DNA of 64,000 bases from contig CM065653.1 of the NCBI GenBank assembly GCA_033220425.1, positions 868,001 to 932,000 on the forward strand, given 5' to 3'. The notes beneath the pieces were generated by a model that saw nothing but the letters and a program-made list of their open reading frames with translations, had not been told where the DNA came from and ran no database searches. The translations under genes and the position numbers were made by a program. Shown here one piece after another: positions 1 through 64,000 of the stretch (positions within the stretch are counted from its first letter, which is position 1; each line of letters starts with the position of its first letter). The DNA is from Lepraria neglecta (Eukaryota; Ascomycota; Lecanoromycetes; Lecanorales; Stereocaulaceae).

Positions 1-1407
1 TACAGACTGTTGCCACAAGAGGCTTCTGTTGGTTGATAGTACTCTTACATCTCTTTGCTACTCACGAACTATGGATAGAACCCTTGCCAGTCAACAGATA
101 TTAGCCTGGTTGAACTTGAATTCGCCAATAGTTCCTTACCACTTCCTTTCGGCAGGTTCACGAAGATCTCCTTAACCTGGGATGTTACAGAGTCGATGAT
201 ATTATGCCTTCGCCGCTTTGATTTCGACGCACCATCAGCTCTCTCGGCTACCAGAGCTACACATTTGCCGCTTCATCGGTCTCCAAATAACCATAATGAA
301 GAAAGAACGCGAGTGCAGCTGATCCCTAAATCATACGGCCTGATATTTAGTATTCGCCATATGATGAGCGTGAAAAACGTAACCTTGGCCCCAATGCATT
401 GAGGAACTGTACCAAAAATGTGTCCATGCGAGCACAGTGTTTGTCAAATGCTGATTTGTCGCTGATGGCATGTCGCCACCTCGTGCTTCGTGCTTCGTGC
501 TTCGGTCTCCGAGGGAAAGACTAGGACTGCCTTGTAAGACGGCTTCTCATCTGCCAGAATGGTATCTATAGCCTATTTATCTCAGCCTTCGTTAGCGGTA
601 CCTGCTCAACGGTTATATGAGTCAGGGTTCTAAAGGAGCAAATCCTTGGCTCACCTTCTTCATGATCCAATAGATTCCACTCAATGTGCACGTCACTATT
701 ACAGATTCAATGATGATGACAGCTGATTTTGTTCGTGCATAAAGTCCCAAATTTTACTTGAGACAGGGAAAAAATCGGCGCTTTGTCGAGATGTCAACGC
801 CCCCGAGGGAGCCCGAAGGATGGAGAACAAATAACATGGGATCGCCATGCCTATGGTTCAGGGACTGTGAAATTACATTCCAATGGGAGAACTTTAGTCT
901 TCACCGTCTTTACTCGTTATATCGAGAGCGATGTGGGTCAAGGATATAAGCATTCGACAAAAGATCCGCAATTGTGGCTGTCGGGGTGGGCTGTGCGCGA
1001 GGCTGTGGGCCCGTCCCGATTGGCTGAAACAATTGTAGCGGTAAGTAAGGCTGATGAAGAAAACTGCGCTTTCCTTCTCAAACACCACACTTTATTACGA
1101 TTAAGAGTTTGATACACAGCCTGTGGGTATGGCCGCAAGCAATAATGCCTCGTTGGGCAAACATGACCTAAGGGTCCACTGATCGTGCTTCACAGACCCG
1201 ATTCTCAGGCCGTCATGAGACCGCGCCTTCCGTTTGGGAACACAAGAAGGTACGCATACTTAAACCATTCTGCAACACTGTCTCAGCAAGAACATTCAAC
1301 TTCTTTCTTCATCACTTTATTTTCTCCTTACATACACATTACCCAGGCAGCAACCTAATTTGAACACATAAAATCGAGCAGGATTCCTTGCGAAGTGGCA
1401 CTTTGAT
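1..1407. other. No gene recognised; upstream region of the vWA gene
   Basis: I see no convincing coding region here: short open frames on both strands lack recognisable motifs and splice continuity. A 7-base unit (CGTGCTT) is repeated three times near 482-503. The last few hundred bases are presumably the promoter and 5' leader of the gene starting at 1408, with CT-rich stretches just upstream of the start. Confidence 0.5.
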
Positions 1408-2852
1408 ATGGGTGTAAGTCCAAACTCCCTCTCCCTGCAACCAACTATCAGCTGAAGCTGTCCTAGCTTGCCTCCAAACTCGCAGCTCAGAACGGTGGCG
1501 CAGGTGGCCCCGGAGCCATGCAACAACAGCCGGGAGGATATCCTCCAGCTAAGCAACAACAATCTCCCTATGCCGCCTATCCACAGTCACAGCAACAAGG
1601 AGGTTATCTTCCCCAGCAGCAAGCGCAGTCAGGCGGATATCAAGCCCAACCGCAGCCATCTCAGCCAGCCAGTGCCAAGCAAATCGCTATGTACAAGCAG
1701 CTCTTGCAGAGCACCATCCAGGAAAAGCAGCTTCAGAGTTTCTTTCCTTCTACGGATTCGCGCTTGGACCAAGCTGCAACAGTTGCAGCGACCCATATTG
1801 ATCAGGTGTGCGCCCGCTGGCGTCTTCCATGCGAAGTTGGCCAAGATCTTGCAAAGCTTGCTTTGTTCGACATTATCCTTTACATCGACAATAGCGGATC
1901 TATGCAGTTCGAGGAGGAAGGCGAGCGTATCAACGATCTACGCCTAGTCCTGTCTCACGTTGTTGACGTTGTCCGTCTTTTCGACGCAGACGGCTTTACT
2001 ATCCGCTTCATGAATGGTGGTCTAAAGGGAGACCAGGCCTTGGAGAATGTCAAGGACGAAGAAACAATCAACAGATACCTAAATCGATCCAGCATGTTCC
2101 ATGGGACTACTCCCTTGGGAACTGAGCTTCGAAATCAGATCCTGAATGACGTTGTTGCGAAAGCTCGCGCAAACAATCTACCAAAGCCAGTCCTGGTCAT
2201 TACGGTTACCGATGGTCAACCACAGGGGGAGTCCAAAGACGCTCTGCATGACGCAATCTTGTACGCAACCACAGAGGTCGCCAAGACGCAATGCGGGCCT
2301 GGTGCCGTCTCTTTCCAGTTCGCACAAGTCGGCAACGACAAGAAGGCCCAAGATTTTCTGACAAAGTTGGACAACGACCCTCAGATTGGACACTTGGTGG
2401 ACTGCACATCTAATTACGAGCAAGAGTCAGACCAGATGAGGAAGTCTAATCCTCCGGTGGATCTGACGCCTCAGCTATGGTTGCTTAAGATGCTGGTTGG
2501 CGCGATCGATTCCTCCTACGACAGCAAGGACGAAGTAAGCTCTCGTCCCGGTGGTCAAGCTGGCGGCGGGCCTCCCCCACAGTACGCCTCTCACCCTCAG
2601 TACGGCGCTGCGTACGGTCAGCAACAGGGTGGACAACAGTCTTATCAGCTTTATAGCCAGCAAGCCTACGGCCAGCCTCCTCCGCAACCGCAATATGGGC
2701 AGCAAGCCTATGGGCAGCCACAGCCACCTCAACAGGGTTACAATCCACCTTACCCTCAGCAGAGCTATGGTCAGCCACTGACTCCACAACAGGGTTTCGG
2801 GGGTCGTCCTCAGCAAAGTGGCTATCCAAACACCTATCCACCGCCTCAATGA
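1408..2852 (+). CDS. von Willebrand factor A domain protein with Q/P/Y-rich tail
   Basis: Two exons are inferred, 1408-1413 and 1491-2852, giving about 455 residues. The first exon encodes only Met-Gly; a 77-base intron (GTAAGT...CAG) joins it in frame to a Gly-rich start. The central part is a vWA fold: the metal-site motif DNSGSM follows a beta-strand (ILYID), with the later Thr (HGTTPLG) and Asp (VTDGQP) of a MIDAS site, so metal-dependent protein binding is likely. The N-terminus is Q/P-rich, and the last 110 residues are repeats rich in Gln, Pro, Tyr and Gly, probably disordered. The cellular role is unknown. The frame stays open for 11 more residues after the TGA stop (see findings). 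If the first exon is wrong, translation would start at 1518. Confidence 0.85.
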
Positions 2853-3225
2853 AGCTCTTTTAGTGCTCCGCCACCTCCCAAATACTAAAGAGCTTGGGAT
2901 CTTGAATTCGGAATTTGCATGCTCTGGTCTTTTTTGGATTCGTGGCGAGTTGTATTCTTGGGTGATGATGATTGTTGCATGCTCTGGTGTTTGGTGGTTT
3001 CATAGAGAGTTGCATGCTTGGTAGAGGAGTTGACAGTCGATCCATTGGCTAAAACGGGGAATGGGAGCCAGGAGTTGAAATATTGCGAGGTTCATTTCCT
3101 CTCGAGCGGTCGAATAGCTTGGGGTAGAACAATAGATTCCCGAAAGTCTCAATTATGGTGCTCCCCCAGATTGCAGACTCCAAGCGCTATGCAACAGTGA
3201 CTATCTTCCATGTTCCCGCTCATGA
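2853..3225. repeat. 3' region with a degenerate 60-bp direct duplication
   Basis: Between the vWA gene and the convergent IMP1 gene, a unit starting TGCATGCTCTGG occurs at 2916-2975 and again, diverged, at 2976-3022. Each copy is rich in TTG and GGT. It probably lies in the 3' untranslated region. No gene is seen. Confidence 0.5.
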
Positions 3226-3792
3226 CTATTTTTCTGGCCGCTGCAGTGTATTCCTCATCCAGCCTATTTCCGACAATGGCCAAATCTTTGCTGTAACCTT
3301 GCCCTTAATCAGCGCCAGAGGCAGCGGTCCATAAGTCCTCGAGTCCCTCGAAGCAGACAAGTTATCACCCAGTAACCAGCAATGGCCCTCAGGCACCTGC
3401 ATCCCCATTAGCCATCTCTTCTCCCCACCCCATCCCCAAAATACAGAACAGAAACACACCTGTATCATCCTCCCCCTCCCCTCCCCCCCATCCCAAACAA
3501 AATCCCCTCCCAACCCCATAACCCTCTTACACCCCTGATCCCCAACCACCATCGGATGTTTAAAATCCACCAAATCCCCGACTTTTATCCTATTACCCCT
3601 TGCGTAAAATTTATTTGTGTAGATAATGTCGCCGCGCACGGAGATGGTGGGGAGCATGGAGGGGCCGGAGGTGGGTGTTATTGTGCCGATGTTTGAGAGG
3701 GTGAAGTGGTAGATTAGGCCGAATTTAAGGAGGAGGATTGCTAGGCGGGTGTACTCGCGGGTGGGGAGGAGGCGGGATATGGGGAATGCCAT
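3226..3792 (-). CDS. IMP1: Mitochondrial inner membrane protease subunit 1-like (S26 signal peptidase)
   Basis: This is an S26-family peptidase of the mitochondrial inner membrane, which removes bipartite sorting signals from proteins sent to the intermembrane space. The Ser box is SGPSMLPT with nucleophile Ser45; the general base is Lys89 in GCKRVMGL; the late family box GDNLSASRDSR is present. A hydrophobic segment at about residues 17-31 would anchor it. The open frame gives 188 residues, but 3397-3459 looks like a 63-base intron (GTGTGT...CAG, with a GCTAAT branch site). It has no stop and keeps frame. Removing it joins MIQ to VPEGHCWLLGDN and gives 167 residues, the normal family size. 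It is convergent with the vWA gene and next to two other mitochondrial genes. Confidence 0.88.
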   Translation of the reverse strand: MAFPISRLLPTREYTRLAILLLKFGLIYHFTLSNIGTITPTSGPSMLPTISVRGDIIYTNKFYARGNRIKVGDLVDFKHPMVVGDQGCKRVMGLGGDFVWDGGEGRGRMIQVCFCSVFWGWGGEKRWLMGMQVPEGHCWLLGDNLSASRDSRTYGPLPLALIKGKVTAKIWPLSEIGWMRNTLQRPEK

Positions 3793-4033
3793 TGCGATTG
3801 GGAGGGAGGGGAGGGATCATTGAGGTGGTACGTTGGTGGAACGACGCATGGTGAGGGCGGTGTGGTAATGGTGATAGTGATACATTAAGCTTAAAGATCG
3901 GCGGCAGGGGTAGCTGCACGCTTCTTTTGTGGCGCCTGCAAGGCTCGACTTTTCTCGATGAAATGGTATTTTACGGATTTATTCGCAAACGAAGGAAGCG
4001 GAATGAACGTAGGCTACAATGGATCATCCTATA

Positions 4034-4849
4034 CTATTTCTTCGCCTTCCCTTCAAAACTCAACATAGCCTGCCCCCCCACCTGCCCCTGCATAGGCTTC
4101 CACTCCTTCGCCCCCTCCACTTCCCCCACCGCACTATTAATCCTCTCCAACACCCTACTAATATCATCCTCAGTAGCCTTCCTCCTTCCCATCCACCCCT
4201 TCCTCATCGCCCCAAACACAATCTCCACCTTCCACCCCTTCTCCAAAAATTCCTTCAACCTTCCAAGCCTATGCCCCAAATCATTATCACTAACCGTCCA
4301 ACTTATCTCCAACTGCTTCGTCTGCTTTTTTTTCTCCTTCTGCGTTTTCCGCTGCGCTAGTTCGACTTCTCGCGCGCGCTTTTTGTCGAACATTTTGCAG
4401 ATGGGATAGGCACGGTCTTCGTCACGGGAGGCGGGGGCGACTTCTTGGAGGAATTGGGTTGGGCGGCCTTTTTCGTCTTTGAGTCGGGAGTCGAGGACGT
4501 CGAGGAGGGAGACTGGCTCTGAGAGTTTGCCGGTTTCGGGGTTCGCGAGGTAGATTCTGTAGGCTTTTATTTCTTCGTCGCGGGGTGGGCGGTCAGGGCG
4601 GGCGTGCTCCTTCTTTTGGTCATTTGGTGGATGGTCTTGGACGACGTTTCCGCCCATACTGCCGAAGGATGCATAGTGGCGCTGTTGAGGTCGATAGGGA
4701 GGGGGGAGTCGGTGGTGGAGGTATTGCGGAGAGCTGGAAATGGGTTTCCGCGCGGCACGGAGGGAGGGGATCAACGATGCTTGCAGGAAGGGTATGAAGA
4801 CTCGTCGTAGAGCTTCAGTAGTCGTAACGAGGCCACTCGAATGTCTCAT
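4034..4849 (-). CDS. Mitochondrial translation initiation factor IF-3
   Basis: The product of about 271 residues is a mitochondrial IF-3. The start at 4849 gives an Arg/Ser-rich, acid-poor N-terminus typical of a matrix targeting signal. The N-domain follows (YRIYLANPETGKLSEPVSL), then a Lys-rich linker of the form QRKTQKEKKKQTK, and the C-domain (EISWTVSDNDLGHRL; LEKGWKVEIVFG). IF-3 binds the small mitoribosomal subunit and controls start-codon and initiator-tRNA selection. The reading frame is open further upstream, but the next possible start is not ATG. It is divergent from EF-Tu, with 174 bases between the two ATGs, so a shared promoter is likely. Confidence 0.88.
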   Translation of the reverse strand: MRHSSGLVTTTEALRRVFIPFLQASLIPSLRAARKPISSSPQYLHHRLPPPYRPQQRHYASFGSMGGNVVQDHPPNDQKKEHARPDRPPRDEEIKAYRIYLANPETGKLSEPVSLLDVLDSRLKDEKGRPTQFLQEVAPASRDEDRAYPICKMFDKKRAREVELAQRKTQKEKKKQTKQLEISWTVSDNDLGHRLGRLKEFLEKGWKVEIVFGAMRKGWMGRRKATEDDISRVLERINSAVGEVEGAKEWKPMQGQVGGQAMLSFEGKAKK

Positions 4850-5023
4850 AGTTCTGACATTGTGGATATTGACCTCAAGCTTCCAGCTCAAACTTCGAGA
4901 TCGCGCTAGAACTAAGTTTTTTGCCGCGCCTGGCGATAGATATTTTTCGATGAATGACTCAACGCCCAAGTATCTCGACTCTTCTCTTGCCTTTGTTGTG
5001 GTGTTCCGGTCAGGCGTGACAAG
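4850..5023. promoter_or_regulatory. Short bidirectional promoter between mitochondrial IF-3 and EF-Tu
   Basis: Only 174 bases separate the divergent ATGs of two mitochondrial translation factor genes. The interval contains no reading frame of its own that I can support and must hold both transcription starts. No specific factor site is claimed. Confidence 0.6.
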
Positions 5024-6645
5024 ATGGTGGTACTTACTCGCTCGTTTGCGCCTTTACTGAGAACGACTCGACTCGCTGTACGGCAGCAAAAGGGCATTAA
5101 CCCCGTACAGCAGGTTTTTGGCAAGGATGCCAATGGGATTAGAGGGCTGGCAACAGTCTTCGAGCGATCGAAGCCCCATGTCAATATCGGTATGAAGGAT
5201 TCTTGGGACAAACCTTTTCAATAAAGCTGACTTGGCTAGGTACAATTGGTCACGTCGACCACGGCAAGGTGCGCTCGAACCAGCAGAAGCCCTGGTCTTT
5301 CCATTACTAAGATTCTCAATTAGACTACACTGACGGCTGCTATCACAAAACGACAAGCTGAGAAGGGCTTTGCCAACTTTCTGGAGTATGGCGCCATTGA
5401 TAAAGCGCCTGAAGAGCGGAAGCGTGGTATCACAATTTCTTCAGCACATATCGAATACAATACGGAGAAGCGCCATTACTCTCACGTTGACTGCCCTGGA
5501 CATGCTGATTACGTCAAGAATATGATTACGGGTGCGTCGAGTATGGACGGAGCCGTGATTGTGGTCGCGGCTTCAGATGGGCAGATGTGGGTTGCGCCAC
5601 CAGAAATACCTGAGGAGCAGGCCATTAACAACGAACAGGCCTCAGACAAGAGAGCATTTGCTACTTGCGCGACAAGTCGGCGTCCAGAAGATCGTTGTCT
5701 TCGTCAACAAAGTCGACGCCATTGAAGACAAGGAAATGTTGGAGCTCGTGGAGATGGAGATGAGGGAACTTCTTAATACCTACGGCTTTGAAGGAGACGA
5801 GACCCCGATTATCCTCGGTTCAGCGTTGTGCGCACTTGACGGTCGGCAGCCTGAGATAGGGGTGGAAAAGATCGACGAGCTACTCAACGCGGTGGATGAG
5901 TGGATCCCTACACCCCAACGTGAAACCGACAAACCCTTCCTCATGTCCGTCGAAGATGTCTTCTCCATCCCCGGTCGTGGTACCGTCGCCTCTGGTAGAG
6001 TTGAGCGCGGAACACTCAAGAGGGATGCCGAGGTTGAATTAGTGGGCAAGGGAGAGACGCCCATGAAAACCAAGGTTACCGATATTGAAACCTTCAAGAA
6101 GTCCTGCGAAGAGTCAAGAGCAGGAGACAACTCCGGTCTACTTCTCCGAGGTGTAAAGCGAGAAGATGTCAAGCGTGGTATGGTTATTGCCAAGCCAGGC
6201 TCTTCAAAAGCGCATAAGCAGTTCTTGTGCTCAATGTACGTCCTCACGAAAGAGGAGGGTGGCCGTCATACTGGATTTTCAGACAACTATCGGCCACAGA
6301 TCTACTTGAGGACAGCTGGTATGTTTGACCTGTCTAAGCGCTTACTTAGACCCTGATCTTCTCAGAGATCCTACTATAATTGTAGAGCTATACTGACAGA
6401 CCCACAGATGAAGCGGCCGCGCTACACTGGCCTGATGATGTTGAAGACCGCACCAAGATGGTCATGCCGGGCGATAACGTGGAGATGCTGTGCGAGATCG
6501 GCAACCCCATTGCCTTAGATAACGGGCAGAGATTCAACATTCGTGAAGGTACGTACATTTAGGGACCTTGAAGAGGAATGCTGACTCCGAGACTGCAGGC
6601 GGACGCACTGTCGCTACTGGCTTGGTTACGAGAGTCATCAAGTAA
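5024..6645 (+). CDS. TUF1: Mitochondrial elongation factor Tu
   Basis: Six exons fit: 5024-5189, 5240-5268, 5324-5586, 5639-6318, 6408-6548 and 6599-6645, with introns of 50, 55, 52, 89 and 50 bases. The product of about 441 residues starts with an Arg-rich targeting peptide. The GTPase motifs follow: P-loop GHVDHGKTTLT (split by an intron after the Lys), switch I ([12 protein letters not shown]), [15 protein letters not shown] and NKVD. Domains II and III end in [15 protein letters not shown]. It delivers aminoacyl-tRNA to the mitochondrial ribosome. Exon 2 is only 29 bases. The retained intron near 5587 would give a stop-free but wrong frame, so the splice choice rests on restoring the conserved SDGQMPQTREH sequence. 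Confidence 0.95.
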
Positions 6646-7220
6646 GCTACGCTTCGGGAAACCTCTATGCAGCGTTGCATTTTGAGCCTAGGGGTATCTA
6701 CGTCCAAAGCCTGCGCTCCTGAGTTGGATCGGTGAGGGTATTGTGGACGTGGAAGGGATCAATTTCGAGCATATCCTGTACCATTCTTGTACAAAAGTTC
6801 CTTTTATGGCCATCTCAACTCTCCGGATAACACCCCACTCTAGACTGGTGTTGGTTGGCTTATGTATCTTACCCTTTAGCATAGCAAATAGGACGTAGCA
6901 TAGCAAATAGGACGGGGCATAGCTAGATCTTGATCAAGAATGTACAAAGAGCCCTGAATTCATTTTGCACAAATCGTAGAATATCGAGGCTAATCCGTGT
7001 AGAACAGAAAATCGTCCAAAGTTTTTACGGTGCATTTATCATTCTCAAAGAATGCTATGATTCGTACCTGGTGGCGGCACGCTGCGTGTAACCAGTCAAA
7101 ATCTCTCAACCATCATGTGTTGGTTATTCAGCACCAGAAAATCTGTAATACCATTTAAAACCCGATGCTCTCCTTTCCTCTAAGCTTTTAGAAGCATGAA
7201 GATATCAGTGCTGTTACACA
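6646..7220. repeat. Intergenic region with a 19-bp tandem duplication
   Basis: The EF-Tu 3' region and the EFL1 promoter occupy this stretch. A 19-base unit (TAGCATAGCAAATAGGACG) is repeated exactly at 6877-6895 and 6896-6914. No gene is seen. Confidence 0.55.
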
Positions 7221-10200
7221 ATGCCAGTCGTCAATCCAGAAAAGCTCATTGGGTTACAGCGCAATGCAGATGAAGTCAGAAACGTAAGCTTAGCCTACCC
7301 TGCCGCAAATACAATCACTGACACTATCACAGATCTGTATACTCGCACACGTAGTAGGTCTTCTCGTCCATCTTTCCCAACCAGTAAGTCCTAACACAAA
7401 AGGTAGGACCATGGCAAAACCTCCCTCACAGACGCCCTCATCGCCACAAACGGCATCATCTCCCCCAAACTCGCAGGCAAAATCCGCTACCTGGATTCCC
7501 GCCCCGATGAGCAACTACGGGGGATCACGATGGAATCATCGGCCATATCTCTCTACTTCTCCATGCTACGGCGGCCCACTCCAGACGCTTCTCCTGTTCA
7601 AAAAGAATATCTAATCAATCTCATCGATTCACCTGGCCATATAGATTTCAGCAGCGAAGTCTCTACAGCTTCTAGACTCTGTGATGGAGCGTTAGTGCTT
7701 GTGGATGCTGTAGAGGGCGTTTGTAGCCAGACTGTTACTGTGTTGAGGCAGACGTGGACAGAGCATTTGAAGCCACTACTTGTGATTAACAAGGTTGATC
7801 GGTTGATTACTGAGCTGAAGATGAGTCCTGGGGAGGCTTATACGCATTTGAGTAAGTTGCTTGAGCAGGTGAATGCCGTAATTGGGAGTTTCTTTCAAGG
7901 CGAGAGGATGGAAGAGGATCTGCAGTGGCGGGAGCGAGTTGAAGAGCGCGTCGTTGCAGCTGCAGCGAAAGAGCAGGAAAGGGCTGAGAGAAAAGCTGCG
8001 AAAGCCGCTAGTGGGTCAGTGAGCGAGGAGTCAGAGAGTGTTGCTACTACTGGTGCGGATGGCACTTTTGAGGAAAAAGATGATGAGGATCTTTATTTCG
8101 CGCCGGAGAAGAATAATGTAATTTTCAGCAGTGCTGTTGATGGATGGGCGTTTACGGTGCGGCAGTTTGCGAGCTTGTATGAGAAGAAGCTTGGGATTAA
8201 GAGGGCTGTGCTTGAGAAGGTACTTTGGGGAGACTTCTACCTGGAGGCGAAGACGAAACGGGTGCTAGGGTCAAAGCATCTAAAGGGGAGGGCATTGAAA
8301 CCTATGTTTGTTCAATTGGTTTTGGATAATATCTGGGCTGTTTATGAAGCTACGACTGGAGGGAATAAAGGGAAAGGAGATCCTGCTATGGTTGAGAAGA
8401 TTACGAAGTCGCTGTCTCTTACCATTCCTCCACATATACTTCGGTCAAGAGATCCACGGGCTATCATGACTACGGTGTTTGCTGCATGGTTGCCCTTATC
8501 AACTGCTATCCTGGTATCAACAATCGAGCAGCTACCAGCCCCGCCAGCAGCACAAGCAAGCCGGCTTCCAGCGCTGATCGACGCATCTCCAGGCGCAAAA
8601 CTTATTGATCCAGTCATAAGAGATGCCATGATCAATATCAAAACCACCAAAGACGATCCTGTGGTAGCCTACGTCAGCAAGATCGTAGCAGTACCAGAAA
8701 GTGAAATGCCGCACAACAAGCGTAAAGCAGGCGGCGCATTGACTGGCGAAGAAGCCCGGGACCTAGCAAGGAAGAAGATATCAGAATTTGAGAATGCTCA
8801 GACTGCCCTGAACGGAGAATCACCGAATGGTGACCTCAATAGTATCACTAAAGCTCTTGGCGAGTCTAGTCTCAACGGTACAGACGGTTCTCCAATTGCA
8901 GAGGTAGGCCAACAAGAAGATCCAGAGCACCTTATTGGCTTTGCACGGCTCTACTCTGGGACCCTTTCTGTTGGAGACTCTGTCTATGTCCTTCCTCCGA
9001 AGTTCTCGCCAGCTTATCCACATGCAACCCCGGAGCCGCAGAAGGTCACTGTCACAGGACTATATCTATTGATGGGACGAGGTCTCGAGGATTTAACCTC
9101 CGTGCCCGCAGGAGTAGTCTTTGGTATAGCTGGACTAGAAGGTCATATCCTGAAGTCAGGCACTCTCTGCAGCCAGCTTGAAGGCAGTGTAAATCTGGCT
9201 GGGATCAACATGGGCACTCAACCGATCGTGCGTGTTGCTCTTGAGCCAAACAACCCAGGTGACCTTGACAAAATGATTAGAGGTATGAAGCTCCTTGAGC
9301 AGAGCGATCCTTGCGCGCAGTATGAGGTTCTGGAGAGTGGCGAGCATGTCATCCTCACGGCAGGAGAACTTCATCTAGAGCGATGTCTAAAGGATCTCCG
9401 AGAACGATATGCGAGGTGTGACATACAGGCTGGAGAGCCTATTGTACCGTATCGAGAGACTATTGTCAGTGCTGCAGAGATGTCTCCACCGAAGAACAAG
9501 GATCTTCCGCGTGGGACAGTCATTGGCGTTACTACGTCCAAGCAAATCACAGTACGGCTACGCGTCAGACCACTACCAGCCTCCGTAACTGAGTTTCTGG
9601 AGAAGAATGCGAGAGCAGTACGAAGACTTTACTCCGAGAAAAAGGCGGAAGAAGAGAGCAAACGAGGAACAGTGATGAATGCTGAAAATGAAACAGGCCG
9701 CGAGCAAGATGAGGCTGACGGAATATCCGCCAATGACACAGGGCTGTTGTCTATACTCGACTTCCGGGAAAAACTTCGAGCAGCATTCTCAGAAGCAAAA
9801 GGCCAAGAGAGCATATGGGCGAATGTAGTGGAAAAAATAGCTGCCTTTGGGCCTCGAAGAACAGGGCCGAACCTGCTTATCGATGTTACAGAAGAAGGGA
9901 CATGCCAACGATTGTAAGTCAATCGAGCTGAGCAAGGAATGGTTAAGCGCTGACAATTCATAGTCTCCAAGAAGCTCACGAAGCATCCGAAGACGAAACT
10001 GAACCAGATCCAAATGGGAAGCCGTCAGCAGACACCCTCCACCCTCGCGACTTCTCCGACAAAATCGCCTACGCCTTCCAACTAGCAACAGCCCAAGGAT
10101 CCATGTGCCACGAGCCAATGCAAGGAGTAGCTGTCTTTCTTGAAGAAGTGACCGTCACTGCTTCCTCTGATGAAGACTCCTCAGCGCGCGAGAAACTAGG

Positions 10201-10693
10201 CCGCTTAACAGGCGAAGTAATCAAAACTGTTCGAGACTCCATCAGGCAAGGCTTCATGGACTGGTCCCCACGCCTCATGCTCGCCATGTACAGCGTCGAA
10301 ATCCAAGCCAGCACCGAAGTGCTCGGCCGCGTCTACGCCACCATATGCCGACGCCACGGCCGTATACTAACCGAGTCCTTAAAAGAAGGAACGCCCTTCT
10401 TCACTATCCTCTCACTCCTTCCAGTTGCTGAATCCTTTGGCTTTTCTGACGAGATTCGAAAGCGGACTTCTGGCGCCGCGCAGCCGCAGCTTGTGTTTTC
10501 AGGGTTCGAGTTACTGGATGAGGATCCCTTCTGGGTGCCGCAGACGGAGGAGGAGCTGGAAGATTTCGGCGAGAAGGGAGATCGAGAGAGGATTAGTAAG
10601 AAGTATGTTGATGCGGTCAGGGGGCGGAAGGGAATGCTGGTGCAGAGGAAGGTGGTCGGGGATGCGGAAAAGCAGAAGACGCTGAAGAGGTAG
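7221..10693 (+). CDS. EFL1: Ribosome assembly GTPase EFL1 (Ria1, EF-2-like)
   Basis: Exons 7221-7283, 7333-7353, 7407-9913 and 9964-10693 give about 1106 residues, the usual EFL1 size. The start reads MPVVNPEKLIGLQ..., then ICILAHVDHGKTSLTDALI (P-loop, cut by two introns), DSRPDEQLRGITMESSAISL (switch region), DSPGHIDFSSEV and NKVD. A long charged insertion inside the G domain (Glu/Ala/Lys-rich, around 7950-8090) separates EFL1 from EF-2. The C-terminus carries EF-2-like domains (QLATAQGSMCHEPMQG). EFL1 works with Sdo1/SBDS to release Tif6/eIF6 from late cytoplasmic pre-60S particles. Exon 2 is only 21 bases. The gene is tandem with EF-Tu and has its own promoter. Confidence 0.94.
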
Positions 10694-10820
10694 ACGAACG
10701 TGCAAAGTGCAACTCAATCCAATCTAATCCACCAATCGCCTGAAATGTCTTCCAATTCCTCATCTTCTCTGTCATAACCCTCATAACCGCCCACGCCTAC
10801 ACCGCCACCACCACCCCTCT

Positions 10821-12180
10821 CTACCCCTCCAAAACAGCCTCAATCAAACTCCCCGCCTTCTCACCCTTCGTCCAAATCCCATAAATCCTCAACCCCACAC
10901 TCCCCAACAAGCTCAGCCACTGCGTCTCCGTCCTCTCAGCACTAGCAGCCATGCACATCATCTGCCAATCAAAAGACATCATCTGCCACGAAGTGCCCGT
11001 GTCTGGAATGACATTCTCATTAATAAGAATCTTGCCATATCCTTTTTTCATAGCTGGGATGATCTAGTTCAAGATGGCGCGGCAGCGGTCGTCGGTCCAG
11101 TCGTGGAGGACGGAGTGGAGATAGTAGGCTTTTACTCCTGAGGGGGAGTTAGATTTTAGTGCGTGAATTTGAATTGATGGAGGAGAATAACAGCGAGTCT
11201 TGTGGATCTCTTTTTGTGTTGCTTTTTGGATCGGTGAACATACCTTAAACCGGCTGCTCCGTGAAAAAATCATGCATCGTAGCCTCAAATCCCCACCCCA
11301 AGTTTAACAATCTGCTTAATACAATCTTCCTGATCAGGCAACACCAACCTCCCAGCTCCATGCGGATGTTTCTCCATAAATGCCTGCAAGTCATGCCCCA
11401 TCCCGCCACCCACACTGAATGGTTTCGGAGGCAGCATTTCCCTTTCAAAACGGGGTTTGAGTCAAAAGAGATGACTCATAAGCCGGAAATCCGTTCCGGC
11501 TCAAATCTAGGGCATGGAAGGGGGAATAATGGTGCAGAACACATAACGTACTCGACTATCAGCACCTCATCCTTATCCACCCCGCCCAGTCGTTCAGCAA
11601 TGGGAAAAAACCCCTCGTCCATCCACTGCAGCCTTTCCTCATTGTAGCCTGTCATATTCAGCTGGAATTCCTCGGCTATACTCGGGTGGGCACCTAGCCA
11701 TTCGAATATTGAGGATTTTGTACTGTGGGCGTATTGGAATGGGCCGTTGATGACGTCGTTGGGATTTTTGCAGTCGGTGGTGGCGAGGTAGCTCGGGAGG
11801 GAAAGGAGGGAGGGGGTGGTGCGGAGCCAAAACTAGAGTGTTATTAAAAGAGGGGGGGGGGGGGGTGAAGGTGTGGGGATAAGGAAGGAAATGGAATACC
11901 AGAACGTCATTCCACCGCGGTATTTAGGCTCTGCTAGGGCGTTGGAAAGCGGCGTACAGGTGTATGCGTCGACCCCTGTTTCTGTGAGGACGGACATACT
12001 AGCGAGGTGCCTGAGGACCCGGCCTGGATGGTTCGATAAACAAGTTCTCTTTTCATCCTGCTGGCGTCCGCCCTTCGATCACATACCAACCAAAACCGGA
12101 TCCGCACCGCCCTTCTCGGCGAGCTCTATGCCTGCAAAACGAGGGTTGCGGAATTGGAGCAGGAAGGGCGAAGGGGGGGA
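10821..12180 (-). pseudogene. Decayed SAM-dependent O-methyltransferase
   Basis: On the minus strand, pieces of a fungal O-methyltransferase (Methyltransf_2 type) follow in the right order across four or five former exons with recognisable splice sites. They are a winged-helix part (ELAEKGGADPVLV; RVLRHLASMSVLTETGVDAY), a middle part (PFQYAHSTKSSIFEWL), the SAM-binding loop (VDVGGGMGHDLQAF), HDFFTEQP, the LHSVLHDWTDD motif and the C-terminal ILINENVIPD block. At least two in-frame stops and one frameshift interrupt it, and the start is not recognisable, so it is broken. A run of 14 G at about 11852-11865 lies in a former intron. The ancestral substrate is unknown. No partner biosynthetic genes lie nearby. 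Confidence 0.8.
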
Positions 12181-13330
12181 GGCCACAATACGAATGTCAT
12201 CAAGTACAGCTCAGCAGTGGAAAGAAACTAAGATGACACATCATGAACGAAAGATCCAATGAGCATTTGGATTCATCCTTCGGGTCATCCTTCGCGCCTT
12301 TAGGCTAAACGCATCACTGCGGCGGCAACGCCAAGATGGCTCCATGGACAGGATTGGCTAGCCTGTGTAGGCAAGGTACTACCGCCTGTCAGTCTTTGTA
12401 GTAGGACTTCAGCTCCAGGTCCTAACAAAAACAAAGTCTTTCTAGCCTACCAAGTGCTGATGTGACAATGAGCTCGCAAGTTTGGAAGTCACTGCCAACT
12501 CCTCAAACCACATCGAGCTTGGTAGAGGAACTAGGTCGGGAACCGGCGGCGAGGTCCTGAACAAGTGGCTTTTTTAAAGCTTCAGTAGTAGACAAAAGAA
12601 GTGTTGTGGAGTTTTGGGAAATTCCGTGACTGATTATCCGGCTCATTTCATGAAGGTTTCAAGGATGCTCAGCTTCGACCCAGAGGGCAACCACCATCTG
12701 CTTGCTCGTCTCCAAAGTTATATAGACCGGGACCAAAAACGGAGTTCTCTGTGATCTTCCATTTAAGTGAATACTGTAAATTTACACCAAAGGGCAATAA
12801 CCGAAAGTCACACAAGCCTGCCCAAAGAAACTAATCAAATCAGACTCATAAAAGTCAAAAACCCGAGAACCAAACACGCCTTCGTCAAAAAAAGTAGCAG
12901 CCCAAAAACCGCAGAAAGCGCTTACAATCATGAAACCGCTGAGCTCAAAGGCTTGCAAAGCACACAAGCTTGAGCTAGAATTCTAGTAGTGTACGTAGTG
13001 AGAACAGTAGAGGCCGTGAAAGTCATACATACTGAGCTTGCGCAGAATATCTAGCTGTTCAAACAGATCAGAATACAAAAGAGAAAGTCCGTAAGGTCGT
13101 TAGACACATTTACCGTGAAGTTATGCAAGCATCAAAGGGCGGCCGTGGATCGAGAGACGGAATCGTGAGTCGTCGACAGGTCCGAAGCGTACTAGCCTCA
13201 TACGCGGGGAGAGAAGTACCCAATTGATAGAGCATACTCGGGAAAAGCTGTAGGAGAATCGATGAGCGGACTTATCTTCTGGAGACCAAATGATGAAGTG
13301 GAAATCTTTTACCTTGAAGAGAGGGAAGAA
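12181..13330. other. No gene recognised
   Basis: This is the upstream side of the O-methyltransferase remnant and the 3' side of the Zn2Cys6 gene. Short open frames lack motifs. The composition is unremarkable and I see no repeats of note. Confidence 0.5.
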
Positions 13331-16137
13331 TCAAAATCCGGATCTAGCCAGTTGCTGTGGTACCATGGCTTGACGGATGAGGTCTTGGCCTCGTTGCATC
13401 CAGGCATTGAAGCCTCTAGGCGAGTCATCATCAGGGAGGTCCCCGGAGAAAGGCTGGGGTCCGGATGGGTCTCGGGTTGGGGATGGACTGATCCCTGCCG
13501 AGATCTTCTTCCTAGCAATGAAGTAGTAGCAGTAGAACACGTATGTGAGCTGTTTCACTCTGTCTGTGAAATTTCTTTTGAAGGCTTCCGGGCCTTCAGA
13601 CCAATTTCCAAAGGTGTTCCACCAGGCGATGCGCCAACGAAAGCTGAGGAGGAGCTGGCCAAGCTGGTCACTTAGCAATTTGACGACGGTTTCGTCTTTC
13701 TGCTTAGGGAGGTCATTGATGGCCTTCTGCAACGCTGTGAAAGCTTCAAGCTCCAAAGCACGAAGAATGATACGGCAAAGTTGGGCAGAAAAGACTATGT
13801 CCAGCTGATCTTTCCAACTTTCGACATCCAAGGGGCGAGTGGACTCAGAATTGTCGAGTGTCACCAAGTCGTAGCTGTTTCGGCTGGGCATATCGTTCCA
13901 CCTGATTGATCGATCCTTGAGGGTTGCATGTCAGCAAGATAGATGGAAGAGAGGTCAGTATTGGTGAAACAGAGAGCGAAAGCAAAGAAAATCAAACGCA
14001 CCAACACGTTGAGGTTTTGGTCGTAGTCTGTTAGACATTCTAACCACTCAGAGCTTGTCACGGCCTTACTTTCGATGAAGTTGTGAAGCTCATATGGCTG
14101 TAGCCCTTTTGATTCGTAAAACTTGGATAAGATAGTGAAGCTTAGGGCGAGATTCAAGGTATACGTGGAACCGGTCCATGGGCGGACCCGGATGTTGTAT
14201 CGAAATTGGTAAGCTTCAAGGCGGCTCAGCATTTCCTTGACGTCGAATGTGCTCGGGAGTTTGATTGTAACTCTTCGGTTTCCATCCAGTGCTAGATGAC
14301 TGAAAGCCCGTTGGACTATAAATGATCAGACTGAGGGACTCGATCAGTGACCCACAGGGCGAGACTCACAAACGGCATTGCACGTCTCACGTTCAACCAT
14401 AGCCAAGAAGTAAGATTTCATGCAAGGATGTCGGCAAGACTTTGCGTTCAAGTTTTTCCGGCATCCTTCGCAAGGATCCTCCCCTTCGCACTTTAAATTA
14501 ATTAGCCAGTCCTACATAGTACTTACCTTGGAAGATTACCTTCAGTTTCATCATGTGGCACCTAACGCAAACAGTCTTTTCTAGTCTTTTTTGCTTAGCG
14601 TCAGATCTAGCTTCTTCGGATAGTGGTCCGATGCGACCGCCTTTGAACGAGCCATGTGGAGAGAGGTTCGAAAACTTTTTGCCATCCTCTCGGATCACAG
14701 TCAGAGAGTTAGATCTTGATGCTCTGCCGGACTTGTTGCTACCTTTCCTCTGCATGGGTATACTGAAAGTGTTCGGCGTTGAAATGGTATCGCGACGCCG
14801 TCTTGCTTTCTGTGTGGTTTGATGGGCTCTATTGGCCCGACTGGGAGAAACACCGGTCGGGTAGAAGCCAGCAGTGATAGGAAACGAAGATGGTCGGTCG
14901 GACTGATAGCGTTGGCTGGATGTTGGGATCATGATAGCGTCTGGGTGATCAAGCTGACGGCTTTCATCTTTATATTGGTATCCTGCAGTAGCAGCGTCGT
15001 AAGTTGAGCCATATTGATCATTGGTAGGTCGGACCAGGTGTCCGTGTTCAACGTGGTCTTGGAATAATCTGTGGCTTGTCTGCACCGAATCGAGGAACTG
15101 ATTCCCTACAGAGTGGAGGGAATTCTGTTGCTGCCAGGAATGCCCGGATGGGGCCAAGATATCTGGCTCGTCAGACCGTGATTGCGGCCTTGACTCTCCA
15201 ATCAGACCCCGGCTCATCTCATCCATGTCCTCCTTCATAGTGTCTGATGTCCATCCATCCTTTCTTTGTGTTCCTCCACTTGGCTGTTCATGGTAGCGTG
15301 TGACGGTCGTGTGGGAGCACAATGATTGTGCGGGACTGTTGTCTATCTCAAGATCAGGAAAGGGGATTGGCGAGGAGGTTGAGCTTGCTGAGCTCCTAGC
15401 TTTGCTCTGTGGGCGCCAATTGGAATCTCGTTGTCGAAGTTGCTGATAGGAAAGCGGAGGTGTTGTGTACAGTGCCGTACCTTGGTACGTGAGAGGGAGT
15501 GCTTGTATGTTGGGGTTCGGGGCGCTAGTGGGACCATAATGCGTGCTCCGATTGTCTGCAAATGTTTGGCGACGACGAAGGGACGCGTATGTGGTAGGTC
15601 GACGGGTGCCGGGTACTACCAGGTTCGAAGGCCATTGGTGGATATCCTCAGTCTGATACTCCCGTGAGCTTGTCTGATCAGGTCCGGAGACCGAAACTGC
15701 GAACTTCAAGTGATTCCAAGGTCCCGGATCCGCTACCAGCAAGGACCCATCTTCACCCATAAGGAGGTCACTGCTGAAGCCCCCATCACCCCGTGCCCTG
15801 GTTGGAGCGCTCCGAGCTTGACTAGAACTACATGACCCAGTCAGCAGGAAGCCCAGAGATATGCAGATCTTGACAAGCACTACCTGAAGTTGAACTCGCC
15901 ATCCAGGTCTAAATCGGCAATTGTATCTTTTTGCCCATTTGATGTGCTCCATCCGCTCGTGCTCTGGTCGCCATCTCCATCGTCAAAGTTCACCTGGCCA
16001 CTCGCAATGGTGAGGTCTTCGTCGCGGTCGTCGTAGAATGCTGTCGAGGTTTGGGAAGTAGTAGCGTTGGGAAGGGGAAAGTCTCTGAGATTAAGATGCC
16101 TTGGGTCAACGGTAAAAGGAGTGTAGTTCTCTTGCAT
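13331..16137 (-). CDS. Zn2Cys6 transcription factor with a centrally placed zinc cluster
   Basis: Five exons fit: 16137-15884, 15827-14540, 14490-14370, 14315-14002 and 13915-13331, with introns of 56, 49, 54 and 86 bases, giving 853 residues. The first 500 residues are polar and Ser/Gln-rich. A basic stretch (KARRRRDT; KKFSNLSPHGSFKGGRIG) leads into the zinc cluster at about residues 505-533: Cys-x2-Cys-x6-Cys-x5-Cys-x2-Cys-x8-Cys. An intron falls exactly before the third Cys, so the cluster exists only after splicing. The C-terminal 300 residues are mostly helical-looking with no domain I can name. It is probably a nuclear DNA-binding regulator; targets are unknown. A 1.55-kb divergent gap separates it from the PH-domain gene. 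Confidence 0.85.
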
Positions 16138-17692
16138 AGCTTGAAGAGTTTAAAGCAATGGAATTGTTCAGAAAATTTTGTTTGTTGATTTTCTGAAACT
16201 GGGTCTGGGAGTGCGGAAGGATATATGACGAGCTCTCGGTCGCGCGTGGTCACGCAGTGCTCGAGCCTCTTAAACACCAGGGCTGTAAGGATGACACGCC
16301 GTGGTAACAAGGCTGCAAGGCAACTTCAATGCTTAGCATGGCTAGAAGGAGCTAGCGGGTGGAATAGCTGTTAAAATTCGCCGAAGGTAGCCGCCTGCGT
16401 AAAAGCAAAATGCCAAATGCAAGCCCAAGGAGAGTACCAATGGCCAAAGCCACACTGTGATTACACCGTTGACGGATGGTTGCAAATCCTTTACCTTTGA
16501 TAATGATCGCTTTTTAGCGGACCAACGCCCGATAGTCCGAAGTCGGCATATGGAAGAAGTCGCAAGAAAGCCTCGTGATTCTGGGATGGATTTGGTTAAT
16601 TAAGCTTATGAACCCGCACGTTGTTCCGCCTGACTCTAATGGGTCAATGGCTCTCGGGGTGACGTTGCATCCGCACGTGAAACGTTGCGCGCATCTCATC
16701 TGGGTCATGTTACTCATGTAAATTGGCCAATACCACGTTGGTGGGACGTAAGGCATGGACATGGACGCTACTCCGATATCGTTGTGCTCTGAAAACGGCG
16801 ACGTCCGATGGCTTTTTCCCCCCGCGACCAAACGAACCGGTGGCTTGACTTCGACAACGCATGAACATTTGCACGGTATAGACCCTGATAACCTCCTTGG
16901 GGCTGACCGAAAGTATAACGAAGCTATGTTTCTGTATCGCTTTGTCAGTGAAGCAGTAGTCATGCGTCCATGCAGCTCATTCCAGTTGCGGCCCAACTTG
17001 CAGTGGGATGCTTTTAATGGCAACACTAGACCACTGGAACTCTGGGGGCCTCTGCAAATAGTCCCTTAAGGCCCTGCTGACATCGTGGTGATCGGTAACC
17101 TACATTGAAGGAGAGACAACACGCGATGACTGGGGAGTGCAAGCACCAAAGCAGGAAAGGACACAGAGGACAAATGGAATTACGAAATGAGGAGAAGGCA
17201 ACCACCAAGATTCTGGCCGGGGAATTGCCTGCTGAGAGGTCATTGGATCACCACACTCTTCAGAAAGGCGCAGCAGGTCTGGTTTGGCAAGCCATCCTCG
17301 AGAATGCTGGCGGGGAAGAAAGGGCCATCCGATGCCCTTCGGTAGAGTACGGAGTGCAGTGACTCTCCTGACCTGCTGCGAGAATCACGAAGCGTCGTGT
17401 AAACACCCAACGCCCCTAAATGGTAGTTGTCGGGGAAATTGGGTCGATCTGGGCCTTGGAAATAGTCTTGGAGGAACCCTGATGACCCAATGGACCCCTG
17501 TTTTGGCACCCTTACGAGGCTAACAGCCTGCAGCAATGATCTGCATATCGAATTCGAACCCCTCTCCATACCCCAGTTCTGTATCACGAGCATTCGCTCC
17601 AGTTTGCACAAAGTTCAAACAGTAAAATGCGCAAGCAGCAGTCCTGACAGTCATCCATCTCCACCCACAGGCCTAATGACCCCCACAAAACG
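16138..17692. other. Divergent intergenic region, no gene supported
   Basis: This 1.55-kb gap lies between two divergent genes and probably holds both promoters. A 170-codon open frame on the minus strand (16514-17026) has no motif and unusual composition, so I do not call it. Confidence 0.5.
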
Positions 17693-19031
17693 ATGGCGGA
17701 CGTCCTACCACCGAATTCGCGGACGCTGTTGAGCTCAGAACCAAGACCCATACCCCAGCCCATCGACACAAGATCCCATGCACCCGTTCCAACGCCTAAG
17801 CTCACCCCAGGTGTTCGAAGCGGACATCTGAATCTCGATACCTTCTCTCCCGTGAACCAAAACGGTTCGTTTGCCTTCGACCGCGTGCTCAAAAGCGGAG
17901 AGGTGCATAAGCGCACAAGGAAAACCAAAGTATTCCATCTGCTGATGCTGCGTGCCGAGACACCTTACTGATATGGAATCTCACAGCAATGGAAAAGCTT
18001 CTACCTAGTCCTGCGACCCAATCTCCTCTCCCTCTACAAGAACTCCACCGAAGAGCGGCTTCAAGAGCAGATCAGCCTGTCCGAGTTGACAGCAGTCGGA
18101 TATCTCAAAGACCCAAAGGGCCGGCGGGAACATGTCTTTGGCTTATTCTCTCCATCGCGGAACTTCCACCTACAAGCGAAAAGTGAAGCAGACGCTCACG
18201 CCTGGGTGGAGCTTATCAAGCAAGAAGCACGTATAGATGAGGAAGAACAGGACATTTACCTTCGCAGTCCGACAGTGCAAGAGCATCCCGGCCACGATCG
18301 GCAGGACCACGAACGCTTCGCATCAAGCTCGCCAGAACCATTGGAAGTTCCACCTCGACACTCTACGACAAGAGATGGCATCAGAATACCAAGCATACGG
18401 AGAATGTCGGCCCACGATCTCGAGTACTCGGGTGACGAACTAGCACCCTATTCCGATTTTTCGGACACTCCTCCGCAAAGCTACACTCAACCCTCCTTTG
18501 GCTCGTTCATCAAACGAAATCAAAGAGCAATTTCGAATAATAACATCCCGTATAAATCTCCACAGCAACGTCCCGTCACCGCGCGAAATGCCAGCCAAGC
18601 GAGCGGCTTTCACGTGGAGCAAGATGAAGAGAGGGTCATATGGAATGGTTATCTGCTGTGCTTGAAGACGAAAGGCGGCGTGAAGCAGTGGAAGAGGTTC
18701 TGGGTTGTGCTTCGACCGAAGAACTTGGCGTTTTATAAGAACGACGAGGTGGGCACTAACCACACCTTTCTGAATTCGATCTTATTTGTACTGACGTATG
18801 CTCAAGGAATACGCTGCAAATCTCATCCTACCGCTCTCAAACATCATCAATGCCGTCGAAATCGATCCGATATCACGAAGTAAAGCACACTGCATGCAAA
18901 TTATTGCAGAAGAAAAGAGCTATCGCTTTTGTGCCTCCAGTGAAGATGCTCTGGCTGAATGGCTTGGAGCTCTGAAGAGTCAGCTTGCGAGGAGAAAAGA
19001 AGCTAATGCCAGAAAGAGCGTCCCCTTATGA
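17693..19031 (+). CDS. Double pleckstrin-homology domain protein
   Basis: Exons 17693-17929, 17987-18748 and 18807-19031 give 407 residues. A proline-rich N-terminus is followed by a PH domain at about 66-168 (SGEVHKRTRKTKQWKSFYLV...LSLYKN, ending SEADAHAWVELIKQEA). A disordered Ser/Pro/Arg-rich linker leads to a second PH domain at about 295-398 (NGYLLCLKTKGGVKQWKRFWVV, ending EDALAEWLGALKSQL). Both domains keep the final helix Trp. Such tandem PH proteins usually bind phosphoinositides and act at membranes. The specific ligand and role are unknown. The splice sites are supported because each join completes a PH beta-strand. Confidence 0.9.
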
Positions 19032-19787
19032 CATTAATGATGTGATGTGTCCTACGATCCAGCGAATCTAGCGAATCTAGCGAATCTAGCGAATCTAGCG
19101 AATCTAGCTTGGGCGCTTGCATGCGATAATAAAGGTTGTATATATTGAGACATATCCTGTACACAATTCCGCCCTTTGAGCATCTGCTGAGCAGCTGCGT
19201 CCTCGCATTCTGCTCCTCTCGGGCAGACATTCTTTCATTTTCCGCTCCACTCAGCAAAGAATCTTTGCATCTCTTCTGCCTTCGGCTTGGAATCCTTTCA
19301 TTTCCCGCTCCATCTGAAGCAGAATTAACTCTGCTTCTGCAAATTTGCAATCAAAACAACCCTGTTCATTGGATATGAACCTTGAATCAAGACTGGCGGG
19401 GCAGAATCATATCAAATGGGAAACGAGTTGACCCCAAGGCGAAACGTCTCCAGCTATCACAGGCTGCTAAGAGACGCAGCTCTCTCTGCAAGCAGATTCG
19501 CCGGGGAGCGCGAAGGGTATCTTCCGACGGTGTTGGGAAGTTGATGTTCCGGCAAGGCGCAGCGTCCTAAAGCAGTAGATGTGGGCGTTCTTGAAGTCTA
19601 CATTGAGGTGTTTGTGTAAGCGCTGGGCCTCGAGATGGGTCAATCTGCGGGCTGCATCATCCACCAGATGCCCAACCATTTTCTTCAAAGAAAGGGCACA
19701 CCCAGTCTTCGTCGGCGACGGAGCCTCGCGTGCTTATCGGTGAGGTTTCTCAGTGACTCTTCGCCTGTGTAGGCTGATAGCTGGGCT
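19032..19787. repeat. Intergenic region with a 9-bp tandem repeat
   Basis: Just after the PH gene, AGCGAATCT is repeated five times without change (19061-19105). The rest of the gap holds no supported gene. Confidence 0.75.
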
Positions 19788-20723
19788 ATGTGTAAGTCTT
19801 CAATCGACATTTGGATAAAAAAGTACCAACTCCTTCAAAATTCTATCCCCCAGTACTCAAAGTCACTCCTCATTGCGATGCTCGTCAACATTTGTGCCTT
19901 AGTCCTCTTCTCTGGAATTACACTCTTTACTGCTCGTTGTGTACCCCGTCCATCGTTTGAGAAAGTCACGAATCGTCAAAGCGAGGACCTCAACACACGA
20001 GACCAACTCCCCGGCTACATCTACGCCTACACCTCCCCACTCGAACCCTCTATGATCAAGATCGGTCTCACCACTGACGAAGGCATCAAACCAGTCAAAG
20101 GCCCCGGAGGCATCCAACGTATCCTGGACCAAGTCTATGACTGTAATCGGAACTTCGTCTGCGTCTATCCAGCGCAAAGTCACAGGGGAGCGAAAGCGCG
20201 CCTGGTCCAATTCGCTTATCGTGTCGAAGAGCTCATCATGGCGGAGCACGTCAAGTGCCGGAGGGAGGTCTTCTGTACCGAATGCCTCAAGTTTCATAAA
20301 GAGTGGTTCGAGACGTCGATTGGGCATGGCATAGCGGTCATTGAGAAATAATCGGCTTACGCTAATACTGGGCCGTATTTTGATCCTGGGGATGGAGCTT
20401 GGCAGTTGAAGTTTCGACATTGGATGGAGAAGAGGGCTGTTTGCGAGCCTTTATCACTCACTAAGACGACTCCTAGATCCGCAGGAAAGCACATCGCGAG
20501 AATCGAGGTCGAGGAGACGGATAGTGACAGCGATGATGACAGCTATAGCGTGTACACGGAAAGCAGCGCGACCCACAGCGACGACAGCGATGATGACGAC
20601 CTCACAGTATGCACGGATAGCACACTGACTCCGGACGAGAGCATCGATGACAGTAGTGACGAGGACAGTGGAAGCACGGAGACGCTCGATGACATGCTTG
20701 CACGTCTACGTGTTCGTCGTTGA
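19788..20723 (+). CDS. T5orf172/GIY-YIG-like domain gene, interrupted by an in-frame stop
   Basis: The frame 19788-20351 (187 residues) has a membrane segment (LLIAMLVNICALVLFSGITL) and then a T5orf172-type fold of the GIY-YIG superfamily. It shows LPGYIYAYTSP, MIKIGLTTD, an RI helix, a VEELIMAEHVKCRRE helix with a candidate catalytic Glu, and CTECLKFHKEWFE. A TAA follows GIAVIEK, but the same frame continues to 20723 with family-like sequence (SAYANTGPYFDPGDGAWQLK) and a long Asp/Ser-rich acidic tail. So either the gene is newly broken, the stop is read through, or the long product is lost. The start is uncertain because a donor-like GTAAGT overlaps the ATG. Fungal members are mostly uncharacterised. 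Confidence 0.65.
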
Positions 20724-21208
20724 TCGAAGGCGGGAGGCGCAGAGCCGACCTCCGCTCGCTGAGACAATGTTTATAACTGGAAAGACATTGTTAATGTTAG
20801 AGTTTTTGCAACATTTGGATTGGGGGGAGCTGGTAGTGGTCTGTCATTTTAGGCTGGACGAGTCGGCGTTGGGGTTTTGCTTGTGTGTATGATTTTGAGT
20901 ATACTAGAGGTGCACTGTTTGGGTCATTGTAAAATTTCTCTCCTGCCAGTGTTCGTTCATACATGTGGCAGCGACTTGGCGTTCTGCTCTAACGTATCAA
21001 TTCATATTCTTTGCTAGCATGGACCGCGTCCTCGTCAATCCCTGGTCCTATATTAGCAAAAGTATGGTACAATCTAGTGGTTATGACTTACCCTAGAAGC
21101 TTTGAAGCCTGCAGCAGAGCTGGGCAAGGTCCACAGCATCGAGTGCTCCAATGACATTGGGTGCTTCGTAGCTATACGTGTACTTGAACTCAAAAGCGAG
21201 TTGGAAGC
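20724..21208. other. Intergenic, nothing recognised
   Basis: This 485-base gap lies between the T5orf172 gene and the convergent ALB1 gene. It probably contains two 3' ends. No repeat or RNA gene is seen. Confidence 0.5.
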
Positions 21209-21862
21209 TCATGATATTTCATCCTCTGTAACCCCACCTGTATCAACTCCATTTGAACCACCCATAACGTTCTTTTCAACTGGAAGAGCGCTCGTGGCAC
21301 CCATCTCTTCATCTTCCCAACCATCATCCGCTTGAGCTTCTGTATTAATGGGCATCTTCCTCTTCCCCTTCTTCCCGGTAATTTTGTCATTCAGCTCATC
21401 CCAATCAGCCTGGCCCCAAGCACCTATCAGCCAAATTCCGAACTAAACCTAGACCATCAGATCACGTAGTTGGAGGCACTCACATTCCGGCCCTTCATAC
21501 CCTCCCTCCTTCCCCCAGCTCGCTCAACCTTCTTCTCCATCTTCTCCATCACAGCCTCCGCCTTCTCCCTTCCCTGCTCCAATCTTAGCTTCTGTTTCCG
21601 CTTCAAGGTCTTCCCGCCCTTCTTTGTGGACTTTGTGACTCCGCCGTTGGCGTGTGGGGCGAGGACATCTGATTTTGACCGTGAAGGTGGTTTGAGGGAT
21701 GTGAGGGATTTGTCGAGATTGAAGGAGGGGGAGGAAGCGCGGCGGGAGGCACGCGAGTGGGCGGATGGTGCTGTGTGGGAGGATTAGTTTCGTTGGAGTT
21801 AGAAACTGGAGAGGTGGAGAGGTACGTTTGGTAGATTTCTTCAGCTTCGCAGTCTTCACCAT
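21209..21862 (-). CDS. ALB1: Ribosome biogenesis protein Alb1
   Basis: Three exons, 21862-21826, 21770-21484 and 21409-21209, give 174 residues. The start MVKTAKLKKSTKP leads to the family signature HSRASRRASSPSFNLDKSL, a basic region (GGVTKSTKKGGKTLKRKQK), a helix (REKAEAVMEKMEKKVERAG) and WDELN near the C-terminus, all in Alb1 order. Alb1 is a small nuclear shuttling protein that binds Arx1 on pre-60S particles during export. Intron 1 (55 bases, with a CTAAC branch site) removes a stretch that would otherwise shift frame. The third exon start is the least certain: it assumes CAG at 21410-21412 as acceptor. Confidence 0.85.
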
Positions 21863-23039
21863 CTTGGTTACGTGAAGAAAGAATTCGGAGAGATTGTTGT
21901 GGTGATTGTGGCTTGTTCCTTATGGTAGATTTTGCTCGAGGCTCCAGGAAATTCAAGAGGGCGTCAAATCCAGGTCACCGACGTGAAGCACCAGTAGGAC
22001 ATTGTTTAAGTCATAAAAGCGTTATGATGCACGGGAATGGAAACGACATGAGCGGGTTGAATCCATATTGTGTCCTGACTTTGGTAAGCTACCCGCCAAC
22101 GGGCTCTGTGGAGCTCCAAGAGCTTCAACTGAGCGGTGAGGACAGCACACTACAGCGACGAGGATGTAAGGTACATTAGGTTGTCAAGAGCTTACAAGCT
22201 ACGATTGTGGAATGGGATTCGGCTTCGACGGTTTGTGTCTACACGATGTCGTTGTATCTCTTCTTCAAAGCTCTGCACGAGGCAGGAGCATCAATGAAAA
22301 GAATAGTGCCTCGAGGTAAGGTGACCAGCAAAAATTGCGCCAGTGAGATACCCGAAGATAGCTCAATAACTTTTGACTCCGCGATGTGCAATGCAGGTCT
22401 CAAATCATAACCGAAGGCCTTCTTGATCGCCCAGGTTCCGACAAGGTAAGTATGAAGAAGAAAAGATTTGTTGCGGGAGGGAGCGAGATCTTATAGACAC
22501 GCCAAGGCACTAATTTCTAGCCCGGCGCTATTACTTTCACTGTTACTACCCGACAGTTATGTACTCGAGGACTCTCTGAATCCCCGTAATTCGACAACGA
22601 GAGGTCCCGAGAGTCGACTTTGCACTGAAACTTGTAGAGCAGAGCCTTATTCATGTGTAATAACTTAAGGTTCTCTTTCCAACATCAATATCCGTGAACT
22701 TGTTGCATTCTAAAATAGAATGGACGCGTTGGCTGCATTCAGCGCCTAAGGTAATCGTAGCGAGCCCCTTATCTAGGCCAGGTCTGAACATGTCAAGTTT
22801 TTTATTTCACTAACTTACCATTATACAAGCTCTTTAAGTGGCAAGATGAACTTCACTAAGTACTTCGCGACGAACTTGTCACTAGCTTGTTTGGTGGTCG
22901 CTACCATGATAGTGAATTACGTTGTCGCGAACACCGTCCGTTACACAATTTTCGGAGAGACTCCGGCAAATCCACCAGCACCAGTTGTATGAGCACCAGC
23001 AGGCATCATAACCCACACACTCAAATATTTCACGCCATC
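21863..23039. other. Divergent intergenic region with one short upstream reading frame
   Basis: This 1.18-kb gap lies between the ALB1 and MFAP1-like starts. The only item of note is a 48-codon frame at 22846-22992, ending 47 bases before the MFAP1 ATG, listed separately. Other short frames look random. Confidence 0.5.
22846..22992 (+). other. Possible upstream reading frame with a hydrophobic peptide
   Basis: An ATG opens a 48-codon frame encoding a peptide with a hydrophobic core (LSLACLVVATMIVNYVVA) flanked by polar residues, ending close to the MFAP1-like start codon. It could be an upstream ORF in the leader or chance. No family is recognised. Confidence 0.25.
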
Positions 23040-24536
23040 ATGGCTCCCAAACGCATGACAGCGAACCCGGTCAAGCCCGCTCGATACCGCCCAGGTAAAG
23101 CAGTCGCCGAAGAGCCGTCCTCCGAAGAAGACGTTTCAGAAGATGAAGAGGAACAGGCCAATGAAACCCCAGTGCCACCACCACCAAAAGCTACCTCATT
23201 CCCATCAGATGCTACAAAGATCGCTGGCAATCTCAAGAAGGTTGATCTAAATGAGCGACGACGGCAAGCCGCTGCCGAAGAAGCTGCCCGGGTCGAAGCC
23301 GACAAAGCTGCTCGGGCCGCAGAAGAAGAGGGCTTTGTGACCGAAGAGAGCGAGGAGGAGGAAGGCAGTGATGAAGATTTAGGATCGGAAAGTGGAAGCG
23401 GAAGTGGTAGTGAGGAGAGTAGCAGCGATGGTGAAGCTCCCAAGAAGCTCTTACGACCTACTTTCATCAAAAAGGACAAGCGCAAGGAACCCACTACCGT
23501 TGCAGACACCAAGAACGAAGAAGAAGCCTGGGCTGAAGAGGAAGTAAGACGGAAAGAAAAAGCCGATGCCATGATCCAGGAGCAGCTGGAGAAGAAAGCC
23601 GCTGCAGAAGCAGCCGGGAAGAAGGATTGGGACGATGACGATCTCGTGGAGGTTGAGATAGTCGACGACACGGATGACCTCGACCCCGAGACCGAGCGAG
23701 CAGCCTGGAAGCTTCGAGAGCTAAAGCGCGTCAAGAGAGAACGAGAAGCTATCGAATCAGCCGAAAAAGAGCGAGAAGAGCTCGAGCGCCGCCGCAATCT
23801 CAGCAAAGAGGAGCGCGAAGCCGAAGACAAAGAATTCCTCGAGCTCCAAAAAGAAGAGCGAGAAGGCAAAGGCAAGATGGGCTACATGCAGAAATACTTC
23901 CACAAAGGCGCTTTCTTCCAGGACGACGCAAAAGCCGAGGGTCTGGACCGACGAGACATTATGGGCAGTCGGTATCAGGACGATGTGTCGAATCGAGAAT
24001 TGCTGCCGCAGTATATGCAGATAAGGGATATGACGAAGCTGGGTAGGAAGGGTAGGACGAAGTATAAGGATCTTAAGAGTGAGGATACTGGACGGTGGGG
24101 CACTTTTGAAGGGAGGGGGCCGAGGAAAGCTGATGGGACGCTTGATGAACGATTTATGCCTGATAGGGAGGCTGGGGGGAAAGGTGCTTCGGGGGCTAAT
24201 ACTACGCAAGTTGGAGAGCGGAGGAGAGCTCCTGAGGAAGCACCGGAAGGCCCGCGAGGCACGAACTACAAACCTAGCAGAGACGACGAGGAAAGACAGA
24301 GAAGCCCCCAGCGACGGTCACATTCACGCTCAAAGTCACCACCAAGAAGGAGGCGCTCATATTCGAGATCACCGCTACCACGAAGGGATCGACGGAGAGA
24401 ACGCTCATACTCTTATTCACCGTCTCCATCACCACGAAGAGACCGATACCGAGACGAGCCACCGCGGCGGAAGCGGAGTCCATCTCCATATCACGATTCT
24501 CATGGTAGCGATAAACGGCGCAGGATAGACGTCTGA
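23040..24536 (+). CDS. MFAP1-like spliceosome protein with an RS-rich tail
   Basis: This intronless gene encodes about 498 residues. The N-terminus (MAPKRMTANPVKPARYRPGK) and acidic low-complexity blocks precede a long charged coiled coil. The MFAP1 core follows, including FLELQKEEREGKGKMGYMQK, YFHKGAFFQDD, GSRYQDDVSNRELLPQYMQ and DMTKLGRKGRTKYKDL. MFAP1 belongs to the B/B* spliceosome and works with Prp38. The tail from about residue 410 is rich in Arg-Ser and Ser-Pro dipeptides (SRSKSPPRRRRSYSRSP), an SR-protein-like extension and probable SR-kinase substrate. The frame is open upstream, but the ATG at 23040 gives the conserved-looking start. Confidence 0.9.
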   Translation: MAPKRMTANPVKPARYRPGKAVAEEPSSEEDVSEDEEEQANETPVPPPPKATSFPSDATKIAGNLKKVDLNERRRQAAAEEAARVEADKAARAAEEEGFVTEESEEEEGSDEDLGSESGSGSGSEESSSDGEAPKKLLRPTFIKKDKRKEPTTVADTKNEEEAWAEEEVRRKEKADAMIQEQLEKKAAAEAAGKKDWDDDDLVEVEIVDDTDDLDPETERAAWKLRELKRVKREREAIESAEKEREELERRRNLSKEEREAEDKEFLELQKEEREGKGKMGYMQKYFHKGAFFQDDAKAEGLDRRDIMGSRYQDDVSNRELLPQYMQIRDMTKLGRKGRTKYKDLKSEDTGRWGTFEGRGPRKADGTLDERFMPDREAGGKGASGANTTQVGERRRAPEEAPEGPRGTNYKPSRDDEERQRSPQRRSHSRSKSPPRRRRSYSRSPLPRRDRRRERSYSYSPSPSPRRDRYRDEPPRRKRSPSPYHDSHGSDKRRRIDV

Positions 24537-24686
24537 TAGGTTTTCATTCTCACGGGTATCCATAGATATAATTTCTAATTCTCCATGCAATACATGCATT
24601 CCTTTCTTTCCAGCGCCACGCTATGCAATCATGAGCTTGACTCCACGCTCGCTCCTATCCTTTCGCACCTCGAATCTAATGTCGTC

Positions 24687-25468
24687 CTACTTCGTCCCCT
24701 CCCTCTTAACAATCCCCTCCTCAAACCTTATCAAAAACACCGTTTTCCCCGGCCACATTGCATCCCCCTCGCCGGCATTATGCGCACTAACCTGACACTG
24801 TAACCCAACAGCACAAGCAACACCCTCCACAATGCCCGCCACGAACGCCGCGCAATTTAGCTGGCTCATCTCCTTCGGCACTGAGATATACTGATTAACA
24901 AGGGGTTCGTTATCAACGATCATGTATTCGTGCGGATTCGTCGAGGAGCTTTCGATAGAGTCGGCCGATCGAGCAAACAGGTGCCTCCATAATGGATGCG
25001 CTATGAATTGCAGTAATGGGAGTATGCGTGTTGGGCGCGGGGTGGGATGTGTAGGTGTCGAGGAGCGGTAGAGGAGGAGAGGGAGGAGGCGCTGGCCTAG
25101 GGGATAGCCTGCTTCGTTTAACCTGTGCACCACTCGTCAGCCCATCCAATGTGACGCATTCACTGCAGATACTGCAAGGGCAGGGTGTAGATATACCGCC
25201 GTTCCAAATCCTGTATCCCAGTAACCCTCCTCTGCGCATACGTGACCATTTCACTAAATAGGTACGCGAAGCTAGCCCTACTCAGCTCGGCGGTGCGGGT
25301 GCGGTTCAGGTTCCGGTCGTAGATTGTTTTGCGGTTGGAGGGGGTGCGGAGGCCTGCATGTTGTTGGGGAGGCTGCTGGGGAGCGCGGGCGGTGGAGGAT
25401 TGTTGTTGGAGGGTTGTGGGTGGGGGAAGGGGTTTGGGACCGGGTTGGGAGGGGACTGTGGTTGTCAT
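24687..25468 (-). CDS. TRS31: TRAPP complex subunit Trs31/TRAPPC5 (Bet3 family)
   Basis: Exons 25468-25197 and 25122-24687, with a 74-base intron, give 235 residues. After a Pro/Gln-rich start comes the family block KTIYDRNLNRTRTAELSRAS, SFAYLFSEMVTYAQRRV and DLERRLNEAGYPLGQRLLPL. The C-terminal half has FIAHPLWRHLF, NEPLVNQYISVPKE and LNCAAFVAGIVEG, then ends with a short strand. TRAPPC5 is a core subunit of the TRAPP tethering complexes, which activate Ypt1/Rab1 in ER-Golgi traffic. It is divergent from the ubiquitin protease gene, with 270 bases between ATGs. The intron sits inside the DLER-R-LNEAG motif, which supports the splice choice. Confidence 0.93.
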
Positions 25469-25738
25469 TGTGGGGAGAGCATGGGCAATAGGGTTGGAGG
25501 GGGAGGTGGTGTAGGCGGAGAGATGTTCGAGAGCTCAGGATAGCTTCGGTTGATGTTGACCTTTCCGGTCATCTGCATTTCTCTTCTCGAATATTACAGT
25601 CTCACTTTGACACATCAACGAACATTTCTAGCTATTAAATGCTTCAGTATAATATGTGTCCTACCATTCAGTCTTCAGTATGACCCATTTGAACCACATA
25701 CATCCTCACGAAATCCACGGGCACGATCCTGCTTCACC
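25469..25738. promoter_or_regulatory. Bidirectional promoter between TRAPPC5 and the ubiquitin protease
   Basis: These are the 270 bases between two divergent start codons. The interval must carry both promoters. No specific site is claimed. Confidence 0.45.
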
Positions 25739-27931
25739 ATGAACTTTCCCGGTTGTGGCTATGAACCGTCCCACTTGCAATACCTTCACAGAACCACCGC
25801 TTCTCCATTCAGCACCTCATCTACAACAGCAGCTTATGGCGTTCTCATCATAACAATCATCTACTACGTCCTCCAATACCTCGATTATACAAACCTCCCA
25901 CTTTCCGAGCTGCTGTGGAACTCTCTTGTCTGGATCACACCTTCGCCGTTAGTTTCTAGACTGGACAGCGGCTTTGAACCTGCCATGGCTGAAGAGCCGG
26001 AAGACGACACTACGGGCTTCGACTCCAAGGGGCATGCTAGCAAGAGCAACGCAATGAGAAGGATTTTCGGTTTAGACGGAGCTGGGCTATTGACCACCGT
26101 ACAACGGACAAGGACGCTGTCAAATCTGGGCAGTGTATTCAAAGCAACTCCAAAGACCAGTCTGCCAGGCTTGGGCAACTGGGACAATTCTTGCTATCAG
26201 AATAGCGTTCTACAGGGTCTAGCTGCACTGGAATCTTTGACTGGCTTCTTGAACGAGAATACTCAACCAGATGTATCGCAGCCTACGAAGACAGCTTTGC
26301 GAGAGATTATTGCGAAGCTGAACGACCCGGAGAACGTAGGGAAGACGTTTTGGACGCCAGCGGAGTTGAAGAGTATGAGTAGCTGGCAGCAGCAGGACGC
26401 CCAGGAGTATTTCTCGAAGGTCTCGGATGAGCTAGAGAAAGACACCGCAAAGGAGCTGAAGAAGAAACCGGGGTGGGCTGGACTGGAAGGGTTGTGTTCA
26501 GAGAGCAGCGATGTTGTCGCTTCCAAAACAGCACCCAATGTCAGTCAACTGCCGGAGGAGTTGAGATCACTTATAGCGCGAAACCCGTTGGAGGGGCTCC
26601 TGGCACAACGCGTTGGCTGCCAACGGTGTGGCTATGTGGAAGGCTTGTCTCTTGTCCCGTTCAATTGTCTCACAGTCCCACTTGGAAGGTCATGGATGTA
26701 TGATGTTCGCTCATGTCTTGATGATTACACCGCTTTGGAGCCTATCAATGGAGTCGAATGTGCTAAATGTACCCTACTACGAGCTAAGCAGCAGATGGCG
26801 CAACTACTTTCTCGGCTTAGCCCAAGCGCAGGGAATATCACAAAAGCTCCAGAGGATGAATCCAGAGCGCTGCGAGAGTCGCTGCATAAGAGACTATATT
26901 TGGTCAATCGAGCTCTAGAAGATGAAGACTTCTCCGATCAGACGCTGAAGAAATGTCAAATCCCAGCAAAGAACCGAGTCTCAACCACCAAATCACGTCA
27001 AGCGGTCGTTGCCCGGCCCCCAAAGTCGCTAGTCATCCATGTCAATCGCAGCAACTTCGATGAGCTTACTGGCGTACAAAGCAAAAATCTAGCCACTGTT
27101 AGGTTTCCTCAGCAGCTCGATCTAGCCCCATGGTGTCTAGGTCAAGGACCAGGCCTAGAGAATAAAGATGATGCCGTGGAAAATTGGAACGTAGACCCTT
27201 CCAAGTCCATGCTGAGTGATGATGAGGACCTTGAGGACCTGGAATCTGGGAAGGTGTACGAGCTTCGAGCTGTGATCACGCATTACGGAAGGCATGAGAA
27301 CGGTCACTATATCTGCTACCGGAAAGCTCCATATGCTATCAAAACAAGCGAGGAAGTGATCGATGAGAATAACGACTCTTGGTGGCGTCTCAGCGATGAA
27401 GACGTTACAGAAGTCGATGAGGATATTGTCCTGGCGCAAGGCGGGGTCTTTATGCTCTTCTACGAGCAGACAAGTCCTGTGACTTCTCCAAAGGAGCCTC
27501 AGCCAGCGGCTCCCGAGCAGTATGCAGAGCAGCTCAGCGCCATTACCGTGGACGAGGTCTCGATTTTGGATAAGGAGCCGACAGTACAGTCAGTACCAGA
27601 AGAGCAGAAAGCTACTGCCGCATATCCCACACCTCCAGTGTCTCCCTCAGCCACCAAGCTCGCCTCAAACGATGAGTCTGTTGACGAAAGCAGCGCTGCT
27701 AAGTCGACATCGACCACCGAGACTGCTGCCACCACCAAACCTAAGTCTCCTAAACCCAACGACGCAGCAAACGAGCCCGCAGAGCATGCAAATCCGACAC
27801 CTCCGCCAAAGGAGAATCAACCAGTCAGTCCAGCTTCGATGCGAACTGCAGCTCCTCGTAGTGGTCGGGGGAGTGTGAGCAGAGCTGGGAAGGCGATGGG
27901 TTCGGTGGCTGGGTTTGTGCAGGCAAATTAA
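25739..27931 (+). CDS. Membrane-anchored ubiquitin carboxyl-terminal hydrolase (Ubp1-like, USP family)
   Basis: Single exon, 730 residues. A hydrophobic segment near residues 35-55 (AYGVLIITIIYYVLQYL) is a likely membrane anchor, as in yeast Ubp1 and animal USP30. The Cys box is LGNWDNSCYQNSVLQGL with Cys152. The His box is ITHYGRHENGHYICYR with His523, followed by SWWRLSDEDVTEVDED and FMLFYEQ. Two CxxC pairs (GCQRCG; CAKC) make a zinc ribbon in the finger region. The last 150 residues are Ser/Pro/Thr-rich and disordered. It removes ubiquitin from membrane-linked substrates; the targets are unknown. An ATG further upstream in the same frame is possible but its sequence is unlike the family. 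Confidence 0.9.
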   Translation: MNFPGCGYEPSHLQYLHRTTASPFSTSSTTAAYGVLIITIIYYVLQYLDYTNLPLSELLWNSLVWITPSPLVSRLDSGFEPAMAEEPEDDTTGFDSKGHASKSNAMRRIFGLDGAGLLTTVQRTRTLSNLGSVFKATPKTSLPGLGNWDNSCYQNSVLQGLAALESLTGFLNENTQPDVSQPTKTALREIIAKLNDPENVGKTFWTPAELKSMSSWQQQDAQEYFSKVSDELEKDTAKELKKKPGWAGLEGLCSESSDVVASKTAPNVSQLPEELRSLIARNPLEGLLAQRVGCQRCGYVEGLSLVPFNCLTVPLGRSWMYDVRSCLDDYTALEPINGVECAKCTLLRAKQQMAQLLSRLSPSAGNITKAPEDESRALRESLHKRLYLVNRALEDEDFSDQTLKKCQIPAKNRVSTTKSRQAVVARPPKSLVIHVNRSNFDELTGVQSKNLATVRFPQQLDLAPWCLGQGPGLENKDDAVENWNVDPSKSMLSDDEDLEDLESGKVYELRAVITHYGRHENGHYICYRKAPYAIKTSEEVIDENNDSWWRLSDEDVTEVDEDIVLAQGGVFMLFYEQTSPVTSPKEPQPAAPEQYAEQLSAITVDEVSILDKEPTVQSVPEEQKATAAYPTPPVSPSATKLASNDESVDESSAAKSTSTTETAATTKPKSPKPNDAANEPAEHANPTPPPKENQPVSPASMRTAAPRSGRGSVSRAGKAMGSVAGFVQAN

Positions 27932-28336
27932 GCATGCATCAAAGGGCTGGGCAGCTGTAGGAGCAGCGTCTTCAGGAGGGTTTGGGTTAGCGATGGTGTC
28001 ATGGGCTGGGTTTTGGAGGGTTTGTATGCGGTAGAACGGGCCATTGTTGGTCTAGAGAATAACGATAGAGAGAACAGCCCTAGAGCCATGTCATACCAAT
28101 CACTTAAAACAATCACTCTGAATACACAATAGGAAAAAGGTTATTTCAGTGCCGTTTAGTGACCTCTAGACAGTCTTCTGGATGCTTTCGTGGATCCTAT
28201 CAATCAGAATCCCGATAGCTCAACACCTTGAGTGCTCTCGTCCATGGATTATAACAGATGTACGAGCAATTATGTTCATCGGGCTTTTTAATTTTTAACC
28301 ATAACATGATCTACCACCCTATCTCTTCTCTTTCCC
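27932..28336. other. Convergent 3' region
   Basis: This 405-base gap lies between convergent 3' ends of the ubiquitin protease and NAD kinase genes. It probably holds both poly(A) sites. No other structure is seen. Confidence 0.45.
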
Positions 28337-29863
28337 CTATTCCTGCCCTTTCTCCCTCTCCTTCTCCTCCTTCCTCTCCTCCTCATCAAACCGCCATTCC
28401 TTAAAGCTCTTCTGCCTCTGCCTACTATTCCAATTCAACGTCCGACTAATACTATTAACCCAATCCTCACTCCGTCTCCCCTGCTGCATAATATTCGCAA
28501 ACGGATACCTACTCGCACTAATAGTGACATAATCCCCCTGACAAAGCTCCACCCTTTCTCTCCCGTCGAAACTCGCCCAACTACTCGTTCTGGCGTCGTA
28601 GGGAACACCTACGCGGAGTACGATTGTGTCGGGGAGGATTATGGGACGAAAGGAGAGCGTGTGTGCGCATATTGCGGTTACGAGGATCACGGGGTTTTCG
28701 GGGTGGCAGAGGGAACCGCCCGCTGCGAGGTTGTAGGCTGTGCTGCCGGTGGGGGTCGCGACGCAGACGCCGTCGGCTTGGACTGTGGTGAAGTGTTCGT
28801 CGTCGCCGAAGATTTCGATGGCGGACATTGCTATGGGGAGGAGAAGGTTAGTGTAGTTCTTTGGCAAATGTTCATGTAGGCGTGTCACGTACTTGGATTC
28901 GGGCCTCTGTCTACGACAATGTCATTGAGGATTTCGTAAGATCCGTCTGGTTTGTGCGTGTAGTCGTCCTCGGCCTCTTCGCCTATCAGCTCTGCGACCA
29001 GATCTCGGTTCTGGCCTTTGGTTTGCGATCGCATAACCGTGCCCTCGAATCTTAATCGCAGGCTCACGGTGACGCCATCTTTGAAAGCGCTGGTCAGAGT
29101 CTCTCGAAAGCCCGCATAGTCGAATTTGGTGAGAAAGCCTAGAGAACCGAGGGCGAAGGAGAGCACTGGGGGGACGATACGCTGGAATAGCCAGCTTGCG
29201 TATAGGAGGGTGCCATCGCCGCCGAGCTTTTATATGTTAGCTAGGTTCATAGAAGGGCGCTGAGAGTCAGTACTGTTATGACGAAGTCGAAGGTGAGCGG
29301 GCGTTTCGCGCAGAGTTCGTTGTTCCAGTATTTCAGACGGCCTTCTCTTGAAGGGTCTTGGGCGATGATGCTCTTTGCATCGAATGTGTGGTTGTGTTCT
29401 AGGGTGTCTTCAACGTATCTGGACCGCATAAGCCCCGGTTTCTCCTCCAGTGCCTCCAGAGTACGTACACAATATACGGCGTCTCCCTATCCTTCGACAG
29501 TAACCATTCGACAACCTCTTGCGTATAGCCAATGAGTCCCTTATCGTGTGCCTTCGTCAACAGGAACACAGTCTTGACCCTCAACTTCAGCCGTACACTA
29601 CCCAATCTCTTCGAAAACTCCCTCACACCGCAAGCCATGTCCGATAATTGCTTTTTAGTAAGCAGTCTTGAATTTGTAGCCGGGACATGATTGGTGACGG
29701 CCGACTTATCCGCTTTCGTATCCTCGTTTATCTCTTGCAGATTTGGGAAATTTCCTTTGCGTGCTCTTCTTTGCTTTTCAAGCAGGTGGTGTACGAAACA
29801 TGCGGTACTTTCTCGTCTCTCGGCGGATTGTTTGGCTAATTTGGGATCGTCGGTGGTGACCAT
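28337..29863 (-). CDS. NAD kinase
   Basis: Exons 29863-29469, 29418-29274, 29226-28893 and 28830-28337 give 455 residues. NAD kinase phosphorylates NAD+ (or NADH) to NADP(H) with ATP. The nucleotide motif is LGGDGTLLYASWLF (GGDG), then PVLSFALGSLGFLTKFDY, RGPNPTMSAIEIFGDDEHFT and the NAD-site glycine-rich region VCVATPTGSTAYNLAAGGS. Two splice sites are fixed by these motifs: GGDG begins right after intron 2, and intron 3 splits the Thr of NPTM. The N-terminal 130 residues carry KKQLSDMACGVREFSKRLG, typical of fungal enzymes such as Utr1. The C-terminus is Glu/Lys-rich. No targeting signal is obvious, so it is probably cytosolic. Confidence 0.93.
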
Positions 29864-32800
29864 AGAGGATCTGCGTCGGTGGGTGTTTTCTGGATCGAAT
29901 ACGACCTACTTGGACACCTCAGCTCGGGCCATTGGTGCAGGCGGGAAGGATAGAGACCTCAAGAGCATGCTGATACTCCGAGTCGCTGGCGCTCGAGTCG
30001 CTCCAAACCTTGGGAAGGTCAGCTTACTGTGTCAGAGATCGGCTCAATGTTGGATAGGTACCTCGTTTGCATGAGTTCTAGCTTCGGGACTGGGTAGGCT
30101 GGAGAAGTCGAGTTGAGCGCGAGTTCCATCGGGCATAGAAGAGGTCATTTCTGTCTAGTAGTATACGCGGCACGTCGGAGCTGCTGTAAGTGTACGGTAC
30201 TACTTGCTTTATTCGTCAACTTCTCGAACACTGACGATCATTCCGCACCCGGAGCGGTCCGCCACTATTCTAGGCTTGTCGCCGAAGATCTGCCGCAGCC
30301 ACAAAGTGTTTTTGACATGAGCCAATCTTGGCTGTTTGGAGAGCACATATCGAGATCTACGATGCTAGAGGCAAGCCTTGCAGGTCAGGAGGCCAGCTCC
30401 GAAACAATTTCAAAATTCCTTGCTGACTCATGTGGCGGGTGTAAGAATTGGAAATGCACATATTGTGGAGCCTATACGAACGTGTTGGTCATTTGTGATT
30501 GATGTCATGCATGCACGATACTGTATGAAAGAGACGTCCAAATTTAGGGAGCAGGTATTGAGGTGCAACGGCTTATCGTTGCATTAGAGAGCTGAGAATG
30601 TACGAAGGTCTGAACACATAGTTGTCAGCTGCCTCGCGGGCTGTGCATCTCGATGAAACCTCAGAAATCCTGCAAATCCTGTGAAATCCTAAGCGCCAAG
30701 GCTGTTGCCAGTCATGAATCCATGGGAGTGAGAAATATATTGGCTGGCGCATAGCCAGCGATGTGGGATGATCTATGCATAGATGGTCCAGGTGTCACCA
30801 TTCAGCCATGCGAGACATGCTCTCAGTGCGTGATTGAAACTGTTGTAGGAATTAAGACGGATAAAGTCCTCCCTGATATGCGTGATACCGTAATGGCCGG
30901 GAAGACTAGCTTTAAATAAGCAGGTTGTCGTAGCGCCCCAAGCAATTCTTTTTATCCTCAAGTACTTTCTCTGCAAATCTTCTTGACGGATCATCCGTTC
31001 ATAGCCAGCGACCTCGTACGACGTATTGAGTGGAGATCTTCGTTTTCCCAACCTTATTTCGTAGAGGATTACGCGTGCCGCCTCGCATTCAAACACGCAT
31101 TCACACACCCAAAAGGCTGTAAGGCGTGCCACTGAGCCACTCTGCGTGATACTTTCGGAGGATTTCTATTGTCGCTAAAAGGGTTCACCACTCAACCGGC
31201 AGGCCTTGTAGGGCTGTCACCCGGAACTCTCGGTTTTTTCTACCCCGGCTCGGTGTCGCCAAAATAGTTCGGGCTGCGTCAAGGAAGATGAGATTCTTCC
31301 AAGCACCATAACTCCACAACAAGATATCTAAATACCAAGATTTTGCTGTATGAGTTGTTCATCTTGTTTATCGTTACAAATTTATAGTTCAAAGCGAAAC
31401 TTCATCTTTGCTTGTTGCGATACTACCTGGCTGTAGAGATTGCCCCCAGCCCGCCAACTAGACAAGTTTCGATAAAAGTTTTAGTACAAACGTTATAGAG
31501 ATATGTAAGACCTATTATAATATACGCGAAAATATTTCCTCAAACGCTATATCTGTAGAGTTAGAGAGGGGCTGCCGGTTGGGGGGTGAACCCTTCTACT
31601 GCACCTCATCCTGGAACGACGCCAGATCATTGCCTGCAAGTCGACTAAGGTTGGTCGGATATGCAGAGGAGCGCTGGTGTTATGAGTCAAAAGATTGGAA
31701 AAGACTTGAAATTGCCGTGTGATTGGAGATCACTGCATCATTGCGGTAAGAACCTGTTTTGCTAATATGTGTTAACCGGGGCGTGAACGGCCTTGATCCG
31801 TTGCTTGTAGGCGCAAGACCAAGTTTTGAAGTAGTGTGGGTGCGACTGGATGACGCATCCTGGGTACATGATGATCGTATCAGCATGAGTGACGCTGAGT
31901 TTGGTGGTACCAATTTGAGCGAGGCGCCAAAGTCCTCTCGGGTTTTGCAACGTATGGCATTCCTTCGCGAAGGTGTCGATCCACGGGGACTATGCGAACT
32001 ATGAAAGCTGAGGCCCTTGGTAGATTTCAGTAGTCTAGTGGATTTGCGGGCCTAATGGTTAGTCGAGACCCCCGAAGTATCTGATGCGCGCTTTTGTCCT
32101 GCAGTCATCTCGTACATTCATTAATGATTGTCCCTGCGTCTGGCTGAGAAGGACCGTGCTCCGTTGCGACGATTGGCTTTTTTCAGGCAAAAGGCCGCTT
32201 GAAAGAGGTTGCATTGAGGCGCGGCAGCTGAGAATCCACCAAATCTGCGGCGGGGTATAGAAGGAAATCTGCATTTGTGCGCCAGGATCCTGATAGCCCG
32301 AGATGACTGAATAAGCTATTGGCGCCACCGTCTGAGTCCGCGTCCTAAGATCCTTGGCCACCATCCCTGGGGCTGGTGCATGACGGGAAGTCTATGCTGA
32401 CCACTAGTTATTGATAAATTGTTGCGAAACAACAATCGGTAGCCAATAATAAGCTGCGCCAGTTCCCTGCAAGCCCAAATACACGGGAAAGCGAAAACAG
32501 TAATTGAAACACTCTCAATCAGTGAAGACCCGAGGCATCCCACATTAGGAGACCAAGTAGTACTGGGCAAAATCTTGATGGTGGTTGGATCGTTGGATGG
32601 TGAAATTGCAAATCGATAGCACTGACAGGCGATGCCTCGTGACTATCGATCAACCTATCTGAGCTTACTGATTGGCGGATTGGACGAGAGGGGAAGGTAA
32701 GGAGGCTGGTCTAGGAGACGGCAAATGCTGAACGCGTGATGAGTGGAGTGAAATGAGAGGCGAGATGGTGAGATTTGTTTCGTGATTTGCCCTTGCGGAA

Positions 32801-33568
32801 AAGAAAAGGGCAAGGGCCTGTCGAATCCCGTTCAAGGTTCCATCTTCATAAGCGAAGCGGCGTGGCTTCGTGGCCTACCTCCCTTCCACAATGAGCCCGC
32901 GAGGGCTGCAGCTCCTTAGCTTGACCGCTTTTCGTAGCCCCGATCAGATCACCGGCGTAATTCACCATTTCCCACCATTTCCTCGTGTGCTCGCTAGCCT
33001 AGTGCGAATACTAACTAACCGGACAACTAACGGCTGCCTGGGGTTACGTTCTCCTTTTGGCGTTGGCTCCATCATGTTTGACATCCCACCATTCCCTCCC
33101 ACCCCCAAAAAATCCTCCAACCCGACGCACTATCGACTCTGAAATCGTGAGCCCTAGAGTGATGAGCATGCAGCCGCGGGCCTAAGTCCTTCGCATGGAA
33201 GTAGGAATGGACCAGGATCGTCCGAGTAGCCTTTCGTTGGCGTTTCCGGCTAACTTTTGCCCAACTTCAAACAAGAAAACCATGCATGCATGCATTCCCG
33301 CTGATGGCAATCTATCTATCCCTTAAACGCCTATCCCCTTGATCACCTTGCCGTGGGGTCAGCGGACTTGGATGCCTTGTACCACATCTGATGTAAGAAC
33401 AAGTAAAATGATTTGTCTCTTCTTGTCTCGTGTTAGCCCTTCCATCTCCTTTCCCAACTCAATGCAAAATTGTCTCGAAGATGTCTGTGCTTGAAGTGCC
33501 ATACCCATAGCTCAAGGTACGAATCTGTCCCTGACAAGCCTTGAGTATATTATATTATTGCTAACCCC
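29864..33568. other. Gene-poor stretch of 3.7 kb
   Basis: No reading frame here shows a motif or convincing splice pattern. It contains repeat copy A (31195-31602) and, near 33280, a short alternating CATGCATG run. The last kilobase may be a long promoter or leader of the gene at 33569. Confidence 0.5.
31195..31602. repeat. Dispersed repeat, copy A
   Basis: This stretch matches 61938-62213 in the same orientation. The 5' block (ACCGGCAGGCCTTGTAGGGC...) and the 3' block (CAACTAGACAAGTTTCGATA... to GAGGGGCTGCCGG) are nearly identical. The middle differs in sequence and length, so copy A is longer by about 130 bases. The ends carry short inverted repeats, AACCGGCAG at the start and CTGCCGGTT near 31572-31580. 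It encodes nothing visible. It may be a small non-autonomous mobile element; the family is unknown. Confidence 0.75.
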
Positions 33569-34864
33569 ATGAAGCTCCCCAATTCCTACTTCGACCTTCA
33601 TCACTGGCCACCACTACTCTCTCGTCCCACCCTCTCCACGATGCCTCCAACCGATTACAACGCCATGTTCTACGACCACATGCCAAGGTCAGAGCTTCTG
33701 AGACGGCTCTCAACGCATTCAAGCAGCACATCAAGCAGCAGCAGAAAGAACTCAACGAGAGTCACAAAACAGACCAGTGCTGGGAATAGTCCACATAATG
33801 TGCAGCGAAGGAGAACAACACCCGCCCATACGGCTAGAGCATACCCACGTAACTCTCCGTTCCAGACCCGGGAAGAGAGACTCCGGAATTATTATAGCTC
33901 TCGAAGTTCCATGCCGTTCGCACGGCCCATGAGCTGGCAACCCGGCTCTGAGATAATCCAAACGCCAGCTACACAGGTTCCTATGAGTGAGCCCGCTATT
34001 GGAAATACTATTGCAGGAATGGAGAACCTGGCTGTCTCTGGGACGCCAGAGTCCTCGGTCCAGCAATCAGTAGAGAATGCGTTCGCCATGGGTTATGGAT
34101 ATCCTGTCTCGAAACCCACGTCTATGTACCAACAATCGCCTACGGAAATTGAGGGTTATGAAGCCTACGGGGGAGTCTCAGAGTCGACATACAATCCATA
34201 TCTGGCCTACAATGTCTCCGCACAACCTCAATATCCTTATATGCCACAAGCACCCATTTATGATATGTATACTTCAGTAAACTATCAGCTACCACAGTAC
34301 ATTCAGGCTGAGCCAGATTATACGACAACCGCGCAAGCTCCACAAAAGAATTTGGATTATCTGTCTATGGCATGCCCTGCAACCAAACCGCCAAAAACCA
34401 ACACCAGGACCAGACCACAACTCCCCAGGCGCGGAAGCAAAGAGCTAGTTGGCATGGGCCTTTACGATGACGAAGACAAGAACTTCATGTCCACTCTCAA
34501 CTCCGCTTTCAGCGATGACCCCAACCGAGACTCAATGGGCAAAGGACTGAAGCTGGAAGAGACCTGGGAGCCATCGAAGGATAACGAAGACGATGAAAAC
34601 GACGAACAAGAGGAAGGCTACTCGTCAGACGAAGTAGAAGAGGTCGACGAAATCCCACCAGTCCAAGGCACCGCACCACCTGGAATACCGACAGCTTTCT
34701 ACCCTCCGTACGGCGATCTCTCGAACCAATCATTCTTCTTCAGTGAGGACAACGAATACACCAACGACGACCAATACGCCAATTACATGGCATACGGCCC
34801 AGGTCTCCAAGATAGCCAGCCAAAACTGCAAGATCCAGCGACAAGAAGCTTCGTGTGGCTCTAA
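33569..34864 (+). CDS. Uncharacterised acidic, Tyr/Gln/Pro-rich protein
   Basis: Single exon, 431 residues; a second in-frame ATG at 33641 (MPPTDYNAMFYDHMPRSELL) may be the true start. The first third is Ser/Arg/Thr-rich and basic, the middle Tyr/Pro/Gln-rich. A compact block reads RRGSKELVGMGLYDDEDK and GKGLKLEETWEPSK, before an acidic run (EDDENDEQEEGYSSDEVEEV) and a hydrophobic end (RSFVWL). The ordered block looks like the conserved part; I cannot name the family. It is probably largely disordered. The coding bias and long frame support a real gene. Confidence 0.75.
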   Translation: MKLPNSYFDLHHWPPLLSRPTLSTMPPTDYNAMFYDHMPRSELLRRLSTHSSSTSSSSRKNSTRVTKQTSAGNSPHNVQRRRTTPAHTARAYPRNSPFQTREERLRNYYSSRSSMPFARPMSWQPGSEIIQTPATQVPMSEPAIGNTIAGMENLAVSGTPESSVQQSVENAFAMGYGYPVSKPTSMYQQSPTEIEGYEAYGGVSESTYNPYLAYNVSAQPQYPYMPQAPIYDMYTSVNYQLPQYIQAEPDYTTTAQAPQKNLDYLSMACPATKPPKTNTRTRPQLPRRGSKELVGMGLYDDEDKNFMSTLNSAFSDDPNRDSMGKGLKLEETWEPSKDNEDDENDEQEEGYSSDEVEEVDEIPPVQGTAPPGIPTAFYPPYGDLSNQSFFFSEDNEYTNDDQYANYMAYGPGLQDSQPKLQDPATRSFVWL

Positions 34865-35991
34865 GGTCGGGACGGTGGACTTGATGAGGCAATGACTATG
34901 AAAGGGAGGGTTACTTCGAAGCTCGGCGATCAGGTATCAGCCGTGGCAGTGTGGTAAAGCCCCACACATTAAGGGACGAGACTTTACGAATTCGAGATTT
35001 TTGTACATAGCATGCGGATTAGATACCCCAGACTTGAATGTCATATGTTCAGAAAGAGAAATACATGCGACCCGCCATTTTGGCCTCCTTTCCGGCCGCA
35101 ACCGTTGCTAATCTGAGACACCCATGCTCCACGCCGATGAGATCATGACACAGGCGTCTTCAGCTGCCTGTACCGCACCGTACATAGTTGTTGCAGGATG
35201 AGCTAACGCCGCAGTGACCACCTTCAAATTAAGTTCATGTTGGAGGCTGAAAGTCAGACAGATGAATCAGGAAGGAAAGCGGATGTGGGCTAGAGACAAA
35301 TAGGAATAAATATACATCTGCTTGGCGAATACAACCCCTCACTCGTCTCCTTCTGCCACTCTTAGCTTCCTGCAGTCTACCTTCCCAACCCAAGCTCAAG
35401 TACTACGAAAGTACATTTCGGGCGACAAATTCGCAATTGAGGCATGCCTCGCTGTTGCGATTGGACAAAGCAGTACAGAACGCCATGGCCTAGGCACCTG
35501 CATCATCGATGGTGGTGGCTGCCTGCAGCAGTGCAAAAGGCGAGATCCTTGCCGCTACTCTCACTTGCGCAGGAGGATCATCCGGCAACGCCATTCCTAT
35601 CGCTTGAAGAAACGTGTCCTCAGTGGTCGACCACGCGGACAACAAGTTACAACTGTGCTCTGAGACTATGGAAAGACAGGCCAGGAATGTCCAAAAAAAT
35701 TTAATGCCAGCCTCGGCTGAAGGACTCAGTCTCATGCCACTTCAGAGAGATCAGAATTTTGCTCTTGAAGTCATGAGGGTTGGTATTCATCCAGCTCTTA
35801 ACGTTCAATCTGACGTGCCTTTTTATTTGACAAGCGTACAGAGCAGCCACCACCACGCCGCAAATTGAGTTTTGGAAATCTCGGGCTAGTGGACGATCTA
35901 CCGAGGACCCTTATTTCTAATGCCTCGTGTGCTATTCTTCCGCGAAATCGTCTCTGCATCCAGCCCGGCCTCGGCACTTATACGAGTGGCG
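34865..35991. other. Intergenic, no gene supported
   Basis: This 1.1-kb gap lies before LAS1. A 113-codon plus-strand frame near 35322 lacks an ATG at its start, and an 81-codon minus-strand frame at 35490-35735 has no recognisable motif. I leave both uncalled. Confidence 0.45.
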
Positions 35992-36811
35992 ATGGCTGAT
36001 GGTTTCCAGGTCATCTGGACGCCCTGGCGCGATCATGGTGAGCTAGTTGAGGTGCGGGAATGGCTTTTTCCTACGTCTCCGAGCGACGAACGGGAAGACT
36101 CCAAGCTGAAGAGGAAGGCTTGTGATCAGGTGATATATGTGATTACAACATTTTCACAATGCATGCTGACATTGCACTTACAGATATCGGCGTGGAAGTT
36201 ACGCGGGAACTTGCCTCATGCTGTCGATTCAACTTGGCTTCTCACGGAATCAGTCTTGACGGATGAGATTCAAGCCGAGCACGTGCCTGTGTTTGCAGTG
36301 AAGGCAGCTTACATCACAGCGATTTCTCGGTACGCCTTAATACGATTCTGCTGGTCCAAACCACCTTAGTTGTCCATCTAATAAAGACAGATTTGTCACA
36401 GGTCTTCTAGACTCCCAACAGGACACTAAATTCAAGGTGTCCATGTACGCCAAGGCGCAGCAGATCGGCTTGCCTGCGGTGTTTGTTGACTTGCGCCATG
36501 AGGCAACCCATGGAGATATGCCATCCTTGACAAATCTGAGGAGTGCTGCCAGGAGAGCGCTGCAATGGCTGTGGGATGATTACTGGAAAGCCCTTAAAGG
36601 ACAAGAAGCGATCACGCAAAGGCAGGAAACAACAACACTAACTAGGAATGACTTGGCAATGCAGCCAATGAGCGAGCTAGGGTATGTCGGTCAGGAAGTT
36701 TTAGGGAGGGATCATGGAGAAGGGGAGACAGCGATGCCACCAAGGGACGAACCCGAGGTGGGCTGGCAGAAATGGCAGGGAATGTGGGATAGTAGACCCA
36801 TCGGAACGTGA
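35992..36811 (+). CDS. LAS1: Las1-like pre-rRNA endoribonuclease (HEPN)
   Basis: Exons 35992-36129, 36184-36329 and 36391-36811 give 234 residues. Las1 is the HEPN nuclease that cuts ITS2 at C2 with the kinase Grc3. Visible motifs are [55 protein letters not shown] and [20 protein letters not shown]. The catalytic HEPN motif [12 protein letters not shown] (Arg-x4-His) follows, then the [16 protein letters not shown] helix. The C-terminal tail is short and ends [16 protein letters not shown], resembling the extreme C-terminus of longer homologues. Yeast Las1 is about 500 residues, so most of the middle and C-terminal linker is missing or reduced here. A start further upstream at 35920 is open but less Las1-like. 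Confidence 0.9.
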
Positions 36812-37195
36812 TAAGCGTGCGGTAAAGGATCACTATTGTAGGGAGCAAGCTCCAAGAAAAGAGCCTATTGAGAAATCCATGAATACCTAAGCTCTCCTTC
36901 GTAACCATAACACAATTTGATTGGCTGAGAAGCGAGCCACTAATCACGATAAGCCCCTCTTCTTGGCTAGTCCTAAAAATTCCCCCTTTTGCATGAAGAG
37001 TGGAGCAGTGAATGTAGAAAATATTTCCGGTGTTGCCAGATACAAAACGCATCAGGCATACCAATATTAGCATGCTTTCGACAAACGCATCCGAGCACCA
37101 GTCACCGTCACTCTGACCTTACCGCAACTTTTTCTGGTCCAGACCCCAACTTCCGCTAGAGGCTTGATTTTCTCTTCCGGCCAGTGGGGAAGAAA
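36812..37195. other. Intergenic
   Basis: This 384-base gap lies between LAS1 and SNF4 and includes the SNF4 promoter. Nothing distinctive is seen. Confidence 0.4.
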
Positions 37196-38628
37196 ATGGC
37201 TAGCCTCCTCGGGAATCCAAGTCACATGAACAAAGAGGGCTTCGTGCAGCCATCATCTTACTTGCGTCCACGAGGACAATCTCAACCAATGCCTCATGCT
37301 GAGCCCGAAAGCGCAATAGAGCGAGATCAACGGATTGGCTTGGTATGTGTTGGCCCCAACGACCCCTCGCACCGACCTTACTCGCGCCAGCCCAGAAGCA
37401 GCCCCTAGACATCCCCGCCTACCAAAGAAAGTTACGATAATGCACGAGCTCATGCTGATGATTCAATCGCGCAGCATCGCATAAGAGACTTCCTCAAAAT
37501 CAGAACCAGCTACGATGTTTTACCGCTAAGCTTCCGCTTGATTATCTTTGATACCGCGCTCTTGGTTAAGAGGAGCCTTGCTATCCTCATACAGAATGGT
37601 ATGTTTTAAGCTCTAGGCCTTCATGGGGAGAGAGCTTTTTCGTTGATTACGTACGTTAATAGGCATCGTGTCAGCGCCGCTGTGGGACTCGAAAACCTCG
37701 TCCTTTGCTGGCTTGCTAACTACTTCCGACTACCTCAATCTCATCCAGTACTACTGGCAAAACCCCGAACAGGTCCAGAAGATTGACCAGTTCAGGCTTA
37801 ATAGTCTACGCGGTAAGTTGCGAGCCTATGTGCTTGACGTGTTATGATACGCTAATGATAAAGCAAGATATCGAGAAAGCTATTGGTGTCCAGCCTCTCG
37901 AGACTGTCTCGATACATCCTCAACGCTCACTATATGAAGCATGCCGTCGAATGCTCGAATCGCGGGCGCGTCGTATGCCCTTGGTCGATGTCGACGATGA
38001 GACTAAACGCGCTATGGTGGTCAGTGTTGTCACGCAGTACCGGATCTTGAAGTTTGTTGCGGTCAACGTGTCAGAAACTCAACTGCTCCGGAAGCCGTTG
38101 AAACATCTCAAGCTTGGCACGTACAAGAACCTTGAGACAGCGCGAATGGAGTCGTCAGTGTTCGAAGTCATCCACCAGCTTGTCAACAACTCGATTTCTA
38201 GTGTGCCCATCCTCAACAGCGATGGTATGTAGCTACGTTTCTACATGTGGGCTAAGCTAAGTTTTTACAGGCGTCGTCACAAACGTCTTCGAGGCTGTAG
38301 ATGTCATCACCCTGATCAAAGGCGGTGTTTACGATGATCTAAATTTGAACGTGGGCGAAGCCCTTCAGAAGCGCTCAGAGGTCCGCAAATACCTTTACGG
38401 CCGGTATTCAAGCGGGGCATGCTGACTGTGACACAGGATTTTCCGGGAATCTACACGTGTTCCATCGATGATCGTCTGGATACAATCTTCGATACCATAA
38501 GAAAGTCCCGAGTCCATCGCCTGGTAGTAGTGGATGAAGACAACCGCTTGGTTGGCATATTGACCTTGAGCGATATCCTTGAGTACATACTCCTCGAGGG
38601 AGAGGGAGATGATGCAAATCCTGAATAG
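37196..38628 (+). CDS. SNF4: AMPK/SNF1 complex gamma subunit
   Basis: Six exons fit: 37196-37342, 37409-37598, 37663-37812, 37868-38224, 38271-38380 and 38437-38628, giving 381 residues. Snf4 is the nucleotide-sensing regulatory subunit of the SNF1/AMPK kinase. Four CBS repeats are visible. CBS1 includes [18 protein letters not shown] and [16 protein letters not shown]2 includes [23 protein letters not shown]3 has [23 protein letters not shown]4 has [20 protein letters not shown]. The N-terminal 70 residues are a fungal-type extension. The acceptor of intron 1 (37408) is chosen because it alone keeps frame into [11 protein letters not shown]. An in-frame GTG lies upstream, but the ATG at 37196 is the first standard start. 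Confidence 0.94.
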
Positions 38629-39049
38629 ATGGACTGGTTGCACTTTCTACGTTTTGCATTTGCTTGGCGTTCGATATCCCTACGGCGTAACACATAATAT
38701 TAGTAGGTGGGTATCACCATATCATCATCACGGCGTCACGACACCCTAAATAGAGGCACTAGATACATAGGTGGCAGCAAAACCAATTTCCGCATTCACA
38801 ATATGCCTCGGGATTTTTGGTCCGGTCTATTGTCATCGTTGTAAGTGCCAGGGTACCTATTACCTACTGAAGGCAGGAGCTTTCATTCACTGTTATGAAA
38901 CTCGGCCTTGCCGGTATAATTTCAAATACCTCAAAACCTGAACTTCAAACAAGCAGGAGCATCTGGATGGTCCTACCAAAAAAACAAGATGCGTTGCTTC
39001 AACACCTTGCTTCTAGCTTTCAGCATGCATCATACATACAAACATCGCT
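38629..39049. other. Intergenic
   Basis: This 421-base gap lies between SNF4 and the RhoGAP gene. It is the likely RhoGAP promoter, with no repeat or RNA gene seen. Confidence 0.4.
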
Positions 39050-42000
39050 ATGCATCACTCGATCAGCCTAATCTCGTTCGGGAAGAAGAGTGGGTATACT
39101 GAGGTGACTGAGTCAACCTCAACCTCAAGTCGACGCCCCAGAGCTCGATCTTCGCTCGACACCTTCATCATACCCCGCCGCACACGGCTTCCATCCAGCA
39201 AGCCAGACCCAACTGATATCCAGATAACACAAAGCCTCCTCACTCACGGCGTGATGCAGCCTCAAGGCAAACAACGGCCAGTCACGCCAGGGCCTCACAG
39301 GTCAAGCCAAACTAAAAGTTCATCCGTACGAGATGGATCACCGGCTGCGAGACCGGGAAGCAGAACAAAGCATCTCCTTCGCTCACCAGTGCCAATGAGA
39401 GTGAGGCCGGCAATAGCAATGCAGCCGCCTCCAAGATTTGGCAGTCGAGAAGTCCTCGTTGTTCCTCACCAGCGCCCACGCGAAGATGGGTTCCAGCAAA
39501 AACACGCTATCACCACCACTCAAGACCAGGGCCATGATCAGGCATATGATGGTGCCGACGAGCCCGAGCAACCGGGAAACATACACATTCCCTCTCGTAT
39601 GACGAATATGACTTGGAGCACCCTCAGCCACCGAGTGTTGACAGATTCTACGTGCAGCTCTCGTCGGTCGGGAGCCTCGTATTTCAAGGATGAGTATAAC
39701 CAGCTGGCAGAGAAGCATGGAATCCGCCGTATGGCTGCAGCATCAAGTGGTGCGTTGAACAGCCCTTTCACAAATTTTGGAATCCTTTGACTGACACTTT
39801 AAAAAAAACATTTCAGATGACGACAATAAAACGAAAGTGACGACCAAATCTCATCAACACGGCTGGATCGCACGGAAGCTCTTTCGCCGATTAACTTCAA
39901 CTTACACCCTCAAAGCGAAGGCAACATACAAAACTCTCACACGTAAGAAGAGCCTCGCAGGAATCCCTTTGCTTTCGGAGGGGGCGCCCAAGAACATTAT
40001 CAAGGGCAAGACTTTGGAAGAAATTGGCCGACTTGGAGGACTGGGCACCCTAGTCCTTCCACATGACTTTGCTGTCGACAATCTAACTCTGCCAACTTGT
40101 CTTTCAGCAACTGCCACCTATCTATGCCAACATGGTAAGTCTGGCCACAACTGAAGACGAGTGAACATTTTAGACTCAACGTGGTACAGGCTGTAATGCA
40201 CCAGGCATATTCCGTGTATCTGGTCAATCAACTACAATCAACGCGCTGTATGATTTCTACGACCACCAATTCTACCATGCCGGAAGCCCCTCCAAGGTCG
40301 AGGAGACAGTTGGTTCTGGCCTCCTTCCTACAAACATAGAACACACTATACCAGACGTTGCCTCACTTTTCAAGAAGATCCTTATTGGCCTACCTGGCGG
40401 TCTGCTTGGCATAGTGGAGCTATTTGAAGTGATTCGAGATATTCTTCTTAACATGGCTCCCGACCCTGAGCTGTCATCCTTGGAGAATACACTCCTGCGT
40501 GCCAAATTAATAGCCCTTGCAGTCTTGAGCGTCACATCGACATACCGCGTCTACCTCATTCAAGCGGTTTTGGGCCTTGCAGCATACTTCGGATCTGAGG
40601 CCGAGAGAGCTGAAGCAGAATGTGCTGCCACCGATGATCAAGGGCAACGACATCAGCCTAAGTCGGAGCTCATGGGCTATCAGTCTCTGGGAGTGGTTCT
40701 TGGACCATTGTTGCTTGGAGACTTGACCGACAAGGTCGACGTTAGTAAATGCGAAAGCCAGGAAGCTGCTCCACGCACCTCAACAGACAGCATGAAGAGG
40801 TCAAAAAAGCAAAAGCGCAACTCAGCCCAAAACAAGCTCGAAAAAGATGCGACTCTGTCTGCCCATGTCGACCGAGCCAAGCTCACGGCAAGCATTATGC
40901 AACTACTATTGTTGATCTGGAAAGATGTCGTCTCGCAATTCAGAGAGATTAATGGTGCAATGAGCGCTTCTTGGCAGACTAGGGGTTCGAGTCAGATCAA
41001 AACTATTCCGAGTCGCGCTGGCAGCAGACTTATACTTAACTCCGAAGAAGATATGCTATTTCCGGACGTTTTAAGTGGACGCAAGCTACCTGACGAGTTC
41101 ACAGGCGGGGCCGTCGTGAAGCGCAAAGTACGGATATCAAGCAGATCACCAATGTCTCATGGTGCCATCAAGGTCTCAGAAGATGACCAGCGCCCACAGC
41201 AGACCTGGCAGCCTGCAGCTGACGAGGAGCACCATGACGAAAGCCCCAAATGTGCCAATGTTATAGAAGCTATGGAACGAAGCTTCGAGCAGCCTATTGA
41301 GCCTGATCGCACGGTCTCCGAGGGTGAACCAGAAACCTCTACGGAAGACATTGACCGGTTCAATCTTGACAAGCGTACGAACTCGGATATCGCAATGGAT
41401 AAGATGGCAATGGGCACGATACGATCTTCCCCTGAAGATGCACCAATATCCACTTCACCAAAAGGATCCGCTAGTCAGGCCTCTTTGATTGGTACACCAC
41501 GAGGACGGGGACGTCAAAGGTCGTCTAGTGACGCACCAGAGACTGCCTTCAAAGTTGTGCATTTACAAAATATTAGCCAGACTCTACCACCCACACCCCG
41601 AAGACTACAGCCGTTCTTGGACAAACCTCTTCCTCCAATAGGAGATTACCAAAGAGCCGAGATTTCACCTCGAACTAGCGAAGACGATGCTGCTGGCACA
41701 CTTCGAAGTGTTTTGCATCAAGGCCCGTCTCGCAGGCCAGAGGAGATACCCTCGTTTCCATCTCGCGATCCTTCACCAAGGGCCCTCTTCCCAACGCGCC
41801 ACGCGTCACCAAATTCTTCATTCTCACCTCGTCAGTCGTCATTGCCAACAGAAGCGCCACTACCAATGAGATCCCTTGAAACATACGATAGCCTTGCTGA
41901 GTATCGGGCACAGTCTGATGCTTACATGCCTCTTCCTAACGGTCCCTACTCACGTAAAGCAAGCGACGCCCAAGTTAACGAGGACGAGCTACCTCCTGCT

Positions 42001-43089
42001 GGCGAAAAACGGAATAGTGTCAAGTTTCTTGCTCAGCAATTCGCTGAAGCTTCGAGAGCTAATCGTAAAGAGGAGGAAGTCGTCAAGGACAGCCTCGTTC
42101 CAACAGTCTATGCCTACATTAAACCTATACCCTCCCCGATGAGTCCTCTCGAGGAACTTTTTACCTCTTTCCCATCGCGGACCCCTAGCCCGGAGAAGGA
42201 GTCTCTCATCCCAAAGCCAGTCCACACTGTCGGTCGTGGTCGAAAATCTGTGAGCCGCTCGCCATCCCCTCCTAAGCAGACAACTCCAAGATCGTCTCAA
42301 GGCAAACGGCCATCTGTGTACAACATCGTGCCAGATCAAGATGCCGTGATTGTAAAGAGGAACACCCTTATGCTTTCTGAATCCTCAGTCTCCGCCAAAC
42401 GCGACCTCTCTTCGGTGCGGCCAGAAGTAGTACCCTCAAGCACCGTTCAATATCTGTCTACTCGCCATCTTTCTGTAACTTCAACTGAATCTCATCGTCT
42501 TCCGAGTCCAACGCTTGAGGAGCCGCTGATGGAGCATCATATCCCGAAACGAGTGACCACTCCTGCTCGCTCTAACTCTCCCAATCGCTCCTCTTCACCC
42601 AGTCGCCTCAATAGGTCCCCCAGCACCAACGACCCCACTCGCACTCGCACGAATAGCTACCTTGATGCAAGCGACAATCTCAAAGCTCTCGGGCGGCACG
42701 GTTCCATGAACGCCACCCTTTATGCCGAGATCTGTCGCTTACAGCGTATGTTGGAGCAAAAAGACGAAGAAGTCTTGGCTGCGAGAAGGGGCTTGGATGC
42801 TGTAAGGGATACTTATAAAGAGAGGGGTTTTGCAGACGAGGGCAAGGGCAAGGGAAGCTGGAATAAAGGGAAACTTGATGATGAGGTTAGGGTTGCGAGA
42901 GAGGAAACTGGACTTTGGAAACGCAGGGCCCAGTTGGCGGAGGAGCAGTCGAAGGGAGTTAGCCGGCTGGCGGGCGTTGTTGCAGAAGTTGGTGATGGAG
43001 GGATCGAGGAGGTGGTACGTGAGAGGAAGGACAGTGGGACGGGTATGATGGGGGAGAATGGGAGTGCTGACTCGGAGGGCAATGATTAA
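39050..43089 (+). CDS. Large RhoGAP-domain protein
   Basis: Exons 39050-39749, 39817-40134 and 40190-43089 give 1305 residues. A basic, Ser/Pro-rich N-terminus is followed by the RhoGAP domain at about residues 318-560. It begins LTLPTCLSATATYLCQHG and carries the arginine-finger loop CNAPGIFRVSGQ, which an intron splits at the Gly. Then come LPTNIEHTIPDVASLFKKIL, PGGLL and MGYQSLGVVLGPLLLGD. The last 700 residues are disordered, with many SP/TP sites, and a coiled coil lies near the end (LYAEICRLQRMLEQKDEEVL). It should stimulate GTP hydrolysis by a Rho-type GTPase and so affect polarity or septation. The exact GTPase is not predictable from sequence. Confidence 0.92.
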
Positions 43090-43782
43090 GTGCATGGAGA
43101 GGTGGATGAGGAGCTTGGACTTGGATTGTGGTTTGGTACGACACTTATCGCTGCAACTGGACAGACATTGTTTGGAGCAGCATGTACAGCGTTGGGGGAA
43201 GTTGGATTTCTTTTTCTTTTTCGTCGAGGCTGGTATGCCTATTCCCTACCTTGACAAGCACGCCGGCATGGAAAGAGACGGTCTTTCGTTAATGGAAAGC
43301 GCCATGGCTTTCTACTTCTTCGTTAGTTGGTATGTCTAATTTTAGCACTGATAGGGTGCGTGGTGTACGGATAGCCTGATACATGGCATGGGGATACGTG
43401 TCAGGCGCTTTGGTGTATGTTTATTCGCTCTTCGATAGATGAGAGAGAAGGAGTGGTAATGTGAGGTTGGGGTTAAGGTTGAGGTTGAGGGGAGAAAGGG
43501 AGGAGTGCAGGCATTCTAAATACCCGGCATAATTATGGAATACACACTATTCAGCACATTTTGATACTACTCAACGTCAACGCCAACAACGCAAGCGACG
43601 AGCACAGAATGAAGCCTTCACTATCCTAAGATATTAAGACCGAAACTCCCTTGGCGCCCAGAGATTATCGAAACTACTTCATTAAAAACCAAAAAAATCC
43701 CAAAAGAAAAATTCAAATATGGCTCAATGGATGGATGGATGGCATGATTTCATTATCATTACCCATATAGCATGAACCACAT
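43090..43782. other. RhoGAP 3' region and unique AT-rich DNA
   Basis: No gene is seen. A short GGAT run lies at about 43726-43741 just before the structured repeat cluster. Confidence 0.45.
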
Positions 43783-43918
43783 AGAACAATTCCTTAGGTG
43801 GAGTTTTCGCAGACCTTCACGGGTAGGCTGAGCTTTTTGCTGTTTTGGAATCTGGGATTTGGGGGGTGTTGGTTCGATGGTTGGTTTGGGCAATTTTTGC
43901 TTTTTATTTTTATTTTTG
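43783..43918 (+). repeat. Structured unit 1
   Basis: The core hairpin starts GAACAATTCC and ends GGAGTTTTCGCAG. CTGAGCTTTTTGCTG follows at about 43828, GGTTCGATGG at 43871-43880, and a long T-rich end at 43893-43918. The variable hairpin is reduced. Confidence 0.65.
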
Positions 43919-44164
43919 CTTGATGAGATGGGAAGGAGGATTGTGCTGATTTTCTGGAAAAGAGAATTATTCCTTTTGTAGAAGGTGAATTTTCTACGAA
44001 TTCCATAGATGAGTATGAGTTTGATCTACATGTTCTTTGCTTTAAGAGGCAAGGGACAGGAATCTAAAATAGAAAACGCAATGAATTGATACGTTGTCTG
44101 CTAAGAGCAATGGATTGACATATTGGCTGGCAATGACCCACAAGCATGTGCTGATTCGTATCTT

Positions 44165-44300
44165 CTCTCCTCTTGGAAACCCCTCTCCTCCAACATCAAA
44201 TCGTCCGGGGTTTCGTAGGCCTTGAATTCCCAAGGGAGACTGGGGGTGAGCCTTTTGCTTATTTGTTTTTTTGGACTTGCTTGGGGTGTTGACTGAACCA
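44165..44300 (+). repeat. Structured unit 2 (diverged)
   Basis: The core pair here is GAAACCCC ... GGGGTTTC with a longer loop, followed by CGTAGGC, a CCTTG-AATTCC-CAAGG hairpin (44220-44235) and GTGAGCCTTTTGCTT. The box-B-like site has decayed to GGTGTTGACTG. Confidence 0.6.
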
Positions 44301-44382
44301 CTTTTCCCTTGGAATTTTCGAGAGAAAATTAGAGTCATTTGTTTTTGTGGAGGTTGAAACTGTTGCAGAGTATAAATAATGA

Positions 44383-44600
44383 AATAAGACTAACCCATTT
44401 GTCCCTAAGGGACTCAACCAATTGGAACACGAAAAATCACAGCCTATCCAAACTTAGGCGAATGCACAGAAAAATCCCTTAATTGGAGTTTTCGTAGGCC
44501 GCTAATTGGCCCTCTGAGGGGGAGAGTTATTTAGTGTCTCCCTTTACTTCGAAGGTAGAAGTTAGATTTCTTATACTGTGGTGCTCGAACGAAGTGTAGG
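44383..44600 (+). repeat. Structured unit 3
   Basis: GTCCC-TAA-GGGAC lies at 44401-44413, the core hairpin (GAAAAATCCC...GGAGTTTTCGTAGGC) at about 44469-44499, and a CCCTC/GGGGG-type variable hairpin follows. The 3' part is poorly conserved. Confidence 0.6.
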
Positions 44601-44680
44601 CAGCGCGCAACTTGCTTCCTTTTGTTTCCTGTCGTCTCAGAAACCAGAGAATTCACTTTGGTTTCTCAGGGTCATATGTC

Positions 44681-44866
44681 GTAATAAGACTGACCGATTC
44701 ACTTGTCCCGCAAGGGACAGGATGACCCCCAGAAAAACTCCTTCACTGGAGTTTTCGTAAAGCCGCTAGAGAAGCTTCCATGGGGGAAGCTCTCTAGCGG
44801 CTGAGCTTTTGCTGTTTTGGTTTGCGGATGTGGGTTCGATTCACTCTCGGGGCTTTGCTCTTTTTT
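44681..44866 (+). repeat. Structured unit 4, with a long perfect-like hairpin
   Basis: TGTCCC-GCAA-GGGACA (44704-44719) is a hairpin with a GNRA loop. The core hairpin is at 44732-44756. The variable hairpin at 44762-44801 pairs 17 base pairs with one bulged A and a 5-base loop. CTGAGCTTTTGCT, GGTTCGATTC (44833-44842) and TTTTTT (44861-44866) follow. Confidence 0.75.
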
Positions 44867-44976
44867 AGTTTCACAGGATACGAGATTTCTCAGTGTTCTG
44901 CTTCCTTTCCATTCTTTGGGGAAAATTGAGTGGCTTATCGTATTCTGGAGGAAAAGTTTGACAAAGATACTGTATT

Positions 44977-45222
44977 AGAACAGGAAGAATTCACTCGTCT
45001 CCCATGGATTCATCACCCGCAAGGGCGGCCCATGGAGACCTAGAAAAATTCCTTCACTGAAGTTTTCGTAGGCCTGCGTCCCCGTCAAGGGCATTTCCCT
45101 TGACGGAGACGCGAGCTGAGCTTTTGCTAAGTTGATTCTTGACTGCGTAGGTTCGATGCCGAGCTGGTGCCTCTATTCTCTTTTTCTCTTTTTTTCTTTT
45201 TTTCTTTTTTTCTTTCTTTCTG
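44977..45222 (+). repeat. Structured unit 5, with a different long hairpin
   Basis: The 5' part forms an outer stem (GTCTCC... with ...GGAGAC) enclosing CCC-GCAA-GGG. The core hairpin is at 45043-45067. The variable hairpin at 45076-45112 pairs 15 of 16 positions with loop CATTT and shares no sequence with unit 4. GGTTCGATGCC is at 45150-45160, followed by a T-rich tail made of TTTTTTTC units. Confidence 0.75.
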
Positions 45223-45270
45223 AGGAAGAGCGTTGCTCATGTTTTAGAGCACAAGTCTGACAAGGTACAT

Positions 45271-45478
45271 GTATCATAATAAGCCCAGCTCACCTGTCCC
45301 ATAACGGGACAACGTAATACCCCCCAGAAAAATCCCTTCACTGGGATTTTCGTAGGTCCAGTCCGTAATACCTCGGAGAGCCGGGCTGAGCTTTTGTAAC
45401 TCCGTTTTTTGGGCGATCGCGGTTCGATGCTGGCTGTGGACCCCAACGCCAATCTTTATTCCTCTATCGGGGTTTTTT
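45271..45478 (+). repeat. Structured unit 6
   Basis: TGTCCC-ATAAC-GGGACA lies at 45295-45311 and the core hairpin GAAAAATCCC/GGGATTTTC at 45327-45351. A weaker variable stem (AGTCC/GGGCT), GGTTCGATGC at 45421-45430 and TTTTTT at 45473-45478 follow. Confidence 0.7.
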
Positions 45479-45834
45479 ATTTTTGGCTTATCTTGACTTT
45501 ATATACCACAGGGGCTGTTTCCTTCGTTTTTGCCGGGGGTCGAGCTATATTGGGGAACTGCTGGTGTTAGTACTGCCTGGGCTGTGTATCAGATGTTTCG
45601 TGATTGGGCTGCGGCAGATGGTTGCACAAGCCCCAGTGCGAGTAGAGAGTGCAGAGAATGACGAGGAGGTAGCAAGAATGCATTTGGCAGGCGACCTGGT
45701 GATTTTATTTGCCCTAGTCTAGCATATGAGACCTTCCTTACGCCTCAAGCACGCATCCATCACTGCAAACCACTCGCATCCTCCATTGTAGCTCCCCCTT
45801 TTAAACCATCCACCTCTCATCCCCGAAATTCTCT

Positions 45835-46261
45835 CTATCGATGCTATAGCACACAAATATGTCAGTATCGTTCCTTCCAAGGTCCCAGCTCTTCCATGAA
45901 GCTCCATCTCCGCTCACGCTCATTCCCATTCCCAAACCCAACACGGAAGGGCCCAACATACCTTTGTGAAACCAATATCCTGACTCTTCTCCCTAAAGCA
46001 CTGACGGCAGATGTTCAAGCCGTATTTGCGGATGAGACCGGCTTTGTGTGTGCAGACGCGGCTATAGAGTACACTCCGTCAGCAAATGCTTCCCGTATAT
46101 GATGCCTAAGACTCCGGTGACGAATGAGGGAGACATGGTGGATGCAAAACCGAGACACGTATGCGATGGAGGAAGGTGTATGTAGTGAGGATTCCATACC
46201 AAGCTCGTGCGCCCTTGCCATAGCCGCGAGGTCGTGAGTACCAGACTGATTCGTGAGACAT
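45835..46261 (-). CDS. RPS29: 40S ribosomal protein S29 (uS14)
   Basis: Three exons, 46261-46200, 46061-45962 and 45843-45835, give the expected 56 residues. The protein starts [20 protein letters not shown], has zinc-binding Cys pairs (CRVC; CRQC) and ends [12 protein letters not shown]. The last exon encodes only His, Arg and the stop. Introns of 138 and 118 bases are long for this window, as is common in ribosomal protein genes. S29 sits in the head of the small subunit. The gene ends about 360 bases from structured unit 6, transcribed toward it. Confidence 0.95.
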
Positions 46262-47127
46262 GATTGCGGTTGTCGATGAGGAGGGGAGGTTCCTTTGGAC
46301 CACGTCAGCATAAAGCCTACAACAAACTAAACAGCGTAGGAGTAATGGGATAGACATACTGTGCTGGTAGCGCTGGTTGGTAGTGGCTGTCTCTGCGGAG
46401 TGAACGTACCTGCGCTGATACTGAGGTTACAGTGTGGGTGCCAAGAACTTGAGCAGAAGCGAGACACTAGTGCGAAAAGGATTTTCGTCAGGACTAAACT
46501 CCGATTTCCAGCCACTTCACTTGTTGCAAAGTTGTTAAGACATCTACTTGTGGATGCTACCACGACGTGGTAAAGATCTTGGAGTCTGATTCTGCATTCG
46601 CTACCCACTGTCGGCGCACTAGCTAAAAAGCAATTGCTTCGCCTCGAAGCTAGAGAGATATTTTCATTCCCTTCATGCGTCTCTAGCCTCTAAGAGTCCT
46701 GCCATTGGGCTTGGATGCCAGAGAATGGATGTTTCCTGCGATTCAGCTTATAGACGCTGATGCAGTTGACACCGATACCACTCATGGTATCAAGGGTTTC
46801 TGCGATTTCAATATTGTCCCAATTCATACGGTCTATTTTCATTTCATGTATAGAGAAGCTTCTAAATTTGCTAGAGCCCATCGTCTACGCCATCAGGACG
46901 CATGAGTGTGGACAGAGAAGCAATATTGAAAGCTATCTTGCGCATCTATGTGATACCAAGACTCCTCCGGCCCCCGCTCGGCCCTTCATTGGGTTCGACG
47001 TCTTGCTATTCATGCTTGATAGAGGGAAGTTGGAGGATACATAATTGTTGTTACTGTGTTTTGAGTTGTTTATTCGGAGCTAGGTTGAAGAGTGGGTGCC
47101 TGTCAAGGGTCAGCGGTGGTGAAGCTA
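46262..47127. other. Upstream region of RPS29; no gene supported
   Basis: This 866-base gap lies between the RPS29 start and the 3' end of the OBAP gene. It holds the RPS29 promoter. Short open frames here have no motif. Confidence 0.5.
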
Positions 47128-48061
47128 TCAGCGAATTATAGAAGTACCTTTGAGAAGAGATGCTTGGTCTTTCGTAGCACCTGCGAACTTCTGCATCGCG
47201 TTTTCTACTTTCCACACTCTATCGGCATCTATAACCATTTCTGTCAGCATCTTTCAAGGATCTAAAAGGTTCCATTAACGTACCGTTGTGCACCTCCGGC
47301 TCCTCAATATACGCCCTCTTCTCCTTCTTCTGAACGTGCGAGACGCCGTATCTGCTATCCCTCTCTCCAATAAGCTCACTGAACCCAGGACATTGGTCCT
47401 CCTTCGTGAAACTCATCATCAACTCCGGCCCACCCAACGGCAGCTTATCTCCTCTGTCCACCTGCCAGAAGTGATACGTCTTCCCGTATATACCCACTAC
47501 ATCTTCCATCTCTTTCGTCTCTGCCTCCTCCCAAATTCCTGTTGGGAGACCATCGGGACCAGGCATGATCAGCATGCCGCTTTTGACTTCAAAGACGTGG
47601 GAGTGCCAAAGTTTTCGTTCTTCTGGGTCGAGGGTCTTGTAGAGGGTGGCGGAGATCATGTACTCGACGCCTATTAGGCGGGCGTTGGGGGCAGGGGTGT
47701 CGTAGATGAGGCATTGGCGGACGTCTGTAGGGGCGAAGTATCAGCACTGGCGCGGTATGGAGAAGAAGATTATGAGGCCGGTCCAACCTTCATTCAGATG
47801 CGAGCAATAGTGGTTTGCTTCCACGCAACGCTTGGGATCGGAGGCGTAGACATGGAAGGCATTCAGATGAGCACATATTTGCTTGACGGGGGCGAAGCTC
47901 TGATTGGTGACCACCAGATGTCAGTGTCTGGGATCTGTGGGGAGCTTGAAGGGTAAAGGGGTTGGGACCTGTCCAACTGCAGCTCCAGTCTCTAGCACTT
48001 GGCTCTTGGGGGCGAGTGGATTGCCTCGGGCTTCGTTGGTCACATTTTCTGTTGCATTCAT
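47128..48061 (-). CDS. OBAP/DUF1264 family protein
   Basis: Four exons, 48061-47969, 47881-47788, 47724-47284 and 47228-47128, give 242 residues. Family signatures appear in order: [69 protein letters not shown] and [23 protein letters not shown]1264 proteins include plant oil-body-associated proteins; the fungal role is unknown. No signal or membrane segment is seen. The 3' end has two options: reading on to TGA at 47128-47130, or a further intron from a GTACTT donor with a different short tail. Confidence 0.88.
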
Positions 48062-48490
48062 GGTGAAAAGAGTATGGCCGGTGATATGAAGAGATGAAGC
48101 CTTGGTCAATTTCCTAATTCAACGGTCTTGGTGCTTGAAAGGGCCACTAGTCCAGAGATCTGAGCATTGGATATAGTATCGAGAAAGGACAATGGCGTTG
48201 GAGTGGATAAGCCGGAAGGATGGATGGAGCGCGAGACAGTGGTCCCCGGACGTTCATGAAAAGCAGGTAATTCAATATGTAACTGACGTCATGAGGGGAC
48301 AATTGCATGTCTTAGGGGCTAGTAGTTGAGGCATTCGCTATGGCTTAAGGGCTTGATCGCTGGTGTTGAACTAAATGCTTTTATATGTACATCATATCTT
48401 CGCCTTCTCTGGTGCGGACCTAAATAAAAGAAACGAGTCAGTCAAACACCCCATTATCAGAGCGAAAAGATCAATTGAGCTTTACTGTAT
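48062..48490. other. Intergenic
   Basis: This gap lies upstream of the OBAP gene and downstream of GLO2 (both minus strand). No gene or repeat is seen. Confidence 0.4.
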
Positions 48491-49688
48491 TCACATGCTA
48501 TTCTTCATCTCCCTGAGCGCTCCCATAACGTCGACCTCATTCGTCTTGCCTGTAGCCTTCTGTATCGTTGGGTCCTAAGGAATGTCAGCAACGCCCCACT
48601 CTATGAACTGCGCAGTGATTACTCACATCAACTCGCATGAAAACGTTGTATTCCTGGGTGTGTCAGCTTCGGACTTTGGATCTGCAGCGTTCCCAATCTG
48701 ACCTTCTCATCTCCAATCGTGAATTTGCCCTGCGTCTGCTGGTTGTTCTCCGCAAATGATTGCAATTTCATTACCGGCTCTGTCTGCAAGACTGTAGTAA
48801 GGAATTTGACATTCTGTTTGGTATACTCGTGGCCAGGCTTTGCTGAGTCAGTGTAAGTCGTTTCCATAGGGGTGTTCCGCAACTGCTCACATAGACTTTA
48901 GTGTCGTTAGGGAGGGCAGCTAACGTCTCATTCAGAGCAATATTCATCTCCGCCGGAGTGCCTTCAAAAAATCGTCCACAGCCTGCAATGCATCAGCAGC
49001 GATTCGACCAAGGACCTAGTAGTTGTTGATCACCTCCGATGAAGAGGGTATCCCCCGTGAAAACCACTCGCTCATCACCGTCCTCCATAAACCAGCAAAT
49101 GCTGTCTTGCGTATGGCATGGCGTATGCAAAGCCTTGACTGTTATGCCTGAACCAATCTTGAATGTTTCATCATGTTTTGGCGTCTTCGTAACGGCTTCG
49201 CAGTCTTTCCCGCCAAGGACTGGGAGATCTTTAAATTGGGACAGCTGGCTTCACGTAAGCCTATGAGGTGGAGGTCCTGGACGCACAATCGTACCATCTT
49301 CTTGTTGCCTCCAGCATGATCCCAATGGCTTTGCCACTCCCAATAAGCATGGTCCCTGCTAAATGCTTAATTGGAGCTCTTACTGGTGTGTATTCATTAT
49401 GGCCGTCAGATTTATTTTTCCGCCATCAATCTGCTCCTTCAGTGCCGGCGCAACCCTGCAGTAGCAATGTGAGCTTCATCCGCATGTCTCCTCGTGCGGT
49501 CAAGCGTACTCGGGTGGATTCGCAGGATCGATGATAACAGCATCATTGGTCTTGTCATCTTTCACGAGATAGGCGTAGTTGTTGCTGGACCCAGTCCCTA
49601 AAGCCTCAGAAGATATTAGCAATGTTCAGAGCAACAGAGATAGTACTCAGGTGATCGACATACACATGGGTATTGATTGAATATGCAT
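48491..49688 (-). CDS. GLO2: Hydroxyacylglutathione hydrolase (glyoxalase II)
   Basis: Nine exons fit: 49688-49664, 49597-49510, 49455-49384, 49328-49295, 49244-49034, 48982-48891, 48837-48703, 48653-48627 and 48574-48491. Introns are 49-66 bases and the product is 255 residues. Glyoxalase II cleaves S-lactoylglutathione to lactate and glutathione. The metallo-beta-lactamase motif THHHWDH (about residues 60-66) is completed only by splicing. The rest fits: LHTPCHTQDSICWF, FTGDTLFIGGCGRFFEG, KVYPGHEYTKQNVKF and the fungal C-terminus (KATGKTNEVDVMGALREMK). No targeting extension is seen, so it is probably cytosolic. It is head to head with dihydroxyacetone kinase. Confidence 0.94.
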
Positions 49689-50086
49689 AGCGCGTGTAAA
49701 GGCAAGCTGCAGAAGCTGTTAGCTCTACTCTCGGGCATCCAATTGGTCGAGGGCAGCTTACACTAGCTGTCAAAGCTTTCAATGGTCTTCCAGAAAATGA
49801 TCTTGTCAATGCTCTCGCGTTCATTGATGGAGAATGTAAGCAGCTGAGAATGGAGGGTCGTCGATTTAGCGGAAGGTCTCCGCTCATAACTTTCTACCAC
49901 CTTGCCCCACTATGACGGTTGATAAATTGGTGCAAATGATCAACCGTCACCATGGTGCCACATCCCCGCACTGGAGATAGACATGGCCCGCCATTGGTTG
50001 AAAGAAGCCCCATGTATGCAGGCTTGGGCCTCCTAATCTCTTCATCCTCTCAATAGCCAACAGTATTCCTGTTTGAACCTCCGAAA
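49689..50086. promoter_or_regulatory. Bidirectional promoter between GLO2 and dihydroxyacetone kinase
   Basis: These are the 398 bases between the divergent starts of two triose/methylglyoxal genes. A near-palindromic stretch around 49911-49954 (GACGGTTGATAAATTGG... with ...GATCAACCGTC) may form a hairpin or a dimeric operator-like site. Confidence 0.45.
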
Positions 50087-51971
50087 ATGTCAGGTCTGTC
50101 GTCCCCCGAATGAAGCCTCTTCCAGAGCACCCCGTTGACAGCCCATCATAGCTGCAAAGCATTATCTCACTGACCCAACCCATGCGGTCCTCTCGAACCT
50201 CAACTCCCTAACCCTTACCAATCCTTCGCTCCTGCTAGACGCCCAGAATAAGATTGTCTACCGCAACCCTTCCTCCATCTCCAATCTTCAGAATGTCTCC
50301 GTCGTCTGCGGTGGGGGCTCGGGTCATGAACCTGGCTTCGCAGGCTTTGTCGGCGATGGCCTCCTCACTGCTTGCGTTGCAGGTACTATCTTTGCTTCTC
50401 CAGGCGCGGAGCAGGTGAGGACGTGCCTGCAGTATCGATTGCCTAGCGAAAGCAAGGGCATATTGGTCGTGGCGACGAACTATACAGGAGATGTACTGAA
50501 TTTCGGAATGGGTGTCGAGAAGGCAAGGGCGCTAGAAAAGAAGGTAGAGATGGTAGTCGTTGGGGATGATGTGGGTGTGGGGCGAGAAAGGGGAGGGAAG
50601 GTCGGTAGAAGAGGTCTTTCGGGGACAGCGTTGGTGGTTAAGGTCGTTGGTGCACTAGCTGAGCAGGGCGTCGGGCTGGAGGATTGTGCAAGAGTAGGAC
50701 ACCTGGTGGTCAATAACCTTGTCAGTTTAGGTGCCAGTCTAAGTCGAGTGCATGTCCCCGGCAGAGGCATTGAAGAGGCTAAAGAAGAAGAAGAGAGACT
50801 GGGACCAGGACTAGTAGAGATTGGAATGGGAATACATAACGAGCCTGGATGTGAAAAAGTCAAAACGGATCTGCCGGGATTGGTGAAAATCATGCTGGGG
50901 CAGATGCTCGACCAAAGTGACAAAGACAGGGCATATGTGAAAGTTGAGAAAACGGATGAGACGGTATTGTTAATCAACAATTTCGGAGGCGTGAGCAACC
51001 TGGAGCTTGGCGCAATCACCAACGAAGTTGTCATCCAGCTGGAGAATAACTATGGCTTGAAACCTCGGAGAATAGTACAAGGGACGCTTTTTGGCAGTCT
51101 GGATGGCCCTGGATTTATTGTTTCCATCCTTAAATTAGCAGACACTGGCCTCGGCCCAGGCAAGTCGTTGCTGGAGCTCATCGATGCGCCAGCAAATGCT
51201 ATAGGATGGCCCAAGTGCGTGACGGCGGAGACGTGGGAAAAGAATTATAAGCCACCACCACAGAGGGCCGAGGAAACCGAGCACGAGACAAAGCCAAGCA
51301 ATCTGAAGAGTAAGTCGTATTCCCAACTCTTGAACGTCCTCGGCTAAGACGAGCTAGTCGATCCAACGAAATTGAGAAAGACCTTAGAGCCAGCTCTGAA
51401 GAAGCTGATCGACGCTGAGGCAGAAGTGACTAAGTATGATAGCGTCATCGGAGATGGTGACTGCGGTATCGGTCTCAAGCGAGGGGCTGAGGCGATTCTA
51501 AAAGTGCTGCCTAGCATATCCTCTGACGATGCCATGATGGCCTTTGCAAAGATCTGTCCAACTGTTGAGAACAATATGGATGGCACGTCCGGAGCTTTAT
51601 ACGCCATCTTTCTCAACTCACTCGCTTCGAACCTGAGGGCCCAGGACACCTCATCGTCGACGCCGGTCACGACCGAAATCTGGGCAAAAGCCCTGGCAAT
51701 GTCAATAGGAGGCCTCGGAAAATACACACCTGCTCAGCCTGGCGATCGAACGTTGATGGATGCATTGGTTCCTTTTGTTGAGGTTCTGCAAAAGACTGGA
51801 AATACTACGGAGGCTGCTAAGGCTGCAAAAATTGGCACTGACAAGACAAAAGGAATGAAGGCGAGTCTGGGCAGATCTGTATATGTTGGCGGCACGGGCT
51901 TCGAAGAGGTGCCAGACCCCGGGGCGTATGGGCTGAGTATCTTCCTGTCTGGCATTGCTGATGCTTTGTAA
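50087..51971 (+). CDS. DAK1: Dihydroxyacetone kinase
   Basis: Exons 50087-50093, 50152-51309 and 51349-51971 give 595 residues. It phosphorylates dihydroxyacetone (and glyceraldehyde) with ATP. The first exon is 7 bases (Met-Ser plus one base), spliced to AKHYLTDPTHAVLS. The DhaK half has SVVCGGGSGHEPGFAGFVGD, TNYTGDVLNFGM and IHNEPG, where the His covalently holds the substrate. The DhaL half has VIGDGDCGIGLKRG, MDGTSGALYAIF and QPGDRTLMDAL for ATP/Mg binding. Intron 2 is only 39 bases (GTAAGT...CTAAG), short for fungi, but without it the two halves are separated by a stop. The enzyme supplies DHAP, a source of methylglyoxal, which fits its GLO2 neighbour. Confidence 0.93.
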
Positions 51972-52174
51972 CTTTGGATGTGTGGATAACCAGGAAAATG
52001 TATCATATCACGTTTTTGAACGCCTAATCCATAGCAATTTTCCATTGCTGCCTTGAGAAAACCATTAACTTAACAATACCAAAATGACCGAGTCCCCTCT
52101 TAGAAACCTGTATGATTGAGCGTCAGCAGCGTTCGGTGTATGAGTCATGCCAGGAGTAGCCAATGACGTGGCGC

Positions 52175-52659
52175 TCACATCTTGCTGATGAACCTATCCT
52201 TATTGACAGGCCTCCCCTTCTTCCCTCCTGAGACTCTGGGTGTTTCGGTCCACATCTCCTTCACATTCTCCAACACCATATTGCAATGCCGATCGAACGC
52301 TTTCACCCGCGCTAGTAGCTTTCGGTTATTGCGACATGAGATGAGGACCTGATTATGCGAGCGAACGGCGGTTTGTAGGATGGAGAGCGGGCCAGACGTA
52401 AACTCGTGTTCTTCGAGGACGGAGATTTCATACTCACTGTCGCGGCGTCAGTACACCAGTTGAGACAGGCAGCAACTAGAGGGGAGGGCAGGAGCGGGAA
52501 GACACGGCAAGGACGAAGAGGGTGGGAGTTGGATGGACATACGTGAGCTCCATGCGAGGTTTGTTCAAAAGGTCTCTGAAGTACTGTTAGCTTCGAATCC
52601 TCTGCTTGACGTCATAGTGCACGTGAATGAGTCACATACTGTATCTTAGAATCGGCCAT
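52175..52659 (-). CDS. SMD2: Small nuclear ribonucleoprotein Sm D2
   Basis: Three exons, 52659-52640, 52575-52543 and 52436-52175, give 104 residues, starting [20 protein letters not shown]. Sm1 and Sm2 motifs are visible: [40 protein letters not shown] and LENVKEMW, ending [15 protein letters not shown]. SmD2 is one of the seven proteins of the Sm ring on U1, U2, U4 and U5 snRNAs. Exon 2 is only 33 bases. The frame is open upstream of the ATG, but MADSK is the expected start. It is divergent from the GATA-finger gene. Confidence 0.94.
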
Positions 52660-53102
52660 CTTGTAGGTATAAAGAGGCAGTGCGCCCTCACGATCGTTGG
52701 CTGATTTGGTGTGGAGCAAAATAATTCGAGTTGCTCCTCCAAATATCGCGCTAGCAAAAAGCTTGGCGCAGTCCTGCTGACTAAGATATAACCCCACGAC
52801 TTGAACGCGTATCCAAGTCACGCTCTGCTGCTTTTCAGGCATTGTATCTGAAGCCTTCAGAGGGTCAGGGCTCATTGACGACTTCAAGGCCTCTTGGCAA
52901 TTAGTATAAGTTCCCGGACGTCCTCTAACTTTTCCAAATCTCTCCTCTTTAACTTACGATTTCCTCACGCCCAAACCGCGTCACGTACATCTTGACATTG
53001 AATACTTCTCACAATGGTCATCATTTACCTCTGATCTCACAAATTTATCAGGAGTGACATCTAACAGATCTGCAGCTCTGTCGTTAGTCTTGAAGTCATG
53101 CG
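52660..53102. promoter_or_regulatory. Bidirectional promoter between SMD2 and the GATA-finger gene
   Basis: This is a 443-base divergent gap. No specific factor sites are claimed. Confidence 0.4.
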
Positions 53103-56100
53103 ATGTCCTCGGCGTTCACAATGCCAGATTATCGCTCACTCAGACCAGCCGGGCCTTCCCCAGGACCTCCACCTCAACTACCGGAACCAACTCCAAGTAC
53201 AGAAGATGTTTCCGTGCGTCCGATGAGATGTGAGTCCTCATTTCGGTTCAACGGCCCCTTAACATAAGCTGAATACACACCCATCTAGTGAAAGTTCTAT
53301 ATTCCTTCGATAATGAAAACAAGACCAACTGCTTGGCACGATGGCCTCAACCACTCGACATTCGCACGGCGTATCTTGATGAGAACACACAAATCGGTGT
53401 TATTGAATTGAAGACTTGTATACGAGCGATCGTTGCCGCTAGTCCAGAATTGGTCGCGAAGCTGGGTCAAGATTACACGGTCTACGCATACGATTATTCG
53501 GAGTATGAGACGCCACTCGTTGGGCAAGGAATGCTATCATGGGTCCTCGCGTCCTCTTCAACTACACCTTCGGCGCCGGCCCACCAATCACGTACTATCG
53601 TCACTGGACGTGTCTGCAAGAACATGTTGGGGCTATTCTCTAGTAGTTCGCAGCAAACATTGGAAGTGAAACTTCGCCTGGTTCCCGTTCCTACATCTCT
53701 ACAAAGCGAATACATCGAAAGTATGAAGAAGTATAGGGACATTAGTCAAATGATGCCGGAAGGCTTCGATTCTCAGGCGTGGTCAACATTTCTTCAGGCA
53801 AATCCGAACTTTTTCCAACAAGTGAGTCAAAGCAGGAGTCAGTCTCCAGCCGTGGGACCGGGACAGGCAGGAGGGTATGGGATTGAACAGGTTCAACGAT
53901 TGCTTAGTGGGGATGGATATGCGCAGAAGAATAACGATATACAACGCATCCTTCCACAAAACAACAGCTACTCGAATCCGGAAATCGGTTCCCAACTTCC
54001 CCGGCCATCAAGTGCAGCGTCCAGCGTCCAATCTGCGTCAGCACCAAAGCGAGCAAGAGGGAGGCCTCCGGGTCAAAAAGCAGCACCACGTGGCCGTGGT
54101 AGGGGAAAGAAGAATGAACCAAGGCAGGGGTCAATAGATCCTGGCTACGTGAGCAACGAGGAGCGTTTCGAAGAGGGACCAAACAGGAAAAGGGCTAAAG
54201 TCACGCAAGCAGAATGGTCAGGTAAAACAGATTTTGGAAAGCAGCCAGAGTCATTGAGGGTTGCAGCAAGTACAGCAGCATCTGTACGGATTCACCAGCC
54301 TACTGCTATGCGTCCTACCAATAGTCTAGCCAATGCACTCGAAGGACCACCGAGGGAGCCTACACCAATAGCTAATTCTTCCAATCGGATGCAGCGGCCT
54401 CAGCTACCCGCCCCTCGAAGCAGCCTACGACGTGAGTCATTTGCTGGGGAGAGGAAATCATACGCTTCGCCATATGCTCCTGCAGGATCAGTCAAACCTT
54501 CGGAATCGGCCATGACCTCTCCAGAAGTAAGCCAGGCAGGGAGCTCTCCAGTCGACATTGCTTCTTCTCCCCCAGTCTATGGCGGTGGCTCGACCGCGCC
54601 TTCAAGTCCTAATCTTCCCACCCTTCCTCGAAATTGCGATGACTCAGGATTCATGAGTGGCTCGATAGATGACCTTTTCGAAGACGATGAAATGCGACCC
54701 ATTGATGACGAGGATATGGATGTTGCAGCTCAGTATAACAAACGTCCGAATCTACCAGTAGCCCAGACGAGGCAAGACTCAGTAACTCAAACACCTGAAC
54801 CAAATCCTACGCCTTACCAGCTTCCTCTCCCGAACGATCTCGATGAAAAAGCTGCTGTACAGTCCAGGCAGATCGCAAGAAACGCTCGCCTTTTACGCCG
54901 AACAGCCTGGTCAGGAGACCTGGCTCCTCCACCAGTACCTGCCAGTGATCCTATCCGGCCGTCTACCTTAAGTCGCTCGCAAACCTGGTCAGGAATTCTA
55001 GCGCCACATCTAGCGCCACATCCGGCGTCTGACATAACCCTGATGCCGCCAGTGATGGAAACCATATTAAGGCCAACGTCGCGTAATCGAAAAGGAAGTG
55101 AGGGAGGGACCGGTTCTGGTGCCCGAAGGAAACAAGCCATTCAGAGTAAACTTGCGTCGTCTGTCGCAGCAGGCGAAATGCCACCATTCTGTGAGAATTG
55201 CGGTGCTATCGAGACACCGACATGGAGGAAAGCCTGGGTAAAGATCCATAGCGGCACGCCAGAGCATGTCGTCATATCTGAGGAAGAGGGAGGTATCATC
55301 GCGTGGCAGGCCTTGCAGACAGACGACAGCAGAAGTGTATGCCTCTACCGAATCATCAAGAAGTCTGTGCTAAAGACCGATGAAGGCTTTACGGAGATTC
55401 TGCTTTGTAATCGTGAGTAAATTTGAATCGGATTGACAAAGTAATGCTAATGCAGTCGCAGCTTGTGGATTATGGCTGCACACCCGCAAATGCATGAGGC
55501 CAAAAGAGGTCTGGGAGAAACCCCAGAATGGCGGAGATGGAAAGCGGAAACGAACGAGCAGCACCAAGAAGCAGCAGAATGACTCCGGATCTGATCAACC
55601 CGCAAATGAAACATCTGGTACTACGAACTCATACACCAATGCTTCCTCGCCAGCATACGAAGGAGGACACACATATGGGTTGGAGGCCGAACCTCAGCTG
55701 CCCGTCATGAAGCATCGAAGGGCGTCGAGCGCTCAATTGACGTCACCCCAGAGTAAGAGCACAACGATGAATGATGCCTCAGCATTGGCAGCGTTGGAGC
55801 GGGCCATCAAGTCTTCGCCTCACAAATTTGCTGGGACTCAACAAGTTCCTATCGAGGTAGGGGATCTCACACCCCAGCCTACCAGACGGATACTCTTTCC
55901 TTCGCCCACCCAGTCACAAGAAGCGAGGTCGAAGCGCAACTCAAGAGCGGGCTCAGAGAATCAAGATTCCAGATCGAAGGCCTTTGAAGAAGCTGCAAGT
56001 GGAAATTGTGATCCAGCTAACAAGGAGAACTACCCGCCCGTCAGTAAGGAGGATGAGCTGGACCAATTATTCGAAGAGGATCCCTTCATCAACGCCCGCT

Positions 56101-56669
56101 CTACAACTCCCACGCCTACGAACTCTAGCCGAGCGATGATCTTCAAAACCCCTCTCAGGACACCGGGACGACTTCCACCAACAACAGGCGATTTCTTCTC
56201 CTCTGCTGCAAAAGCATTGCTTCGGCCCACGACGACTCCCAAGCGTACACCTACCAAGCATACCGAGCCGCTTGGGGAATTAAGCCCCTTCACCGCCCAT
56301 CTAAACCATCTTCTCTCGGATGCAAATAACGGCAGTCCTGGATCCCAGAACTTTGACTTTCCATCCTTGCCTTCTCTACACAACACACCTGGCCGTCACG
56401 TACGGACCATGGACTTCGACTTCTCGCAATTCGATTCACAAGATCTGCTGAGTACAGATGTACCTATGCCCAGTAGTCCTCCTGCTTGGTTTGGCGTATA
56501 CGAAGATCCGATTGAGCAGGGAGATGGCTCTTTATGGGGCGACTTTCAATTTCCCAACTCTGCATCCCCGCCGGACGAAGAGCTGCCGGGAGGGAAAGAG
56601 CCGAAGTCACCTGGCTTGGTGGTAGACGAGGATAGGAGCCGTAGTGCTGACTTTGAAGCTATGGCCTGA
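53103..56669 (+). CDS. Ams2/Spt21-like protein with a split GATA-type zinc finger
   Basis: Exons 53103-53229, 53289-55412 and 55462-56669 give 1152 residues. An N-terminal folded domain (about 43-180; KVLYSFDNENKTNCLARWPQ, then VIELKTCIRAIVAASPEL) resembles Spt21/Ams2 proteins, which control histone gene expression. A long disordered region follows, with an AT-hook-like block (PKRARGRPPGQKAAPRGRGR). The zinc finger is CENCGAIETPTWRKAW, then an insert of about 50 residues, then LLCNPCGLWLHTRK. The second intron falls inside the finger, and splicing restores CNPCG. The C-terminal part has phospho-site-like SP/TP motifs and DEL/acidic clusters. It is probably nuclear. Direct DNA binding is likely but the site is unknown. 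Confidence 0.85.
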
Positions 56670-57104
56670 TTTATGCTTTGAATAAAAGCAGACTTCTATT
56701 GATGAGAGCGTTGATATTGTACATGCTATGCCATAATGGCTTCATGCATGATCGCCACCATGAGCTCCATCTAAGAGAGACAATGGATTGGCTATGGATA
56801 GAATTGAGAACAGGATACCAATGTGTAGTTGCTTCAAAAGATTCTGAGGGTGTTACTGAGAGGCCCGAGTATGAAATCACGAAGAGGCAGCACTTCTTTA
56901 GAATAAATCTGTTTCCTGGAGCTTTCAATCACATCTCGCTATATTCGTAACGCAAAACGCTTTGCATCGGACTTCCTGTTCGCTGTCTCCCCCGCCCTAA
57001 TCCTGGGCTATTCCTCAATAGATCGCAAATGAACCATGACGGGGTATGTCTAAGCATTATCTCTATTCGTGCATTTATTTCGTCCCATATTCCTCTTCTC
57101 CAGC
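56670..57104. other. Convergent 3' region
   Basis: This 435-base gap lies between the convergent GATA-finger and RPA3 genes. No gene is supported; a 90-codon frame on the plus strand has no motif. Confidence 0.45.
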
Positions 57105-57572
57105 TCAGTCATTGCTCTCGTAAAAGATTTCCTTGTACCGATGTGTAGCGTCCACGACCGCTTCGACGGCGTTGAAATCTGCAAAGCCACCCAATGGTTT
57201 AGCCATTCTCTCCTAGATGCCCGCTTACATCATAGGATAGCGAACATGGCTCACCTATGTTTGACCCGAAATCTGTAGCCTGGAGCACCTTGACGCTCAA
57301 ATCCGGCTGCACCTTCCCAACTATCTCGACTGCGTTGTTCAGGCTAAGGTGTGCATCCTGCTTCCTCCATTAGCCAATCGACCATCTCAACAGCCCTTTA
57401 ACGACGTCCGGAGAGTGCGTACCCGATTCAAATGCAGATTAATAGAGCCATTAGCATCGATCGTAGCTGTATCACCGCGCAGAGAGACCACTTTGCCGAG
57501 GATACGAACGATTTGGTTGGTGAATGAGTCGAGGTATTTTGCGTGAATGCGGGGGGTTGCTTCGGATGCCAT
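57105..57572 (-). CDS. RFA3: Replication protein A subunit 3
   Basis: Exons 57572-57423, 57357-57255 and 57178-57105 give 108 residues, the usual size of RPA14. It starts MASEATPRIHAKYLDSFTNQ and continues VRILGKVVSL, TIDANGSINLHLNR, DAHLSLNNAVEIVGKV and VKVLQATDFG. It ends with the C-terminal helix FNAVEAVVDATHRYKEIFYE. This is a single OB fold plus the trimerisation helix. It forms the single-strand-binding RPA trimer with RPA1 and RPA2 in replication and repair. The exon joins complete OB-fold strands. Confidence 0.93.
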
Positions 57573-58468
57573 TGCTGGTGAGCTTGAGGGTGGATGGATG
57601 GGATAAGATTGTACGGTGATGGAATTGGCGGGGGCAAGAGTTGTGGAGACACGCGTAAAAAAGTTGACGCGGTGTCACGTGCTGTCGCGCTAAGGGTTTC
57701 ATCAGAGCCTCGGCGATCATGGAATTGAATTTCGGCTTGCAAGACTTCATTGTCTCTAGCATTGATAATCCAGCGTTGAAAGTCTATGTACAGCTGTAGA
57801 ACTGTTTCCTTTTCTTGTTACACCTTTCGCTCTGGTGTTCCTTGCATGACTTCACCGCTTCAACCTGCTCTCAGAAAAATTCGTTGCCTGAATGCCTTAA
57901 TAACCGAGTAGTCTTCCTTTTTCGCTGCAAGCTTGATGTCACTTTTCATATGCGTTAAATCCATTACCTGCTTTAATAGGGAAAGATTAAGCCTCAAGGG
58001 TCTGCTGCGGGGAACCATCGTTGGCGACCTCGGGTACATTCGTACCTTCCCAATATGGAAGAACGGGCACCACCGCAGCAATTGGAGGATCTGCTCGGTC
58101 TCCGGAAGAAGCTTATCGAGGGAACGAAACGGCATTTAACGGTGACAGCTTCGACCACGGATTTCCTGTTTGATTGGACGAACTCCGTGTGATGTCATGC
58201 ATTTAGAAAGCGGCGAGATGGCAGTAAGACCTAGGACCCAGGTAGGCAGGTACCCGTGAAACTCTCCCTTGCACCTTCCCCAACGGTATTGAATGTGCTT
58301 GATGATGAAGTGGGGGAGAGTGAAATGCGGGACGGCGTCATGCTGTTCTCCATAGTGAAGGTCGATTTTGCAAGTGAAAAAAGTCTCAGAGCTTTAAGAT
58401 GCTCATATCCCCGCAGTCCTAATTTTCTCTTGTCTTTCATCTCTACTCCTAGAATCCTCCCTCTCATC
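57573..58468. other. Divergent intergenic region between RPA3 and the carboxypeptidase
   Basis: This 896-base gap must hold both promoters. A 91-codon minus-strand frame (57860-58135) is listed separately. Nothing else is supported. Confidence 0.4.
57860..58135 (-). CDS. Possible small protein, unrecognised
   Basis: An ATG-started frame of 91 codons has a charged C-terminal half (DLTHMKSDIKLAAKKEDYSV, then IKAFRQRIF) that could be helical, and a polar N-terminus. No family is recognised and no splice support exists. It may be chance. Confidence 0.25.
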   Translation of the reverse strand: MPFRSLDKLLPETEQILQLLRWCPFFHIGKVRMYPRSPTMVPRSRPLRLNLSLLKQVMDLTHMKSDIKLAAKKEDYSVIKAFRQRIFLRAG

Positions 58469-60372
58469 ATGTTTCTCAGAAGTCTCAAGTCTGCCTCTCT
58501 GGCCTTGGGCTTGCTTTCCTCATCCTTCACAACCGAGGCGTTCCCGAGCCTTGAGCCAAGACAGGTCCCTGCAAATGCAACAGGTGTGAATACAATTAAA
58601 TCGCCCACCGGCGTTACCATTCGTTATAAAGAGCCTGGAAAAGAGGGTGTTTGTGAGACCACGCCTGGCGTCGGCTCATATGCTGGCTATGTCGACCTCG
58701 CTCCAGACTCACATACATTCTTTTGGTTCTTTGAGGCGCGACACAACCCTGAAACAGCGCCCCTTACACTCTGGTTGAATGGTGGTCCTGGCAGTGATTC
58801 GCTCATCGGTCTTTTCCAAGGTGCGTGCAATTCATCGATTGAACATCAATGTGCTAATAATTGCAGAATTGGGTCCCTGCAATGTTACCCAAAACCTCAC
58901 TACAGTTGTAAACGAGAATTCTTGGAGTGAAGTATCGAACCTGCTGTTCATTTCGCAACCACTCGGAACTGGCTTTTCATACGCCGAGGAAGAGGCGGGA
59001 AGCCTGAATCCCTTCACTGGAGAGGTTGAGAACTCAACCTATGGCGTGACCGGAGAATGGCCTTACGATTCGTCCTCGATTGGCACAACAGATATGGCAG
59101 CCATGGCTGCATGGCACATTCTTCAAGGATTCCTCAGCGCCCTGCCTCAATTGGACGGCAATGTTAAAAACAAGACCTTCAATCTCTGGACTGAGTCTTA
59201 CGGCGGCCACTATGGTCCGGTGTTTTACAATTATTTCTACGAGCAGAATGCGTTGATTGCCAATGGGACCGCGAATGGCACGGAGCTTATCTTTGATACA
59301 CTTGGCATTGGCAATGGCATCATCAGCGAATCGATCCAGGCACCCTACTACCCGGAATTCGCTGTGAATAATACCTACGGGATTAAGGCCGTCAATGACA
59401 CCGTCTATGAATACATGAAATTTGCCTGCTACATGATTGGCGGTTGTCTCGACCTTTGTGCCCAGTGCGAGCAGGTCAACAGATCAACAGACGTGGGTCA
59501 GCAGTACTGCTTCCAAGCAACCGATCAGTGCAGAACCAACGTGGAGTCTCCATACTACATGTACAGCGGCCGCGGTGTCTATGAGTAAGCACTCATCTCC
59601 CTTACCCTAAAACATCCACTCACATCTCGCCAGCATCCGGCACCCATACGTAGACCCCACACCTCCCACATATTTCGCAAAATACCTAAACCTCCCCAAC
59701 GTGCAAAACGCGTTGGGCGTGAACCTCAACTACACGGAATCCAACAACGACGTCTACTATGCCTTCCAAAAATCCGGCGATTTCTCCTACCCCAATTTCC
59801 TCACCGATCTCGAAATGATCCTCAACAATTCCGTCCGCGTAGCTATGTACCACGGGGATGCAGACTACATCTGCAACTGGTTCGGCGGGCAGGCCGTCTC
59901 CCTTGCTGTCAATTATACGCACTCTGCCGAATTCAGAGCGGCGGATTACGCGCCGTTTGTGGTTGATGGGACGGAGTATGGTGAGGTGAGACAGTACGGC
60001 AATTTCTCATTTTTGAGAATTTATGAGGCGGGGCATGAAGTGCCGTTCTACCAGCCTCTTGCTTCGCTGGAGATGTTTAAGAGGGTGCTGGATAACGTCG
60101 ACCTTGCGACTGGAGAGGAAGCCTTGACGGGCATGTATGAAACTAATGGCACGGCTAATGCTACGTATACGGAGCCGTATGTGGCTATTCCGTCTGTGAC
60201 GGGCAGTGAAGCGGCGCCTAGTTATACGGCTGCTATTACGAACCCAATCACGAGCGTACCGGTTGAGAGCGTGGCTACGGTTAGTAGTGCGAGCTCGGCG
60301 GCAAGTGCGTCTACGACGGAGGCAGAGGAATATGCGAGGTGGGTGAGGAGGGAGATAGACCTCTCGGGTTGA
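58469..60372 (+). CDS. Secreted serine carboxypeptidase (S10)
   Basis: Exons 58469-58820, 58867-59584 and 59634-60372 give 602 residues. A signal peptide ([20 protein letters not shown]) precedes a short pro-region. S10 motifs are [31 protein letters not shown], the nucleophile loop [12 protein letters not shown] with Ser228, the Asp loop [14 protein letters not shown], and the His loop [11 protein letters not shown]. Many Asn-x-Ser/Thr sites and paired Cys agree with secretion or vacuolar routing. The tail beyond residue 540 is Ser/Thr/Ala-rich. The residue before the Ser loop Glu is Thr, where Gly is usual (GESYGG). It should release C-terminal amino acids from peptides at acid pH. Confidence 0.93.
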
Positions 60373-62994
60373 TAGATGCAGAGCTTGGGGCAGTCCCCAA
60401 TTCGAAAGCGAGACTATCAGGGTGAATAGACACTTGATGACCCATTAATATGAATTCTCTCCATCACCCAGTTTTGGCTCATATAAGTGGCTTTCCCAAT
60501 GTGTTTGGACTGGCTGTTTGCTGTGTGCACTATTCGTCCGCCGAGTGTGCTGTAGGAATCAAGGCCTGTTTGCTTTCTGCTTTTTTTTTGACTCTCTTAC
60601 CTTTGAAAAACGAAAGTTAGTAGTAGGCTTTAATCGTTGGTCTTAAAGCGATCCCTCCCCAGAATGACATTTCCTCTCCCTCTTTGCTTTAATAGAGTAA
60701 TAACCGGAGATCAAAGCTGTCTTACCTTAATTTTGACTGCCAAAGAGTTAGCTGACGTGTCAGCCTGTATCTCCAATCCGGATGACAGCGAAAGCTTGAA
60801 TATGTATGTAGAGTGCTGAGATGGACTAGACCGGGGGGACGGGGAGAGGAGAGATAGGCGTGCAAGCAAGCGCATGTTTCTGGGGTTGAGGCGTTTGTGG
60901 ATTTCGGGTTACTGTTTGGTGGGATAAGGTGTGGTTGATGGTCGTAATGTTGAGGGAAGGAGGGTGGTTGAGATGGGAGAGATTGTGGTTTTGTTTATGG
61001 GATGGATAGATGGTTGTCTGCAAGGAGAGGAAATGAATGGCAGGCTGGTGGAATCGAGAGGCATTGATGCGATGAAGGTCTGGACATTTGCAGGTGGTGG
61101 TAGTCGGTGATGATTTAGAAAGTGTCGTAGGATGGAGGATAGGTATATATTGCCATGGTGAGTGATAGGTCCTAGAAGTTTTGATTCTCGACTTTGGACA
61201 GCACTTTGTGATAGGTAGAGATGAAGGAGCATCTTCAGACGCATGGAAGGAGGTTCGTTTGGGGTTGGAATGATAGACGATATGTCATTTGTATGTCTTC
61301 TTGTCATTTTTGCTTTGTCGTAAGAGTTGAGTCTTCTTCTGTTGCAAGTGGGTATTTGCTTCAGAGGATTACTTGAAGTCCTTTAACATAAGATATTATA
61401 CAGATTAAGAAAAGATAATTCTTGCTTGTTGTGATTTCGAAGTTGAATTTTTGATTTTCTTTAAAATTATCTAAGATAGATGTTCAACTCCGGCTATTCA
61501 GTTGCTCCCTTCTCTTTGGATGATTAAAGCTAAGAATGGGCGTCTTGGTTGTTTGGGAAGATAGAGTGTAAAGAACAATGGAGTGTGACAAAATTTTAAC
61601 AATTGGCGAGAAGCTAAAGGCAGCTTTCACTTACCAATTTGATGCCATTAAGAGGATTATTGACGAATGAACTTGGAGGAAAGCAGAGAAAGTAATATTG
61701 GGGATATCCGAAATTGTTACTGACTCGGCCGAACGAGAAATGTTATTGCCCTTTATTGATTGGTTGACTCGATGGTTGACTCGTGCCCTCGGCATCCAGG
61801 CGTCGATATGGGATGTCGCCGATAACATGAACCGAAACATTCCAAAGGATGCGATAACAAACCCCAAACAATTCATACTACTCCGCTTCAAGTAGTAATT
61901 TGAGGATAAGTCTTTAAACTTGCTCAACCTAAAAGCGACCGGCAGGCCTTGTAGGGCTGTCACCCGGAACTCTCAATTTTCCTACCCCGGGGTACAGCTC
62001 TAGGGGCCTCTTAGGGCTCGAGCGAAAATTTACAGTACTCTATAGATCGCCAACTAGACAAGTTTCGATAATAGTTTTAGTACAAAAGTTATAGAGATAA
62101 GACCTATAATATGCGCGAAAATATTTTCTCAAACGCTATATCTGTAGAGTTAGAGAGGGGCTGCCGGCTGGGGAGTTCTGCCGATTGAGGGGTGAAACCT
62201 TCTACCTCCGCTGCCCCTGGTCTTGCGTAAGGATTTCTGTTGAGAGATGATGACATGCAACTGTTGTATAAGCCACGCCATTGATACCTAGTGGCGAACC
62301 AATGCGGTATGATGCATTGGCCTTCAAAGATCGGCCAAGCAGTCCCACGACCTTGCTTTTGCTTTTGTGATCTACACCAGTTCAGACTGGTGCAAAAGGT
62401 TGGCACGACGTCTGACTGGCTAGGCAGGAACATCCGTATGTTAATCCGGGCATCGGATTTTGCTAAGAAATCGAGATGTGGCGCGCCCCCGCTAATTGGC
62501 AACATCGGAAAGTTGGAATTGCCATGGGCCTGCCGGTCAGGCCTCCGATCGAGAGGGGACGCTGCTTTGTCTTTTCCATTTCAAACTGCTTCATCCCACT
62601 TCAACGCCACTTCCCTCACAGCCCGCCTTAGTTTCAACGTGATAAGACACATAACGTTGTATCGAGGTCAAGGGTATTGTCAAGCAGATCCTCTTAAAAT
62701 TGACAATTGGGTTGCAATTCCAGCAGGAGCTTTTGTGTTGATTTTCGGAGCTGTACTCCGCAAGTGACAACTGCCCTTGGCAGCCACTTTTGCCACCTTT
62801 GGAGCTTGCTCCGGACAGACAATCTCAACGACAACTTTCTCTGAGATTCGAATTGCAAAGCAAAAATAAACTGCGAGACGCTTCACGAAGGATATAGGTT
62901 CGTCCTTACCCATTGTTGCCAGGCCAGCTCTACGCGTCCACTCGCGCTGACAATTTGCCAGATTCTTGACCTACCTTTGACGGTCACCTCCAGC
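60373..62994. other. Gene-poor 2.6-kb region upstream of the bZIP gene
   Basis: No gene is supported. 60820-61300 is G-rich on the plus strand. Repeat copy B lies at 61938-62213. The last 700 bases are probably the promoter and leader of the bZIP gene. Open frames near 61631 and 62291 have no motifs. Confidence 0.5.
61938..62213. repeat. Dispersed repeat, copy B
   Basis: This stretch matches copy A at 31195-31602 in the same orientation. The first about 37 bases (ACCGGCAGGCCTTGTAGGGC onward) are the same, as are about 110 bases of the 3' block (CAACTAGACAAGTTTCGATA to GCTGCCGG). The middle is shorter and different. Just after the inner CTGCCGG, copy B holds about 15 extra bases before GGGGTGAA resumes. 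It encodes nothing. Confidence 0.75.
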
Positions 62995-64000
62995 ATGACA
63001 ACTACCACCCAGCGGTACATGCCTCTGAGTACCTACGGACCTGCAAACATGTTTGCCCAACCCATCAGCCGCAACCTACCCAAGAGCGACGAGTTTGTGA
63101 AAGTGTTTGGCAACGGGGCTCCCAGTCCGCGCACCATACAGCCACAACAGACGGAGAAGCAGGCATCTCGTGGAGCCAATCTGCGACAACTGAACACCGA
63201 TGAGTCCTCCTTCTTCGATTTCGACCCTCCATCGAATACTGGGTCACCATTCCAACATGGAGGATTCTCGACTCCCGGCGCCTCCGGAATGCCGTGGGGA
63301 ACGGATCTCAATGACTTTCATCCCCTATCACCACCAGACTCTGCGGTATTCAGTCCCAAGGACTGGCCATACGGCATTGGGTACCAGCAGCCAACCCCTG
63401 CCAACATCCTCACCAAAATCGACCCCGCCAACACTCGAGCACAGTATGGCCAGGTAACACCACCAGATGACGAGAATGACAATGAGAGCCTACTCGGGCT
63501 GTATGAGGAACGGCACATGCAGCCAATGCAAGATGGTTCAACAGCCAGGAAGCGCAAGCGTAACGTTTCAACAATCAATGAGCAAACTTCTCAATCACCA
63601 AAGCGTGCTCGCAAATATGCTTCACGTGGCGCCTCCAATACGGCGGAGTCAAACAAGCCAGAGGATGCTAAGCGATCCAAGTTTTTAGAGCGTAATCGCG
63701 TCGCTGCATCCAAGTGTCGCCAGAAGAAAAAGGAGTGGACTCAGAATCTTGAGAACCGAGCTCGAGATTTACAGAAGAACAACAATTCTCTTCGGATGAT
63801 AGTCGACTCTCTCCGCCAGGAAATTCTTTTCCTGAAGGGAGAGATGCTCAAGCATAACAGCTGCGGCTGCGAGCATATCCAGGAGTTCATGAAGTTGGGA
63901 AGCAACGACTTCTCTGATTTTAAGGACGACACCATCTTCAAGCGAGAACAGAGCCCAATCCAGAGCATGCCAGGAAGCCGCATGGGGAATGTCAGTGCTG
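62995..64000 (+). CDS. atfA: ATF/CREB-type bZIP transcription factor, 5' part (AtfA/Atf1-like)
   Basis: One open frame starts MTTTTQRYMPLSTYGPANMF and runs 335 codons to the window edge without a stop. The N-terminal half carries Atf1-type regions (ESSFFDFDPPSNTGSPFQ; DFHPLSPPDSAVFSPKDWPY) linked in relatives to MAP-kinase and osmostress response. The bZIP has a basic region (FLERNRVAASKCRQKKKEW) and then heptads (LENRARDLQKNNNSLRMIVD, SLRQEILFLKGEM). The CGCEHIQEF block that follows is typical of the family. The protein should be nuclear and bind CRE-like TGACGT sites. The C-terminus is outside the window. Confidence 0.92.
   Translation, partial: MTTTTQRYMPLSTYGPANMFAQPISRNLPKSDEFVKVFGNGAPSPRTIQPQQTEKQASRGANLRQLNTDESSFFDFDPPSNTGSPFQHGGFSTPGASGMPWGTDLNDFHPLSPPDSAVFSPKDWPYGIGYQQPTPANILTKIDPANTRAQYGQVTPPDDENDNESLLGLYEERHMQPMQDGSTARKRKRNVSTINEQTSQSPKRARKYASRGASNTAESNKPEDAKRSKFLERNRVAASKCRQKKKEWTQNLENRARDLQKNNNSLRMIVDSLRQEILFLKGEMLKHNSCGCEHIQEFMKLGSNDFSDFKDDTIFKREQSPIQSMPGSRMGNVSA

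Follow-up and report, generated by a model that had tools for sequence, protein, structure and literature searches.

Two tandem arrays of hairpin-bearing units

The window analyzed here, a 64,000-nucleotide stretch of the Lepraria neglecta genome, lies within contig C8 of an assembly that was searched in full (42.0 Mb in 11 contigs) and has its GC content minimum at 36-60 kb, an interval that includes the repeated units described below. Upstream of these units is a RhoGAP gene (ORF 40174-43089), whose Pfam match, at 23.2 bits, falls slightly under the cut-off of 24.5 and whose product best matches OEA41_010010, a Rho-GAP domain protein of L. neglecta (100% identity, 99% query cover). The next Pfam-matching ORF, among those scanned, encodes a DUF1264 protein on the opposite strand (47219-47659). 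An earlier sequence-only reading of this DNA had stated that no protein frame spans the units. Among start-codon ORFs of at least 80 aa, a single one overlaps them (44042-44338, minus strand, 98 aa), and Pfam returns nothing for it.

That reading had also described six plus-strand units carrying every listed part at spacings of about 263-390 bases. Repeated units do exist on the plus strand (array 1, U1-U6), but every part is found only in U4, U5, and U6, with U1, U2, and U3 being partial, and the anchors (the C of CGTAGG, at 43808, 44214, 44493, 44756, 45067, and 45351) give spacings of 406, 279, 263, 311, and 284. The scaffold common to the copies comprises a TATA-like upstream element, three hairpins in fixed order, an CUUGAGCUUUU(U)GC-type linker, a B-box-like GGTTCGAT, and a T run. 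Hairpin 2 has conserved flanks and a UUCACU-type loop, while hairpins 1 and 3 vary in sequence and length, with most still pairing.

The three complete units follow one another at the 3' end of the array, and their scores, like those of the other units of array 1, are those of a hairpin-2 model. U4 (44683-44866, 56.6 bits) carries the box AATAAG at 44683-44688 (spacer of 16 nt), hairpin 1 at 44705-44718, hairpin 2 at 44732-44756, hairpin 3 at 44761-44802, the linker at 44801-44813, GGTTCGAT at 44833-44840, and T6 at 44861-44866. In U5 (44979-45221, 55.0 bits), a variant box, AACAGG (44979-44984), precedes hairpin 1 (44997-45039; GTCTC/GAGAC rather than GTCCC/GGGAC), hairpin 2 (45043-45067), hairpin 3 (about 45070-45117), the linker (45116-45128), GGTTCGAT (45150-45157), and a T-rich tract from 45181; the U5 tail is itself a tandem repeat, (TCTTTTTT)n, of 5.4 copies (45179-45221). 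U6 (45267-45478, 55.3 bits) begins with the promoter element ACATGTATCATAATA (45267-45281) and the box AATAAG (45278-45283), followed by hairpin 1 (45296-45310), hairpin 2 (45327-45351), hairpin 3 (about 45354-45387), the linker (45386-45396), GGTTCGAT (45421-45428), and T6 (45473-45478).

The partial units have each kept a different subset of these parts. U1 (43784-43925, 45.6 bits) has hairpin 2 (43784-43808), a short hairpin 3, the linker GGCTGAGCTTTTTGC from 43826, GGTTCGAT at 43871-43878, and later T runs, with neither an upstream box nor a hairpin 1 being recognizable. The degenerate U2 (44176-44275) keeps only CGTAGGCC (44214-44221), a differently built GAAACCCC/GGGGTTTC stem (44176-44183 with 44207-44214), and the linker TGAGCCTTTTGCT (44247-44259), and its match to the hairpin-2 model is not significant (11.3 bits, E 0.8). 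U3 (44383-44540, 49.4 bits) retains the box AATAAG (44383-44388), hairpin 1 (44401-44413), and hairpin 2 (44469-44493), without the CTGAGCTTTTGCT linker or the B-box-like GGTTCGAT.

The units had been called a local family, but a second array shows that they are not confined to this site. This array (locus L021, C8:3085.6-3087.0 kb) lies about 2.2 Mb from array 1 on the same chromosome and holds five units, V1-V5, at spacings of 287, 304, 351, and 304 bases, bringing the family to about 11 copies in two tandem arrays. Its units repeat the order of parts seen in array 1, namely, box, hairpin 1, hairpin 2, CGTARAGTC-like link, hairpin 3, CTTGAGCTTTTTGC-like linker, TCRAT motif, and T run, with V5 being without the linker and the TCRAT motif. 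Within a core of 39 nt, the likeness between units ranges from 56 to 90%. When the two arrays were compared, all matches better than E 0.1 fell inside units, with only two weak matches outside (E 0.12), and the flanks did not align; a block duplication of the whole array was rejected on these unalignable flanks and the restriction of the match to the units, although an unusual short hairpin 3 is common to U1 and V1. The surroundings of array 2 include a HET-domain ORF a few kb 5' and, immediately 3', a minus-strand ORF (L021:3284-5251) encoding a release-factor domain of the VLRF1 type, Vms1/ANKZF1-like. Shortly past V5, inspection by eye showed inverted arms, each about 20 bases long (L021:3131-3270, arms near 3131-3150 and 3251-3270, starting CGCCAAAATAAA).

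Genome-wide, three patterns returned 4, 6, and 9 places, all within the two arrays and each with none in the reversed control, so that the likeness of the units greatly exceeds chance. Specifically, GAAAA-N(3-6)-TTCACT-N(3-6)-TTTTC occurs at 6 places (reversed control 0), and the hairpin-2 pattern GAAAAANNCCTTCACTGGNNTTTTCGTA, at up to 3 mismatches, occurs at 9 (4 in array 1 and 5 in array 2; reversed control 0). Shorter motifs discriminated poorly: TTTTCGTAGGCC at up to one mismatch is unspecific (260 genome places versus 165 in the control), CTGAGCTTTTGCT, with 2 mismatches allowed, matches the window no more often than chance would, and a stricter linker-to-B-box pattern matched nowhere, arrays included, and is uninformative. 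Five other exact TTTTCGTAGGCC places in the genome, read in plus orientation, have no linker, B-box motif, or unit beside them, with a sixth (L005, minus strand) left out of this count. Under default filters and at E up to 1, neither the window, extended by 10 kb at both ends, nor the stretch from 50 kb upstream to 40 kb downstream of array 2 yielded a copy beyond the known ten. A viral or prokaryotic origin was also set aside, as the hairpin-2 pattern has no exact match in the viral contigs or in the GTDB genomes.

The family matches none of the 4227 families of Rfam 15 at gathering score, in either the window or the second array, as the sequence-only reading had supposed; at E up to 10, the interval 43500-45600 gives only 8 matches, all far under their gathering scores. 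A tRNA-like or tRNA-derived identity was rejected (ARAGORN, in its bacterial-code setting, finds none in the window, and an A box is unconvincing), and snoRNA, hammerhead, group I intron, and Sm-class snRNA identities were weighed by their general descriptions and by the absent Rfam match. Candidate Sm-like sites are AGCUUUUUGC and, in V4, AUUUUUG.

Pairing and folding of the hairpins

The statistics given below come from related units, and the tests are thus not independent of one another. Hairpin 2 was aligned and modeled over 10 of the 11 units, with U2 left out. In this alignment, which includes a weak outer stem, 107 of 130 cells are paired (82.3%), versus 33-53% when the partner is slid. 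That outer stem, CCUA/UAGG, is itself unsupported, each of its pairs failing in 3 to 6 of the 10 units. The covariation to which the sequence-only reading had looked for support is present in part. The covariation score of hairpin 2 is 0.140, versus 0.077 in shuffles, with none of 500 reaching the observed value; cells changed on both sides were equalled in 12 of 500 shuffles, and pair 14-25 is seen as GC, UA, CG, and GU. On the other side, two of the five measures are not significant, namely, both-side-changed pairs (194/500) and further pair types (97/500).

Hairpin 1 shows the change of stems most directly, occurring as GTCCC/GGGAC, GTCCT/AGGAC, GTCGG/CCGAC, and GTCTC/GAGAC. We exchanged the arms of stems between units, using hand-chosen arms, a choice that favors the structured-RNA reading of the resulting figures: swapped partners paired as well as the true ones in 1 of 20000 permutations for hairpin 1 (9 units, with 43 of 45 pairs formed), in 126 of 20000 for hairpin 2, of which the inner part was swapped (10 units), and in 2 of 20000 for hairpin 3 (8 units, U3 and V5 being left out because the linker is lost there). 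For the hairpin-3 halves, a unit's own partner pairs best in only 5 of the 8 units. The arm swaps and a comparison of the copies agree with the earlier description of differing stems set among conserved linkers and loops.

Folding stability is unevenly distributed. Hairpin 3 is very stable in 4 of 10 units, whose hairpins are unrelated in sequence (z scores of -11.4 in V3, -7.4 in V2, -7.3 in U4, and -6.4 in U5; none of 300 shuffles folds as well in each case). It is marginal in U1 (8/300 shuffles) and V5 (13/300) and not significant in U3, U6, V1, and V4, where at least 5% of shuffles fold as well. Taken alone, hairpin 1 of V1, V2, V4, and V5 and hairpin 2 of U1, U3, U5, and V2 are likewise matched by at least 5% of shuffles. 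The z scores of whole units are mixed: -9.19 (V3), -5.31 (U4), -3.68 (V2), -3.31 (U5), -2.11 (V1), -1.84 (V5), -1.23 (V4), and -0.93 (U6).

Upstream and downstream signals

A similar upstream box is found in the units and in small RNA genes of the same genome. At three loci of the U6 snRNA family and at the SRP RNA gene, an AATAA/AATAG-type box ends 12 nt (±1, depending on register) ahead of the start of the RNA, with 5' ends placed by the Rfam match or by eye. An AATAAG-like box stands 12 nt before hairpin 1 in six of nine units, namely, U3, U5 (as AACAGG), unit U6, V1 (as AATAAC), V2, and V3; the exceptions are U4, with its 16-nt spacer, and V4 and V5, in which the start of the stem is ill-defined. 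The RNase P RNA gene has no such box by eye, and the box is thus not general to structured-RNA genes in this genome. Further, the 15-mer ACATGTAYCATAATA occurs exactly at only three places in the genome, these being two U6-like loci and unit U6, and the distance from it to the first stem is 13 and 13 nt at the former and 14 nt in the latter. With one mismatch, it occurs at four more places that show no unit downstream by eye. As the reversed control itself occurs at 7 places when one mismatch is tolerated, we give weight to the exact matches alone.

The two U6-like loci, L032 (G000:C2:2573604-2573709) and L033 (G000:C2:3573227-3573330), both score above the Rfam cut-off. Their 5' stems are unlike those of the U6 snRNA gene that scores best (C7:424175-424274), and both are preceded by ACATGTACCATAATA, which is absent at the latter. 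They may be U6 variants or pseudogenes.

We scored nine units (U1 and U2, having no box, were left out) with position matrices built from these genes. With a matrix from the best-scoring U6 snRNA gene and the SRP gene, containing no unit, the nine-unit mean peaks at the predicted 5' end, at 2.9 bits against a window background of -10.2 (sd 5.2), where V4 and V5 had their 5' ends set from the box instead of the stem, a choice that favors a pol III reading of the peak. Eight of the nine units fall within the top 3.4% of window positions; the ninth, U4, fails, with 44% of window positions scoring as high. A four-gene matrix (all U6-family loci and SRP) likewise peaks at the predicted 5' end (3.9 bits). 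When only the two U6-like loci contribute to the matrix, the peak moves one base upstream and a good fit is confined to U4, V2, V4, and V5, with four of nine units in the top 2%.

Downstream, the B-box-like GGTTCGAT is present in U1, U4, U5, and U6, and V1-V4 carry GGCTCGATTC, GCTCGATAC, GTTCAATCT, and GTTCGATCC, respectively. The B-box consensus is GWTCRANNC, and by eye, its strict form is found in four of these eight units; the SRP gene has the internal B-box sequence GTTCGAATC. No convincing A box was seen in the units. A run of T5 or longer lies within 60 nt past the motif in all eight motif-bearing units, versus 5% of 60-nt stretches in the window, although array 1 is T-rich, with T5 in 30% of local plus-strand 60-nt stretches. 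In U4, the T run starts 28 nt after the motif, and V5, which has no B-box-like motif, ends in T8. Several units hold T5 in the linker itself, making an earlier pol III stop possible.

Candidate functions and comparison with known RNAs

Our preferred explanation, which we hold to be fairly likely, is that the units form an orphan RNA polymerase III gene family, each member probably making an RNA of about 150-200 nt that probably serves as a protein-bound scaffold. The family, its structure, and the resemblance of its promoter to those of the U6 and SRP RNA genes can be read directly from the DNA. In support of the structured noncoding RNA genes envisaged by the sequence-only reading stand the covariation, the unit-specific hairpins, the second array with its non-matching flanks, and the U6/SRP-like promoter. 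From these we infer transcription, the RNA ends, a partner, and the scaffold role. Specifically, TFIIIB on the upstream box, aided by TFIIIC on the B-box-like element, would recruit pol III; the RNA would start at hairpin 1 and end at the T run, and its U tail could be held by La/LSm-type proteins. The constant hairpin 2 and the single-stranded linkers would then bind a partner, making the RNA the scaffold of an RNP, with hairpins 1 and 3 as structural arms in which pairing, but not sequence, is constrained. U1, U2, U3, and V5 look decayed. As far as Rfam and the literature covered go, the family is undescribed.

One alternative, which we find rather unlikely, is that the units are pol III-made precursors of microRNA-like small RNAs, in which Dicer would release a distinct small RNA from each copy's own hairpin 3, on the model of milR-1 to -4 of Neurospora. 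There, the covered sections of the published account describe a pri-milR-1 of about 170 nt that is intergenic, made by pol III, and equipped with TATA-like elements and a T run (PMC3547838). The stems of hairpin 3 do differ between copies, and several are long: the V3 arm comprises 22 bp (20 Watson-Crick and 2 G-U), and those of U4 and U5 are also long. A Dicer-length hairpin of about 20 bp is present in V3 and nearly so in U4 and U5, but it is not clear in any of the remaining 7 of the 10 units, and V2, at about 12 bp, is among the mere four whose hairpin 3 was unmatched by shuffles. Conservation, moreover, lies in hairpin 2 and the linkers rather than in hairpin 3, and the 22-nt V3 arm, the single arm searched, has no near-perfect target in its own genome, matching at up to 3 mismatches only its own two arms.

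We also judge it unlikely that the units are functionless tandem copies, in the course of decay, of what was once a pol III gene, with their common order reflecting common descent. Such a history would account for the parts lost from U1, U2, U3, and V5, for the 56-90% likeness in the 39-nt core, and for stems that are weak alone, and unequal crossing-over is known to expand and contract tandem arrays. Neutral decay would break stems, however, whereas those of the units stay paired, with paired positions changing together and pairing kept despite sequence change, and the upstream box, linker, and T run are kept in both arrays.

Quite improbable, in our view, is a modular guide-like RNA array, in which hairpin 2 and the linkers would form an unchanging scaffold, made by pol III, that carries a very stable hairpin peculiar to the copy. 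Each copy of this kind would bring its own double-stranded RNA to one common partner, aimed at a target beyond the fungal genome, for instance a virus, a transposon, or the algal partner. With stems that change yet stay paired beside a fixed core, it can be tested cleanly whether these stems are struts, as in the preferred scaffold reading, or unit-specific guides; further, with the loci, the predicted RNA ends, and the promoter defined, the family is directly testable.

The label "SINE-like" fares worst, and a SINE or other pol III promoter-driven mobile element caught in two tandem arrays is very improbable: the B-box-like motif, the T run, and the two sites with non-matching flanks would suit it, but an upstream promoter element exists, and three patterns and two BLAST searches found two tandem sites and no dispersed copies, leaving it unsupported at their sensitivity, which is such that BLAST from array 2 misses array 1 and is thus too weak to link the arrays, so that distant copies elsewhere may escape.

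To our knowledge, few pol III RNAs are known in fungi beyond the universal set. Saccharomyces cerevisiae RNA170 is an unassigned pol III transcript, similar in size to the predicted Lepraria RNA but made from a single gene, and we liken the two by description only. In the titles and abstract openings of the literature on pol III and noncoding RNAs in filamentous and lichen fungi, of which few subscription papers were covered, no such family was found, nor any pol III RNA of lichen fungi outside the universal set, and in the covered part of PMC9757828, its main text, the word "lichen" is absent. Within L. neglecta itself, the U6 snRNA and SRP RNA genes are alike in having an upstream TATA-like element at about equal spacing from the 5' end, with an internal B-box in the case of SRP, but as far as Rfam shows, the sequence and fold of the unit RNA are unrelated to theirs.

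Farther afield, snaR-A of primates and 4.5SH of rodents are, as the Lepraria family may be, lineage-restricted multi-copy pol III RNA genes, and 4.5SH genes exist in many tandem copies. They are set apart, by description, by their internal A/B-box promoters and by a different origin, sequence, and kingdom; in the covered part of their description, the 4.5SH genes have boxes A and B together with a TATA-like box. The SNAR-A genes are clustered on chromosome 19, according to the covered portion of PMC9151912. Nearer are milR-1 to milR-4 of Neurospora crassa, also a filamentous ascomycete, which in the sections covered are similarly intergenic and short, with TATA-like elements, a T-run terminator, and hairpins (PMC3547838). 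The Lepraria family differs from them in being multi-copy and tandem, with a constant second hairpin and linkers and with a very stable hairpin 3 in 4 of 10 units. By analogy, the pol III-made milRNA precursors of Neurospora are the closest functional precedent in fungi for what these units may encode.
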